Both the position numbers and the translations under genes were made by a program. The notes beneath the pieces were generated by a model. It was not told the origin of the DNA, did no database searches, and saw only the letters and a program-made list of their open reading frames with translations. A DNA stretch of 64,000 nucleotides from contig NZ_JAEHGE010000001.1 of the NCBI RefSeq assembly GCF_016097415.1, positions 459,001 through 523,000 of the forward strand. The letters are read 5' to 3'. This stretch comes from a sulfur-oxidizing endosymbiont of Gigantopelta aegis. GTDB lineage: Bacteria; Pseudomonadota; Gammaproteobacteria; GRL18. Positions 1-64,000 of the stretch are shown here, piece by piece (within the stretch, counting starts at the first letter, position 1; the number at the start of each line of letters is the position of its first letter).

Positions 1-765
1 CTACTTAGAGAAGGCTTAGAAGCCTTATTGATTGTCGCTGCACTTGCGGCTTTCTTGGTCAAAACCAAACGCAAAGATGGCCTAATATTCATCCACATTG
101 GCTGGATCTCTGCCCTACTACTCGGCGGCCTTACCTGGTGGGCCTCTATGTCTTTGTTTAACATCTCTGGTGCATCAAGAGAGATCACTGAGGGTGTGGC
201 TGCGATAGTGGCCATGATTATTTTATTGTATGTCGGCTTTTGGATGCATGACAAAAGTAGTGCCGCAAAATGGAAAACATTTATTGATGGCAATATGAAA
301 AAAGCCCTCAGCTCCGGCACACTATGGACATTAACAGGACTATCCTTTATTGCTGTTTACCGTGAAGTTTTTGAAACAATTTTGTTTTATCAAGCGCTTT
401 GGATGCAAACGAGCGTTGATGGTAAAAGTATGGCATTAAGTGGTGTATTGGCGGCAATTGCAGTGCTAGTATTAGCGGCATGGTTTATCATGCGCTATAG
501 TGTTCGTCTACCCTTGCGCCAGTTCTTCTCAATTACCGGTGGACTGATGTTTGTCCTAGCCATAGTATTTGCCGGCAAAGGTATTGCTGCACTACAAGAA
601 GCGGGATTGATTATTTCTAGTCCGGTTAATTTTATAAGAATTGATCTCTTAGGTATTTATCCAAACTTACAGGGCTTATTATTTCAGTTAGCGCTTATTA
701 TTATTGCAGCTATCTTATGGAATAAAAAATCGGCCGGTATTCCTGCAGAAGAACAGGCCAGCTAG
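1..765 (+). CDS. FTR1/EfeU-family ferric iron permease (5' end outside window)
   Basis: Inner-membrane permease of the FTR1 family, which takes up iron, normally with an oxidase or periplasmic iron-binding partner encoded nearby (not visible here). The frame is open from base 1, so the gene begins upstream. A REGLE motif lies at bases 7-21 and a second one, REVFE, at 361-375; paired R-E-x-x-E motifs in membrane helices are the iron-binding hallmark of the family. Six or seven hydrophobic segments are visible in 254 residues. The TTG at 28 is internal and is not the start. It is followed by a large hairpin repeat and then by a metal-type MerR regulator, so a metal-homeostasis context is likely. 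Confidence 0.88.
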   Translation, partial: LLREGLEALLIVAALAAFLVKTKRKDGLIFIHIGWISALLLGGLTWWASMSLFNISGASREITEGVAAIVAMIILLYVGFWMHDKSSAAKWKTFIDGNMKKALSSGTLWTLTGLSFIAVYREVFETILFYQALWMQTSVDGKSMALSGVLAAIAVLVLAAWFIMRYSVRLPLRQFFSITGGLMFVLAIVFAGKGIAALQEAGLIISSPVNFIRIDLLGIYPNLQGLLFQLALIIIAAILWNKKSAGIPAEEQAS

Positions 766-766
766 A

Positions 767-864
767 ATCGTAGGGTGGGTATGGCTTTATCTGCCCACGC
801 TGAAAGTGTGCATAATGAGCTCCTGAGTCAGCGTGGGCAGATAAAGCCATGCCTACCCTACGAT
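767..864. repeat. Long hairpin repeat (37-nt arms)
   Basis: Bases 767-803 and 828-864 are reverse complements with about two mismatches (arms beginning ATCGTAGGGTGGGTATGG), separated by 24 bases. The element fills the gap between the iron permease and the merR gene. It looks like a dispersed palindromic repeat and could fold in RNA as a terminator-like hairpin; only this copy was found in the window. Confidence 0.75.
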
Positions 865-894
865 TACTTTATATAATTACGGATAGACGAGTTA

Positions 895-1302
895 ATGAAG
901 CAAGCTTCAACACAAAATTGCATTGGTGATGTTTCACAACTATTAGGATTGAGTACTGATACTTTGCGTTATTATGAGAAGTCAGGCTTATTGCCTCGAA
1001 TTGCTAGAAATGATTCGGGGAGACGTATTTATGATGAGATGGACATTTCCAAGCTACGTTTTATTATTCGTGCTAAAAAGATGAATTTTAGCTTGGCAGA
1101 AATTTCTGACCTTTTAAAAATGCGTCAAAAACCTCAGCATGTTAAGGATGACATTCGTTTTTTAACCCGCCAAAAACTCACAGAAATAGAAAGTCATATT
1201 GACGAATTGAGCCATCTAAAAAATGAGCTGACGCTATTATTGAATTTATGCCAGAGTAGTGAGGATGGATGCCCCATTATTGATAAGTTGGATGAGCTTT
1301 GA
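895..1302 (+). CDS. MerR-family metal-responsive transcription regulator
   Basis: DNA-binding activator of the MerR family, 135 residues. The N-terminal winged helix-turn-helix (about residues 10-75, with TLRYYEKSGLLP and the GRRIYDEMD turn) is followed by a dimerisation coiled coil and a C-terminal LCQSSEDGCPII loop. Two cysteines six residues apart followed by PII resemble the metal-binding loop of CueR/ZntR-type regulators, so Cu(I), Zn or a similar metal is the likely signal (inference). The copper ATPase gene 2 kb away is a plausible target. The ATG at 895 gives the usual family length. Its stop is three bases from the stop of the convergent protease gene. Confidence 0.85.
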   Translation: MKQASTQNCIGDVSQLLGLSTDTLRYYEKSGLLPRIARNDSGRRIYDEMDISKLRFIIRAKKMNFSLAEISDLLKMRQKPQHVKDDIRFLTRQKLTEIESHIDELSHLKNELTLLLNLCQSSEDGCPIIDKLDEL

Positions 1303-1305
1303 CGT

Positions 1306-1989
1306 TTATTCTAGTTTTATTCTATCGATCATCTTTGACCATTGTTTAATGATATTCTTTTCATCCGGTTCGGTACTGGTATTATTTTTTAGCCACAAAC
1401 CTTCATCATTAAAGCTGAACATGTAACGTATATCGGGTCTATCTGATTTTTTTTCTATTTCCGGCCGCATATTATCCAGCACCAAGGGTTCTAGATTGTT
1501 ATTAGGATCATTTTTGGGGGCATTTTTGGGATAGTAGAACAAAACCATATGACCCTGATGATTTTCTAAAGTCACATAAGTAACACGTAATTGTTCTTCG
1601 GGAATATCCATGGCAAGCAGGGTGAAGTATTTAGCGATAGAAAAATCTTCACAATCACCTGAATTTTTAATTAAACTCTCAAGTGGTGTGGCCCAATAAT
1701 CTTTTGCATCCCAAATATCTCTGTCTTCCGCCCATTTCATTTTATTGAAAAAGTCATTGACCAGTTTGAGTTTTGTATCGGTATCCATACCCAGGCTATG
1801 AAAAATGAGTCTTTCCCATTCATTCAAACGCTGAGTGGTTTTTTTATCGTGAACAACATTGATTTGATGATTTGCCATTGCCAGTAAAAATTCATTTTTA
1901 CTGGCAAAGCTCTTGTGGCTAACGAAGAACAAGCTGACTATAAAAAAATGCAGTAGAACGGATAAGAATCGATTAATTATTTTTTTCAT
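1306..1989 (-). CDS. Periplasmic transglutaminase-like cysteine protease (BTLCP/LapG family)
   Basis: Bacterial transglutaminase-like cysteine peptidase of the family that includes LapG, which cleaves large surface adhesins under c-di-GMP control. The catalytic Cys is in GDCEDFSIAKY, the His in NHQGHMVLFYY and the Asp in LVLDNMRPE. An N-terminal hydrophobic segment ending near SFA is a signal peptide. The frame is open to a TTG at 2004, but the ATG at 1989 (MKKIINRF) places the signal peptide normally. No lapD or adhesin gene is beside it, so the substrate is unknown. It is convergent with merR. Confidence 0.82.
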   Translation of the reverse strand: MKKIINRFLSVLLHFFIVSLFFVSHKSFASKNEFLLAMANHQINVVHDKKTTQRLNEWERLIFHSLGMDTDTKLKLVNDFFNKMKWAEDRDIWDAKDYWATPLESLIKNSGDCEDFSIAKYFTLLAMDIPEEQLRVTYVTLENHQGHMVLFYYPKNAPKNDPNNNLEPLVLDNMRPEIEKKSDRPDIRYMFSFNDEGLWLKNNTSTEPDEKNIIKQWSKMIDRIKLE

Positions 1990-2092
1990 CAATATACCAC
2001 ACAAGCATACGCTTAAATTATTAAAAAAAAGACATCTAATAAACTAATCCTGATTCTATTCCTCACTGCTCCTTTTTACGTATTAGCTTTAT

Positions 2093-2473
2093 TTATTGAA
2101 GTTGATATTCATCTGCGGTGTCATCCCAGATAAATATTTGATTGCTTCGACCACCGCCTGCTGCAGGTGGGTTATTTTCCATTTCCAATAAAGCACTCGC
2201 TAAAGTTTGTTGCGCAGAGGAGCTAAAATCAGCTGGATTAACCCATTCTTCATAAGAGGTACTCCAAACGATCTGCTTAGTCTCATTAATAATACGAATA
2301 GGCTGTTCTTTGATTGTAACACTTTGTACAGGAAACACATCATTCATAGCAGGATCACCATAAAGCTCCGCATTATTATCTGCATTGGCATTAAACGCTA
2401 TGCCTGCACTGAGGACAATGGCTGTTATGCTGATTGTTCTTGTATTGACTATTAATTGTTTGATTGTTTTCAT
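2093..2473 (-). CDS. Small secreted protein of unknown function
   Basis: A 126-residue protein that I do not recognise. It has a clear signal peptide (hydrophobic core about residues 15-30, cleavage probably after NANA), then an acidic, Pro/Gly-containing body with a PPAAGGGR stretch and an aromatic, acidic tail ending DEYQLQ. No cysteines remain in the mature part. A good AAGGA ribosome site lies eight bases before the ATG at 2473. A shared export/surface context with the protease gene downstream on the same strand is possible but unproven. Confidence 0.6.
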   Translation of the reverse strand: MKTIKQLIVNTRTISITAIVLSAGIAFNANADNNAELYGDPAMNDVFPVQSVTIKEQPIRIINETKQIVWSTSYEEWVNPADFSSSAQQTLASALLEMENNPPAAGGGRSNQIFIWDDTADEYQLQ

Positions 2474-2649
2474 GGTTCTATCCTTTTAATTGGTAACTTC
2501 TAAAAGTTGTTATTAATTGAAAGACTCACTAAAAACCACATTCGGTCTATGCTTAAAAGTATATATGAATGACTATTGCACCAACCTTACAGCAAGATTA
2601 ATTTTTCTTAATGATTAATTTATGCTAATTGAATTATATAAAAATAGAA

Positions 2650-3378
2650 TTAATTACTTCTGTTAGATTCACATTTCTTAATAGAAAATAGCGTTTTAAA
2701 CTGTCCATAACGATAAAATACAAACATAGCAATACTGACAGGTAATAGCACAACAAGTCCTGCCAACATCATCCCAGAAAACATTGCATCAAAATCAATC
2801 TTGGCAAGTTCACCTCCAACGTGAGCAAGAAAGAAACTGGTTGGTATCACCCCAATTAAAGTCGCAATAGAAAATCGCCAGAGTTTTAATGGTGTTAAAC
2901 CCATTGCATAACTGACAATATCATAAGGAATAATAGGGATAAATCGTGACACCAATAAGCCCCACATCAACCAGGACTGAGATTGTTCCTGCTCTAGCTT
3001 GATACGACGCCCAGAAAGCCGACATAAGGCATCATTACCCAATAGACGAGTAATTGAAAACGCAATGATTGCGCCTAGCCAAGCGCCTAGAATAATATAA
3101 ATTGTCCCCCAAGTATGTCCATAAGCTGCGCCTGACGCAAGAGCAACCGCAGCACTGGGGAGCAATTTGAATAAAATAGCAAAGGCCATTAGGGCGATAA
3201 TAATTAACACTCCCCAATAGCCTGTCGATTGTATATATTGTTTAAACTGCTCGGTGTCCAACAATAAAGCAACAAAGCCAGTCGCATTTAATAGCCAATA
3301 AATACCTGCCAATAAGGCGATGATCATTATAAAGACTAATATGCGTCCTGGTTTGTAATTTTTATGCACACAACTCAT
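2650..3378 (-). CDS. TVP38/TMEM64 (DedA-like) inner-membrane protein
   Basis: Membrane protein of the TVP38/TMEM64 (SNARE-associated, DedA-related) family, 242 residues. About six hydrophobic segments flank the conserved core: ALASGAAYGHTWG, then GAWLGAIIAFSITRLLG, and the re-entrant region SRFIPIIPYDIVSYAMGLTP, whose R-x-x-P-x-x-P pattern is diagnostic. The family is linked to lipid or metabolite transport and membrane homeostasis; the substrate here is unknown. Its start is 12 bases from the stop of the copper ATPase gene on the same strand, so the two were probably co-transcribed before the ATPase was broken. Confidence 0.88.
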   Translation of the reverse strand: MSCVHKNYKPGRILVFIMIIALLAGIYWLLNATGFVALLLDTEQFKQYIQSTGYWGVLIIIALMAFAILFKLLPSAAVALASGAAYGHTWGTIYIILGAWLGAIIAFSITRLLGNDALCRLSGRRIKLEQEQSQSWLMWGLLVSRFIPIIPYDIVSYAMGLTPLKLWRFSIATLIGVIPTSFFLAHVGGELAKIDFDAMFSGMMLAGLVVLLPVSIAMFVFYRYGQFKTLFSIKKCESNRSN

Positions 3379-3390
3379 TTCAGATTTTAT

Positions 3391-5116
3391 CTACAATTTT
3401 AAACGTTTCAACCTCAATGAGTTTACTATAACCGATACCGAGCTAAAACTCATCGCTGCAGCTGCGATAATAGGTGAGAGCAATAGTCCAAAGACAGGAA
3501 ATAGCACACCTGCTGCCACTGGAACACCTAAGGAATTATAAATAAAGGCAAAGAATAAATTCTGGCGAATATTATTCATCACCGCATGGCTGAGTTTACG
3601 AGCCCTAACAATGCCACGCAAATCACCCTTAACCAAAGTCACACCGGCACTTTCCATTGCCACATCTGTGCCTGTTCCCATAGCAATACCAACGTGAGAC
3701 TGAGCTAATGCGGGTGCATCATTAATGCCATCACCCGCCATTGCCACGATTTTACCTTCGTCTTGTAATTGTTTAACAATTTTTGCTTTTTGATCCGGTA
3801 ATACTTCCGCTTCTACCCTATCAATATTTAATTGACTCGCCACAGCTTCGGCTGTTTTACGACTATCACCGGTTAGCATAACCACATGAACTCCAGCGGC
3901 ATGTAAATCCTTAATTGCTTCTGCCGTTGACTCTTTGATTGGATCAGCCACACCGATCAGACCTGCCGCTTTACCATCTATTGCTAATAGCATGACTGTT
4001 TGACCTTTCTCACGACCTTTATCAGCTTGCTCTGGTAAATCGCCAGCAGTTATTGATAAGCTTTCAAATAATTTCAAATTACCCAGTGCTAATTTATGAC
4101 CATCAACCAATCCCGTAACACCCATACCGGTAATGGATTCAAAACTATCAGCCGCATTAAGACTAATGCCCTTCTCTTCTGCACCTTTAACAATGGCTTC
4201 TGCTAAGGGATGTTCACTGGCACGCTCTAAACTGGCGGCTAATGCGAGAATGGTATTTTCATCAAATCCATCTTCGGCAATAACCGATACTAATTTAGGT
4301 TTACCTTCGGTTAAAGTACCTGTTTTATCTACCACTAAGACATCCACTTTTTCAAGAGTTTCCAAAGCTTCAGCATTTTTAATTAATACGCCCATGGTTG
4401 CTCCCTTACCTGTTCCAACCATGATAGACATTGGTGTTGCCAGACCTAAAGCACAAGGACAAGCAATAATCAACACCGCAACCGCATTGACAATAGCATG
4501 TGCTAATCGAGGTTCAGGCCCCCAAAATCCCCAGACCACCATTGTTGCAACCGCGATTAAAACCACTACAGGGACAAAATAACCTGCAACAATGTCAGCC
4601 AGTTTTTGAATCGGTGCACGAGAACGCTGCGCTTCACTGACCATTTGTACAATTTGTGACAATAAGGTATCGGAGCCAATTTTTTCAGCTTTCATTAATA
4701 AACTACCGGTACCATTGACCGTTGCACCAATGACTTTTTCTCCAGCTTCTTTTTCTACCGGAATAGGCTCGCCTGTTACCATGGATTCATCAACTAAACT
4801 ACGGCCTTCAGTGACAGTGCCATCGACCGGCACTTTTTCACCGGGTCTTACACGCAAAATGTCACCAACAATAACTTGTTCCATTGGAATATCTTCTTCG
4901 CTACCATCAGCACGAACTATGCGTGCCGTATTAGGTGCAAGACCTAAGAGCATTTTAATGGCTTCATTCGTTTGGCTTCTGGCACGTAGTTCAAGCACTT
5001 GTCCCAGCAATACTAATGCGGTAATAACCGCCGCAGCTTCAAAGTAAACATCAACTAGACCACCTTCCATTTGCATGACCGGTGGGAAAATTTCCGGCAT
5101 CAATAAAGCCACAGTA
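3391..5116 (-). pseudogene. copA: Copper P1B-type ATPase, C-terminal fragment (soft-metal exporter)
   Basis: The catalytic half of a Cu(+)-exporting P1B ATPase. It keeps the [10 protein letters not shown] actuator motif, the membrane IACPCALG metal-binding Cys-Pro-Cys, the phosphorylated Asp in [11 protein letters not shown], the SEHPLAEAI His-Pro motif, [11 protein letters not shown], and the C-terminal NNIRQN...YNSLGVP and [15 protein letters not shown] helices. The fragment starts directly at the end of IS3-I copy A. Joining it to bases 6613-7104 after removing the IS and one GTA duplication gives ...[14 protein letters not shown] in one frame, so the host gene is otherwise intact. It is unlikely to make a functional pump unless the IS is lost. 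Confidence 0.9.
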
Positions 5117-5407
5117 TGATGTGTCAACACTTTTCCGGACAGTTTTCTAAATATTTTTTTGGCTGTTTCAAGTGATTTTTGTCATTTTGTATTTCCTATC
5201 ATTTTAGTTTCTCATGTTAACTTTAAACAGATGAAGAGAAAGGGCTTTGCCCTCTGGAACGATAGAGCCGTTCCATTCACCCAAGGTATTTTCACAACGG
5301 TAATGATCCTGTTACAATATCTTCACGGCACAGGCTGAGGAGCCGATGGCCGTCAACGGTAATGGGCGGCATTTATGTCGCCTTTTACCCCTCTTCAATC
5401 AATCGAT

Positions 5408-6270
5408 TTAAGCTATTTCCTGCTGTATTTCATAATCGACTGGTGACAAATAATCATTAGCCGAATGAAGTCGCTCCCGATTATAAAATACCTCAATATA
5501 TTCAAATATTGCCTGCTTTGCTTCTACTCTGGTTTTGAATCGACAATGGTGCGTCAATTCAGTTTTCAAACTATGAAAGAAGCTCTCTGATACAGCATTG
5601 TCCCAGCAATTTCCTTTGCGGCTCATAGACTGAATTATGTTATGATCCGACAATATTTTTCTATGACTATCAGAGGCATATTGGCTACCTCGGTCAGTAT
5701 GCCAAAGCAATCCATCCATTGGTTTACGCTTCCATATGGCCATCAGTAAAGCATCATTGACTAGCTTGGCTTTCATTCGCTCATCCATCGACCAGCCAAC
5801 AATTTGCCTAGAGAATAAGTCAATGACAACCGCTAAATATAACCAGCCTTCCTTGGTGGCAATATAGGTAATATCACCCACATAGTAGCGATCAGGTTGA
5901 GAGACAGTAAACTCTCTTTCCAGTAAATTTGGAGATATACGCTTATTATGCTTGGAATTAGTCGTCGCTTTAAAGCGTCTCTTCGTTTTACAAAACAAAC
6001 CGGCTTTTTTCATTAATCGACCAATTCTCCGGCGGCTTATATGAACGCCTTTTTCAGCCAGTTTTCTTTTAAGACGACGGGTTCCATAAGTCTTGCGACT
6101 GTCTTCAAACAGTTTTTTAGCTGCTCAGTAAGCGCTTCATTTTCTTTCTCTCTATCCGTTTTAGGAGAGCTAACCCAATCATAATAGCAACTACGGGAAA
6201 CATCCATAAAACGGCACAGAATCGTTACCGGGTAATCTTTAGCCTGATCAGTTATCCATGCGTACTTCAC
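5408..6270 (-). pseudogene. IS3-I copy A transposase OrfB (frameshifted)
   Basis: DDE transposase (rve integrase core) of the IS3 family. The catalytic residues sit in [19 protein letters not shown] and [13 protein letters not shown]. The natural start is the GTG at 6270, which overlaps the orfA stop and is in the -1 frame. A run of six A (minus strand, near 6117) needs one more A to join MKYAWITDQ... with [14 protein letters not shown]; as it stands the frame breaks and the second part is open from about 6013. Confidence 0.88.
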
Positions 6271-6539
6271 AAAGTTTCCCTTGCAAAGTACGCTGTGGCC
6301 TTTTTTAATAAATCACGCTCCTGAATCACTTTTGCCAATTCTTTTTTCAGACGTTTTACTTCATCATAAATGTGTTCATCACTTCTATTGGCTACCGTCT
6401 TCACCGGTTTGGAATATTTACTGATCCAGGTATGTAGAGTATTTACATTAACACCTAGCTCCCTGGCAGTCTGAGAAACAGGTTGATCCGTCTCATTAGC
6501 TAATTTGACAGCTGATTCTTTAGTTTTTTGTTTGATCAT
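6267..6539 (-). pseudogene. IS3-I copy A OrfA (helix-turn-helix, altered 5' end)
   Basis: OrfA of the IS3-I transposase: an HTH region (SQTARELGVNVNTLHTWISKY) followed by a leucine-zipper-like coiled coil ([20 protein letters not shown]). The A6G run in TTATTAAAAAAGG at its 3' part is the classical -1 programmed frameshift site that makes OrfAB in this family. The original start (MNDQTKK in other copies) is out of frame here because of a short deletion. Confidence 0.8.
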
Positions 6540-6609
6540 TCATTTTAGGTCACACTTTTTATCTTTTAGTTATTTTAAGTTGTGTGTCCGGTTAAGTATA
6601 GCCACATTA

Positions 6610-7104
6610 GTACTATAAATCCAAGCCACCGATACACCCAGCCCGATTAAGGTGAACATATTCAAATTCCAGGTGACAACTGATTGCACTGCACGCACAT
6701 AAAAAGGCCAACCACCCCACATAACCACAGGTGTCGCTAGGACAAACATAATCCACTGTACTACCTGCATACTCAGTCCGCTTGGTAACAATGATGGCAT
6801 TAAGTCAGCCACCATCGCTAAAACAAAGACTGGAAAGGCAAGAATAGAACTGAATTTAAAACGTCGTGTCATGTCATCAAGTTCATCATTGTTTTGTTCA
6901 GCAGTAACTGTTTTGGCTTCCAGCGCCATGCCACACTTTGGACAACTGCCAGGATGTTCTTGTACAATTTCAGGATGCATTGGGCAAGTATATTCTGTGC
7001 GAACAGTTGCAATAGGCTCGCCTACTGCATCCAGTCCCATACCACATTTTGGGCAGGTGCCGGGCTCATTTTGACGAATTTCTGGATGCATGGGACAGGT
7101 ATAA
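6610..7104 (-). pseudogene. copA: Copper P1B-type ATPase, middle fragment
   Basis: Carries two heavy-metal-binding domains of the type CPMHPEI...CPKCGM and the first transmembrane helices (SILAFPVFVLAMVADLMP, then ATPVVMWGGWPFYVRA and the WNLNMFTLIGLGVSVAWIYS segment). It lies between two oppositely oriented IS3-I copies. Removing copy B and one TAA duplication joins it to the N-terminal fragment as ...GATFYTCPMHPEI, in frame. The order and orientation of all three fragments are still native, so the two IS have not inverted the DNA between them. Confidence 0.9.
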
Positions 7105-7170
7105 TAATGTGGTTATACTTAACCGGACACACAACTTAAAATAACTAAAAGATAAAAAGTGTGACCTAAA

Positions 7171-7443
7171 ATGAATGATCAAACAAAAAAAAAACCGAAT
7201 AAAAGCTATACATCAGAATTTAAAGAATCAGCTGTCAAATTAGCTAATGAGACGGATCAACCTGTTTCTCAGACTGCCAGGGAGCTAGGTGTTAATGTAA
7301 ATACTCTACATACCTGGATCAGTAAATATTCCAAACCGGTGAAGACGGTAGCCAATAGAAGTGATGAACACATTTATGATGAAGTAAAACGTCTGAAAAA
7401 AGAATTGGCAAAAGTGATTCAGGAGCGTGATTTATTAAAATAA
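7171..7443 (+). pseudogene. IS3-I copy B OrfA (3' end deleted)
   Basis: Best preserved OrfA in the window: MNDQTKKKPNKSYTSEFKES followed by the HTH and coiled coil. It ends early in a TAA made by the internal deletion right at the slippery A-run, so the frameshift product cannot form. Confidence 0.8.
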
Positions 7444-7495
7444 AACGGATAGAGAGAAAGAAAATGAAGCGCTTACTGAGCAGCTAAAAAACTGT

Positions 7496-8197
7496 TTGAA
7501 GACAGTCGCAAGACTTATGGAACCCGTCGTCTTAAAAAGAAAACTGGCTGAAAAAGGCGTTCATATAAGCCGCCGGAGAATTGGTCGATTAATGAAAAAA
7601 GCCGGTTTGTTTTGTAAAACGAAGAGACGCTTTAAAGCGACGACTAATTCCAAGCATAATAAGCGTATATCTCCAAATTTACTGGAAAGAGAGTTTACTG
7701 TCTCTCAACCTGATCGCTACTATGTGGGTGATATTACCTATATTGCCACCAAGGAAGGCTGGTTATATTTAGCGGTTGTCATTGACTTATTCTCTAGGCA
7801 AATTGTTGGCTGGTCGATGGATGAGCGAATGAAAGCCAAGCTAGTCAATGATGCTTTACTGATGGCCATATGGAAGCGTAAACCAATGGATGGATTGCTT
7901 TGGCATACTGACCGAGGTAGCCAATATGCCTCTGATAGTCATAGAAAAATATTGTCGGATCATAACATAATTCAGTCTATGAGCCGCAAAGGAAATTGCT
8001 GGGACAATGCTGTATCAGAGAGCTTCTTTCATAGTTTGAAAACTGAATTGACGCACCATTGTCGATTCAAAACCAGAGTAGAAGCAAAGCAGGCAATATT
8101 TGAATATATTGAGGTATTTTATAATCGGGAGCGACTTCATTCGGCTAATGATTATTTGTCACCAGTCGATTATGAAATACAGCAGGAAATAGCTTAA
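7496..8197 (+). pseudogene. IS3-I copy B OrfB (5' truncated)
   Basis: Contains the complete DDE integrase core ([28 protein letters not shown]) but lacks the N-terminal part of OrfB. Upstream of [11 protein letters not shown] the frame is shifted by a missing A in an A-run, with a compensating extra A in the following AGAAAA region. Confidence 0.82.
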
Positions 8198-8488
8198 ATC
8201 GATTGATTGAAGAGGGGTAAAAGGCGACATAAATGCCGCCCATTACCGTTGACGGCCATCGGCTCCTCAGCCTGTGCCGTGAAGATATTGTAACAGGATC
8301 ATTACCGTTGTGAAAATACCTTGGGTGAATGGAACGGCTCTATCGTTCCAGAGGGCAAAGCCCTTTCTCTTCATCTGTTTAAAGTTAACATGAGAAACTA
8401 AAATGATAGGAAATACAAAATGACAAAAATCACTTGAAACAGCCAAAAAAATATTTAGAAAACTGTCCGGAAAAGTGTTGACACATCA

Positions 8489-8922
8489 TAAAAAGTTGCA
8501 CCAATATCACACTTACCATCTGGACAATAGTCTTCACTGACTTTGTCAGTCGATGGACTATGTGAATGATGATGGTTTGAAGAATGTTCAGTCGATTTTT
8601 CTTGAGCATATTGTTCAGGATCGGAGGTAAATTTGTCATGGCAACTTGAACTACAGAAATAATAATCATCATGCTTATAATGTTCATGATGTTCGCTGTC
8701 TTTTGTTACATTCATACCACAGACAGGGTCGGATAGCTGTGCTTGTGCAGCTTCTTCTGGTGATATGTATTCTTCGGGGTTTGAGTTAAATTTATCATGG
8801 CAGTTACTACTACAAAAATAATAGTCTGAATGATTAAGGTGCTCATGGTGTTCTGAATCTTTAGTGACGGACATGCCACAGACAGGATCGGACAATCCAA
8901 TATCTTCGTTTTCGTTTGACAT
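8489..8922 (-). pseudogene. copA: Copper P1B-type ATPase, N-terminal fragment with two YHS domains
   Basis: Start of the same ATPase: MSNENEDIGLSDPVCGM, then two YHS-type metal-binding domains (each DPVCGM...DYYFCSS.CHDKF), a His-rich linker (SSNHHHSHSPS) and a YCPDGKCDIGATF segment, cut by IS3-I copy B. With both IS removed the gene is 882 codons from 8922 to 3391. Two YHS plus two CPMHPEI domains on one P1B pump indicate a soft-metal, probably Cu(I), exporter. Confidence 0.88.
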
Positions 8923-9096
8923 AGTACTTCCCTTGCTAATTGTTTTAGATGCTAATGATTAAAATTTTGCTCCTTGATCTAAAACTATACGCCTATAACT
9001 ATTGCATTAATATGTCCCCAACATTAAATTTATTTAATAAATGGATGCTGCTGTGTAAATGGTATAACAGCACCCATAAAAAGGCTCAAATTATTA

Positions 9097-9699
9097 TTAT
9101 GAACCAAATTGCTTGTGTAGATATTCTAAAACAGATTTCAAATCATTATCACTAAGCTTAGGATTGCCACCTCTTGGTGGCATAACCATTGCGTTACCAG
9201 GGGTTTGAAAACCGTCTCTGATATGCTTAAACAAAACATCATCAGATTTTGTTAAACGACCATCTTTCTGAGTGAAGTCCGGTACACCTGGTATAGTTCC
9301 CTTACCAGTACTACCATGACAGCTAACACAGGTTGACTTAAATATCTGTTCACCTGACATACCAACATCAGGAATATTTGAATCAGCACTTGAGCCTGAG
9401 ATAGAAGGTAATACGGGATCATTGGATGCCGAAATAAATGCCAAAATATCACGGGCATCTTTGCCCGTTAAACCGGCACGGACACGCATGTGAGTAATAA
9501 TAGCCTTCCATTCATAATCTGAAAACTCTGAGGGTTCACGCAGGTTATGACAGCGCACGCAGACTTGAGCCCATACTTTTGCGCCATTGTTTAAGTCGCG
9601 TACTTCATTCGGATCGGCAGGAAAAACCTGGGCCTGAACATTGGCAGTACTTAATAAACCAACAAATACTAATGCGGATAATTTTTTATATGTAATCAT
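9097..9699 (-). CDS. Periplasmic dihaem cytochrome c
   Basis: A 200-residue secreted electron carrier. The signal peptide is MITYKKLSALVFVGLLSTAN, cleaved near VQA. Two haem-binding CxxCH motifs are visible, CVRCH (about residue 47) and CVSCH (about residue 127). The second domain has a typical class I fold with GKGTIPGVPDF, and a Met axial ligand is likely in MVMPPRGGNP. The first domain lacks an obvious C-terminal Met of that type. Its start is 9 bases from the porin stop on the same strand, so porin and cytochrome form one operon. The electron partner is unknown. Confidence 0.85.
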   Translation of the reverse strand: MITYKKLSALVFVGLLSTANVQAQVFPADPNEVRDLNNGAKVWAQVCVRCHNLREPSEFSDYEWKAIITHMRVRAGLTGKDARDILAFISASNDPVLPSISGSSADSNIPDVGMSGEQIFKSTCVSCHGSTGKGTIPGVPDFTQKDGRLTKSDDVLFKHIRDGFQTPGNAMVMPPRGGNPKLSDNDLKSVLEYLHKQFGS

Positions 9700-9708
9700 G
9701 AGTTTTCC

Positions 9709-11019
9709 TTAAAATCCATAGGTCATTTGTAATGTCAGGGCATCTTCATCTTGTAAAGAGTCTTTATTACCATCGTTTATATCATAGGAAATCTTACCAA
9801 TAATATTATTAGCAAAAAGATAATTTACACCCAGAGACCATTGATCAAGATCATTTTTCACGAACGGATCATCTGGATCACCATCACCAGAATTTGGGGA
9901 ATCAAATTCACTATATCGAGTAACAATTTCCCACTTTGTTGCAGGGAAACGGTAGGAACCTTGTAAATACCAGGCTGACCATTTATTGCTACCTGAATCG
10001 ATTTCACTACCGCTTCGACTACCTAGCTTTTGGGATATATATTCACCACGACCCTGAAAGCCTTTCATGGTGTATACAAAATCGGCACCAAAGACATCAT
10101 AATCACGATTTTTTTCAGTAATTTGTATAGCATTAACATCAGTATAAGTTAAAGCAGCTTTACCCGTTGCTGCTGAAATACCAACTTCCAAGGCAGATAT
10201 AGGCATCATTGCGATACGACCACCATAGGTGAGTTCATCATTATCATTATCTGTAGTACCAACAGCTTCTATACCAATCCCTGCACCACCGTGTCCACCT
10301 GAACTTAGCTTAGGACCATTACCAACATAGGTGGCATAACTGAACATGGTATCCGACAAATAAAATCCACCACGTAATTGCGCACCAATGTTAGCAATAG
10401 GAGCAGCCTGATCATGGCCGAAACCAACCGGCGCAGTGGCTAGTTTATTAATCCAACCAGGGTGTATGTTTTGTCTAAATTGACCAATTGGACTTAAGAA
10501 TTTACCAACCAATAAAGTCATGTTGTCATTGATCATTAAGTCAGCAGTGGCATATTCAAGTTCTGTGTCGGTATTCCCTTCATCATCTATCGATAATGCC
10601 ATCTCAGCTTCAAACATTAATAAATCATTATATTGGTAATGAAATATAGGTGCAAAAGTAGTATTAGAAAACTCATTATAATTCGTTGCTTTATTACCAT
10701 CATCTACATAGGTACGATCTTTTGCACTATAGTTAAATTGTGCATAACCGGCCAAATGTGCTTGTGAAGCTGAATTTTCAGTTTCCAACTGTGTCTTAGC
10801 CACTTTTTCAACGCGTTTTTTCATTACTGCAACATCAGATTTTGTGACCTGATTTTTGCGTATTTCTTTCATCATGTTACGCATTTCAGCTAAATCATTT
10901 TTTAGTTGAGAAACCTCAGCTTCTAACTGTTTATTGGATTTAGCTGCAAAAGTAAGCCCCGGCATTAAACCGATACAAGCGATAATTACCGCTCGTGTTA
11001 ATTTTTTTTGTTTTATCAT
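9709..11019 (-). CDS. Outer-membrane porin (phosphate-selective/OprO-like fold) with N-terminal coiled coil
   Basis: A trimeric-type porin of about 436 residues. A signal peptide (ending LTFAA) is followed by a coiled coil (about residues 28-75, KQLEAEVSQLKNDLAEMRNM) as in OprO/P and DcaP-like porins, then alternating beta strands and a terminal aromatic residue (QMTYGF). The ATG at 11019 sits six bases from AAGGA; the ATG at 11025 would directly touch it, so 11019 is preferred. It heads an operon with the dihaem cytochrome. The substrate cannot be told from sequence. IS66-II is inserted about 160 bases upstream and may affect expression. Confidence 0.83.
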   Translation of the reverse strand: MIKQKKLTRAVIIACIGLMPGLTFAAKSNKQLEAEVSQLKNDLAEMRNMMKEIRKNQVTKSDVAVMKKRVEKVAKTQLETENSASQAHLAGYAQFNYSAKDRTYVDDGNKATNYNEFSNTTFAPIFHYQYNDLLMFEAEMALSIDDEGNTDTELEYATADLMINDNMTLLVGKFLSPIGQFRQNIHPGWINKLATAPVGFGHDQAAPIANIGAQLRGGFYLSDTMFSYATYVGNGPKLSSGGHGGAGIGIEAVGTTDNDNDELTYGGRIAMMPISALEVGISAATGKAALTYTDVNAIQITEKNRDYDVFGADFVYTMKGFQGRGEYISQKLGSRSGSEIDSGSNKWSAWYLQGSYRFPATKWEIVTRYSEFDSPNSGDGDPDDPFVKNDLDQWSLGVNYLFANNIIGKISYDINDGNKDSLQDEDALTLQMTYGF

Positions 11020-11054
11020 TGTCATTCCTTAAATTGTCTATAAAGACTTTAAAT

Positions 11055-11085
11055 ACAGAGATTTATCTATGAAATAAACCTCTGT
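11055..11085. promoter_or_regulatory. Inverted repeat in porin leader
   Basis: ACAGAGATTTAT (11055-11066) pairs with ATAAACCTCTGT (11074-11085) with one mismatch and a seven-base loop, 36 bases upstream of the porin start. It could be an operator or a 5'-UTR hairpin; no matching regulator is identified. Confidence 0.45.
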
Positions 11086-11179
11086 GAACCACATTTAATC
11101 AGTTCTACATGACATGAACCTTACATGGACATTAAAACTATTTAATATTAGAAATAAATGAATCACATAAAAATATATG

Positions 11180-13086
11180 GTAACTTCTCAATAAGTCTGT
11201 GCAAAACTTGAAATAAAAACAAAAAAAGTCTTGACAGCATTTTAGAGGACAAAAATTGCATTTTCACTGCCCCATGTAATTTATCCCTATAAATGATCCT
11301 GTCGATCTGTCTCAGATCGAAATAGAATATTTTTGAATATTATCTTAACTGAGAGGGAGTTTGATCAACACAGGGCAAACTAAAGAGCCTTAAAAAGCCA
11401 TGATACAATTGTTTTATTGAAAACAACCTGTATTGATTATAGTGAAAAAATTACCTCCAATTCCAGAGATACCTGAAGAAGAAAAGACACCGGTAGTCCG
11501 ATTACTCCTTGCTTTCATGGAGCAACAACAGGAAATCATTCAAAACCAACAGGTTGAAATCGATGCCCTTAAAACAGAAGTTGCTAAGCTTAAAAAGCTA
11601 CCTCCAAAGCCTAAAATAAGAGCCAGTAAATTGCCAAAGGATGATGACAATGATAATCCGACAGGTCATTCAGGAAGCAAGAAAAACAACTCAGGAAATG
11701 GGACTAGTAAAAGTCGTAAACGAAAGAAGAAATTGGCTATTCATAAAACCACCGTTATCAAACCAGATAACCTGCCAGAACATTCACGTTTTTTAGGGTA
11801 TCAGGATTATTTTGTTCAGGAGCTGCTGATTAAGCCTTTCAATACTCGTTATCGATTGGCTCGCTATAAAACACCCGATGGTGATACCTGTATAGGAAAA
11901 TTGAGCTTTGATACACATATAGGACATTTTGGCCATACATTACAGAGTTATATCGTTTATCAATATTATCACCAGAGAGTGACTCAGCCATTGATAATAC
12001 AACAATTAACAGAATTAGGTTTTGATATTTCAACGGGTCAGATCAATGAGATTTTAATCCATGACAAAGACCATTTCATACTGAAAAAAATACATTGCTA
12101 ACTGCCGGTATCAACAATAGTACTTATATCCATGTTGATGATACGGGTAGTCGTCATGATGGAAAGAATGGTTATTGTACTCACGTTGGCAATGAAACCT
12201 TTGCCTGGTTTTCAAGTACTCGATATAAGAGCCGGATTAATTTTCTACAATTGTTACGAGGTGCTGCTGTTGATTATACGCTCAACGATGCAGCACTTGA
12301 TTATATGAGAGCAGAAAAAATTACCTCACAAGCCATTGAGCGTTATTGAACAAAGTCATCAGACTTGCTTTGATAATGAAGAAGCCTGGAAATACTATCT
12401 GCAGAACAATAGTATCATAACACAACGGCATGTTCGCATTGCCACAGAAGGCGCTTTACTGGGGGCATTAATTAACAGTGGCTTTCCAAGTGATTTGGTG
12501 ATTGTGAGTGATGATGCAGGACAATTTGATATTTTGTTGCACGCATTATGTTGGATACATGCAGACAGAGTGTTTCAGCGGATACTACCACTCAATGAGC
12601 GACATGATAAAGAACTGAACTGGGTACATACTCAGATTTGGGAACTATTTTATGATCTCAAACAATATAAACTTGAGCCAGATGATCCGTTGAAGTCAGC
12701 GATTGCTGAACATTTTGATGAATTGTGCCGGACTAAAACAAGCTTTGAAACGTTGAATCAGGCACTGAAACGATTGGCAAGAAATAAAACAGAATTACTG
12801 CTGGTATTGGAACGGCCTGATATTCCTCTTCATAATAATTTGAGTGAAAATGATATTCGAGAATATGTTATTAAGCGTAAAATTAGTGGTAGTACACGCT
12901 CAAAGGATGGGCAACTTTGCAGAGATACCTTTGTCAGTTTAAAGAAAACTTGTTTGAAACAAGGAATTTCATTCTGGGATTTTATTAATGACCGGATCAG
13001 CAAGAGAAATTTGATCCCATATCTGCCTGAGTTGCTGAAAGGTAAAGTTTGTGCTGTTTAAATGCACAGACTTATTGAGAAGTTAC
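11180..13086 (+). mobile_element. IS66-II (IS66 family, transposase-only type)
   Basis: A 1,907-bp element with perfect 24-bp terminal inverted repeats (GTAACTTCTCAATAAGTCTG... at 11180-11203 and its complement at 13063-13086) and an exact 8-bp AATATATG target duplication (11172-11179, 13087-13094). An 8-bp duplication fits IS66. It has no tnpA or tnpB, as in the ISBst12-like branch. Confidence 0.93.
11433..13061 (+). pseudogene. IS66-II transposase (two frameshifts)
   Basis: Single transposase of IS66-II in three overlapping frames: 11433-12101 (coiled coil, linker, IS66 zinc-binding-like region), 12095-12349 (first catalytic Asp in HVDDTGSRHDGKNG) and 12336-13061 (second Asp in VSDDAGQFD, Glu in NLSENDIREY, then KISGSTRS). 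Two single-base indels near 12095 and 12340 break it. The true start may be the GTG at 11442. Confidence 0.85.
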
Positions 13087-13186
13087 AATATATGTTTTTA
13101 AGCAATTGATTTTAAAGATTTATTAGAATAATAATGTGGGCGTGATTTATTAAAAAGGCCACAGCGTACTTTGCAAGGGAAACTTT

Positions 13187-13726
13187 GTGAAGTACGCATG
13201 GATAACTGATCAGGCTAAAGATTACCCGGTAACGATTCTGTGCCGTTTTATGGATGTTTCCCGTAGTTGCTATTATGATTGGGTTAGCTCTCCTAAAACG
13301 GATAGAGAGAAAGAAAATGAAGCGCTTACTGAGCAGCTAAAAAACTGTTTGAAGACAGTCGCAAGACTTATGGAACCCGTCGTCTTAAAAAGAAAACTGG
13401 CTGAAAAAGGCGTTCATATAAGCCGCCGGAGAATTGGTCGATTAATGAAAAAAGCCGGTTTGTTTTGTAAAACGAAGAGACGCTTTAAAGCGACGACTAA
13501 TTCCAAGCATAATAAGCGTATATCTCCAAATTTACTGGAAAGAGAGTTTACTGTCTCTCAACCTGATCGCTACTATGTGGGTGATATTACCTATATTGCC
13601 ACCAAGGAAGGCTGGTTATATTTAGCGGTTGTCATTGACTTATTCTCTAGGCAAATTGTTGGCTGGTCGATGGATGAGCGAATGAAAGCAGTCAATGATG
13701 CTTTACTTGGCCATATGGAAGCGTAA
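13187..13726 (+). pseudogene. IS3-I copy C OrfB fragment
   Basis: N-terminal two thirds of the IS3-I transposase, up to SMDERMKA, followed by small deletions that end the frame at GHMEA. The DRGSQY and CWDNAVSE catalytic parts are scrambled or lost. Bases 13690-13900 are a mosaic of short IS3-I pieces, including a second copy of the 37-base segment that begins GATGCTTTACTGATGGCC. Confidence 0.8.
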
Positions 13727-13993
13727 ACCAATGGATGGATTGCTTTGGCATAACCGAGGTAGCCAAAGCCTCTGATAGTCTATTGTCGGTCAATCAGATG
13801 CTTTACTGATGGCCATATGGAAGCGTAAACCAATCAGCCTGTGCCGTGAAGATATTGTAACAGGATGAAAATATGGAACGGCTCTATCCAGAGGGAGCTT
13901 AACGAACAGCGTAAACGTCAATTAAAACCCACGTTCACAATAAGCTTCAGTTAGCTCAAACTATGATCTTCAATTCGTAATTTGGAGATACAA

Positions 13994-14316
13994 ATGAGCA
14001 ACCATTCAAAAGATGCTTCGATGAAGCAACACATAGAGGCCTGCCAAGCCAGTAACTTAAGCCAGGCAGTTTATTGTCAACAACATAAGATACCCTCTCA
14101 TATTTTTAGCTATTATCGAAAGAAGTTGGGTTATGTTAGCTCATCAAAACAGGTCAACACCAACAATCAACTCATTCCCATTAATTTACTGGCCAATTCC
14201 CCACAAGCAATGCAATTAAAGTAAGCCATACCAATGGTTTCAGTTTGGAAATCAATTCTGATACGAACCTGAATCAGCTCAAGTCCATTCTGGATTTGCT
14301 CAGGACTGTTTCATGA
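13994..14316 (+). pseudogene. tnpA: IS66-I copy 1 TnpA (frameshifted)
   Basis: TnpA of IS66, a small HTH protein (MSNHSKDASMKQHIEACQAS...). The ATG at 13994 follows GGAGATACAA; a TTG upstream is not the start. One C is missing in a C-run near 14200 relative to the other two copies, so the frame ends early at QAMQLK. Confidence 0.8.
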
Positions 14317-14668
14317 TAACGGGCATCACAGTCAATCAGGTTTATCTGGTTTCTGGTGTTACCGATATGAGAAAAGCAACCAATGGGCTATCACTGATTG
14401 TCTCAGAGCAATTGGAACACAATCCCTTTGATGGCAGTGTCTTTGTTTTTGTAATCGTCAGCGAGATAAACTTAAAATACTGTACTGGGAGCGTAATGGT
14501 TTCTGGCTTTACTATCGTACACTTGAAAAAGGGAAATTCCAGTGGCCGATGGAAAAAGAACAACCCACTCTTTCGTTAACACTGAGAGAATTACAGTGGT
14601 TACTGGATGGTTTATCTTGCACACAACACCATGCTCACCCTGAAATTCATGGTCTGGAAAACAACTAA
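14313..14668 (+). pseudogene. tnpB: IS66-I copy 1 TnpB (frameshifted)
   Basis: IS66 Orf2 (TnpB) protein, with VYLVSGVTDMRKATNGLS and [11 protein letters not shown]. Its ATG overlaps the tnpA stop (ATGA). It has five T instead of the six in copy 3 at about 14450, which moves the conserved [22 protein letters not shown] out of frame. Confidence 0.8.
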
Positions 14669-14741
14669 AAAAGTCCCTTTAGATGCGCATTAAACAGAAT
14701 AAATACAAGCATTTAACGCTCATTTTAGTATAATATAACGC

Positions 14742-16266
14742 ATGAGTTCAACAGACAAAATACTACCAGAAGAGATACCAACGCTCAAAAACAGGGTGCT
14801 TGAACTCCAGTCAAAAGTGGACTGGTATGAGACAATTTCGTCTGTTGCAACATAAACGGTTTGGTACTTCCAGTGAAAAGAAGTTCACCCCGACTTCTTT
14901 AATGAGGCAGAAACGTTCGCCGAAGAAGCACCGGAAGTCCGTGAAACCATTACTTATGAGCGTAAAAAGCCCGGTCGTAAGCCTTTACCTAAAGACCTAC
15001 CTCGTAAAGTTGTTCGTCATGAGTTATCTGAAGCAGAACAAGTCTGTGACTGCGGTCATCACTTGCATGAAATTGGTGAAGAGACCTCAGAGCAACTGGA
15101 AATTGTTCCTGCTCAGGTATATGTTGTAGAACATGTTCAGGTTAAATATGCCTGTCGTGCTTGTGAGGAAGGCGTTAAAACTGCTCCTAAGCCTGCACAG
15201 CCCATTCCTAGAAGTTTTGCATCACCCAGCCTGCTGGCCTATATCATTGTTTCTAAATTCCTAGACAGCTTGCCTCTCTATCGACAGGAAGCGATATTTA
15301 AACGCTATAAGATAACACTTTCCAGAGCCAGTATGTCCAACTGGGTGCTTAAATCAGCTGAATTACTCAAACCCTTTTATAATCGGTTGTTGTATTATCT
15401 CATTAGGCAGAAAATCATCCAGGCCGATGAAACAACGATGCGAGTGATCCATGATGGACGTGAGAATTGCCCTAAATCTTATATGTGGCTCTATCAAAGT
15501 GGCGGCTATCATTCCAAGTGTCCCATTGTTTTGTATGAGTATCAGCCTACTCGTGCAGGCCAACATGCAAAACCTTTTTAACGGGGTTTTCAGGTTACCT
15601 GCAAACGGATGGCTTTCCCGGTTATCATATATTCGAAAATGAGAACAGTGAAGTCACTTTATTAGGCTGCATGGCACATGCTCGTCGCAAGTTCCATGAT
15701 GCCTTAAAAGCATTACCCAAGAACAGTCAGAAAAAGCCTGGCATGGTACAAATGGCGATCAGTAAAATTGCTAAATTGTATGCGATTGAAAAACAAATCA
15801 AACCGCTCAATGCTGAACAACGTTACCTGATCCGTCAGGAAAAAAGCAAACCACTACTGGATGACTTTAAAAGTGGTGTGATGATAAAGTGACTAAAACA
15901 ACAAAAGACAGTAAGTTGGGTGTCGCTATTCGTTATGTGATCAATCAATGGAAGTATCTGACTGTCTATCTTGAAGAGGGCAACCTCCAGATTGATAATA
16001 ATATGGCAGAGCGGCGGATCAAACCCTTTGTGATTGGGCGCAAAAACTGGGTCATGAACCAAAATCCTCGTGGTGCTGAGGCCAGTGCTATTTTATATTC
16101 AATCGTGCAAACAGCGAAAGCAAACAACCTAGAGCCCTTTGCCTTTTTAACACACATTCTGACTGAGTTACCTAAGCTGGGCAGGCATTATGATGATGAG
16201 GCTTTAGAGCAATTGTTGCCATGGAATTTGACTGAAAAAATTCAGCCTTTAAATAAAGTGGAATGA
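14742..16266 (+). pseudogene. tnpC: IS66-I copy 1 TnpC transposase (several frameshifts)
   Basis: DDE transposase of IS66-I. Recognisable parts: the zinc-binding CDCGHHLHEIG...YACRACE, the first Asp in IIQADETTMRV, LQTDGFPGYH, and the Glu-containing NNMAERRIKPFVIGRKNW. Small indels near 14830, 14880, 15570 and 15870 split the frame. The intact 491-residue version of most of this protein is in copy 2. Confidence 0.82.
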
Positions 16267-16304
16267 TACGTCAACGTGGGAAGTTTTGACGTATACCGAA
16301 CAGC

Positions 16305-17845
16305 GTTCTTTACCTTTTCCAAATTTTTTAAAATTCCAGGGAAGCAATGCTTCCAGCTTTTCAACCGTATCCGCATAAGGTAATTGGGTTAATACATAGA
16401 CCATATACGCATATGGCTCAATATCATTGGCCTTAGCGGTTTCAATAAAACTATAATGAACTGCACTGGCATGTGCACCCTTTGGCGTATCTGAAAATAA
16501 CCAGGCCTTTCTACCCACGCAGAATGGACGGATAGCATTTTCTGCCAGCACATTACTGATATTCAACCGACCATCTTCACAATAAACAGTCAGCTTAGGC
16601 CATTGATTATTAATATAGGTGAGTGCTTTTCCTGTCAAGCTGTCGTTCGGCACTTTGCCCAGGGTGTTATCGACCCATGTTCTTATTTTCTCAAGAAGCG
16701 GCAGGCTCTGTTTCTGACGAACCTTAAATTTTTCATTAACACTGGCTTCTTTTATCTCACGCTCAATTAAATACAGCTTATTGATATGGGCCAGTGCCAC
16801 ATCGGCTTTTGTAGGCTTTTGATTGCTCTTTTTCTTTGGTTGTGCCGTCTGAGAATCTTTGAATTTACGGCGAGTGTGATCCCAGCAGCCGACCGATGTG
16901 GCATTATTTTGTGCACACACGGCATTGTAACCGGCATAGCCATCGGTTTGCAGATAGCCGCTAAAGCCATCAAGCAGGCGCAGTGGTACTTCCTTCTTAC
17001 GAGAAGGATCGTATTCAAACAGCACACTGGGTTGTCCAGGTGGCCCGCCACGACTGACCCACATGTATTTGTTCGAATGAGCACTGAGTCCCGGCTCTTT
17101 TAATACTTTGAGCACCGTTTCATCCATTTGGATGATGTCACCCGACAGTTGATGTTCTCGCATGAGGTTGATGAGCGGCTGGAACTGATGAGCCAGTTTA
17201 ATAGCCCAATTGGCCATGGTGGCTCGGGTTATATCGCCGCCATAGCGTGATAATATGCCTTCCATTCGATACAGAGGCAAACCATCGGCATATTTTGAGA
17301 TAATGATGTGTGCCATCAGGTGAATACTGCCCATTGATTTAGGTAATGGATGTTTTGGCATGACCGCAGCTTTCATTGAACGACTGTCTGTGTCATTGGT
17401 GCCTGCAAAGACGGCTTTTTCCTGGAAGTATTCCAGTATTTGGACTTTAGCTGGAATGATATCCAGCTTCTCTGACTTTAGTGTAAAAACCTCAATGGCA
17501 CCGGCTTTTTCTTCATCTGTCAGATCGATGAAGACAGGGACTCTTGGAATAGTCTTTGAGAAAGGCTTCCTGCCTGTTTTTTCTTTCTTCTTAGGCGAAG
17601 TGGTTTTAGGTTCAGGGAGCCCCTCATCGTCAGCCGCCTGCTCAGCTTCATCAAATAAGCGTTCCTGACCATCACTTTTTTCACTGCTGGGTGCAAAGCG
17701 TTTACTACGAGCCAGACGAAGGGCTTCTTCCAGTATTTTTATACGTTGGTTTTTCTGTTCAATGACACTCAACAATTCATTCTTGTCCGCGTGTGAAAAA
17801 GCGGAAAATATAGAGTCGTTTTGTGGATTCAGCCTTGTTTTGCAT
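16305..17845 (-). pseudogene. tnpC: IS66-III TnpC transposase (3' end interrupted, 5' frameshift)
   Basis: IS66 DDE transposase, about 490 residues open from a TTG at 17775. The Asp residues are in IIQMDETVLKV and LQTDGYAGYN, the Glu in LAENAIRPFCVGRKAW. A likely original start (MQNKA) is the ATG at 17845, one base out of frame with the following NPQNDSIFSAFSHADKNELL, which points to a one-base deletion. The last codons before IS66-I copy 1 read FGKGKERC; the original end lay in the damaged left border. Confidence 0.82.
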
Positions 17846-17879
17846 GGCTTTATTATAACAAAAAATAGACTAAAAGTAC

Positions 17880-18245
17880 TTAAAATACAGACTCATAATG
17901 CAATTTCTTATGCGGTTTCATGACACTGATATCATAGCCGTCTAATAGCCAGTTGATTTGTTGTCCGGTGATATTCATCAGGTCATCTTCACCCTTTGGC
18001 CATTTGAACTTTTCTTCTGAGAGACTTTTGTAATAGAGTACAAAACCGGTATTATCCCAGAAGAGGCATTTAATTTTATTACGCTGACGATTGGTAAAGG
18101 CATACAGATGGCCTGCAAAAGGATTATGACCTAATTCACATTCAACAATGGCACTGAGGCCAATAAAACTTTTACGAAAATCAACAGGCTTCAGATAGAG
18201 ATACACCTGTGGCAGGCTGAGTGATGGAAGTATGGCTGACTTCAT
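17880..18245 (-). CDS. tnpB: IS66-III TnpB (IS66 Orf2-like)
   Basis: Complete 121-residue TnpB of the IS66 family, an accessory protein needed for transposition. Typical core: VYLYLKPVDFRKSFIGLSAIVE, HNPFAGHLYAFTNRQRNKIKCLFWDNTGF and W.LLDGYD. Its ATG at 18245 overlaps the tnpA TGA. It is the only intact gene left in this IS. Confidence 0.88.
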   Translation of the reverse strand: MKSAILPSLSLPQVYLYLKPVDFRKSFIGLSAIVECELGHNPFAGHLYAFTNRQRNKIKCLFWDNTGFVLYYKSLSEEKFKWPKGEDDLMNITGQQINWLLDGYDISVMKPHKKLHYESVF

Positions 18246-18423
18246 TGGAACAATCCTGCTAATTGTTTTACCAGCTGTACATTATCGGCAGTCACCCCTT
18301 CAATGCGTAGCTGATTGGGTAATTCTACAATTAATGCTGAGGTGCGGGCTGAATAGTATAGTGGACCCCGAAAACTGGACAATAGGTTAAGATATAAGAG
18401 CTAACCTAACGGGGAACAAAAAA

Positions 18424-18714
18424 ATGAGCACAAAAAGAAAAACATTCAACAACAAATTTAAAGCAAAAGTAGCCATTGAGGCTTTGAAAGGTCAAAAACA
18501 GTCGCAGAAATTGCGTCAGAATTTGAAGTGCACACCACCCAGGTCAATAGCTGGAAAAAGCAGATGCTTGATGGTGCAGCCGATACTTTTTCAAAAAAAA
18601 TTAGAGAATAAAGATGCTGAACATGAAAAGGAAAAAGAACACCTGTACAGCCAAATAGGTCAACTAAAAGTAGAGGCTGACTGGCTGTCAAAAAAGTTGA
18701 AGATGTTCAACTGA
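18424..18714 (+). pseudogene. IS3-II OrfA (two compensating frameshifts)
   Basis: The start MSTKRKTFNNKFKAKVAIEALKG and the end EHLYSQIGQLKVEADWLSKK are typical of IS3 OrfA. The stretch between about 18496 and 18600 is read in the wrong frame; the other frame gives TVAEIASEFEVHTTQVNSWK, the expected HTH. One A is missing near 18500 and one is gained in an A-run near 18595. Confidence 0.75.
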
Positions 18715-19578
18715 GTAGAGCAGAAAAGCGGTGTTGCATAGAAAAAGAGCACCCTCAGTTGAGCATCAAAAACAATGTGAGCTTATCGGCCTGAACCGTT
18801 CAAGCTATTACTATCAACCTAAAAAGCCTCTGCAAAATAAAGATTTAACATTAATGAATTTGATTGATGAGTTGTACATAAAACATCCATTCTATGGCAG
18901 TCGTCAAATTCGTAATGCATTAAGATTGAAATGTTATAAAATTAATCGTAAAAAGTTCAACGGCTTATGCGGATCATGGGATTGGTTTCAGTGGCACCAA
19001 AACCCAATACCAGCAAGCCTTGCAAAGTAAATAACCTCTATCCATATTTGCTCAAAGGAATTGATATTAATAGGAATAACCAGGTTTGGTGCACAGATAT
19101 CACGTATTTACGGATGCCACATGGATTTGTCTACCTAAGTGCTGTTATGGACTGGAGTAGCCGTTTTGTGCTGTCCTGGGAAGTGTCAACCAGCATGGAA
19201 GAAAGCTTTTGTATCAGTAGTCTGGAAACAGCACTGCGACGATATGGAAAGCCAGAAATCTTCAATACGGATCAAGGTGCTCAATATACTAGCAGAGCAT
19301 TTACAGGTGTTCTAAAGGCCAATGATATAAAAATCAGCATGGACGGCAAAGGCAGAGCAATGGATAACATTATGATTGAACGACTCTGGCGAAGTGTAAA
19401 ATATGAGGAAATTTACCTCAAGGATTACCAAAGTATTGATGAGCTAAAGAGCTCATTAAAGGAATATTTTGAGTTTTACAACCATGAACGACCACACAGT
19501 ACACACGGTGGAAAAACGCCTGCAGAGATCTATGGCGTGATGAAAGAAGTTGTTCCAGACTTAAAACGGGCAGCATGA
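18715..19578 (+). pseudogene. IS3-II OrfB transposase (frameshifted)
   Basis: DDE integrase-type transposase. The N-terminal part has CELIGLNRSSYYYQPKKP and HPFYGSRQIRNAL. After a one-base loss near 18955 the frame resumes as MRIMGLVSVAPKPNTS with the catalytic core QVWCTDITYLRMPHG, NTDQGAQYTS and GRAMDNIMIERLWRS. The core from 18967 to the stop at 19578 is intact. Confidence 0.82.
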
Positions 19579-19609
19579 TGAGAGGATAATCAACTTTACT
19601 GGCAACCGC

Positions 19610-19702
19610 CTTGTCCACATATCCACAGGCCAAGCCAGTAGCCCTGAGATATATCGCAAGCGTCTCTGGACTACTGGCAGACCTGTGGATATGTGGATAA
19701 GA
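19610..19702. repeat. Long hairpin inside the 3' part of IS3-II
   Basis: CTTGTCCACATATCCACAGG (from 19610) pairs with CCTGTGGATATGTGGATAAG (19683-19702) with one mismatch, and the pairing continues through CCAGTAG / CTACTGG toward a short loop. It lies between the transposase stop and the right end of the element. Confidence 0.7.
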
Positions 19703-20264
19703 CTAATACTATAAATAACCAACAGAATTATATCTTAATATTTGAGAAAGCTGTCTTGACAATGGGGTCCACTGTATAGTGTGTCGGGGAAGATAGTTGA
19801 ATAAAACCATTCCCCTTTGTCATCGCACTGGTTTGCGTTGTTGCACCCAGCAACTTACGCTTGTAATAGCCAAAACGTTTGATGGGTAGCCCATGTTCCT
19901 GACAATAGGATGCCTGGCTGATACTGTTTTCATTCCATTGATTAACGTGGTCTTGCCAAAATTGTTTTGAGTTGGCTTGGGTTTCTGGTTTCATTGATGT
20001 GCCTCATAATTAATCGATGGATTGATTATGAGGCAGGGGAGATATTTTTTGAATAACGCTAGATGGTTAAGCGCTTACGCCAAAAAAATATTTAGAAAAC
20101 TGTCCGGAAAAGTGTTGACACATCATAACTAATAAAGGGAAATTAAAAACTAAAAGATTAAACTTGAAATTATTATGATTTATATCAATTTATGCTATTG
20201 AAATTGAATAATATGAATATGTCTACTAAACTGACAATAGACTTTATCTAATTGGACATTTTAA

Positions 20265-21143
20265 ATGAAATATTTGGCTGTATTTATTTTACTTTTTACC
20301 ACTTTATCTTTCTCTACTCTTTCTGCTGAAGAATTAAAGTCTTCGAACACTGTTTCAAAAAACAAGCCTCATTTGTTTGTGATATCTGGTGTGATAGTTA
20401 ATAGTTCGAATAGTAAAAAAATCGATGATTTTGTTCAAATGATTGCCAGAAAATCTGGCTATCCATTAAAACCCTATTTTGTAGACTCTTATGCTCGTTT
20501 ATCACAAATTCTTCGAGATAAGCCTGATTCTTTAGCCTGGACATGTGGTGCACCGTTCGTAGAAGACAACATTAAAGATCAACAGCAATTGATTGCTGTG
20601 CCCTTATTAAATAAGCTACCGACCTATAGTAGTTATGTTGTGACTAAAAAATCGGCTAAAGGTACAAAGTTGATAGATTTTAAAGGTAAGATTCTTGCTT
20701 ATTCCGATCTCCGTTCAAATTCTGGTTTTGTAGCCCCATCAATTGTTCTAAAGAATAATGGGGCTGATATTGAAGATTTTTTTCGAGTTAAAATAAATGC
20801 AGGCACTCATGAAAAAAGTATTGATGCCATCTATCGTGGTATTGCAGATGTCGGTGCCATTGATGAATATATATGGGATAACTATACAAAGGATAAACCT
20901 GAAATTTTAGACCGGTTACATATTATAGAAAAAATAGGTCCATTTCCTTTCACACCCATTGTAGCGGGCAGTCAGGTGAATGAAGAAACAATCAATAACA
21001 TTAAGAAAGCTTTAATTAATATGACTGCTAATGAATTAAAACACTTTAATGAGCAATTTCAAATGGATGGCTTTGTAGAAAAGGAGGATAGTTTTTACCA
21101 GCCTATAAAAGAAATGATGCTAAAGTTAGGTTATCAGCTTTAA
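20265..21143 (+). CDS. PhnD-like phosphate/phosphonate-type periplasmic binding protein
   Basis: A 292-residue secreted binding protein of the PhnD/PBP2 superfamily. Signal peptide MKYLAVFILLFTTLSFSTLS cleaved near SAEE. Typical features are VDSYARLSQILRDKPDSLAWTCGAPFVED, YSSYVVTKKSA, AYSDLRSNSGFVAPS and the DVGAIDEYIWD hinge region. There is no ABC permease or ATPase beside it; instead a membrane histidine kinase (42 bases downstream) and a c-di-GMP protein follow, so it probably serves as the ligand sensor of a signalling system rather than in import (inference). The ligand is unknown. Confidence 0.85.
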   Translation: MKYLAVFILLFTTLSFSTLSAEELKSSNTVSKNKPHLFVISGVIVNSSNSKKIDDFVQMIARKSGYPLKPYFVDSYARLSQILRDKPDSLAWTCGAPFVEDNIKDQQQLIAVPLLNKLPTYSSYVVTKKSAKGTKLIDFKGKILAYSDLRSNSGFVAPSIVLKNNGADIEDFFRVKINAGTHEKSIDAIYRGIADVGAIDEYIWDNYTKDKPEILDRLHIIEKIGPFPFTPIVAGSQVNEETINNIKKALINMTANELKHFNEQFQMDGFVEKEDSFYQPIKEMMLKLGYQL

Positions 21144-21185
21144 ATTAATAAGAGAAAAGTTAATAATGTTATCAATAGGGATATC

Positions 21186-22838
21186 ATGCTAAAAATAATT
21201 GAACAATCATTTAAACGAAAAATTATATTTTTGATGCTCACGGTATCAATTATTTTTAGCATACCTATTTTTTATGCGTATTATACCAGTGAGAAGGACA
21301 AGTTAAATGATATTTTAAAAAGACAGATCACTCAATTATCGCAAAAATTTTCCTTAGTAGTAAAAAAAGATGTTCTTTATAATAATTATTTAACCTTATC
21401 AGATGATATTTTTGATGTTTATAATTATAGTTTGCGTACCAAAGAAAAAAAAGGCAGTCTCTATAGTATCCTAAGCATTGCGGTGATAGATGCCGATGGC
21501 AATATCTTAGGTCATTCAAGTCCCGGTGATAACCCAATATTAACCCACTATAAGCATGACCTGACTCTGACAAAAAAATCTCCCCTCATCGAACAAGAAA
21601 AAACCACCCTTCATTGGCCAGAAGATTCAAATCTTATCAAAATAAGAACGCCCATTTTTCTAAACTCAGAAATTATTGGCTATATCATTATAGATATTGA
21701 TGCCATTATTCTAAAAAGTAATGAACGTAAACTTCAGCTTAATATTTTTATTATCTTTTTAATTTTGGTTATTACACTAATAACCATCATCATAATTTTA
21801 AGTTCATGGATAGAAAAACCACTCTCCTATATCATGTCACAAGTAAATAATATAGGTAATGGCGACATAAATTTTCCTGAACTGGAAAAAAGAGAAGATG
21901 AATTCTTTGTCCTTGCCAATGCACTTAAATATGCAGATAGACGTATCCATCAACAAACACAAGATTTAATAAATAATAAACGAGAACTTGAAAACAAAGT
22001 ACAAGAGCGAACCAAGGAATTAGAAGCAAGTAGCATAGAACTCAGTCAGGCAATGGAAGTCCTACAACACTCTCAGAAGCAATTAATTGAATCAGAAAAA
22101 ATGTCATCACTAGGCAGTCTTGTTGCTGGGGTAGCACATGAAATTAATACACCTATTGGCATTAGCCTAACGGGTATTACCCATATTCAGTCTGAAACAA
22201 AAACAATTATCGATTCGATGAAAGAGGAAATATTAGGCCGAAATGCCCTCGTTGATTATCTTGAGATGATTGATGAAATGTCTAACTCAATGCATCTGAG
22301 TCTTATCAGTGCTGCCGATCTTATTCGCTCTTTCAAACAAGTCGCTGTTGACCAACATATTGAAGATAAACGTACTTTTGATTTGAGGGAATATGTTGAT
22401 GAAATCTTGCGCAGTTTGCACAATAAAATCAAACATACCAATATCACTATCATTAACAACATATCACGAAATGTGCTTATCCATTCTTATGCCGGTATCT
22501 ATTCTCAAGTGATGACCAATTTCATTATGAACTCCATTAACCATGGTTTTGATGAGGGTCAGGAGGGTGAAATTATTATCTCGGGCAAGTTTGAAGGAAA
22601 ATTTCTTGAAATCACTTATTCTGATACAGGCAAAGGTATTGATAGTGAAATAATTGATAAGATCTTCGACCCATTTTTTACCACAAAATTAGGTCAGGGT
22701 GGTAGTGGTCTTGGCTTGAACATCGTATATAATTTGATTACCCATAAATTGAATGGTGAAATTACCTGTGAAAATCTATTATCAGGTGGCATTATTATGT
22801 TTATAAAAATACCGCTTTCGGAACTAAAAATTGAATAA
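21186..22838 (+). CDS. Membrane sensor histidine kinase with extracytoplasmic sensor domain
   Basis: A 550-residue sensor kinase: transmembrane helix 1 at about residues 14-30, a periplasmic Cache-like region of about 150 residues (IAVIDADGNILGHS), helix 2 at about 180-200, a HAMP linker and coiled coil, then the phospho-acceptor His318 in GVAHEINTP and the ATPase domain (DTGKGIDSEIIDKIFDPFFTT, GSGLGLNIVYNL). It probably reads the PhnD-like protein encoded just upstream and phosphorylates the receiver of the downstream c-di-GMP protein (inference from gene order). Confidence 0.87.
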   Translation: MLKIIEQSFKRKIIFLMLTVSIIFSIPIFYAYYTSEKDKLNDILKRQITQLSQKFSLVVKKDVLYNNYLTLSDDIFDVYNYSLRTKEKKGSLYSILSIAVIDADGNILGHSSPGDNPILTHYKHDLTLTKKSPLIEQEKTTLHWPEDSNLIKIRTPIFLNSEIIGYIIIDIDAIILKSNERKLQLNIFIIFLILVITLITIIIILSSWIEKPLSYIMSQVNNIGNGDINFPELEKREDEFFVLANALKYADRRIHQQTQDLINNKRELENKVQERTKELEASSIELSQAMEVLQHSQKQLIESEKMSSLGSLVAGVAHEINTPIGISLTGITHIQSETKTIIDSMKEEILGRNALVDYLEMIDEMSNSMHLSLISAADLIRSFKQVAVDQHIEDKRTFDLREYVDEILRSLHNKIKHTNITIINNISRNVLIHSYAGIYSQVMTNFIMNSINHGFDEGQEGEIIISGKFEGKFLEITYSDTGKGIDSEIIDKIFDPFFTTKLGQGGSGLGLNIVYNLITHKLNGEITCENLLSGGIIMFIKIPLSELKIE

Positions 22839-22884
22839 AATAGCATTTATAAAATACTATTTTAATTTTGGAAATAATAAATAA

Positions 22885-24452
22885 ATGAATGATACTCTTT
22901 TTTTAGTTGATGATAATAAAAATAAAGAAAACCATAAGCATTGGAAAGTATTAATCGTGGACGATGACCAATCTGTTCACACCGTCACCAATGTCGCACT
23001 CAAAAACAAATTATTTGATGGCAAAAAATTGCAAATTTTAACAGCAATGAGCGCCAAGGAGGCAAAGAAAATATTAGCTCAGCATGACGATATTGCACTG
23101 GCACTTATTGATGTAGTCATGGAAACGCCTGATGCAGGTTTAGAGCTCATCAATCATATTCGTAATGACCTTGACAATGAAATGATTCGCCTTGTTTTAC
23201 GTACAGGTCAACCCAATCAAGCTCCTGAAGAAAGTGTTATCAACCTTTATGATATTAATGATTATAAAGAAAAAACAGAACTGACCGCGCAAAAGCTTTA
23301 CACCCTACTTCGAACTTCCCTAAAACAATATGCACAAATACAAGCACTTAAAGAAAGTCGAGATGAAATTTATAAAAAAATGACCACCAATGAAGTAACA
23401 CGATTACCCAATCGTATGAAGCTTAATGATACATTGGATTCTATTGGTCAAAAATCCTTAATCTTGATAAATATAGATGACTTTAGTAGCATTAATGATA
23501 CACAAGGTTATGATATCGGCGATCAATTATTGCAATCATTTGCTGAGTTTCTGACCACAAAATTGTGTGGTGACGCTATCGTGTTTCATTTACAAGCCGA
23601 TGAGTTTGCACTATTACTTTATGACGATGATATTGAGGAAACTCAAAGATATGTAAAAATGCTTAAAGAAGATGTAGCAGCTCATACCTTTAATGCAGGT
23701 ATCAATTCATTATTGATTACCGTAAGCATTGGTATTGTCTTACATGAAAGCGGTAATATAATACAAAAAGCGGAATATGCTCTAAAAGAAGCCCGCCATT
23801 ATGGCAAAAATCATTCTCAAACCTATACTGATGACTTAAATATCATCCGTACGATTCATGCCAATTCTTTATGGACTGCTCGTGTCCGTAAAGCAATTAT
23901 AGACAATCGTATTCATGCTTATTTTCAGCCTATTATTAATTTAACGACTAACAAAATTGACAAATATGAAACACTAATCCGACTAGAATATGATGGCGAA
24001 ATTTTTTCTCCTAGTCATTTTTTAGAAGCCGCATTTTATAGTTGTCAGATTTTTGATATGTTTAAAATCATGTTTGCCAAAGCCTGTGAACAAACTAGCA
24101 ATAGTGAAACATCGTTTAGTATCAATGTCAGTGAATATGATTTGAAAAACCCGATGTTTTTTGAATTTATTAAAACCACATTAATAAATTCAAATACCTC
24201 ACCTGATAAAATAACCCTAGAGATTTTAGAACATAAAAGTATTTCTAGTGAAATAGAAATTCAAAAATTAATTAATCAATTACATGATTTCGGTTTAAAG
24301 ATTTCGATTGATGACTTTGGTTCACATTGTTCAAATTTTGCTCAACTTTGTAATATCAGTATTGACTATATCAAGATCGATGGTATTTTTATTAAAGATA
24401 TTGTAGAAAATAAAGAGTCCCAGATTATTTCCAAGACTATCATTGATTATGC
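22885..24452 (+). pseudogene. Receiver-GGDEF-EAL protein, main fragment (broken by IS66-I)
   Basis: Response regulator of c-di-GMP metabolism. The receiver (about residues 20-140) has acceptor Asp76 in LALIDVVME. The GGDEF domain (about 170-310) has QADEF in place of GGDEF, so cyclase activity is unlikely. The EAL domain starts near residue 340 (YFQPIINL, KYETLIRLEY, SINVSEYD, EILEHKS, SIDDFGSHCSNF, YIKIDGIFI) and keeps the key acidic residues of an active phosphodiesterase. It stops at IIDYA where IS66-I copy 2 is inserted, losing the last 45 or so residues. Confidence 0.87.
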
Positions 24453-24535
24453 GTAAACGTCAATTAAAACCCACGTTCACAATAAGCTTCAGTTAGCTCA
24501 AACTATGATCTTCAATTCGTAATTTGGAGATACAA

Positions 24536-24859
24536 ATGAGCAACCATTCAAAAGATGCTTCGATGAAGCAACACATAGAGGCCTGCCAAGCCAGTAACTT
24601 AAGCCAGGCAGTTTATTGTCAACAACATAAGATACCCTCTCATATTTTTAGCTATTATCGAAAGAAGTTGGGTTATGTTAGCTCATCAAAACAGGTCAAC
24701 ACCAACAATCAACTCATTCCCATTAATTTACTGGCCAATTCCCCCACAAGCAATGCAATTAAAGTAAGCCATACCAATGGTTTCAGTTTGGAAATCAATT
24801 CTGATACGAACCTGAATCAGCTCAAGTCCATTCTGGATTTGCTCAGGACTGTTTCATGA
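24536..24859 (+). CDS. tnpA: IS66-I copy 2 TnpA
   Basis: Intact IS66 TnpA of 107 residues (MSNHSKDASMKQ... to LLRTVS), a predicted HTH DNA-binding protein. The ATG at 24536 follows GGAGATACAA. Its stop overlaps the tnpB start (ATGA). Confidence 0.85.
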   Translation: MSNHSKDASMKQHIEACQASNLSQAVYCQQHKIPSHIFSYYRKKLGYVSSSKQVNTNNQLIPINLLANSPTSNAIKVSHTNGFSLEINSDTNLNQLKSILDLLRTVS

Positions 24860-25210
24860 TAACGGGCATCACAGTCAATCAGGTTTATCTGGTTTCTGGT
24901 GTTACCGATATGAGAAAAGCAACCAATGGGCTATCACTGATTGTCTCAGAGCAATTGGAACACAATCCCTTTGATGGCAGTGTCTTTGTTTTTGTAATCG
25001 TCAGCGAGATAAACTTAAAATACTGTACTGGGAGCGTAATGGTTTCTGGCTTTACTATCGTACACTTGAAAAGGGAAATTCCAGTGGCCGATGGAAAAAG
25101 AACAACCCACTCTTTCGTTAACACTGAGAGAATTACAGTGGTTACTGGATGGTTTATCTTGCACACAACACCATGCTCACCCTGAAATTCATGGTCTGGA
25201 AAACAACTAA
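24856..25210 (+). pseudogene. tnpB: IS66-I copy 2 TnpB (frameshifted)
   Basis: Same T-run deletion as copy 1 near 24990 (five T, against six in copy 3), which moves [13 protein letters not shown] out of frame. The shared mutation suggests copies 1 and 2 are closer to each other than to copy 3. A further base is missing near 25070. Confidence 0.8.
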
Positions 25211-25284
25211 AAAAGTCCCTTTAGATGCGCATTAAACAGAATAAATACAAGCATTTAACGCTCATTTTTAGTATAATATAACGC

Positions 25285-26818
25285 ATGAGTTCAACAGACA
25301 AAATACTACCAGAAGAGATACCAACAACGCAAAAAAAACAGGGTGCTTGAACTCCAGTCAAAAGTGGACTGGTATGAGGAACAATTTCGTCTGTTGCAAC
25401 ACAAACGGTTTGGTACTTCCAGTGAAAAAGAAGCCCACCCCGACTTCTTTAATGAGGCAGAAACGTTCGCCGAAGAAGCACCGGAAGTCCGTGAAACCAT
25501 TACTTATGAGCGTAAAAAGCCCGGTCGTAAGCCTTTACCTAAAGACCTACCTCGTAAAGTTGTTCGTCATGAGTTATCTGAAGCAGAACAAGTCTGTGAC
25601 TGCGGTCATCACTTGCATGAAATTGGTGAAGAGACCTCAGAGCAACTGGAAATTGTTCCTGCTCAGGTATATGTTGTAGAACATGTTCAGGTTAAATATG
25701 CCTGTCGTGCTTGTGAGGAAGGCGTTAAAACTGCTCCTAAGCCTGCACAGCCCATTCCTAGAAGTTTTGCATCACCCAGCCTGCTGGCCTATATCATTGT
25801 TTCTAAATTCCTAGACAGCTTGCCTCTCTATCGACAGGAAGCGATATTTAAACGCTATAAGATAACACTTTCCAGAGCCAGTATGTCCAACTGGGTGCTT
25901 AAATCAGCTGAATTACTCAAACCCTTTTATAATCGGTTGTTGTATTATCTCATTAGGCAGAAAATCATCCAGGCCGATGAAACAACGATGCGAGTGATCC
26001 ATGATGGACGTGAGAATTGCCCTAAATCTTATATGTGGCTCTATCAAAGTGGCGGCTATCATTCCAAGTGTCCCATTGTTTTGTATGAGTATCAGCCTAC
26101 TCGTGCAGGCCAACATGCCAAAACCTTTTTAACGGGGTTTTCAGGTTACCTGCAAACGGATGGCTTTCCCGGTTATCATATATTCGAAAATGAGAACAGT
26201 GAAGTCACTTTATTAGGCTGCATGGCACATGCTCGTCGCAAGTTCCATGATGCCTTAAAAGCATTACCCAAGAACAGTCAGAAAAAGCCTGGCATGGTAC
26301 AAATGGCGATCAGTAAAATTGCTAAATTGTATGCGATTGAAAAACAAATCAAACCGCTCAATGCTGAACAACGTTACCTGATCCGTCAGGAAAAAAGCAA
26401 ACCACTACTGGATGACTTTAAAAAGTGGTGTGATGATAAAGTGACTAAAACAACAAAAGACAGTAAGTTGGGTGTCGCTATTCGTTATGTGATCAATCAA
26501 TGGAAGTATCTGACTGTCTATCTTGAAGAGGGCAACCTCCAGATTGATAATAATATGGCAGAGCGGCGGATCAAACCCTTTGTGATTGGGCGCAAAAACT
26601 GGGTCATGAACCAAAATCCTCGTGGTGCTGAGGCCAGTGCTATTTTATATTCAATCGTGCAAACAGCGAAAGCAAACAACCTAGAGCCCTTTGCCTTTTT
26701 AACACACATTCTGACTGAGTTACCTAAGCTGGGCAGGCATTATGATGATGAGGCTTTAGAGCAATTGTTGCCATGGAATTTGACTGAAAAAATTCAGCCT
26801 TTAAATAAAGTGGAATGA
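25285..26818 (+). pseudogene. tnpC: IS66-I copy 2 TnpC transposase (disturbed N-terminus)
   Basis: The frame is open from a GTG at 25343 to 26818 (491 residues), with zinc-binding CDCGHHLHEIG, catalytic QADETTMRV and LQTDGFPGYH, and NNMAERRIKPFVIG. The native ATG at 25285 is out of frame because of changes at about 25325-25335 (extra ACA and a longer A-run). A protein starting at the GTG would lack about 20 residues and might still be active. Confidence 0.82.
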
Positions 26819-26848
26819 TACGTCAACGTGGGAAGTTTTGACGTATAC

Positions 26849-26992
26849 GATTATGCTCATCAGAAAAACATTCCAGTGATCGCTGAGTATGTCTGTTCAA
26901 AAGAAGTGTATGATTATGTTAAATCGATTGGTGCTGATTATGCACAGGGTTATTATATTGGAGAGCCGCAGAAAGAATTATTAACTGATTAA
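26849..26992 (+). pseudogene. Receiver-GGDEF-EAL protein, C-terminal fragment
   Basis: End of the EAL domain. After removal of IS66-I and one GATTATGC the frame reads IIDYAHQKNIPVIAEYVCSK and continues to KSIGADYAQGYYIGEPQKE, stopping at 26992. The restored gene has 567 codons plus stop. The lost part includes the conserved late EAL Glu (VIAEYV) and the substrate-loop QGYYIG region, so the truncated protein is probably inactive. Confidence 0.88.
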
Positions 26993-27058
26993 AACTATGG
27001 TAATAAATATGGGTTAAATAATAAAAAGGCATAGAGCAACCTTGTTTACACTTCAGAT

Positions 27059-27092
27059 GTAGGATGTGGTGAGGAACGAACCGCATCAATGT
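27059..27092. repeat. Single arm of the GTAGGATG hairpin repeat
   Basis: Bases starting TGTAGGATGTGGTGAGG match one arm of the hairpin repeats at 36730-36807 and 45974-46056. The second arm is absent. The rest of 26993-27180 holds nothing I can support. Confidence 0.6.
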
Positions 27093-27748
27093 CTAAACCA
27101 AAGCCTTTAAACAAACGATTTGGGTGTAGTTCCTTTAAAACGACAAAATTCATTACCCAAAGTTGTTAACCTCTAAAAAATCATAATTTCTTTTTTTTTG
27201 ACATTTTCTTATAAAACTTCCAATACATTTCAAAGTCACCACTGGATTTTAGTGAGCGTAATTTCAATACTGCTTCTGCTCCCTGCAGACTCCAACGAGC
27301 ACCGGTTATATCAAGTCGGTCATTAATGAGGGACGGCATGCAACTTCAATAACGCCACTGGCAATAGGATAACCCGCTTTTAATGCGATGCCATACTGCA
27401 ACCGCTCTTTATTTTTTGGTAAATAATCAGCACATTTATCAATATTTTCTCTACTTTCTATTTTCCGTCTTGTGGCACTGAGTCTGATCCCTTTGGCTAC
27501 TTGTGAACAATGGCCATTAAGTATTTTGACTGCTCTTTCAGCTATCCATTCCTCAACCGCTTCGTCACCTTTATCAAAGAAGCACCAAGCTGCTTTCAGA
27601 GATATTCCAAGACATGGATAAAGTCCATTACAATAGTTGCTTTGATGCTCAGTTTCTTCATCACTTTTTTGATGAGTTTGATCTGGTGAGGTAAACCATC
27701 AATTAAAATAACCCATTCCCTCTTTTGTTTTGGATCTCTTTGTAGTGC

Positions 27749-29002
27749 TGATGTGTCAACACTTTTCCGGACAGTTTTCTAAATATTTTTTTGGCTGTTT
27801 CAAGTGATTTTTGTCATTTTGTATTTCCTATCATTTTAGTTTCTCATGTTAACTTTAAACAGATGAAGAGAAAGGGCTTTGCCCTCTGGAACGATAGAGC
27901 CGTTCCATTCACCCAAGGTATTTTCACAACGGTAATGATCCTGTTACAATATCTTCACGGCACAGGCTGAGGAGCCGATGGCCGTCAACGGTAATGGGCG
28001 GCATTTATGTCGCCTTTTACCCCTCTTCAATCAATCGATTTAAGCTATTTCCTGCTGTATTTCATAATCGACTGGTGACAAATAATCATTAGCCGAATGA
28101 AGTCGCTCCCGATTATAAAATACCTCAATATATTCAAATGTTGCCTGCTTTGCTTCTACTCTGGTTTTGAATCGACAATGGTGCGTCAATTCAGTTTTCA
28201 AACTATGAAAGAAGCTCTCTGATACAGCATTGTCCCAGCAATTTCCTTTGCGGCTCATAGACTGAATTATGTTATGATCCGACAATATTTTTCTATGACT
28301 ATCAGAGGCATATTGGCTACCTCGGTCAGTATGCCAAAGCAATCCATCCATTGGTTTACGCTTCCATATGGCCATCAGTAAAGCATCATTGACTAGCTTG
28401 GCTTTCATTCGCTCATCCATCGACCAGCCAACAATTTGCCTAGAGAATAAGTCAATGACAACCGCTAAATATAACCAGCCTTCCTTGGTGGCAATATAGG
28501 TAATATCACCCACATAGTAGCGATCAGGTTGAGAGACAGTAAACTCTCTTTCCAGTAAATTTGGAGATATACGCTTATTATGCTTGGAATTAGTCGTCGC
28601 TTTAAAGCGTCTCTTCGTTTTACAAAACAAACCGGCTTTTTTCATTAATCGACCAATTCTCCGGCGGCTTATATGAACGCCTTTTTCAGCCAGTTTTTTC
28701 TTTTAAGACGACGGGTTCCATAAGTCTTGCGACTGTCTTCAAACAGTTTTTTTAGCTGCTCAGTAAGCGCTTCATTTTCTTTCTCTCTATCCGTTTTAGG
28801 AGAGCTAACCCAATCATAATAGCAACTACCTGGCAGTCTGAGAAACGGGTTGATCCGTCTCATTAGCTAATTTGACAGCTGATTCTTTAAATTCTGATGT
28901 ATAGCTTTTATTCGGTTTTTTTGTTTGATCATTCATTTTAGGTCACACTTTTTATCTTTTAGTTATTTTAAGTTGTGTGTCCGGTTAAGTATAGCCACAT
29001 TA
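27749..29002 (-). mobile_element. IS3-I copy D, inserted in the ISKra4 remnant
   Basis: A 1,254-bp IS3-I copy: TGATGTGTC at 27749, CACATTA at 29002, with GTGC flanking both sides (27745-27748, 29003-29006; a 4-bp duplication). An internal deletion near 28830 fuses the 5' part of orfB to the middle of orfA. Confidence 0.9.
28040..28863 (-). pseudogene. IS3-I copy D OrfB (frameshifted, fused to OrfA part)
   Basis: The integrase core is intact from 28645 to 28040 ([28 protein letters not shown]). Upstream, 28863-28669 reads [21 protein letters not shown]: this is the only copy with the seven-A run that gives the correct frame there, but it gains two A in the next run and shifts out again. The OrfB start is replaced by orfA sequence. 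Confidence 0.8.
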
Positions 29003-29188
29003 GTGCTTCCGCTTCCTCAATAACAGTTTCTCGCCTCGCTCAAACTCGCCCCCGCTTATTTCTAACAAGCCGATAAACAAAGGTGTTGATATTTTTGTAT
29101 AAAAACACCCATATTTGCTCAAAGTAATGAATTTCCAAGTTTAGAAATAGTTTTTAACAATGCTTGTCTTTTGATTTTGTTATCTTCA

Positions 29189-32100
29189 TTATGTGCTACT
29201 ACTTAATAATGCTGATAACTCTTTATGTTTCTTATTATCTGCATCAAATTCTGGTAAATTCATGTGTTTAAACACATTACCCACTTGAATTGAAATATTA
29301 TGACTATCAATAAAAGCTTGTACTGTAGAGCTGTTTAGTAAACCACAAAGATAATAGGCTGGCTCTGAATCATAAAAATCAACAAAAAACAATTTGTGGT
29401 CGGGAACAAAAACTTTTTGACCACTGATAGGATCGTTACCTTTTGTAATGACTGCCGCTCTAAATGATTTATTGCCAGGCTGTTCAGGCCATACCACTTT
29501 AAATGGTGCGAAAGTATAACTGCCAACATTTGAAATACAGAAATAAGGTGCGTGTTCTGTCATTCGTTTGCTATATGTTGATCTTAAAATAAGCTGGTCT
29601 TGATAGGTGCTAAAAAATCCTTCACACTTTGGTTTGTCTTCCATGTCATTTTCACAATCTTCTAATAACTGTTTTGTGATCCCTTATTAGGCACCAGTAC
29701 ATATAAATCTTTTTTGATTGAGACATAACATTCCTGTATATCTCCAGCCCCTTAACTAAAGGATATAGAAAATCAGGTTCTATCCAAAACTTTCTTGCTG
29801 GTTTTACTTTTTCATTTCTTCCAAAGTCAGGGCAGGTTTCAATTTGCACCAAATTATTATTTTTATTTGTATCAATAATTTTTACAAAATAAATACCATT
29901 TAATTCTGTGGTTACTCCTTTTCTGCCGTTAACCCAAGTGCTTGCACCAGTGATCTTTTAAATGCTTTAAAACCACCTTTCGGTGTAATAGCCCATGGTG
30001 AATCACCTCCCGTAACAGGGGTTGCCTCACACTTATCAATGTCAACTGAATCAAGAGCTTCTTGTTTTGTGAGGTGAGCAGGGATTGCTTTTTTATTTCC
30101 TTTAGCCGCTTCCCATATAGCATAGGGTATAGGATATTTTATTGTGTTACCTTTGCATTTTTAGCAATAAAAATAGCTGTTTTATTGGCTGCATCAGGAA
30201 ATGGCTTTAAAGCTTTTTAGATCATCAATCCCTACAGGTTGAATGATCTGATTATTTCCGATATAAAATGATCGAAAACCTGCTGAAGATGGTGATTGAA
30301 AATGAGTTTGCGTGATAACAAATGCTAAAATTCCGTCTTCATCTTTGAGCCATTTATCTGCAACGGTATAGGTGATCATTCCTGATATATCAAGTTCATT
30401 TCCACCATGAAATTTTGTTTTTGAGAAAATTCCATAATGATCACAGGTTGGCTTTATACGTTCACGGTATAATTCGGGTAATTTTGACCATCTGACCCAA
30501 GGTGGATTACCAACAACCACATCAAACTTTCCTGCAATAGCAGACCAGAAGAAATTACGCACTATACGAAACCAGATACCATTCCAGTTTCTTTCATGTA
30601 AATCCAGAATTTTTTCATAAGTATGCTTGAGTGGTGATCTCCATTCTTTCATTTCATTGGATGTAATTAATTTTTTTTGTATTAATTTTTTTTCTGTCTC
30701 ACGCCACTGAGTACTTTTTGAAACTAAATTATCCATTAGTAAAAATACGGAATCTAAACGACTTCTATCAAAAGCCAATTCTGAAGGCAATAAAATTTCA
30801 AGATCGGCTACTTCACTACCAATTTTATAAGAGACAATCAATTCATCTTTTTAGGATTTCGAGCTGGGGAATACACTGCATCCGCTAAAAGAATCGGTAT
30901 TTCTATATCTGTTCCTTTGTTATTGTCTAATAAATCAGAAATAGCGATTAATATATTCACTCGGGCAGTCTGGACTGCTAAAGGATTTAAATCAAAGCCC
31001 CAGACATTGTTTATGATGTGTTTTAACACTTCTAAATCACCCCACCCATCATCTGTTGCTTGTATTTTTATTTTCCTGATTAAAGCCAGTAAGAAAGAAG
31101 CTGAACCACATGTTGGATCAAGAAATCGTTGAGTTAAAAAAATTTTTTACATTGATTCTATCCAGAGTGACTTCAACCAACCATTCTGGTGTATAAACTT
31201 CACCCAGACTTTTCGTAGCTCATTTGGCACGAGATCTTGATAAAACGACTTAAGAACATCTTTTGAACGTGCGGAAGTTAATTTATCCGCTCTATACATG
31301 GAGAATGAAAGCAAAATACCTTTTAATCCATCAATTATTTTGGCTTGATGTTGTTTCAATCTTGCAACATCAAGATACCAACTGAAAATAACTTCTTCTC
31401 CAAACCCATTTATTCCAGCACCAGAAAAGAAATTACCCTGTTCAATTTCATATTCCATTCGGTCAATTAATAATTGACCATCAAGGCTGACTGTTTCTCT
31501 GATAAATCCTTTATAAGTGGTTAGTGCATGTTCGGCAACAACTTCTGCACCAAGAATTTTTATCAAAAGAGAGTTGTAAGTATGTATGACAAAAAGTGCA
31601 ACAGGGATCTTCAATTCTTCAGACTTTTTTGTTCAGAGAAATTGACTTGAAATCCAATATTATCAAGAATCCCATTCACTTGGCTGATGGAAAGATTTGA
31701 TGTTTGTCCATAAAGAGCTTTCCACTCTTCAAAGATCATTTTTATTTTATTATTATTTTTCTTTTCCAGTCGCTCTGATAATGCGTCAGATAAAGCCTGT
31801 AACATATTACAGCCAGCATCAGAACTATGACCAAAATCAGTGATTAGATTTCTGATGTAACAGGAACCCATTTACAATCAGTCAGAGCCTTAACTATCAA
31901 AGATACACTGGATTCACTTAATGGTAATAATGCATCATGAACTATTTTTCCTCGGCTGTACCGTGCAAATGCAATATGCTCTGCATCGGTAACTATTCCA
32001 ATATAATCCTCATTGTCGAGGGATTCGAGTTTAGCACGAGTCGGGATATATTTTTTAAGCGATCAAACACCGCATTTTTAAATGCAGAACTGGAAGTACT

Positions 32101-32292
32101 GCCATTAAATAAGCCCTTATCCTTAAATTCAATAATAACTCTGTTATAACTGGCATCAACTCTTTGCCTCTCCATTTGAAAAGGAATATTTAAAGCATCA
32201 CCAATAATCTTTATCCATCCCTGGCGTACTTCTGTTTCATTGAGCCAGTTACCTTTGTCTTTCTTAAGTTGTTTGAAAATTGTTTTATTCAT
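29189..32292 (-). pseudogene. Type IIG-like restriction/N6-adenine methyltransferase, decayed
   Basis: A gene of about 1,030 codons in at least seven frames. From the 5' end (32292): MNKTIFKQLKKDKGN with an Eco57I-like N-terminal part (ETEVRQGWIKIIGDAL, VIIEFKDKGLF), a long helical region, VPNELRK and a degraded GEVYTPEWL-like motif near 31200, SAM-binding NVWGFDLNPLAVQTARVN (about 31010), the catalytic NPPW in DVVVGNPPWVRW (about 30510), and a C-terminal target-recognition-like region (PDFLYPLVKGLEI, YYLCGLLNS). The motifs show an N6-adenine methylase of the type IIG/Eco57I kind. Many frameshifts make it non-functional. Confidence 0.8.
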
Positions 32293-32677
32293 AATGGCTC
32301 ATAGTTAATTAGGTGAAAAATAAATGATGTCTTCTGGACTAACAATGCCTTTTGCCAGACCTAAACGCATAGCGGGTGTTTTTTTGTCTTTTCCTGCAAT
32401 ACAATAATTATAATAAACTCGGAATATATCGAGTAACTTAACAATGTTCTTTGGGTTGTAAGCAGAATACCCATACCACCTTCTGCCAGAACTGCTGGCA
32501 GATGAAATAGCTCGCTCTAATAATGATAATCTACGTCTAACCTGCATAAAAAATTATCAATCCCATGCATGGAGGCTTTGTTATATAACCATGCCTGATG
32601 GTCTTCATCATAGTGATGTGTCACAACGGTAATGGGCGGCATTTATGTCGCCTTTTACCCCTCTTCAATCAATCGAT

Positions 32678-33530
32678 TTAAGCTATTTCCTGCTGTATTT
32701 CATAATCGACTGGTGACAAATAATCATTAGCCGAATGAAGTCGCTCCCGATTATAAAATACCTCAATATATTCAAATATTGCCTGCTTTGCTTCTACTCT
32801 GGTTTTGAATCGACAATGGTGCGTCAATTCAGTTTTCAAACTATGAAAGAAGCTCTCTGATACAGCATTGTCCCAGCAATTTCCTTTGCGGCTCATAGAC
32901 TGAATTATGTTATGATCCGACAATATTTTTCTATGACTATCAGAGGCATATTGGCTACCTCGGTCAGTATGCCAAAGCAATCCATCCATTGGTTTACGCT
33001 TCCATATGGCCATCAGTAAAGCATCATTGACTAGCTTGGCTTTCATTCGCTCATCCATCGACCAGCCAACAATTTGCCTAGAGAATAAGTCAATGACAAC
33101 CGCTAAATATAACCAGCCTTCCTTTGGTGGCAATATAGGTAATATCACCCACATAGTAGCGATCAGGTTGAGAGACAGTAAACTCTCTTTCCAGTAAATT
33201 TGGAGATATACGCTTATTATGCTTGGAATTAGTCGTCGCTTTAAAGCGTCTCTTCGTTTTACAAAACAAACCGGCTTTTTCATTAATCGACCAATTCTCC
33301 GGCGGCTTATATGAACGCCTTTTTCAGCCAGTTTTCTTTTTAAGACGACGGGTTCCATAAGTCTTGCGACTGTCTTCAAACAGTTTTTTAGCTGCTCAGT
33401 AAGCGCTTCATTTTCTTTCTCTCTATCCGTTTTAGGAGAGCTAACCCAATCATAATAGCAACTACGGAAACATCCATAAAACGGCACAGAATCGTTACCG
33501 GGTAATCTTTAGCCTGATCAGTTATCCATG
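32678..33530 (-). pseudogene. IS3-I copy E OrfB (frameshifts)
   Basis: Catalytic parts WHTDRGSQY and [11 protein letters not shown] are present; the frame slips around 33125-33290, where an extra G precedes the DITYI region and one A is missing in MKKAG. The GTG start near 33530 is followed by one-base losses near 33466. Confidence 0.78.
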
Positions 33531-33545
33531 CGTACTTCACAAAGT

Positions 33546-33833
33546 TTCCCTTGCAAAGTACGCTGTGGCCTTTTTAATAAATCACGCTCCTGAATCACTT
33601 TTGCCAATTCTTTTTTCAGACGTTTCATCATAAATGTGTTCATCACTTCTATTGGCTACCGTCTTCACCGGTTTGGAATATTTACTGATCCAGGTATGTA
33701 GAGTATTTACATTAACACCTAGCTCCCTGGCAGTCTGAGAAACGGGTTGATCCGTCTCATTAGCTAATTTGACAGCTGATTCTTTAAATTCTGATGTATA
33801 GCTTTTATTCGGTTTTTTTGTTTGATCATTCAT
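33546..33833 (-). pseudogene. IS3-I copy E OrfA (frameshifted)
   Basis: MNDQTKKPNKSYTSEFKES and the HTH are intact from the ATG at 33833. A short deletion after HIYDE (about 33626) shifts the coiled-coil part, and the slippery A-run has five instead of six A. Confidence 0.78.
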
Positions 33834-35445
33834 TTTAGGTCACACTTTTTATCTTTTAGTTATTTTAAGTTGTGTGTCCGGTTAAGTATAGCCACATTAT
33901 AGTCACCATAATCAGTAAGATAACAAATCGCTTTTTCTGGTTCAGACATATTAGGAAAAGGGTGTAAAAGCCATTTATCTTTCCAGTTTCCAATTTCCTG
34001 CATGTTTTCTAATCGATCTTTTATTATTTTTAATTTTATTTTATTTTTTGATAAATCAGGGTGTTCTTTTGCTGATCTGAAAAATAGTTCCTGGAATCAT
34101 TTAAAGTTCTCCGCTTTTCATCAACAGTTAAATCCTTTGTTATTCGAACATAAAAAGCATCACAGCTTCTATTTTTTATTTCGTTATGGAAAGCTGTTAA
34201 GCAGGTTGCTCTCATTCCAGAATCTTGATCTCAAAAAGAATCTGATTTTTTTCAACACCACTGAACAATTTATGTATAAAAAGAAATGTCCATACATCGT
34301 ATATTCAGAATGGATCTGCATTCCATTTTGAGGCAATTTTTGTACTTGATAGAGAGCTTCTGATTCTTCTATATCATCACGAGAAATTGCATCCTTGTAT
34401 GTTGCTGATATATCGGCACTTAAAGATGATCCATTTGTCTTTTTGGATCTTGAATTTTTTCACACTCTCTTTATAATCACCATTCAACCAGAATCTTGCA
34501 TGTTTTCGATAGGCGTATTGGGCATTATAATCATTAACAGATAAAGCATTTTCTTCTATTTCAATAGGGCTAATACAAGGATCATAGTTTAAATTCATTT
34601 GAAATACGTAGCCTGTTTCATTGTCAGCAGCACTACCGATTGCTGAAAGTTTAATATTTCGTTTATCTTCTCGTCTTGTCCAATTAACAATATATTCCTG
34701 TCTATCCACGCTAACATAAAGTCGCTTTATATTGCTTTTAATTAACCTCTGTTCTCTTTCTGATACAAAGGTCATGCACTGTTTATGCAGAAAATCAATT
34801 TTTGCATAAACAGTCGCCATACCAACATCAGCAACTTCACAGATTCGCCTTAAAGGGGATTTATTCATTAGAAGTTTGAAAATAAGATTGTTTTTATGAG
34901 GCTGTTTTTGACCAGTTGTAGATTGTTTAACTGAAAATGTTTTCTTACAAGACTTGCATCGATAACGACTAGAACCTGATTTTGTTTTCCCAAAAGACTG
35001 GTAAAATTCTTTTCCTAACTTAATACTAATGAGATTATTTTTACATGAATTATCAGGGCATGACACCTCTGGAGTTTCTTTTAAATATTCTTCAATTCGC
35101 TGTAATTCATCCCAAATTCCTTGATTGCTCTTAACTGGGAATAACTCATTACAAGACTTGCAAATCAGTTTAGTAACTGGCTTTCGACTACCACTTGATA
35201 ATTTGTAGCAGTCTTTTTGTGATTTATGGAGTTTAACTTGGCTTTCTGTGCTGGCAGGAACACCATAATTTTGGCACAATGGATTTTTGCAAAAATTAAC
35301 CTGAATATCGTTAATTTCAACTGGAATTCTTGGTTGTTTTATATCAGAAGATATTTTATCCATTTAGATATCCCCTTAAATGTTGATTTTACAAGAATAA
35401 TAGCTTAATTTATCGCATTTATCAACACCTTTATTTATCGGCTTG

Positions 35446-35580
35446 AACTTTTGCACGAGGTGCACTACCCTGCACTTCTGTACCTTGTACCATTAACCAG
35501 TTGACGGCTTGCGCCTGACTAGCTACGAAAAATGAACAGCCAACAGCGGCTGCCATAAGTGAATTTTGAATTATTTTCAT
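35446..35580 (-). pseudogene. N-terminal fragment of a secreted protein (possibly outer-membrane)
   Basis: Forty-five codons of an exported protein: MKIIQNSLMAAAVGCSFFVA signal peptide, cleavage after QAQA, then VNWLMVQGTEVQGSAPRAKV. It is cut exactly where the 26-bp repeat of the putative transposon begins; an accidental TAA follows at 35431. The rest of the gene is not in the window. The length and function are unknown; secretion is the only safe statement. Confidence 0.6.
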
Positions 35581-35667
35581 TTATTTAATCCCAAATATTA
35601 ATTTAATATCAGTATTTATTGTTATACAGTTTGAGCACATTGATGCCCTAACTGAGTTAGTCAGCAA

Positions 35668-36108
35668 TTATGGTTTAACTAAAGTATAGCCTTCAGCAAC
35701 CAAGTCCATGATGCGTACAACGCCAGCAGAAACTGGAACAGCAACAGGATTAAGCTCAGGTGCATGACCTAATTTCTTAGTGAATGCTTTGATAGTATTC
35801 TTACATGCAGAAAACTGTACGCCTTCAGCACTCAAATTCTTGATACGACCGGTATTTATATTATCAAGTGTTAATAATCTCAAACCTGGACCAAAAGCAA
35901 CAATTTCAACGTCCACTTTTTCTGAACCATAATGTTTCAGGATGTTACTTGCTACGTTAAGTACTAAAGTTTGTTTGAAAGGGTTGGGATCACTGATTTG
36001 TAAAACCACATGTTTTTCTGCAAAAGGCTTCGCTTCGCTGGCGAATCCCGTGATTGGTGCAAATGCAAGCATTAGTAATAATGCCGCAAAAATCATTTTT
36101 TGGTACAT
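35668..36108 (-). CDS. Periplasmic DsrE/F-like sulfur-carrier family protein
   Basis: A 146-residue DsrE-family protein with a signal peptide (MYQKMIFAALLLMLAFAPIT, cleaved near FASEA). The fold is seen in HVVLQISDPNPFKQTLVLNVASNIL, VDVEIVAFGPGLRLL and GVQFSACKNTIKAF, with one conserved Cys in the position that carries sulfur in DsrE/TusD relatives, and an end pattern VSAGVVRIMDLVAEGY. Cytoplasmic members transfer persulfide; the role of exported ones is less clear. It fits a sulfur-oxidising host. Confidence 0.82.
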   Translation of the reverse strand: MYQKMIFAALLLMLAFAPITGFASEAKPFAEKHVVLQISDPNPFKQTLVLNVASNILKHYGSEKVDVEIVAFGPGLRLLTLDNINTGRIKNLSAEGVQFSACKNTIKAFTKKLGHAPELNPVAVPVSAGVVRIMDLVAEGYTLVKP

Positions 36109-36296
36109 TGGAGCTCCTCTTTTTATTGTAATAATCTCTAGTAAGACGCAGTTGTTCCCATTTTATTCCATAAATAATAAAAATAAGTTGTTGTTTTATA
36201 TAGTATTATATAATTATTAACTAATATAGATATTGATTCGCATTAGCAATTCGCTACAATGACAGTCTTTATTGACTAAATTAATCAGGATTTATT

Positions 36297-36491
36297 ATGA
36301 CCTTAGAACGAGCCAGAGAGTTGATTGCCATTCAAGTGGATATGGGTGGCGGTTATAATCGTAATTCGGTGCGGGTATTATTATCCGAAGTGAATCGTGA
36401 GCATGGGCAAAGCGGTGTGGATCAAATGATCACTGAGTTTGGCCTGGATGAAAAGTTTGGTTTGCAAGTTGGTCAGAGTATTCAGACTTAA
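36297..36491 (+). CDS. Small conserved-looking protein of unknown function
   Basis: A 64-residue soluble protein, MTLERARELIAIQVDMGGGY followed by NRNSVRVLLSEVNREHGQSG and a GLDEKFGL end. It looks like a real small gene (good amphipathic helices, no hydrophobic segment, start after AGGATTT), but I cannot assign a family or function. It is divergent from the DsrE-like gene and followed by MITE-A copy 1. Confidence 0.6.
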   Translation: MTLERARELIAIQVDMGGGYNRNSVRVLLSEVNREHGQSGVDQMITEFGLDEKFGLQVGQSIQT

Positions 36492-36539
36492 TTAGGTTCT
36501 GGGTGTTGATTGAGTGTTGTTATTCATGGGCTTATTCAA

Positions 36540-36716
36540 CCTAAAATAATCAGTTGAATCGTAGCGAGAGCGACTTAGGTGCTGAAGGTTAAGGGTTTTA
36601 TAGGTTATTTTGGCTTTATTCGTAGTCACCCTACGGGTGAAGTCAAAATGTTCTGGAAAATCCTTAAGATTCAGTGCATAAGGCGGTCGCAGTAGGTTCA
36701 ACTGATTTTTTTTAGG
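36540..36716. mobile_element. MITE-A copy 1
   Basis: A 177-bp noncoding element, ends CCTAAAATAATCAGTTGAA and its complement, flanked by a TTCAA 5-bp duplication (36535-36539, 36717-36721). The whole unit is an imperfect palindrome centred on CACCCTACGGGTGA. It lies between the 64-residue gene and algR. Confidence 0.9.
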
Positions 36717-36729
36717 TTCAATGGGTTAT

Positions 36730-36807
36730 TGATGCGGTTCGTGCCTCACCACATCCTACGGGCATTAATGAGTACATGTAGGATGTGGTGAGGTACGAAC
36801 CGCATCA
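36730..36807. repeat. GTAGGATG hairpin repeat, copy 2
   Basis: TGATGCGGTTCGTGCCTCAC (from 36730) pairs with the arm at 36778-36807 (GTAGGATGTGGTGAGGTACG...) across an 18-base loop. The same arms recur at 45974-46056, and one arm at 27059. It sits just downstream of algR (minus strand) and could act as its terminator. Confidence 0.75.
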
Positions 36808-36822
36808 GCAGTGCTCGAATAA

Positions 36823-37569
36823 TCAAACTGACTTCATTAATTTACGAATATTGGACAGGTGGCGGCGGCTGACTTCTAAGCCTTCTGGTAAATCATTGAG
36901 TTTGATTAACATACGTCCATCGGTTTGTTTTTCCAAGGCGGCGATTTTGTCTTTACGAATGAGCGCATTGCGATGAATACGTAAAAAAGTATCGGCAAAT
37001 TCTTCTTCTAAAGATTTCAATGTATCTTCAATAATGGTTTCTGCAATAACGCCCTCTTTGATATATTTAATGGTGATGTACTTATGATCCGCCAGAAAAC
37101 AATAAATATCATCAATTGGCACGAGTAAAATCGTACCACGTATCTGCACGCTGATATGCGTCCGATAGGATACTTCTTTATTTTGCTGGCCGAGTTGTTC
37201 CAGCTGCACCTTGTTAAGCTTGCTGCAATTTCCCAGGGCTTTTTCCAGCCGTTCTTTGCGTATGGGCTTGAGTAAATAATCAATGGCCTGAGATTCAAAG
37301 GCCTGTAACGCATATTCATCATAGGCCGTGGTAAAAACAACCGCCGGTGGTTTGTCCAGTGACATCAGATGTTGTGTGGCTTCCAAGCCACCCATGCCGG
37401 GCATACGAATATCCATCAGGACAATATCCGGTTCTTGCTGGTTGACCTGCTCAATGGCTTCAAGGCCATTACTGGCCATGAGCAATTGATAGTCTGAATC
37501 AATTTCTGTTAATAGTAGTGACAGGCGTTCCCTTGCCAGCGGTTCATCATCAACAATAAGTATTTTCAT
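36823..37569 (-). CDS. algR: LytTR-type response regulator (AlgR-like)
   Basis: A 248-residue regulator. Receiver domain residues 1-115: acidic pocket VDDEP, acceptor Asp53 in IVLMDIRMPG, then TTAYDEYAL and the Lys in YLLKPI. A LytTR DNA-binding domain (about 140-245; HKYITIKY, FLRIHRNALI, LEVSRRHLSNIR) follows. The same arrangement next to argH and an AlgZ-type kinase is found in pseudomonads and relatives, where AlgR controls surface polysaccharide and motility genes. The kinase stop is five bases upstream. Since algZ has an internal stop, its phosphorylation source may be gone. Confidence 0.87.
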   Translation of the reverse strand: MKILIVDDEPLARERLSLLLTEIDSDYQLLMASNGLEAIEQVNQQEPDIVLMDIRMPGMGGLEATQHLMSLDKPPAVVFTTAYDEYALQAFESQAIDYLLKPIRKERLEKALGNCSKLNKVQLEQLGQQNKEVSYRTHISVQIRGTILLVPIDDIYCFLADHKYITIKYIKEGVIAETIIEDTLKSLEEEFADTFLRIHRNALIRKDKIAALEKQTDGRMLIKLNDLPEGLEVSRRHLSNIRKLMKSV

Positions 37570-37574
37570 AACAT

Positions 37575-38627
37575 TTATAGATCACCTTGGGTTATATAAG
37601 GCATTTTCATAATGGCATAAAAAACATCTTCCTTGTCTTCACATATAATCGATGCTTTGCCCTGAAAATGCGCCGTTAGCCGCTCTTTGATATTGGCCAA
37701 GGCCATTTTATTGCCTTCTCGATGCACTAGATTTTTACTATTGCTATTTTGCACCGTCAATATCAATTGGTTTTTCTCATATTGACCACTGACAAGAATA
37801 TGGCCACCATTAATCTCTGGTTCAATACCATGAAAAATAGCATTTTCCAGTAAGGGTTGAAGTATCAATGCAGGCAGCATCGCATCTTCCGGGAAACTGT
37901 CAATTTGCCAGTCGATACTTAGGCGCTCACCTAAGCGTTGCTTTTCAATATCAATATAGTGCTGACTGAGCGTCAGTTCTTGTGATCAGGGGATCATCTC
38001 ATGGTTTTCTTTAAATAACATACGAAAGAGTTCAGCCAAGTCTTCAGTAATGCGTTCCGCAACTTCTGGACGGGTGCGAGTCAAACTGGCGATAGTATTC
38101 ATGCTATTAAATAAAAAATGCGGACGTATCCTTGCCTGTAATAATTGCAGTTTAGTACAGCTTTCTGTTTCTACTTTAATGCGCCATTGATGTTGCACAT
38201 AAAAATAACGCAATGCCAGAGCGCCGATGATGGCCCCAATCAATAAATTGTGAACGAGAAATTCCCAATGACTTGCGGATGAAATAATGTCTGTTAGATA
38301 ATAATGATCCATGATAAGAAAGGTGACTTCACTGATCAAAGTCAGCATGAGTAATATCGCCAGATAACTAGCAACCGCAACAAATTGATTGGAATATTTT
38401 TCAAATACCGGCCTTAACAAACATAAGACACTACTACACATCAGCCCATTCCATTGAATAAACAACGATATCAGTGCCAAATCATTCCATAATTGTTGAT
38501 CGAGCCTTAAGGGTGCAAGGGTCAAAATAAAAGCCAATAGTTCGCCAATGATCACCACAGTAAAAACCATTCTCAAGGAACAGAAATTGGGCAGAAAAAG
38601 TGACGATGTTGGGCTTTGATTATTCAT
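37575..38627 (-). pseudogene. algZ: AlgZ-like membrane histidine kinase with in-frame TGA
   Basis: Histidine kinase of the LytS/AlgZ type: about four N-terminal membrane helices (residues 18-150), then His in ARIRPHFLFNSMNTIASL and the ATPase part ALILQPLLENAIFHG and NSKNLVHREGNKMALANIKERL. One TGA (37986-37988) interrupts FKENHEMIP/SQELTLSQHYIDIEKQRL; the frame is otherwise unbroken over 350 codons. A TTA leucine codon changed by one base would explain it, since related kinases have Leu there (from memory of the family). As it stands the ATPase half is not translated unless there is read-through. Confidence 0.85.
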
Positions 38628-38731
38628 ATTGATTGACTGATTTGTGTGCTACTGGTGTTTATGATTATTTCACAGCTTAATACACCCTCGCCAAAAAATC
38701 TGTGAAAAAGACCATAATATAATGATTTTAT

Positions 38732-38760
38732 GATTATTTTAGTCTTTTTCAGTTTATAAT
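38732..38760 (+). promoter_or_regulatory. Possible argH promoter
   Basis: A perfect TATAAT (38755-38760) lies 40 bases before the argH ATG in very A+T-rich DNA; the -35 side is poor (TTGACA not recognisable near 38732). It is a suggestion only. Confidence 0.35.
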
Positions 38761-38800
38761 AGCGGATTATTTTTAATGCATATAATGGATCGATAAAGCT

Positions 38801-40240
38801 ATGTCTGACAAGCCCACCACAACTTCAAGCGCCGCCACCCCTGCGGAAAAGAAATCTGTAAAACAGGCAGAAAAGCCCTGGAATGGCCGTTTTACTGAGC
38901 CTACAGATGCCTTTGTTGAAGCTTTCACGGCCTCTGTGACCTTTGATCAACGTATGTATCAGCAAGACATTGATGGCTCTATCGCCCATGCCAAGATGCT
39001 GGCTCATGTTGGTGTCCTCACTCATGCCGAGCGGGATCAAATTATTGTCGGACTGGGTGACATTCAAAAAACTATCGAAGCCGGTGAGTTCAATTGGTCT
39101 ATTGCCCTTGAAGATGTACACATGAATATCGAAGCGGCCTTGACTGACTTAATTGGCATCACGGGCAAGAAACTACACACCGGGCGCTCTAGAAATGATC
39201 AGGTGGCAACCGATATTCGCCTGTATTTACGTGATGAAGTTGATCATATCCTTATAGCAATAAAACGCTTGCAGATTGCTCTGATTGATTTAGCTGAACA
39301 AGAAGCAGACACCATCATGCCCGGCTTTACCCACCTGCAAACTGCCCAGCCCGTTACTTTTGGTCATCACATGCTGGCATGGTTTGAAAACCTTGAACGA
39401 GACCGCCAACGTTTTATAGATTGTCGTAAGCGCATTAATATCATGCCGCTGGGCGCAGCAGCACTGGCAGGTACAACCTATCCGATTGACCGTGAATTCA
39501 CTGCCCGTGAGCTAGGCTTTGATAGTGTGTGTAAAAACTCTCTGGATGCCGTCAGTGATCGAGATTTTGCCATTGAGCTAACGGCGAATGCAGCCTTGTT
39601 AATGACCCATTTATCACGTTTTTCTGAAGAGCTGGTCTTGTGGGCTTCGGCACAATTTAATTTTGTTGAACTCAGTGATAGCTTTTGTACCGGCTCATCC
39701 ATTATGCCGCAAAAGAAAAATCCCGACGTACCGGAATTAGTGCGGGGTAAAACAGGCCGCGTCAATGGCCATCTGATTAGCTTATTGACTCTAATGAAGG
39801 GTCAGCCACTCGCCTATAACAAGGATAACCAGGAAGATAAGGAACCCTTATTTGATACGGTTGATACCCTTAAAGGCTCACTGAAAGTCTATGCTGATAT
39901 GATGCAGCATGTCACAGTGAATAAGGAATCCATGCGTGAAGCCGCTATTCGTGGTTTTTCTACTGCGACTGATTTGGCCGATTATCTGGTCCGCGCCGGT
40001 GTGCCATTTAGAGATGCCCATGAAGTCGTGGGTAAGGCAGTGCGTTTGGGTGTTGATACGAAACGTGATCTGGCAGAAATATCACTGGCAGAATTACAGC
40101 AGTTTTCGACGGACATTCAGGCCGATGTTTTTGATGTGTTGACGCTAGAGGGTTCGGTTTCAGCGCGCAACCATATTGGCGGTACGGCACCGAAACAGGT
40201 GCGAGCAGCCGTTAAACGAGCTCGTGTCCGGATTGCTTAG
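38801..40240 (+). CDS. argH: Argininosuccinate lyase
   Basis: Last enzyme of arginine synthesis: splits argininosuccinate into arginine and fumarate in the cytoplasm. The 479 residues include the fumarase/lyase superfamily signature [12 protein letters not shown] with the catalytic Ser, [18 protein letters not shown], and [18 protein letters not shown]. It has an extra N-terminal tail of about 25 polar residues ([20 protein letters not shown]) before the usual start PWNGRF; an internal start is not obvious. It is divergent from algZ. Confidence 0.95.
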
Positions 40241-40318
40241 TAAAGAAAAATGGGATTGAGCTTATTCAACCGCTTCAGATTTCAATTCTTTCACTGCCCG
40301 ATCCATAAACATACTTGA

Positions 40319-41254
40319 TTACCCATAAAGCTCCGCCATTTTTAGGAGCTTTCCATTCATAGGTGGCGTTTTCATCGCCACGCATAAAAACCTTGGCATC
40401 ATGTCTTTTAAGTTAAAGCGTCTATTAAACCGATAACAAAATTCAGCAAGATACCGAGGTAAATGTTTTGAGTTAATGGAATGATAGCTTCCCTTCATAG
40501 AGTTTTTAATATTACCTATCATAGTGTTAACCCAGATAAACTCAATTTTATCAACACTTGCCGCACCACCACCCGTGACGATTGGAACATGCTTACAGTC
40601 AGCTTCTTTAACCGCAGGAAAACAATTAACAGTACTTCCAGGTGTTAAATGAGTTTGTGCCCATCGTTTTATTTCACTGGATTTAAACCCTTTAAGCACA
40701 TTTAAATTCATTGCAATCGGGTGTCCATCTTCATTAGTAGAAACGGCTGCAACGAACGGTGTTTTATTTTCTGAACCACGACCTCTGGAGCCGCCTCTGT
40801 GCTCACCACCCCAGTAGGCATCATCAATTTGAATGATGCCTGATAAAGGTTTACTGTCATCACGTTCTTTCATAACCTGCATGATCTTTTGTTTCATACT
40901 CCAGGCTGTATTGTAGCTTACCTTAAGCTGTCTCTTTAATTCTAATGCTGAAACCGCTGTCTTCAATTGAGTCATAAGATGAATCGCTAAAAACCACTTA
41001 GATAAAGGCAGTTTGGTACTATCAAATATTGTCCCACAGGTTGCTGATGTCTGATGATGACAATGGTGGCACTGATAAAGATGGCGATGTTCTAGAGTGC
41101 AATAAGTCTTATTGCCACACTCTGGGCAAACAAATCCATCAGGAAATTTCCATTTAAATAAGGCTTGTCGGCACTGTTTGTCAGTGCCATAATCATTAAA
41201 AAGCTCAAATAAACTATAACCTTCTTGAAACTGAATTTTATTTTTTGACATCAT
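40319..41254 (-). CDS. IS1595-family transposase
   Basis: An intact 311-residue transposase. The N-terminal zinc ribbon (CPECGNKTYC...YQCHHCHHQTS) is followed by the ISXO2-like DDE domain with the first Asp in IIQIDDAYWGGEHRGG and later HVPIVTGG and EFIWVNTMIGNIKNSMKGSYH. The ATG at 41254 or 41251 follows TGGAGTAGA; a GTG at 41266 is less likely. This is the only complete transposase of its family here and may be active. Confidence 0.9.
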   Translation of the reverse strand: MMSKNKIQFQEGYSLFELFNDYGTDKQCRQALFKWKFPDGFVCPECGNKTYCTLEHRHLYQCHHCHHQTSATCGTIFDSTKLPLSKWFLAIHLMTQLKTAVSALELKRQLKVSYNTAWSMKQKIMQVMKERDDSKPLSGIIQIDDAYWGGEHRGGSRGRGSENKTPFVAAVSTNEDGHPIAMNLNVLKGFKSSEIKRWAQTHLTPGSTVNCFPAVKEADCKHVPIVTGGGAASVDKIEFIWVNTMIGNIKNSMKGSYHSINSKHLPRYLAEFCYRFNRRFNLKDMMPRFLCVAMKTPPMNGKLLKMAELYG

Positions 41255-41280
41255 TCTACTCCACACATAATCTATACTTT

Positions 41281-41320
41281 AATTATAGTATAATTATAGT
41301 ATAATTATAGTATAATTATC
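41281..41320. repeat. 11-bp tandem repeat upstream of the IS1595 transposase
   Basis: Three and a half copies of AATTATAGTAT. On the minus strand each unit presents a TATAAT-like box, so the array may provide stacked -10 elements for the transposase gene. Confidence 0.7.
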
Positions 41321-42417
41321 GAAATATGGCGGAGCTTTGTGGGTAATCAAGTAAACATATTAACGTCATCGCCTTTTTGCCACTGGCTTAGGCCATATTG
41401 GATGCGATTAGTATCAATATTGGCGTTTTTCAGGCTTTCATTGAGTTTATTAATCAAAATTTCAGCCGATTCATAGACTGTTTCAGGTAATAAAGACAAA
41501 ATCAAAGTCATCTAAGTGTCCAACGATATCAGCCCAGCGCATTTGATCTTTCAATAATTGGCTGATTACCAGGCGCATTTGCTCACGTTTTTCTTCTGTC
41601 ATGTTAGACTCTGACTGAAAATCGACCTTCATCAATACCAGTGACAAAGGGTTATCGTAACGACGACTTCTGGATACTTCTGAATTCAAAGTCTGAAACA
41701 TACTATGATGGTTCAACATGCCCGTCACGGGATCGTGAGACATTTTATGAGAGAGTGTGCTCTCTAATTGCAACAATTGTTTTTCAATCTGAATTTTCTT
41801 GCTCACATCGGCATAGTAACAAACGGTTAATTCCTGAGCCTCTTCACCAAACTGCTCACCATTTAGGCTCATTACATCTTGCAGTTCAATCCATTTGTCT
41901 AAAATACCGGCAAAAACACCAATACGGGCTTTAGCGCTCAGGATTTGTTGTAAGCAGGGCTCTTTAAGCTCACTAAATCCACGTCCTACAATAGTTTCAC
42001 GCTCTATACCCAGAAAATCGCAAAAAGACTGATTAAGTTAATAAATACATTGCTGCTCATCAAGCACAATGATAAAAGAAGGGCTGTTTTCCAGCAAATT
42101 TAAACATAATGGTGAATTTATAGCTTTGTTTGTCATTATTTACACCTGTTTTATATCCAATCTAGGGGCTTTAATTTACCCTCTAATTATAAGTCACTTT
42201 TACCTGTAAGGATTGAAAAGTTTCCTTAAGAGTATAGCACTTAGCTTAAAAAGTGCTTAACATCTTTGCATTTCATTGCGCTAGATCACTATTTCTTCAC
42301 TTAATTTACACACTCAATTTAGCCATAATGTATCTTTATGCATTCTACTGCTATACTTTATTGAGATTAGCAAATTAAGCTTATACGGTCAGTATTGATA
42401 CCCACACTTGCGATAAT

Positions 42418-43081
42418 ATGGATAAATTTTACTTAGAAAATCATAGTCATAAGAAAATATTACGTAAGTTTTTACAACTTAACAGTCTCAAATTACAGCG
42501 CACTAAAAGCTCTCTCAAGCAACGTCAGGGGATTTTTTACAATTATTGCCGCTATTATTCCATATTAATCACCCCTCTTTACCCGGTTTTGTTTCTACCC
42601 AATGTCCTGCAGGCATTCCTAAATACAACCCCTCCAAGGACTGTATCCACCGCGCCAAAAAAGATAGCGCTCTCCTTTGATTATAAGCGCCGCGCCTATC
42701 GCCAATATGATATTTTGGCTCTGTATTTTATGGGTAGTACCGGCACCATTGCCTATTCCGATAAAAGTGACTTTGATATCTGGGTTTGCCATCGAGAAGA
42801 CTTGTCAGCCATTGAACTAAAAGAACTGCAACTCAAAACCGAACGTATTAGCCAATGGTGTACTGAGTTTAATCTGGAAGCCAATTTTTTTCTCATTCAT
42901 ACCGAGCAATTTCGTGCCGGAAAAATTGAAAATCTCTCTTCTGAGAGCAGTGGCACATCACAACATCTATTCTTATTAGAGGAATTTTATCGGACTTCAA
43001 TGCTATTGGAAGGACGCTACCCTATCTGGTGGCTAGTACCCGAATTTGAACAGGTCTACGATGAGTACGTTGAAAATATTA
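42418..43081 (+). pseudogene. cyaA: Class I adenylate cyclase, N-terminal fragment
   Basis: First 221 codons of CyaA, which makes cAMP from ATP. The catalytic nucleotidyltransferase part is here: YFMGSTGTIAYSDKSDFDIWVCH with the metal-binding Asp pair, and [51 protein letters not shown]. It ends where an IS3-I remnant is inserted; the frame then runs into the IS and stops at 43113. A signature part of the catalytic domain lies on the other side, so the cyclase is unlikely to work. Confidence 0.9.
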
Positions 43082-43657
43082 TGATCTCAACGACTTTTGA
43101 GGACAGTTTCTAAAATTTTTTGGCTGTTTATGATTTTTGTCAACAGCATTGTCCCAGCAATTTCCTTTGCGGCTCATAGACTGAATTATGTTATGATCCG
43201 ACAATATTTTTCTATGACTATCAGAGGCATATTGGCTACCTCGGTCAGTATGCCAAAGCAATCCATCCATTGGTTTACGCTTCCATATGGCCATCAGTAA
43301 AGCATCATTGACTAGCTTGGCTTTCATTCGCTCATCCATCGACCAGCCAACAATTTGCCTAGAGAATAAGTCAATGACAACCGCTAAATATAACCAGCCT
43401 TCCTTGGTGGCAATATAGGTAATATCACCCACATAGTAGCGATCAGGTTGAGAGACAGTAAACTCTCTTTCCAGTAAATTTGGAGATATACGCTTATTAT
43501 GCTTGGAATTAGTCGTCGCTTTAAAGCGTCTCTTCGTTTTACAAAACAAACCGGCTTTTTTCATTAATCGACCAATTCTCCGGCGGCTTATATGAACGCC
43601 TTTTTCAGCCAGTTTTCTTTTAAGACGACGGGTTCCATAAGTTATGTAGAGTATTTA
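43082..43657 (-). mobile_element. IS3-I copy F, heavily deleted remnant in cyaA
   Basis: About 576 bases. The left end is a diverged TGATCTCAAC...GGACAG version of the IS3-I end, followed by a deletion; the middle of orfB (43564-43147, YVGDITYI to GNCWDNAV) is preserved; the right side jumps from CCATAAGT to a short TATGTAGAGTATTTA piece of orfA and then directly into cyaA. The true right end and any duplication are lost. Confidence 0.82.
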
Positions 43658-45922
43658 TTTATTCATAAACGCTTACTCAATGAAGCTGACTTTTTAAACT
43701 TCGGTTCAATCAAAAATATTGTTGCCGATGAACTATTTCATAGCGCCACCCTCTGGCATCTCTATAAGGGTATTGATTCACCCTATAAATCCATTTTAAA
43801 AATTCTCTTAATGGAATGTTATACCAAAGAATACCCCCGCATTGATTTTCTCTGCCTGCAATTTAAGCAAATAGTCTATAACGAAGACAAGCCGGATATT
43901 GATAAGCTTGATCCTTACATTATGATGATGAGCAAAATTAGCCAATATCTTGAAGCAGAGAAGAGCCCGGAACGGCTGGATCTCGCTCGCCAGTGTCTGT
44001 ATTTAAAAGTCAATGAGTCGCTAACAGAGGCTAACTCCGGCCAAAGCCATGCCTGGCGACAAAATATTATGCAAAATTTGGTCAATGAATGGCATTGGTC
44101 TCAAGCCAAATTAGAGTTGTTGGACGGGCGCAGTCACTGGAAGATCGACCAGGTTTGTATTGAGCATAAAAAAATTATTGATTCACTAACGGTCAGCTAC
44201 CGCAAAGAATCTGATTATTTTCGCTATCATAGTAAGCATGTGCATATCAGTCAGCGTGATTTGCGCATTCTAGGGCGCAAACTCTATGCGGCCTTTGAGA
44301 AAAAAGCCGGTAAAATTGAGATCATGATTCATGATAGTGAAATTAATTTACATGAATCTTATGTCTCTATACACCCCATTGGCGAGGCCAATAATGAATT
44401 AGGCTGGGCTTTTTATGTGGGTGCTATCAACCAAATTGACAAAAAAACACCCCCACCAAGCAAAAAATCAACTCGCTTACTTAAACTTTTATGCTGGGGA
44501 TTTTTCAATCATGTCATTTCCAGCCAAAGTAATTTTGTGCTGGATAAAGCACTAGAAGTGCTTAACACCCGTGAAATTAAGCAAATACTAGAAACGCTTG
44601 AGCAGATATTTCCTAATGCGGCACCTGGACATGCCAGTATGGAAGCACTCATCAAGCCAACCCAGTTGGATGCCAATATTTTATTTCTCAATATTGGCGT
44701 TGATCCTTTTTTAAACCATCATCCCAGTGGCACACAAATTACCACCAAGCAAACCAATGCGCTCAACTATAGCTCTTTGCATGAAAACTTATTGCTCACC
44801 ATCGATCAAGTACTCATCAATAGTTGGCATGAGGTCATAACCCATCATTTTGATGGTGAAAATGGTTTAATTGAATGCCTCAAACAATATTTAAACTGGA
44901 ATCACGAAACCGATTTAGCTCGTCAATCTCATGTGCCCAAACGCCCTTCATTGGTTTGCTGTTTTTCCTCTGTGCGTGGTGAGGCAATTTCCCGTTGTAT
45001 CAGCGAGTTATTCAATAATGTGTTAAACGCATTTCATGGTCCTGAACATGCCTATACAACACGTTATTTGTTTTCCGTTGAAGAAAGTTTTTATCTCATC
45101 TGGCAAGATCACTCCGGCCCCAAACACCAAAAAATTCCCGATCAAAAGGAATTGCTGCGTGAGTTATCCTATCCATTGGCTAAATTTCAGTCTTTGCTCA
45201 TTGATCCCGCCTTTAGTGAGTTTAAAGTATTACGCTTGATTTTTAGTCAAAATAAAGAAAATCATATTCAGTTGTTTTACCAGAATAATCGCAAGACAGC
45301 CGATATATACATTATTGATGAACGCGGCAGTCTCTATCATCAGTCCACGCCACTGGAAATCAATAATATCCATATCAATCACTTTGTGTTATTTCTGGAT
45401 TCGGTGGTCAATCGTCTCAGCTATAGCAACAATTATTTTAATGGCACACTTGATGATGCCACCCTTGATATTGATAGTGCCTTTGATGATCTCCTCATTG
45501 ATCTGGACAATGAGGGCTCCGAAGTTGATTTACAATTAGAAGTGTTTGAAATCCAAAAAGAGTCACCCAATCAACTCGTGTTGGAAGAACAGTTTTCAAA
45601 ATTGCAGAGTATGCCGGTGCAATTTTTTAAAATTCAGGTAATTGCAGATTTAAACAAGGATGGTAGTCGGCGTTATGTCATTTATGCCAATGGTAAGGAG
45701 TTTAATTCGTTTGAATATGGCCGAGATGTTTATAAGAAAGTGGCGCATGATGTGATTCAGGCAAGACAAAGCAAACAGCGTTATCCCATTTATATTACCG
45801 ATATCGATTTATCACCTGAACTCAAAGATGCAGAAAGCAGTCATGGCATTCAGGCCACACAATTATTAAAATTTAAGCAGGAAATTGAGCGGCGCTTAAA
45901 TCAGGCGATTAAGAACCTTTAG
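43658..45922 (+). pseudogene. cyaA: Class I adenylate cyclase, C-terminal fragment
   Basis: Open to the stop at 45922, without further lesions, over about 750 codons. It begins near HKRLLNEADFLNFG and has the class I signature DELFHSATLWHLYKGIDSPYK, then the catalytic-domain end and the long regulatory part typical of CyaA. Together with the first fragment the gene would encode about 970 residues, somewhat longer than the E. coli protein. The long intact frame shows the disruption is recent. No good start lies at its 5' end. Confidence 0.88.
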
Positions 45923-45973
45923 TCAATTTCAGATGACATTACTCCAAACGGCGGGACAGATTTGCACTTTAGA

Positions 45974-46056
45974 TGTAGGATGTGGTGAGGTACGAACCAC
46001 ATCAATGGCTTTAAATGTATGGCTTTGATGCGGTTCGTACCTCACCGCATCCTACA
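45974..46056. repeat. GTAGGATG hairpin repeat, copy 3
   Basis: TGTAGGATGTGGTGAGGTAC (from 45974) pairs with GTACCTCACCGCATCCTACA (ending 46056). It lies between the convergent cyaA and DUF302 genes, where it could serve as a bidirectional terminator. Confidence 0.78.
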
Positions 46057-46099
46057 ATGTAAAGATAAATTGGCTTATTTAATCTGTACCCAACGAGCA

Positions 46100-46594
46100 T
46101 TATTCTAGATGACTAATGTTCTCAATAATCGTCTGCATATCCTGTTGCCATTTTTGCAAAATGGCATACAATTCACCATTTTTATCAGGCGCATAATCAG
46201 ACTCAATAAAATGCGGTGACATGGCCGTTAAAATAGTTTCATCTGCCTCAGCAAAAATAGCAATGGCCAAGGGTAAATAAGGCGTTAATTCAGGGTGTTT
46301 TTTGGGCAAGTTTTTTATTTCTTCCGGCTTGCCAAAAAAGACAACGCGATATTTATCAGTTTTAAAACCCATGCCGGTTAAGCCCACATCGACTCGCTGT
46401 ACGATACTGATGGTATAGCCCGCTTTGCGTATTTCTTCTTGCAAGGCACTCATGGTTTCAGGAAAGGCTTCGGTCGAACGCCCCATAATTAATTGCTCAT
46501 GATCAGCCTGAGCCAGTGTAGAAACCAGCATCAAGAAAACCATTGAAAGCATTAGAATGCCTACTCGCCATTTTTTAACTACGTTATTTTTCAT
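46100..46594 (-). CDS. Secreted DUF302 protein
   Basis: A 164-residue protein with a signal peptide (ILMLSMVFLMLVSTLAQA) and a DUF302 domain: MGRSTEAFPETMSALQEEIRKAG, then GYTISIVQRVDVGLTGMGF, YRVVFFGKPEEI and YLPLAIAIFAEADETILTAM. The domain's biochemical role is not settled; it often occurs near sulfur or haem redox genes. Its start is 14 bases from the stop of the cytochrome-DUF302 fusion gene, same operon. Confidence 0.82.
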   Translation of the reverse strand: MKNNVVKKWRVGILMLSMVFLMLVSTLAQADHEQLIMGRSTEAFPETMSALQEEIRKAGYTISIVQRVDVGLTGMGFKTDKYRVVFFGKPEEIKNLPKKHPELTPYLPLAIAIFAEADETILTAMSPHFIESDYAPDKNGELYAILQKWQQDMQTIIENISHLE

Positions 46595-46608
46595 CTTAGT
46601 TTATCACT

Positions 46609-47739
46609 TTATAAGGTGCTTTCTTCAAGCATGGCTTCATATTTCTCGGACATAAATTCACAGCCCTGCTTGAGTTCATTATTGTTAAACATCGAGCATA
46701 AATAATCCGGATTCACTGTCATCACCAACACGGTATCGTCTTTCTTTATGATGGTGTCACGAAAAGGCAGAAACATACCGATACGAGGATCAACGGACAA
46801 GGCCTGATTGAGAAAGTTGAAGTTACAAAAATAAATCAGATATTCGTCTTTGTTTTCTTGTTCTTTATCGACAAACCCCTGATCTAGTGTCTGTTCACGA
46901 ATATAGCGAAAATTATAGCCAATCGCTGCGCGTTTCATGTTTTCGATGGTTTCTTCTAGTGAATAAGAAGATTCGTAGACCAATACTGCCTGACCCTTCT
47001 CTTTATTTTTCTGCGCTATGCTTTTTTCTGACTTAGCCAGAGAACGTAGATAAGTGACCACATTGTCAACATCGACTTCTTTTAAGCCCATTGATTGAGC
47101 AGAGACCATAGGTGTTGATTCACGCCCAGTCATGATAATGCGCTTTAACATTTGATCCGACGCTGCTGATAAAAAAGCAGGATTGCCAATAGCCGGGGCA
47201 ATAATTGCCGCATCACGAGGACGAGAGAATGTTACGCCAGTCCCCTTGCCACCCACACCTTTTTCACGATGACAATTGATGCAAATGCTTTCATAAACCT
47301 TTTGCCCTTTAGCGATATCACCCTGAATGTGGGCCAGTGAATATTCGGGCACTGCAATCTCAGGTTTCCAGCTACGAATATATTGAATAATATTGCGTAT
47401 TTCAGTCTCACTCAGGCCGGTAAAGGCAGGCATAATACGACCAGGTCTACCCTTTTGAATCGTACGGTGTAAGTAGCGATTTGAACTGGTGCTTAAGAAG
47501 TCACGAAAATTAAGGGGCACGCCAACACCACCATCACCTTCACTGCCATGACAGACCGAACATTTTTTCTGAAACAAGGCATCACCTGCCGCAAGCGAAG
47601 CTTTTGTTTCCTTGGCTAAGGCACTGCTGTCTTGTGCTTCGTGAGACTGCGCTGGCATTGCTACAAACAATAAACTGGAGAGTAGTAGAGCTGAAAGCGC
47701 CTTAAAGCCTGAAATTTTGAGATGTGTGCTATAGAACAT
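46609..47739 (-). CDS. Dihaem cytochrome c fused to a DUF302 domain
   Basis: A 376-residue periplasmic protein: signal peptide to about residue 33, first haem CSVCH (about residue 60) with MPAFTGLSETEIRNIIQYIRSW, second haem CINCHREKGVGGKG (about residue 153) with TPMVSAQSMGLKEVDVDNVVTYLRSL, then a C-terminal DUF302 domain (VYESSYSLEETIENMKRAAIGY, LIYFCNFNFLNQAL, MFLPFRDTIIKKDD). The fusion suggests DUF302 works with electron transfer. Four bases separate it from cyaY, and a stand-alone DUF302 gene follows. Confidence 0.85.
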   Translation of the reverse strand: MFYSTHLKISGFKALSALLLSSLLFVAMPAQSHEAQDSSALAKETKASLAAGDALFQKKCSVCHGSEGDGGVGVPLNFRDFLSTSSNRYLHRTIQKGRPGRIMPAFTGLSETEIRNIIQYIRSWKPEIAVPEYSLAHIQGDIAKGQKVYESICINCHREKGVGGKGTGVTFSRPRDAAIIAPAIGNPAFLSAASDQMLKRIIMTGRESTPMVSAQSMGLKEVDVDNVVTYLRSLAKSEKSIAQKNKEKGQAVLVYESSYSLEETIENMKRAAIGYNFRYIREQTLDQGFVDKEQENKDEYLIYFCNFNFLNQALSVDPRIGMFLPFRDTIIKKDDTVLVMTVNPDYLCSMFNNNELKQGCEFMSEKYEAMLEESTL

Positions 47740-47742
47740 GGC

Positions 47743-48090
47743 TTATTCCAAATCAAGAACTATGTTGCTGCCCGATTGTTCACTCAGGCAGCGGTTGAGG
47801 GTATCAATAAAACTTTCACCACTGCGATCATCCTGCCAGGCATTGCCCTTATCCGTTGCCACATAGTCAAAATGATAGCCTCCAGATTTGGCCGCTAGCC
47901 ACAATTGCAGAGCAGCCGTTTGGCGATTGATGATGAGTTGTGATTTATTTTCCATGATGATGGTCAGAATACCATCTGATGACTCATAATCGATATCACT
48001 GTCTAAGTCTTCCAATGCATCTTCTATCTGAATGATAATATCTTCTACAAATTCTTTGAATTCTGATTCGGTCATGGTTATTTTTGTCAT
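47743..48090 (-). CDS. cyaY: Frataxin-like iron-sulfur cluster assembly protein CyaY
   Basis: Bacterial frataxin, 115 residues, which binds iron and tunes the IscS/IscU machinery in the cytoplasm. The acidic first helix (SEFKEFVEDIIIQIEDALED, DSDIDYES), the beta sheet ILTIIMENKSQLIINRQTAALQLWLAAKSGGYHFDY and the DRSGESFIDTLNRCL helix are typical. In many relatives cyaY lies next to cyaA and lysA, both of which are present nearby here but rearranged. It probably leads the operon with the cytochrome-DUF302 genes. Confidence 0.92.
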   Translation of the reverse strand: MTKITMTESEFKEFVEDIIIQIEDALEDLDSDIDYESSDGILTIIMENKSQLIINRQTAALQLWLAAKSGGYHFDYVATDKGNAWQDDRSGESFIDTLNRCLSEQSGSNIVLDLE

Positions 48091-48240
48091 TGTTACTCTT
48101 ACACTCTTTTTACTATGGACTAGCTAGTTAAGGCTATAGAAGGTGGAAGCTAAGAGCAACTTCGCAAGTACCTCTATAAATAATAATTGAGTATAGACTA
48201 TCTATTTTCAAGTATCGTAAATAGCTATCTATCTATATTT

Positions 48241-48294
48241 ACTTATAACGCTATATTAACTTATAACGCTATATTAACTTATAACACTATACTA
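48241..48294. repeat. 18-bp tandem repeat, three units
   Basis: ACTTATAACGCTATATTA occurs twice exactly and once with three changes, between cyaY and the soxZ terminator. It is too short and lacks the unique spacers of a CRISPR; it contains several weak TATA-like boxes. Confidence 0.75.
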
Positions 48295-48320
48295 ACATAA
48301 AGAAAAGCGCTATAGGCATA

Positions 48321-48357
48321 AAAAAAGCGCAACGAATTAAATCCGTTACGCTTTTTT
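48321..48357 (-). terminator. Rho-independent terminator of soxYZ
   Basis: AAAAAAGCGCAACG (48321-48334) pairs with CGTTACGCTTTTTT (48344-48357), one mismatch, nine-base loop. Read on the minus strand it is a stem followed by a T-run, about 60 bases past the soxZ stop; the flanking A/T-runs would let it work in both directions. Confidence 0.8.
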
Positions 48358-48414
48358 CTTCAGCATTTTTTGAGACTAGCTCAAAATAGCTGACTGGCTC
48401 TTTACTCTAGCTAT

Positions 48415-48729
48415 TTACTTAACTTTGGTTTCCAAAGTATCAGACTTGCCAGAATTGTCTTTCCAGGATAGTTTAACGCTATCACCAGAAGCACCTGCGA
48501 ATTTGAATGACAGGTATGGGTTTTTAGAAATTGCTACACCCCATTCTGCATTCATGATTGGCGCACCATTGTGCTCACAATCAACGTTTTCAATGAAAAG
48601 AGCAGGAATTACTTTGCCTGTCTTTTTATTTTTACGTAAACCAGTTTCCATCTTATGACTGATCAGTGCTTTCACTGTTACTACGCCATTTTTTGCTTTA
48701 GCGCGTATTTTTATTGTACTCTTTGCCAT
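48415..48729 (-). CDS. soxZ: Thiosulfate oxidation carrier subunit SoxZ
   Basis: SoxZ, 104 residues, partner of SoxY in the periplasmic Sox carrier complex on which sulfur substrates are held during thiosulfate oxidation. Typical sequence: STIKIRAKAKNGVVTVKALI, SHKMETGLRKNKKTGKVIPA, FIENVDCEHNGAPIMNAEWG, ISKNPYLSFKF. It has no signal peptide, as usual, and is exported with SoxY. It follows soxY by 78 bases on the same strand and ends before a strong terminator. Confidence 0.95.
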   Translation of the reverse strand: MAKSTIKIRAKAKNGVVTVKALISHKMETGLRKNKKTGKVIPALFIENVDCEHNGAPIMNAEWGVAISKNPYLSFKFAGASGDSVKLSWKDNSGKSDTLETKVK

Positions 48730-48807
48730 TTTTATTCACCTGTTCGTGTTTTTTGCACTTAATAACTGTTTTCTTAATAGCTACGAAAATTAGTCGCTAC
48801 TAAAAAA

Positions 48808-49272
48808 TTAACCGCCACAACCACCGATGGTGACTTTGACTTCTTTTCTGGCGCTATAGAATTTACCAGCAGATTCACAAATTGCGATGATGTTAGATGT
48901 TTTACCCATTTTGATACGAGTAGAAACAAATGCTTCTGCTTTGCCTTTCAGGTTAAATTTGGCAACCAGAGGTGTACCATTCTTTTCTGAAAGTAAAGTA
49001 ATTGAAGTCACACCACTCAAAGTAGAGCTGATAGTAACAGGCACAACGGCACCGTTTTCAGCGATGTCAGGTGCTTTAATATTGATTTTATCACTTGCAG
49101 TTGTCAATTCAGTACCAATTGAGCCTTTCATAGCGCCTGATACGTCTTTTGCTTCAAAAGCTTTTTTATTCCATGCTAGAACCTGAACAGGTACTAACAA
49201 ACCACTTGCAGCGGCTAAAGCAACGGCACCAGTGGCCATTGTATTTTTCAGGAAATGTCTACGTTGCATCAT
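48808..49272 (-). CDS. soxY: Thiosulfate oxidation carrier protein SoxY
   Basis: SoxY, 154 residues, carries the substrate covalently on the Cys of its C-terminal GGCGG motif (the last five residues here). A Tat signal peptide (RRHFLKNTMATGAVALAAAS) exports the folded SoxYZ pair. Two adjacent ATG codons (49272, 49269) are both possible; AAGGA spacing slightly favours the second. No soxXAB or soxCD is in the window. A sigma-54-type promoter lies 57 bases upstream. Confidence 0.95.
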   Translation of the reverse strand: MMQRRHFLKNTMATGAVALAAASGLLVPVQVLAWNKKAFEAKDVSGAMKGSIGTELTTASDKINIKAPDIAENGAVVPVTISSTLSGVTSITLLSEKNGTPLVAKFNLKGKAEAFVSTRIKMGKTSNIIAICESAGKFYSARKEVKVTIGGCGG

Positions 49273-49328
49273 ATCTTCCTTAGTTTCTTGGTTATTGATT
49301 CATTTTTTTAACACATGTGTCCCTATAC

Positions 49329-49345
49329 TAGCACTATTTGTGCCA
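49329..49345 (-). promoter_or_regulatory. Sigma-54 promoter of soxYZ
   Basis: Minus strand TGGCACAAATAGTGCTA: a perfect -24 TGGCAC, five bases, then GTGCT against the -12 consensus TTGCW; GG and GC are spaced as required. It is 57 bases upstream of the soxY ATG. A sigma-54 activator gene is encoded 1.8 kb away. Confidence 0.72.
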
Positions 49346-49411
49346 AAATAATTTTTCTGTTAGTTTTCATTGTGATAGCTTTTTTTTGTCTTTTCTAGCC
49401 ATTTATTTAAA

Positions 49412-49459
49412 GCAGTTTGCAAGTTGCAGTTTGCAAGTTGCAGTTTGCAAATTGCAATT
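49412..49459. promoter_or_regulatory. Tandem 14-bp palindromic sites, candidate activator-binding array
   Basis: Units GCAGTTTGCAAGTT at 49412, 49426 and 49440 plus a partial unit at 49454. In the sox direction each spans TTGCAAACTGCAA, a TTGCA-TGCAA palindrome repeated every 14 bases. The array starts about 67 bases upstream of the -24 box, the usual distance for enhancer-binding proteins, and directly follows the stop of the upstream kinase gene. Confidence 0.6.
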
Positions 49460-49464
49460 TATAT

Positions 49465-50967
49465 TCATTTCTGCAATTCAGCTTGGACAATTGGGAAAAC
49501 AGCAATAAATAGTGCACCTCTAGCCGATTGATTGAGTTTAGCATCTTCGACCCAGATATCACCCTTGTGCAATTGCATTATCTGCCGACAGATAGCCAGG
49601 CCTAAACCTGTTCCTCCCGCTCCGGTGCGGGTACGACTGGACTGACTGAATTTATCAAAAATTAAATGCTTATCGACATCAGGCACACCGGGTCCCTGAT
49701 CTTCAATTTCCAAACGAATACTACCGCTATTATTATATATACGGATATAGACTTTCGACTTATCCGCTGAAAATTTTATCGCATTGCCTAATAAATTGCG
49801 GATAAGCTGTTGGATTTTGTCCTCATCACCTTCCACAAAGATATGTTTGCCTGAGGTATCTAATAAAATTTCAATCTGTTTTTCTTCAATCAGGCTACTC
49901 AGTTCTTCAACCACACTTTGGGCAATATCGTATAATTGATAAGGGTGAAAAAATATGCCTTCTTTGTGATACTCCATACGAGACAAATCTAAGAGATTAT
50001 TCACCAAACTCAATTGAACCTCACCGGAATAATTTATTTTTTCAAAATAGCTCTTGATCTTGTCATCACTCACCTGTCCCAGTCGAGTCAATCCAAAGTG
50101 ACTAAAACTGAGAATAGAGTGCAGCGGGGTTCGCAATTCATGTGACATATTGGCCAGAAATTCACTTTTGGCTTTATCCGCCAGCTCGGCTTTCTCTTTG
50201 GCCGCAATCAGATCTGTGGTTTTTTCATCGACTAATTCTTGTAAATGATCACGATGTTGTTTCACTTCTTCTTGTTGCTGTTCAATGGTTTCCAAGGCAC
50301 GACTGAGTTCATCGCTACGACTTTCTAATTGAATCTGGCGTATCAGCCCACATTGATTATCTGAGGCAATACGCATTGCCTGACTGATCACAAAAACCAT
50401 CATCAGCAATACCATAAAAAATACCAGCATCGCATCCTGATTGCCGTTCATGCTCAATAAAATCAATGCCAATACAACCGGGAGCCATTTACACAGAATA
50501 AACACGGCCACACCACCTCGATAGGATGACAATGAGCCAATAGCGCCTCCGGTGGTTGCAATCACTAAAGATAAAGCGAGGTAACTGAAATTTTGTAATT
50601 GATCAAACCAGATCATCATGGCATTGATCAGTCCCCAGAGAAAACCGGATGCCAGGCTAAAAGCATAATAAGAGTATAAATATTGACGATAATTGTGTTG
50701 TTCGGCATGAATCAGTTTTGGCAGGACAATAAACCGTCCGATGGTGGTGAGCAGAATAAAGAGCTCAATATACCAATAGTTTTGAAAAAAATACCAGCCA
50801 TTTTCTGTTGCTAAGGTGATGCTGAGCAATAATAAGACATAGGCCAACGGAGACAAACCAGCACGCACACCAAAATAATTGGCTATGCGTAATTCAGCAG
50901 TAGCATATTGTTCAGCAGTTAAATTACTGCACTGGGACGTTACTATAGAAAAAAGCTTAAACTTCAA
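49465..50967 (-). CDS. Membrane sensor histidine kinase (multi-span sensor)
   Basis: A 500-residue kinase: five to six transmembrane helices (about residues 35-195), a coiled coil (RALETIEQQQEEVKQHRDHL), HisKA with phospho-acceptor His in FLANMSHELRTPLHSIL, and an ATPase domain (LIRNLLGNAIKFSAD, EDQGPGVPD, IFDKFSQSS, GTGLGLAICRQIM). No receiver is fused to it. The sensor type is not recognised; several internal helices suggest it senses the membrane or a small molecule. It is downstream of the sigma-54 regulator gene by 82 bases and upstream of soxYZ. Confidence 0.87.
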   Translation of the reverse strand: MKFKLFSIVTSQCSNLTAEQYATAELRIANYFGVRAGLSPLAYVLLLLSITLATENGWYFFQNYWYIELFILLTTIGRFIVLPKLIHAEQHNYRQYLYSYYAFSLASGFLWGLINAMMIWFDQLQNFSYLALSLVIATTGGAIGSLSSYRGGVAVFILCKWLPVVLALILLSMNGNQDAMLVFFMVLLMMVFVISQAMRIASDNQCGLIRQIQLESRSDELSRALETIEQQQEEVKQHRDHLQELVDEKTTDLIAAKEKAELADKAKSEFLANMSHELRTPLHSILSFSHFGLTRLGQVSDDKIKSYFEKINYSGEVQLSLVNNLLDLSRMEYHKEGIFFHPYQLYDIAQSVVEELSSLIEEKQIEILLDTSGKHIFVEGDEDKIQQLIRNLLGNAIKFSADKSKVYIRIYNNSGSIRLEIEDQGPGVPDVDKHLIFDKFSQSSRTRTGAGGTGLGLAICRQIMQLHKGDIWVEDAKLNQSARGALFIAVFPIVQAELQK

Positions 50968-51049
50968 AGTGAATGATTACTCAATTATTTATTCTTGTTT
51001 TAACGGTTCAGTATATAACCATGTTACTTTACAATACGCTAACATTAGC

Positions 51050-52402
51050 CTAAACATTATACTCTTTCAATTTACGCCATAGAGTAGATTTGTTCACGCC
51101 CAAGATACTAGCTGTTTTTTCTCGATTATCATTATTTGCATCTAACAGCTTAAAAATATATCGCCGTTCTAGCTCGGCTAAAGTCGGTTGATCGCTATCA
51201 ATCTGCTCACTGGTATCCTGCCCGGGCGCTTGTACTGAAACAGGAATTTCATCCAGATGCAAAAGTTCAGTATCAGACAATGCCACTGCCCGCTCAATAA
51301 TATTACTCAACTCTCGCACATTGCCCGGCCATTGATAGGTTTTCAACAATTGTAAGGATTGTGCATCAAAACCCTCGATAGTGCGCTGGTATTTTTTCGC
51401 AAAACGCTTAAGCATCACGCTAGTCAATAAGGGAATGTCTTCCAGGCGAGTGCGTAAAGGCGGCACCTGAATATTTATCACATTGAGGCGGTGATATAAG
51501 TCATGACGAAACTTGCCTTCCTGCACCATTTTATCCATCGGCTGATTGGTCGCCACGACAAAGCGTACATCAATATCAATCGGCTCTAGCCCTCCGACTC
51601 GAATAATTTGCTGCTCCTGTACTACGCGCAATAATTTGGTCTGCATATTGTCAGAAATATTGCAGATTTCATCGAGAAAGAGTGTCCCGCCTGAAGCGGT
51701 TTCTAAGAGTCCTTTTTTTTGTTTGTTGGCGCCGGTAAAAGCACCTTTTTCATAACCGAACAATTCACTTTGTAGCAAACTATCGGTTAAGGCGCCACAG
51801 TCAATCACAATAAAGGGCTTCTCTGCTGACTGGCTTTGAAAATGAATGGCTCTGGCCACCAATTCTTTACCCGTGCCCGATTCACCTTCAATAATGACAT
51901 TGCAACGAATGTCGGCAATTTTGTCGATGATGTCATACACTTTTTGCATATTGCCACCCGTGCCAATCATGCGATAGCGCTCATCCTGATCCTGCTGGGC
52001 TTTTAATCGCTCTTTCAAGCGTAAGTTTTCTGCCTTAAGAATGGATACATTTAAGGCTTTGCCTATGGTTATTTTCAGCTCTTCAATATCAAAGGGCTTT
52101 TTAACAAAATCGGTTGCCCCCAGACGTAAAACTTCAATCGCATTATCCACATTAGAATACGCAGTGATCACAATGACGGGAATGAGTTTATCCACAGCAC
52201 GAATCTCTGCCAGCACTTGAGCCCCTGTCATATTAGGCATTTGCATATCGGTAATGACCAGATCAACCGGCTCTTTGGCAAAAAAAGTCATCGCCTCCAG
52301 TGGATCAACAAAGATATGACACTCGTAGGTATCATCAAGGTATCGCGCCATCAAGCGCCCGGCTTTTGGCTCATCATCAATAATAATCAGTTTTTGCTTC
52401 AT
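51050..52402 (-). CDS. Sigma-54-dependent response regulator (NtrC family)
   Basis: A 450-residue enhancer-binding protein. Receiver (1-120) with Asp52 in LVITDMQMPN and the Lys of DFVKKPFDIEE; AAA+ domain with Walker A GESGTGKELVARAIH, the sigma-54 loop ELFGYEKGAFTGA, Walker B GGTLFLDEI and the arginine finger region; a Fis-type HTH at the end (ATILGVNKSTLWRKLKEYNV). It activates sigma-54 promoters; the one before soxYZ is the obvious candidate. Its ATG originally overlapped the stop of the upstream kinase gene; MITE-A copy 2 now separates them. Confidence 0.9.
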   Translation of the reverse strand: MKQKLIIIDDEPKAGRLMARYLDDTYECHIFVDPLEAMTFFAKEPVDLVITDMQMPNMTGAQVLAEIRAVDKLIPVIVITAYSNVDNAIEVLRLGATDFVKKPFDIEELKITIGKALNVSILKAENLRLKERLKAQQDQDERYRMIGTGGNMQKVYDIIDKIADIRCNVIIEGESGTGKELVARAIHFQSQSAEKPFIVIDCGALTDSLLQSELFGYEKGAFTGANKQKKGLLETASGGTLFLDEICNISDNMQTKLLRVVQEQQIIRVGGLEPIDIDVRFVVATNQPMDKMVQEGKFRHDLYHRLNVINIQVPPLRTRLEDIPLLTSVMLKRFAKKYQRTIEGFDAQSLQLLKTYQWPGNVRELSNIIERAVALSDTELLHLDEIPVSVQAPGQDTSEQIDSDQPTLAELERRYIFKLLDANNDNREKTASILGVNKSTLWRKLKEYNV

Positions 52403-52459
52403 ACGTCTTTCGTTTTATTTAAGTCTGTTGATGCGTTTGAGGGTGCTATTGTAGATAAT

Positions 52460-52635
52460 CCTAAAAAAATCAGTTGAATCTACTGCGACCGCCTTATGCA
52501 CTGAATCTTAAGGATTTTCCAGAACATTTTGACTTCACCCGTAGGGTGACTACGAATAAAGCCAAAATAACCTGTAAAACCCTTAATCTTCAGCACCTAA
52601 GTCGCTCTCGCTACGATTCAACTGATTATTTTAGG
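52460..52635. mobile_element. MITE-A copy 2, between kinase and regulator genes
   Basis: A 176-bp MITE-A in the orientation opposite to copies 1, 3 and 4, flanked by ATAAT duplications (52455-52459, 52636-52640). It supplies the stop codon of the kinase gene. Removing it with one duplication extends the kinase by 17 residues to a TGA that overlaps the regulator's ATG. Confidence 0.92.
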
Positions 52636-54634
52636 ATAATAATGGCAAACTAATCTTCACCATTACTCCACCACCCTCTGCATTTTCTATGTGTAATTGA
52701 CCTTTATGGTTCTGCACGATACCCAAAGAGATCGACAAACCCAAGCCCGTTCCCTGCCCGACTTCTTTGGTCGTAAAAAAGGGGTCAAAAATTTGATCGA
52801 GAATGCCTGTATCGATTCCAGTGCCATAATCACGTACCGATATGATCATCGTTTCGTTATCCAGGCTTAAGGATAAATCAATTTGTTTCTGCTGTGAACG
52901 CTTATCCTCTGGCAAATCAGCACTGGCCTGTATGGCATTGAGCAAAATATTGACCAGTGCTTGCTGTAATTTACCCTGATCACCCAAAATCATGACTTTA
53001 TCATGCGTCATAATGCCATCAATACCATTGAGTTCAACTTGTGCTCGCTTCGCTTCTTGCTTCACCAGACCTTCGAGGTTTTTCAATAGATCAATCAAAC
53101 AAATGGGTTTGAACTCCTTGTCTGGAATCTGTCTGGAAAAGCTTAATACTCCCTGGACAATTTCAGATGCGCGCAAAACTTCTTCATCCAATGAGCGAAT
53201 ATCTTCCAACATGGTATTCAAAGCCTGAACGAAATTAGTTTCAATAGGGCTGTCTTTTTCTTCTGAGTGAGCAATATTTTTTTCCAGTTCACGATAAATA
53301 AGCCGTGATAAGGAACGAATATTATTCAGCGGATTGTTAATTTCATGACCGATGCCCGCCGCCATCTGCCCCAAACTAGCCAGTTTGGCATTTTGGATCA
53401 TCATGGTTTCTGCCCGAATCCGCTCTTCTAGTGCCTGCTCTAACTTACCGGCCATATAATTAAATGACTCGGATGACTCCTGCATTTCATCAATATCACT
53501 GATAATCGGTACCGCTTTTTTACCATCAGCAAAGGTCTTTAAGTTTTCTGCCAGATGCATAATTGGCGTAGAAATCGCCCGTGAAGCAAAATGTGCCAGA
53601 AACAAACTACTAAATGCTGCCAGGCCTGCCAGAAACCAAATCCCCATACGAATACTTTCAAAGGGCGTACTAAAAGCGGCATCTTCCACTTCGTTTACTA
53701 TCACCCAGGAGGTCAGCGAGTCGGGATAAGGGAAGTATTCAATATAGTAAAAATGTTTATCCCCCTTCATATTGGCCACCGAGCCATAGGCTTGATCCTG
53801 ATACGCATCCCAGATAACGCCTTTATCCAGCGTTTGTAATTTTTCTACTGTGGACTTGAGGTGGGCGAAACGTAAAAAAGTATTATCATCATAGAGTATT
53901 TGCCCATTGCGAACGCTATTTTCTTCATCCACTTCAGCAATCATTAACTTGCCGTCATACAATCGGGCTGCTAATTCCAATACTTGATCAATATTCGCCC
54001 CTTTGATGGCTACCGCCAGATAGCCTACTCGCTGCCCCTCAAAACTTAGGGGCACAACCCCATCAGGGATCACTATGTTATTTTCCTGTCCCATTTCATC
54101 ACGCGTCTGGGGCAGTTCAATAAAGCTCACTTGGCCATCAGGCAATTCAGATAAGAGCTTCACCTGCTCTGGTTGAATGATTTCCTTGTCCATAATGGCG
54201 TATGGCTCAAAGCCTTCATAACGGGTAATGCTCTCATTGCCTGCACGTATTTTTAGCACGGTATTACCCCGTACATCGAGGATTCTAAAAGTATCAAATA
54301 AAGAAATAACGGATTGATATTGCTGTAAGAATTCACTCAGAACAAAGAGTCGAACAGCATATTCTTCATGACGCTCATTTAAACGTGCCTGATTAAGTAC
54401 CGGCATAAACTGCTTCATGGCCTGAGATTCGGGCAATTTGAGAATCAGTCGTTGATCGGTCTGCAAACTGCGGGTGATTTCAATGGCAATGTTTTCTAAA
54501 CTGCGTTGAATATCTTCAGCAGCATCCAAATGGTAGATATTTTGCACATAATAGCTGGCAAACAAGCCCAGAGCCGTCGCCGGTAATAAAGTGGCCAATG
54601 TCACCCAACGAAAGATGTAGGATTTTAGTTTCAC
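52631..54634 (-). CDS. Sensor histidine kinase with large periplasmic (Cache-like) domain, tail cut by MITE-A
   Basis: A 667-residue kinase: helix 1 at about residues 8-28, a periplasmic region of about 300 residues with two Cache-like halves (IRAGNESITRYEGFEPYAIM, GVVPLSFEGQRVGYLAVAIKG), helix 2 at about 330-350, HAMP, His in GQMAAGIGHEINNPLNNIRS, and ATPase motifs (QALVNILLNAIQAS, RDYGTGIDTGILDQIFDPFF, GLGLSISLGIVQNHKG). It is of the NtrB/DctB-like type that pairs with sigma-54 regulators. The final ...LPLLS-stop is formed by MITE-A; the original end was 17 residues longer. Confidence 0.88.
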   Translation of the reverse strand: MKLKSYIFRWVTLATLLPATALGLFASYYVQNIYHLDAAEDIQRSLENIAIEITRSLQTDQRLILKLPESQAMKQFMPVLNQARLNERHEEYAVRLFVLSEFLQQYQSVISLFDTFRILDVRGNTVLKIRAGNESITRYEGFEPYAIMDKEIIQPEQVKLLSELPDGQVSFIELPQTRDEMGQENNIVIPDGVVPLSFEGQRVGYLAVAIKGANIDQVLELAARLYDGKLMIAEVDEENSVRNGQILYDDNTFLRFAHLKSTVEKLQTLDKGVIWDAYQDQAYGSVANMKGDKHFYYIEYFPYPDSLTSWVIVNEVEDAAFSTPFESIRMGIWFLAGLAAFSSLFLAHFASRAISTPIMHLAENLKTFADGKKAVPIISDIDEMQESSESFNYMAGKLEQALEERIRAETMMIQNAKLASLGQMAAGIGHEINNPLNNIRSLSRLIYRELEKNIAHSEEKDSPIETNFVQALNTMLEDIRSLDEEVLRASEIVQGVLSFSRQIPDKEFKPICLIDLLKNLEGLVKQEAKRAQVELNGIDGIMTHDKVMILGDQGKLQQALVNILLNAIQASADLPEDKRSQQKQIDLSLSLDNETMIISVRDYGTGIDTGILDQIFDPFFTTKEVGQGTGLGLSISLGIVQNHKGQLHIENAEGGGVMVKISLPLLS

Positions 54635-54794
54635 TCCCTATCCTTTTTATTTCTACAAAACAGTAACTTATTCAATAATTTTTCCATCATTTTATACATC
54701 GTTTTATGCATTGCTTACAAATTGACTTAAATTCATTACTTACATATTATCATGAAAATGCGCGGTTCTTATGACTATCCACCTAAGTCATTAT

Positions 54795-54970
54795 CCTAAC
54801 TTAATCAGTTGAATCGTAGCGAGAGCGACTTAGGTGCTGAAGATTAAGGGTTTTACAGGTTATTTTGGCTTTATTCGTAGTCACCCTACGGGTGAAGTCA
54901 AAATGTTCTGGAAAATCCTTAAGATTCAGTGCATAAGGCGGTCGCAGTAGATTCAACTGATTATTTTAGG
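54795..54970. mobile_element. MITE-A copy 3
   Basis: A 176-bp MITE-A with ATTAT duplications (54790-54794, 54971-54975), between the kinase gene and the lptM promoter region. Confidence 0.92.
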
Positions 54971-55006
54971 ATTATCCTAACTTAAAATTTGTGTATAATA
55001 GCGCTC

Positions 55007-55146
55007 TATACCCGTGATACTTGGAAATGCAGCGAGGCATTTTGACTAAGAGCCGATTGAGTGTATAAGTACTACATGATTGAGGCTTTTAGTTACATCT
55101 CTTAACAAAAAGAACGAAGCCTGCATTTCCAAGTATCATGGGTATA
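55007..55146. mobile_element. MITE-B: 140-bp element with 26-bp inverted ends
   Basis: TATACCCGTGATACTTGGAA (from 55007) is repeated in inverted form up to 55146 (one mismatch over 26 bases). The interior (about 88 bases) is not palindromic and has no frame. The outermost TA on both sides would fit an IS630/Tc1-type TA duplication (inference). Single copy here, 61 bases before lptM. Confidence 0.7.
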
Positions 55147-55207
55147 AATAAATGCTTAAGTTAGCTATCAACATTCAACAACCATCAACAACACAATAGG
55201 TGAAACT

Positions 55208-55357
55208 ATGAAATGGTGTCGTGCAGAAATGGCACTTTATCTAATTATCGCTATATTAGGTATTGGCAGTATGATCACAGCCTGTGGACAAAAAGGCCCA
55301 CTGTATAAGGCAGACAATAACACTTCTCTGGAACAAACCGGTGCAAGACATACTTAA
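55208..55357 (+). CDS. lptM: LptM-like small outer-membrane lipoprotein
   Basis: A 49-residue lipoprotein. A lipobox-like end of the signal peptide (IGSMITAC) is followed at once by GQKGPLYK, the hallmark of the LptM/YifL family, which assists assembly of the LptD lipopolysaccharide translocon. The start ATG at 55208 follows TAGGTGAA. The gene is directly upstream of lysA, as in many gammaproteobacteria. Confidence 0.88.
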   Translation: MKWCRAEMALYLIIAILGIGSMITACGQKGPLYKADNNTSLEQTGARHT

Positions 55358-55400
55358 TTGTCTGCCATTGACGAGCAATCACTGAAAAACGAAGCATTTT

Positions 55401-56663
55401 ATGGATTATTTTAACTATCAAGACGGCCAGCTCATGGCTGAAGATAATGTTGTGGCAAAACTGGCACAACATTATGGTACGCCACTTTATATTTATTCTC
55501 GTGCGACCTTCGAACGTCACTGGCATGCCTTTGATGAAGCTCTGGGGGATCAGCCGCACCTGATTTGCTATGCGGTTAAAGCAAACTCCAATTTAGGGGT
55601 GCTCAATATTCTTGCTCGCTTAGGCAGTGGTTTTGACATTGTTTCTCTGGGTGAATTAGAACGCGTGCTAGCCGCTGGCGGCTCACCGGATAAAATCGTT
55701 TTTTCCGGAGTCGGTAAACGCCCCGATGAAATAAAACGCGCTCTGGAAGTCGGTATCCACTGCTTTAATCTTGAATCAGAAGCAGAGATTGAGCGTGTTA
55801 ATGCCGTGGCAGCAGAGATGCAAATGGTCGCTCCTGTTTCGGTGCGTGTTAACCCCGATGTTGATGCCAAAACCCATCCCTATATTTCCACTGGTCTAAA
55901 ATCCAATAAATTTGGTATTGCCATTGAAGATGCCCGTGCTGTATATCAACGCATCAGCCAATTAGATAACCTGAAAATTGTTGGTGTGGATTGTCATATC
56001 GGCTCACAATTATTAGAAATTTCACCCTTTATCGATGCCCTGAAACGCGTCCTGGCACTGGTGGATAACCTGCGTAAAGACGGCATTAAATTACAGCACA
56101 TTGATTTAGGTGGTGGCTTGGGCATTCCTTATAATGATGAACAGCCCCCTTCACCCGCAGAATATGCACAGGCAATTAAAGTGGTCATGGCTGGTCGCTT
56201 GCAGACCATTATTCTTGAACCTGGCCGTGCGATTGCAGGCAATGCAGGAATTTTAGTCACACGTGTTGAATTTCTTAAGCCAAGCAATGATAAAGACGGT
56301 AAAAATTTCGCGATTATCGATGCCGCCATGAATGACTTAATGCGCCCAGCACTGTATCAGTCCTGGCAGGGTATTATCCCCGTACTTGAAGGCGGCAATC
56401 CCGATGCCGACACGATGGTATATGATCTGGTAGGGCCGGTCTGTGAAACAGGTGACTTTTTAGGCAAAGATCGTGCCTTGGCTATCAAGGCTAATGATCT
56501 ACTAGCAGTACGTTCTTCGGGTGCTTATGGTTTCTCAATGAGCTCAAACTATAATTCCCGTCCCCGTGCCGCTGAAGTCATTGTTGATGGAGCAGAACAT
56601 TATCTGGTGCGTGAGCGCGAGTCTATTGTCTCATTGTTTAACTCTGAATCTGTTTTACCCTAG
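55401..56663 (+). CDS. lysA: Diaminopimelate decarboxylase
   Basis: PLP enzyme that makes lysine from meso-diaminopimelate. The 420 residues contain the PLP lysine in ICYAVKANSN, GSGFDIVSLGELERVLAAG, the His in VDCHIGSQL, the LGGGLGIPY glycine loop, the EPGRAIAGNAG phosphate-binding part and the later GPVCETGDFLG with the catalytic Cys. Full length for the family. The stop TAG shares a base with the GTG start of ychJ, so the two are coupled. Confidence 0.95.
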   Translation: MDYFNYQDGQLMAEDNVVAKLAQHYGTPLYIYSRATFERHWHAFDEALGDQPHLICYAVKANSNLGVLNILARLGSGFDIVSLGELERVLAAGGSPDKIVFSGVGKRPDEIKRALEVGIHCFNLESEAEIERVNAVAAEMQMVAPVSVRVNPDVDAKTHPYISTGLKSNKFGIAIEDARAVYQRISQLDNLKIVGVDCHIGSQLLEISPFIDALKRVLALVDNLRKDGIKLQHIDLGGGLGIPYNDEQPPSPAEYAQAIKVVMAGRLQTIILEPGRAIAGNAGILVTRVEFLKPSNDKDGKNFAIIDAAMNDLMRPALYQSWQGIIPVLEGGNPDADTMVYDLVGPVCETGDFLGKDRALAIKANDLLAVRSSGAYGFSMSSNYNSRPRAAEVIVDGAEHYLVRERESIVSLFNSESVLP

Positions 56664-57091
56664 TGGCTCGTTTAGCAAACCCTTCATCCAATAAAGCAAA
56701 CCTAGCGGACTGCCCCTGTCAGTCCGGCTTGCTGTTTCAAAACTGTTGTCAGCCCTTTCTCGACACCACAGCTGAGCACATCCCCGAATCAGCTGAACAG
56801 CTAATGCGTTCACGCTATTGTGCCTATGTGGTTCAGGATGAGAGCTATTTATTAAATACCTGGCACCCAAAAACACGTCCAGCAATACTTGATTTAGACA
56901 CTTCTGTTGATAAATGGATCGGACTGAAAATTCTAGGTTCTGAATTAGGGCAAAAAGCCGATAACACAGGTACAGTGCATTTTATTGCTCGCTTTAAAAG
57001 CAATGGCAAGGCGCATAAACTGGAAGAGAATTCACAGTTTGAGAAAATTGACGGACGTTGGTTTTATCGACAAGCGATTATCCTAAAATAA
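56663..57091 (+). CDS. ychJ: YchJ-family SEC-C zinc-binding protein, C-terminus altered by MITE-A
   Basis: A YchJ/UPF0225 protein of 142 residues with an N-terminal Cys-rich SEC-C motif (CPCQSGLLFQNCC), the family core EQLMRSRYCAYVVQDESYLLNTWHP, and EENSQFEKIDGRWFYRQ at the end. Function is unknown; zinc binding is likely. The start is a GTG overlapping the lysA stop. The last two codons and the TAA come from MITE-A copy 4; without it the protein would end IILSDTF and overlap the convergent urtE gene. Confidence 0.85.
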   Translation: MARLANPSSNKANLADCPCQSGLLFQNCCQPFLDTTAEHIPESAEQLMRSRYCAYVVQDESYLLNTWHPKTRPAILDLDTSVDKWIGLKILGSELGQKADNTGTVHFIARFKSNGKAHKLEENSQFEKIDGRWFYRQAIILK

Positions 57092-57257
57092 TCAGTTGAA
57101 TCGTAGCGAGAGCGACTTAGGTGCTGAAGATTAAGGGTTTTACAGGTTATTTTGGCTTTATTCGTAGTCACCCTACGGGTGAAGTCAAAATGCTCTGGAA
57201 AATCCTTAAGATTCAGTGCATAAGGCAGTCACAGTAGGTTCAACTGATTTTTTTAGG
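57082..57257. mobile_element. MITE-A copy 4, between ychJ and urtE
   Basis: A 176-bp MITE-A with ATTAT duplications (57077-57081, 57258-57262). It lies exactly at the two convergent gene ends: it supplies the ychJ stop, and the urtE TAA (57259-57261) lies within the duplicated target. Confidence 0.92.
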
Positions 57258-57258
57258 A

Positions 57259-57417
57259 TTATACTGTCAGATACTTTTTAACCAGTTCATCATCCAGAGT
57301 ATCCATTACACCGGTGGCCACTTTTCTGCCTCTTTCCATAATGATAAAGTCTTTACCCACACGACGGGCAAATGGTAATTTTTGTTCCACCATAACGACG
57401 GTGATATTCGCTTCTTC
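57259..57417 (-). pseudogene. urtE: Urea ABC transporter ATPase UrtE, C-terminal fragment
   Basis: End of UrtE: NITVVMVEQKLPFARRVGKD to DDELVKKYLTV and TAA. The conserved His of the H-loop is replaced by Gln-Lys (VVMVEQKL), as is common in LivF/UrtE-type ATPases. Joins in frame to 59816-60366 (LNEEANITVV) once IS66-I copy 3 and one GCTTCTTC are removed. Confidence 0.9.
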
Positions 57418-57500
57418 GTAAACGTCAATTAAAACCCACGTTCACAATAAGCTTCAGTTAGCTCAAACTATGATCTTCAATTCGTAATTTGGAGATACAA

Positions 57501-57824
57501 ATGAGCAACCATTCAAAAGATGCTTCGATGAAGCAACACATAGAGGCCTGCCAAGCCAGTAACTTAAGCCAGGCAGTTTATTGTCAACAACATAAGATAC
57601 CCTCTCATATTTTTAGCTATTATCGAAAGAAGTTGGGTTATGTTAGCTCATCAAAACAGGTCAACACCAACAATCAACTCATTCCCATTAATTTACTGGC
57701 CAATTCCCCCACAAGCAATGCAATTAAAGTAAGCCATACCAATGGTTTCAGTTTGGAAATCAATTCTGATACGAACCTGAATCAGCTCAAGTCCATTCTG
57801 GATTTGCTCAGGACTGTTTCATGA
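57501..57824 (+). CDS. tnpA: IS66-I copy 3 TnpA
   Basis: Intact TnpA (MSNHSKDASM... to LLRTVS), same protein as in copy 2. ATG at 57501 after GGAGATACAA; the TGA overlaps the tnpB ATG. Confidence 0.86.
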   Translation: MSNHSKDASMKQHIEACQASNLSQAVYCQQHKIPSHIFSYYRKKLGYVSSSKQVNTNNQLIPINLLANSPTSNAIKVSHTNGFSLEINSDTNLNQLKSILDLLRTVS

Positions 57825-58177
57825 TAACGGGCATCACAGTCAATCAGGTTTATCTGGTTTCTGGTGTTACCGATATGAGAAAAGCAACCAATGGGCTATC
57901 ACTGATTGTCTCAGAGCAATTGGAACACAATCCCTTTGATGGCAGTGTCTTTGTTTTTTGTAATCGTCAGCGAGATAAACTTAAAATACTGTACTGGGAG
58001 CGTAATGGTTTCTGGCTTTACTATCGTACACTTGAAAAAGGGAAATTCCAGTGGCCGATGGAAAAAGAACAACCCACTCTTTCGTTAACACTGAGAGAAT
58101 TACAGTGGTTACTGGATGGTTTATCTTGCACACAACACCATGCTCACCCTGAAATTCATGGTCTGGAAAACAACTAA
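57821..58177 (+). CDS. tnpB: IS66-I copy 3 TnpB
   Basis: The only intact TnpB of this family here, 118 residues, IS66 Orf2 type: [51 protein letters not shown]. The six-T run at 57953 is the reference for the frameshifts in the other two copies. Confidence 0.88.
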   Translation: MITGITVNQVYLVSGVTDMRKATNGLSLIVSEQLEHNPFDGSVFVFCNRQRDKLKILYWERNGFWLYYRTLEKGKFQWPMEKEQPTLSLTLRELQWLLDGLSCTQHHAHPEIHGLENN

Positions 58178-58251
58178 AAAAGTCCCTTTAGATGCGCATT
58201 AAACAGAATAAATACAAGCATTTAACGCTCATTTTTAGTATAATATAACGC

Positions 58252-59785
58252 ATGAGTTCAACAGACAAAATACTACCAGAAGAGATACCAACGCTCAAAA
58301 ACAGGGTGCTTGAACTCCAGTCAAAAGTGGACTGGTATGAGGAACAATTTCGTCTGTTGCAACACAAACGGTTTGGTACTTCCAGTGAAAAAAAAGAAGC
58401 CCACCCCGACTTCTTTAATGAGGCAGAAACGTTCGCCGAAGAAGCACCGGAAGTCCGTGAAACCATTACTTATGAGCGTAAAAAGCCCGGTCGTAAGCCT
58501 TTACCTAAAGACCTACCTCGTAAAGTTGTTCGTCATGAGTTATCTGAAGCAGAACAAGTCTGTGACTGCGGTCATCACTTGCATGAAATTGGTGAAGAGA
58601 CCTCAGAGCAACTGGAAATTGTTCCTGCTCAGGTATATGTTGTAGAACATGTTCAGGTTAAATATGCCTGTCGTGCTTGTGAGGAAGGCGTTAAAACTGC
58701 TCCTAAGCCTGCACAGCCCATTCCTAGAAGTTTTGCATCACCCAGCCTGCTGGCCTATATCATTGTTTCTAAATTCCTAGACAGCTTGCCTCTCTATCGA
58801 CAGGAAGCGATATTTAAACGCTATAAGATAACACTTTCCAGAGCCAGTATGTCCAACTGGGTGCTTAAATCAGCTGAATTACTCAAACCCTTTTATAATC
58901 GGTTGTTGTATTATCTCATTAGGCAGAAAATCATCCAGGCCGATGAAACAACGATGCGAGTGATCCATGATGGACGTGAGAATTGCCCTAAATCTTATAT
59001 GTGGCTCTATCAAAGTGGCGGCTATCATTCCAAGTGTCCCATTGTTTTGTATGAGTATCAGCCTACTCGTGCAGGCCAACATGCCAAAACCTTTTTAACG
59101 GGGTTTTCAGGTTACCTGCAAACGGATGGCTTTCCCGGTTATCATATATTCGAAAATGAGAACAGTGAAGTCACTTTATTAGGCTGCATGGCACATGCTC
59201 GTCGCAAGTTCCATGATGCCTTAAAAGCATTACCCAAGAACAGTCAGAAAAAGCCTGGCATGGTACAAATGGCGATCAGTAAAATTGCTAAATTGTATGC
59301 GATTGAAAAACAAATCAAACCGCTCAATGCTGAACAACGTTACCTGATCCGTCAGGAAAAAAAGCAAACCACTACTGGATGACTTTAAAAAGTGGTGTGA
59401 TGATAAAGTGACTAAAACAACAAAAGACAGTAAGTTGGGTGTCGCTATTCGTTATGTGATCAATCAATGGAAGTATCTGACTGTCTATCTTGAAGAGGGC
59501 AACCTCCAGATTGATAATAATATGGCAGAGCGGCGGATCAAACCCTTTGTGATTGGGCGCAAAAACTGGGTCATGAACCAAAATCCTCGTGGTGCTGAGG
59601 CCAGTGCTATTTTATATTCAATCGTGCAAACAGCGAAAGCAAACAACCTAGAGCCCTTTGCCTTTTTAACACACATTCTGACTGAGTTACCTAAGCTGGG
59701 CAGGCATTATGATGATGAGGCTTTAGAGCAATTGTTGCCATGGAATTTGACTGAAAAAATTCAGCCTTTAAATAAAGTGGAATGA
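58252..59785 (+). pseudogene. tnpC: IS66-I copy 3 TnpC transposase (one frameshift)
   Basis: Complete N-terminus from the ATG at 58252 (MSSTDKILPEEIPTLKNRVL), zinc-binding CDCGHHLH, catalytic QADETTMRV and LQTDGFPGYH, open to 59382. One extra A in the run at about 59358 shifts the last third (NNMAERRIKPFVIGRKNW, open again 59408-59785). Copy 2 has the correct run and reads through. Confidence 0.85.
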
Positions 59786-59815
59786 TACGTCAACGTGGGA
59801 AGTTTTGACGTATAC

Positions 59816-60366
59816 GCTTCTTCATTGAGCTTGATGATAATATCACCAATTTCCTGAACCACATTGGGCTGAATGCCTTCCGTGGGTTCATCCAATAATA
59901 GAATTTTGGGCTCCAAAGCCAGCGCTCGACCAATAGCCAATTGCTGCTGTTGCCCACCCGACAAATCACCACCGCGACGTTTGATCATTTGTTTTAATAC
60001 CGGAAATAATTCAAATATTTTTTCCGGTAGTTCTTTGCACTTGTCTTTACGTGCAATCAGCCCTGTTTGCAAATTTTCCAGCACCGTGAGCTGAGAAAAT
60101 ATTTCCCGTCCCTGTGGCACATAGCCGATCCCTGACTGGGCTCGAACAGAAGCACTTTTGTCTTGTAGTGACTGATCTTCAAAGGTGATCTGACCACTAC
60201 GAATGGATAATAGACCCATAATTGATTTCAATAAAGTGGTTTTACCCACACCATTACGTCCCATCAGACAAACGCAACTGCCTTGTTTGATCTCAATATC
60301 TAAATCCCAGAGAATATGACTCTCACCATAGAATTGATTGAGTGATTGTGTACTGAGTATATTCAT
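59816..60366 (-). pseudogene. urtE: Urea ABC transporter ATPase UrtE, N-terminal fragment
   Basis: First 183 codons of UrtE with Walker A GRNGVGKTTLLKSIMG, Q-loop YVPQGREIF, signature LSGGQQQQLAIGRALA and Walker B ILLLDEPTEGIQP. It is cut after KLNEEA by IS66-I copy 3, after which a few IS-derived codons lead to a stop. All ATP-binding motifs are on this piece, so partial function cannot be fully excluded. Its ATG overlaps the urtD stop by four bases. Confidence 0.9.
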
Positions 60367-61217
60367 TCGCCCAGATAAACCTCGATTACTTTTTGATTGT
60401 TTTGTACTTCATCCATTGTGCCTTCAGCCAGCACACTGCCCTCATGTAATACGGTTACTTGATTCGCGATAGAGCGAACAAAGTCCATATCATGTTCTAC
60501 GACGACAACAGAGTGCTTACCTGCCAAGGAGGTGAGTAGTTCCGCAGTGCGATCCATTTCCTGATGGGTCATGCCTGCAACCGGTTCATCCACCAGTAAA
60601 ACTCTGGGATCCTGAATCAGCAGCATACCAATTTCCAACCATTGTTTCTGACCATGTGATAGCAAATTGGCTTTCGCATGATAGAGCTCCATTAAACCAA
60701 TGGTCAGCATTACCTGTTCAATACGATCTTTTTGCTCTGAATTGAGGACGGTGAACAAGGTATGCCAGACCCCCTTATTGGTTTTCATTGCCAGCTCCAG
60801 ATTTTCCCAGACTGAATATTCAGGAAAAATAGTGGGCTTTTGAAACTTTCGACCAATACCGGCCGTGGCAATATCATGCTCTGACATAGTGGTCAGATCT
60901 ATGGTTTGGCCAAAATAAACCATACCGGTATCAGGTCGTGTTTTTCCCGTGATCACGTCCATCATAGTCGTTTTACCCGCACCATTGGGACCAATAATAC
61001 AGCGTAACTCACCATCATCGATATACAATGATAATTTGTTCAGTGCTTGAAAGCCATCAAAGCTAACACTGACATCTTCAAGATAGAGTACGGTCTGATG
61101 ACTGATATCCAGTTTAAATTCATTGCCAAAATCCGTTTCTTGCAGACTATGATCAAAGGTACGATCACGGCTAAAAACATCCTGAAGGGTGTGTTGCACC
61201 CAACTCAAAGCACTCAT
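60363..61217 (-). CDS. urtD: Urea ABC transporter ATP-binding protein UrtD
   Basis: A 284-residue ATPase of the LivG/UrtD type, coupled to the UrtBC permease. Walker A GPNGAGKTTMMDVITG, Q-loop KFQKPTIFPEYSVWENLELA, signature LLSHGQKQWLEIGMLL, Walker B VLLVDEPVAGMTHQE, and H-loop VVEHDMDFVRSI are all present. It has about 40 extra N-terminal residues before the ATPase fold. Four-base overlaps with urtC and urtE show a tightly coupled operon. Confidence 0.93.
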   Translation of the reverse strand: MSALSWVQHTLQDVFSRDRTFDHSLQETDFGNEFKLDISHQTVLYLEDVSVSFDGFQALNKLSLYIDDGELRCIIGPNGAGKTTMMDVITGKTRPDTGMVYFGQTIDLTTMSEHDIATAGIGRKFQKPTIFPEYSVWENLELAMKTNKGVWHTLFTVLNSEQKDRIEQVMLTIGLMELYHAKANLLSHGQKQWLEIGMLLIQDPRVLLVDEPVAGMTHQEMDRTAELLTSLAGKHSVVVVEHDMDFVRSIANQVTVLHEGSVLAEGTMDEVQNNQKVIEVYLGE

Positions 61218-62365
61218 GCTGTTTTCTCCGCTAATTTCTTCTCTGCTACTGGATGTTCCGTGCTATCTGCCTGACTTTTAAAGCGTGCTAATAAGCCGAC
61301 AATTCCTTTGGGAAGATAGAGCGTTGACACAATAAATAATGTACCCAGAGCAAAGAGCCAAAACTCAGGTAAAGCACCGGTAAAATAAGTTTTCGCATAG
61401 TTCACCAGCAAAGCGCCGATGACAGCACCAAACAAAGTGCCTCTACCACCAATGGCGACCCAAATAGCCAACTCAATGGAGTTAAGCGGGGAAAACTCAC
61501 CGGGGTTAATAATGCCGACTTGAGGGACATATAAAGCACCTGCCACACCGGCCAGCATGGCAGAGAAGACAAAAATCCACAGTTTAAAGTTTTCGACTTT
61601 GTAACCAATAAAACGGGTTCTTAATTCGGCATCACGAATAGCGACGACTATTTTCCCTAATTTGGACTCAACGATAAACCGTGAGGCCATGTAGCCCATA
61701 GCCAATGCTAGGGCAGACAAACTAAAAATAACAATTCGAGTACCATCTGATTGCAGGCTAAAACCTAAAATATCTTTAAAGTCGGTCAGACCATTATTAC
61801 CACCCAGACCCATTTCATTTCTAAAGAAAGCCAGCATCAGTGCATAGGTCATCGCCTGAGTCATAATGGATAAGTAGACACCCGTCACCCTGGAGCGAAA
61901 AGTCATCCAACCAAACACATAGGCAAGTAAACCCGGAATGAGAAAAATCATCAGCGCAGTAAAGGCAAATGAATCAAAGCCCTGCCAATACCAGGGCAGC
62001 TCCTGCCAATTCAGAAAGACCATAAAGTCAGGCAATTCAGGATTACCATAAACACCCCGATCACCAATCTGACGCATCAAATACATGCCCATGGCATAGC
62101 CACCCAAAGCAAAAAAGGCTGCATGTCCTAAACTTAAAATCCCGCAATAACCCCACACCAGATCAAGGGCAATCGCCAGTAATGCCAAGCACAGGTATTT
62201 GCCCAATAAGGTCACCATATACGTGGGGATATGAAATGAGGAAGACTCAGGCACTAAAAAGTTAAAAATAAACACCAGAGTCGTGAGGAAAACTAATACG
62301 GATAGTAGCCATTTGCCCCCCGTGTCTTTATGCATGAAGTGTGGGAAAAAACGATTAATAAACAT
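61214..62365 (-). CDS. urtC: Urea ABC transporter permease UrtC
   Basis: A 383-residue inner-membrane permease of the LivM/UrtC type, with eight to ten hydrophobic helices and typical motifs GYCGILSLGHAAFFALGGYAMG, NNGLTDF and the coupling loop IRDAELRTRFIGYKVENFKL. The ATG at 62365 follows GGAGG by eight bases and lies one base after the urtB stop; an upstream in-frame ATG at 62410 would overlap urtB by 44 bases and is rejected. The length fits the family. Confidence 0.92.
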   Translation of the reverse strand: MFINRFFPHFMHKDTGGKWLLSVLVFLTTLVFIFNFLVPESSSFHIPTYMVTLLGKYLCLALLAIALDLVWGYCGILSLGHAAFFALGGYAMGMYLMRQIGDRGVYGNPELPDFMVFLNWQELPWYWQGFDSFAFTALMIFLIPGLLAYVFGWMTFRSRVTGVYLSIMTQAMTYALMLAFFRNEMGLGGNNGLTDFKDILGFSLQSDGTRIVIFSLSALALAMGYMASRFIVESKLGKIVVAIRDAELRTRFIGYKVENFKLWIFVFSAMLAGVAGALYVPQVGIINPGEFSPLNSIELAIWVAIGGRGTLFGAVIGALLVNYAKTYFTGALPEFWLFALGTLFIVSTLYLPKGIVGLLARFKSQADSTEHPVAEKKLAEKTA

Positions 62366-62366
62366 T

Positions 62367-64000
62367 TTAATGGCCTCCTGAAGAACGGCCTTTCTGTGGA
62401 AAGAGTCCATTGGGTCGTTTTTGAATAAAGATGATCAGAAAGATTAATACAATAATTTTTGACATCACGGCACCCGCCCAGGGTTCTAGGAATTTATTAG
62501 TAATCCCCAGCGTCATTGCTGCCACTAAAGTCCCCCATAAATTTTCTACACCACCAAAGACCACAACCATGAATGAATCAATAATATACGCCTGTCCCAG
62601 ATTGGGGCCAACATTCGTTAATTGACTCAGGGCAACGCCAGCAACACCGGCAACGCCTGAACCCAGACCAAAGGTGAGTGAATCAACCCACTGAGTTTTT
62701 ATCCCCATTGCGGTTGCCATACTGCGATTTTGTGCCACCGCTCGCACTTGCAAACCCAAGGAGGTTTTTTTCAATATGAGTATTAACAGAGCAAAAACCA
62801 TTAAGGCAAAAAAGAAAATATAAATACGATTATAAGTAATGGCAAAGGCTGGATTTATAATCAATGAACCACTTAACCATGAGGGTGTAATCACGGGGAC
62901 GTTTTGTGCGGATATTAGAGTACGCACCATTTGTTGCAATAGCAAACTGATGCCAAACGTAGCCAATAAGGTTTCTAAAGGACGACCATAGAGATGCCGA
63001 ATAACGCCCCGCTCTATGGCAATACCAAAGAGTCCTGACACCACAAATGCAGCAGGAATCGCAACGATAAGAGACAGGCCAATATCATTAGGCATCAATT
63101 GTTGCACCAGATAGGTAGTATAAGCACCCAGCATGATTAATTCACCATGCGCCATATTGATCACACCCATCACACCGAAGGTGATGGACAGTCCAATGGC
63201 TGCCAGTAATAATACCGAGCCAAGACTTAAGCCAAAAAATAAAGTCTCCAGATTACCAAACACCGACAACTTGGCATTGATTCTTTTTAAGCCTTTCTGA
63301 GCCGCAGCAATAATCGTCTTATCCTGCTCAATAAATTCGCCTTTGTCATCCTGTGCTAACACTGCATTTAGTTTCCCCTTAGCACTGGGATAAAGACTAT
63401 TACCTAAGATTTTAATGGCAGCATGACGTAATTGACTATCCTTGCTGTCAACTTCGATAAGGGCAATGGCAAGCTTGAGTAAGTCTTTTTGTGCATCATC
63501 TGTTTCATTGCTTTGGGCGGTTTTAAGAACCGGTAATAAGCTTGCATCCTTGCCGGTTAATATTTCTTTTAAAGCAGACTTTCGAGTCTTAAGATCAGCA
63601 TGAGTTATTTTTTTCTGGGCTAATAAAGTGCGGATGGTTTTACGGAGTTTATTATTGGTGCTAATTTTCTTTATGGTCTTTTTTTCCACAAGTCCTATAC
63701 TGCTATTATCCAAGGCATTGAAGATTTCATATTGTGCCTCTTTTTTCTGAATAATCACCACCGACTTATCGGCTTTTTGATAGTACAATTTTGACTTCAA
63801 CAAAGCTTCCAGAAGAACCATGCTTTGTGGATCATCAATATTTGCTAATTGTTTGACAGCAATTATTTTTTTCTTAAAGCTTTTAACTTGCAACGGGGGA
63901 ATTAATTTTTCCAGTTGAGCATGAGCTGATATTTTCTCCTCCGCTGAATCCGTATTGGCATAGAGATTGGCAACAGAAAGCAGACAAAGCACTAAGGCTG
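62367..64000 (-). CDS. urtB: Urea ABC transporter permease UrtB (start outside window)
   Basis: LivH-type permease of the urea uptake system. The frame runs to the window edge; the GTG at 63992 is inside the signal peptide (LCLLSVANLYA). About 240 N-terminal residues form a helical, HEAT-like periplasmic region (LKSKLYYQKADKSVVIIQKK, RHAAIKILGNSL), typical of long UrtB proteins; the rest is the membrane part with GVMGVINMAHGELIMLGAY and LLQQMVRTLISAQNVPV. urtA would be expected upstream, beyond the window. Confidence 0.92.
   Translation of the reverse strand, partial: ALVLCLLSVANLYANTDSAEEKISAHAQLEKLIPPLQVKSFKKKIIAVKQLANIDDPQSMVLLEALLKSKLYYQKADKSVVIIQKKEAQYEIFNALDNSSIGLVEKKTIKKISTNNKLRKTIRTLLAQKKITHADLKTRKSALKEILTGKDASLLPVLKTAQSNETDDAQKDLLKLAIALIEVDSKDSQLRHAAIKILGNSLYPSAKGKLNAVLAQDDKGEFIEQDKTIIAAAQKGLKRINAKLSVFGNLETLFFGLSLGSVLLLAAIGLSITFGVMGVINMAHGELIMLGAYTTYLVQQLMPNDIGLSLIVAIPAAFVVSGLFGIAIERGVIRHLYGRPLETLLATFGISLLLQQMVRTLISAQNVPVITPSWLSGSLIINPAFAITYNRIYIFFFALMVFALLILILKKTSLGLQVRAVAQNRSMATAMGIKTQWVDSLTFGLGSGVAGVAGVALSQLTNVGPNLGQAYIIDSFMVVVFGGVENLWGTLVAAMTLGITNKFLEPWAGAVMSKIIVLIFLIIFIQKRPNGLFPQKGRSSGGH

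Follow-up and report, generated by a model that had tools for sequence, protein, structure and literature searches.

Target motif and purging of deeper insertions as the probable basis of the 3'-end placement of MITE-A, a hairpin element of a gammaproteobacterium

Copy 4 of the short element MITE-A lies at the junction of the convergent genes ychJ and urtE and supplies ychJ with a new stop codon, which raises the question of why insertions of this element survive at gene ends. The first-pass annotation proposed that the element carries stops in all three frames at its end, which would make insertions near stop codons nearly neutral. The junction is considered here within the window, i.e., the whole stretch of 64,000 nucleotides analysed (bases 459001-523000 of contig C1), and within the home genome of 4.91 Mb in 11 contigs. 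Coordinates without a contig or locus name refer to the window.

Copy 4 occupies positions 57082-57257 on the plus strand (176 bp, ends CCTAAAATAATCAGTTGAA / TTCAACTGATTTTTTTAGG), forms a single end-to-end hairpin, and is flanked by two copies of a 5-bp target-site duplication (TSD), ATTAT, at 57077-57081 on the left and 57258-57262 on the right. In the empty site reconstructed by joining the flanks, the ychJ frame is 145 aa long, ends in ...RQAIILSDTF, and overlaps the urtE frame by 23 bp, in agreement with the earlier reading. Today ychJ (56663-57091, plus strand; SEC-C motif, PF17775 middle domain at residues 43-137) has its last codons changed by MITE-A and encodes 142 aa ending in ...RQAIILK. 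Its new stop TAA is located at 57089-57091, at offset 7 into the left end of the element, and according to the coordinates the two frames are now 167 bp apart, which bears out the claim that the insertion replaces the tail with IILK and a TAA and parts the genes. Since the minus-strand TAA that ends urtE (57259-57261) is part of the right TSD, MITE-A leaves urtE unaltered. What is present of urtE here, however, is a 50-residue C-terminal remnant (57259-57411, minus strand; best match TIGR03410), severed from the N-terminal part at 59761-60366 by an IS66-type element (approximately 57412-59760). Because the gene is split in this way, the urea transporter ATPase gene is probably broken.

Among the genus mates that were compared, ychJ is conserved to about residue 135, beyond which the tails differ (VKGDFSQ, VTGTFSK, LG, LNGY, VKGDISENVLNSGNTKKR, and others); downstream of ychJ, the stretches examined yielded no urtE end. 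The tail that MITE-A removed had therefore probably arisen as a by-product when an earlier rearrangement placed ychJ against urtE. Judging from the sequence comparison, the tail was probably already unlike those of relatives before MITE-A inserted, and the new end supplied by the element is probably harmless.

Across the home genome, the MITE-A core motif has 79 matches, and 54 of the 67 copies with paired ends are exactly 176 bp long. The element has the features of a MITE, being short, multi-copy, and too short for a transposase gene, with terminal inverted repeats (19 bp) and a TSD. A 5-bp TSD matching at at least 4 positions is found at 72 distinct sites; these comprise the TSD-matching ones (4 or 5 positions) among 89 element pieces in the fetched stretches, plus four manual additions, namely two interrupted copies and two derivatives of 37 bp. 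Derivatives of 37 and 104 bp with intact TSDs (G000 C1:783385, C1:2185635, and C1:3640669) represent internal deletions of the hairpin. Two copies, at G000 C6:29290 and C1:4051599, have flanks identical at 119 of 120 bases, reflecting either a duplicated region or assembly redundancy, so that this pair is possibly a single event among the 72 sites.

The window holds three further copies. Copy 1 (36540-36716, plus strand, TSD TTCAA) lies between convergent genes, and copy 3 (54795-54970, plus strand, TSD ATTAT) is intergenic. The right flank of copy 3 (54971-54990, ATTATCCTAACTTAAAA) repeats the left end of MITE-A, as if the copy stood beside the remnant of another end. Copy 2 (52460-52635, minus strand, TSD ATAAT) provides the stop of a sensor histidine kinase gene (52631-54634, minus strand), whose stop codon at 52631-52633 is inside the element; the old frame was 17 codons longer and overlapped the next gene. 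In the region 52402-52640, copy 2 parts the kinase gene from that neighbour (the overlap in the reconstructed empty site is 4 bp), and the insertion may have altered their translational coupling. Two of the four copies in the window, namely 2 and 4, thus do supply stops, as had been noted, but they do not sit exactly at gene ends, since their cuts fall 19 and 6 codons short of the old stops, respectively.

Regarding the origin of the element, the matching ends and target suggest an IS1380-type parent. IS1380-type elements of the home and related genomes have CCTA...ATCAGTT ends and WTNAW duplications, i.e., both the CCTA ends and the AT-rich 5-bp TSD expected of the family. Home-genome fragments of an IS1380-type transposase (PF13701) are located on C1 at about 879-880 kb and 3492.7-3493.8 kb, both copies being disrupted; these elements end in CCTATAAAAATCAGTTAAA and CCTAAAAACCGCAGTAG, have the TSDs TTTAA and ATAAA, and closely match MITE-A at their left end. 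Their ends also read CCTATAAAAATCAGTTAAA / CCTAAAAACCGCAGT..., and at locus L268 the TSD is TTAAT. A search of the home genome for an intact IS1380 transposase returned these two broken copies and remnants only, while the relative G009 has an open 522-aa IS1380-type transposase. The ORF at locus L267 scores 69 bits against PF13701, above the cut-off of 34.7; its best NCBIfam match is NF033539 (IS1380) with 122.7 bits, so that the presumed parent transposase falls below the family cut-off of 180. MITE-A resembles the IS1380 family in its 5-bp TSD and AT-rich targets, and its presumed parents in turn have CCTA ends and a PF13701 transposase; it differs in having no transposase gene. ISEcp1, a member of this family, makes 5-bp duplications at AT-rich targets (PMC2887853), but its reported target TATGA does not fit WTNAW.

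Three other candidates for larger relatives of MITE-A were rejected. The first, 2082 bp long (L138:7583-9664) and bearing MITE-A ends, was considered as an autonomous parent but is a MITE-A interrupted by an IS66-type element, which sits inside it with an apparent 8-bp duplication. A 385-bp form, considered as a transposase carrier, has extra internal sequence and no transposase. Solo terminal repeats, considered as ends of a larger transposon, are partial copies in the inspected cases, as far as checked.

The TSD fits WTNAW at 71 of the 72 sites, and positions 2 and 4 are T and A, respectively, without exception (72 of 72). As TNA is TAA, TGA, TTA, or TCA, every target holds a stop triplet on one strand. 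WTNAW positions overlap a stop codon in such a way that it is retained 2.9 times as often as random positions do, and 47% of called genes have their stop inside a WTNAW target placed so that the gene-side TSD copy keeps the stop.

A count of copies at gene ends against random placement was run with a target-matched null, namely all other occurrences of the same pentamers within stretches of roughly 20 kb surrounding the individual copies. Genes were called by a home-made hexamer model trained on the same sequence with the MITE-A copies removed. Cuts were classed as C-terminal (within the last 25 codons) or deep (more than 25 codons lost); p-values here and below are uncorrected across several related tests, and sites are treated as independent. 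At the 72 home-genome sites there are no deep cuts (44.8 expected), 12 C-terminal cuts (4.3 expected), and 7 cases with the gene's own stop in the TSD (1.06 expected). Thus, 12 copies supply the stop of a gene; the deepest cut is 22 codons from the gene end, and the other sites are intergenic or at stop codons. The relatives (59 independent sites in seven genomes of two genera) show no deep cuts (42.3 expected), 6 C-terminal cuts (3.6 expected), all 6 within 8 codons of the end (1.3 expected), and 6 stops in the TSD (0.9 expected). Pooled over both sets, none of 131 sites is deeper than 25 codons, where 87 are expected. Against random placement, copies are therefore enriched at 3' gene ends, as the earlier proposal required.

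Purging of deeper insertions, together with a stop-containing target, accounts for most of the 3'-end pattern, and as a whole the explanation that combines a stop-bearing WTNAW target with the loss of damaging insertions is considered highly probable. MITE-A is a non-autonomous 176-bp element with IS1380-like ends that duplicates a 5-bp WTNAW target, and it is presumably moved by an IS1380-type transposase. Selection would remove insertions deep in genes, and C-terminal hits would survive because protein tails are often dispensable, with ychJ as a likely example of a tolerated hit. The stop in the terminal repeat would merely close the frame.

The proposal that the terminal stops themselves make insertions near stop codons neutral assigns them a larger role. 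Three-frame closure does hold for the left end, where the first stops stand at offsets 2, 7, and 15 and where 61 of 70 home-genome copies close all frames within 18 nt, and the new stop lies at most 18 nt from the element edge in 10 of the 12 cut genes, at one of these three offsets. The right end, however, is closed in only 6 of 70 copies, one frame being open to offset 49 in most of them, so the description of the ends was correct for one side only. Two of the 12 cut genes enter this open frame, stop at offset 49, and gain a 16-residue tail, which is exactly the expectation under equal use of the six end-by-frame classes. Moreover, copies in the relatives are mostly closed in no more than two frames per end (the commonest class, 29 of 59, has two frames closed at each end), but the share of sites at gene ends is not detectably different (16/72 in the home genome vs 11/59, Fisher p=0.67). 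Given the open ends in relatives and the use of the open class, three-frame closure does not seem necessary for survival, although 12 cut genes make a small sample. The WTNAW motif matters more than the three-frame stops, and the suggestion that the latter cause survival is unsupported and, in our judgement, quite unlikely.

A different possibility is active targeting of stop codons or 3' ends, beyond WTNAW, by the transposase or its complex, for example at terminator hairpins or where transcription slows. This was assessed within tolerated space, defined as intergenic sequence plus the last 25 codons of genes. In the home genome, 23 of the 72 sites fall within -24 to +10 nt of a stop, compared with 9.6 expected (p=3.5e-5), and 16 compared with 7.0 (p=0.002) fall within 8 codons of the end or have the stop in the TSD. 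When long spacers, in which missed genes may hide, are left out by limiting spacers to 600 bp, these excesses shrink to 23 vs 13.5 (p=0.005) and 16 vs 10.2 (p=0.056), respectively. The wider class of the last 25 codons or stop has no excess in the home genome (18 vs 14.6, p=0.31), and in relatives the identical -24 to +10 test gives 15 vs 11.3 (p=0.23), with nonsignificant excesses at all three gene-call thresholds. In addition, insertions into upstream promoters and ribosome sites are likely counter-selected too, which shifts survivors to 3' ends. A literature search on insertion sequences targeting stop codons yielded nothing pertinent. Since the excess shrinks without long spacers and is nonsignificant in relatives, attraction to stops is taken as unproven, and we regard it as very unlikely. 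What enrichment is left relative to other tolerated sites is weak and varies with the gene caller; selection and motif alone do not fully account for the home-genome excess of 23 vs 13.5.

The hairpin itself offers another reason for copies to be kept at 3' ends, namely that it serves the upstream gene as a terminator or as a stabiliser of the mRNA 3' end. It is very stable (MFE -84.6 kcal/mol, z -12.6) and carries a one-strand, RNA-type G-U signature. The folding energy of the home-genome consensus is -90.3 kcal/mol for the plus strand and -56.1 for the minus strand, and across relatives 17 of 71 hairpin pairs have changes on both sides, above any of 500 shuffles. Among register pairs of the family alignment (A2), G-U predominates on the plus strand in 13 columns and A-C in no column (199 vs 7 cells). 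Single changes among home-genome copies, in contrast, are symmetric (16 G-U vs 16 A-C alleles), which argues against plain mutation bias. These observations suggest a constraint on source copies that acts on plus-strand RNA or, with lower probability, on single-stranded DNA. On a tentative reading, somewhat doubtful as it stands, MITE-A would be a mobile RNA hairpin, with selection on its source copies acting on how one transcribed strand folds; its RNA might be processed or might act as a 3' mRNA element of attached genes. An Rfam search of the window gave no match. However, a benefit to neighbouring genes is not demonstrated, since orientation relative to the gene read into MITE-A has no significant preference (25 same, 17 opposite; also 27:23 and 11:10), and a simple scan that allows short loops only found no terminator-like match. 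Retention of copies for such a benefit is therefore considered unlikely.

With the preferred explanation, by target motif and purging, an anecdote of MITEs at gene ends becomes a numerical statement with a target-matched null across eight genomes, and nearly all of the pattern can arise without any special stop cassettes in the element. MITE-A insertions can also be read as a gauge of how many C-terminal residues natural proteins can spare.

In comparison with known systems, Correia/NEMIS, RUP, YPAL, and ERIC are likewise short and multi-copy, with terminal repeats, stable hairpin transcripts, and mostly intergenic positions (PMC2229807), and NEMIS (155 bp) and RUP carry stops in all frames (PMC2229807). 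These families have TA termini according to the table of that review (PMC2229807), whereas MITE-A has CC...GG termini and 5-bp WTNAW TSDs. The closest parallel is offered by QMITE1 and QMITE2 of Coxiella burnetii. In these (BMC Genomics 2018, PMC5896051), every affected functional annotated gene carries the insertion at its 3' end, in several cases the element contributes a stop or a few residues (Table 2), the authors propose C-terminal tolerance, and the parent element is given as not determined. Compared by description, MITE-A is, like the QMITEs in that account, a hairpin MITE of a gammaproteobacterium with gene insertions restricted to 3' ends; unlike them, as described there, its ends are IS1380-like and its target is WTNAW. 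The parts of the paper covered here (PMC5896051) show no test of placement against a target-matched null. Restriction of MITEs to 3' ends is therefore already known in kind from the Coxiella QMITEs, and what is new is the account in terms of a target motif together with the matched null.
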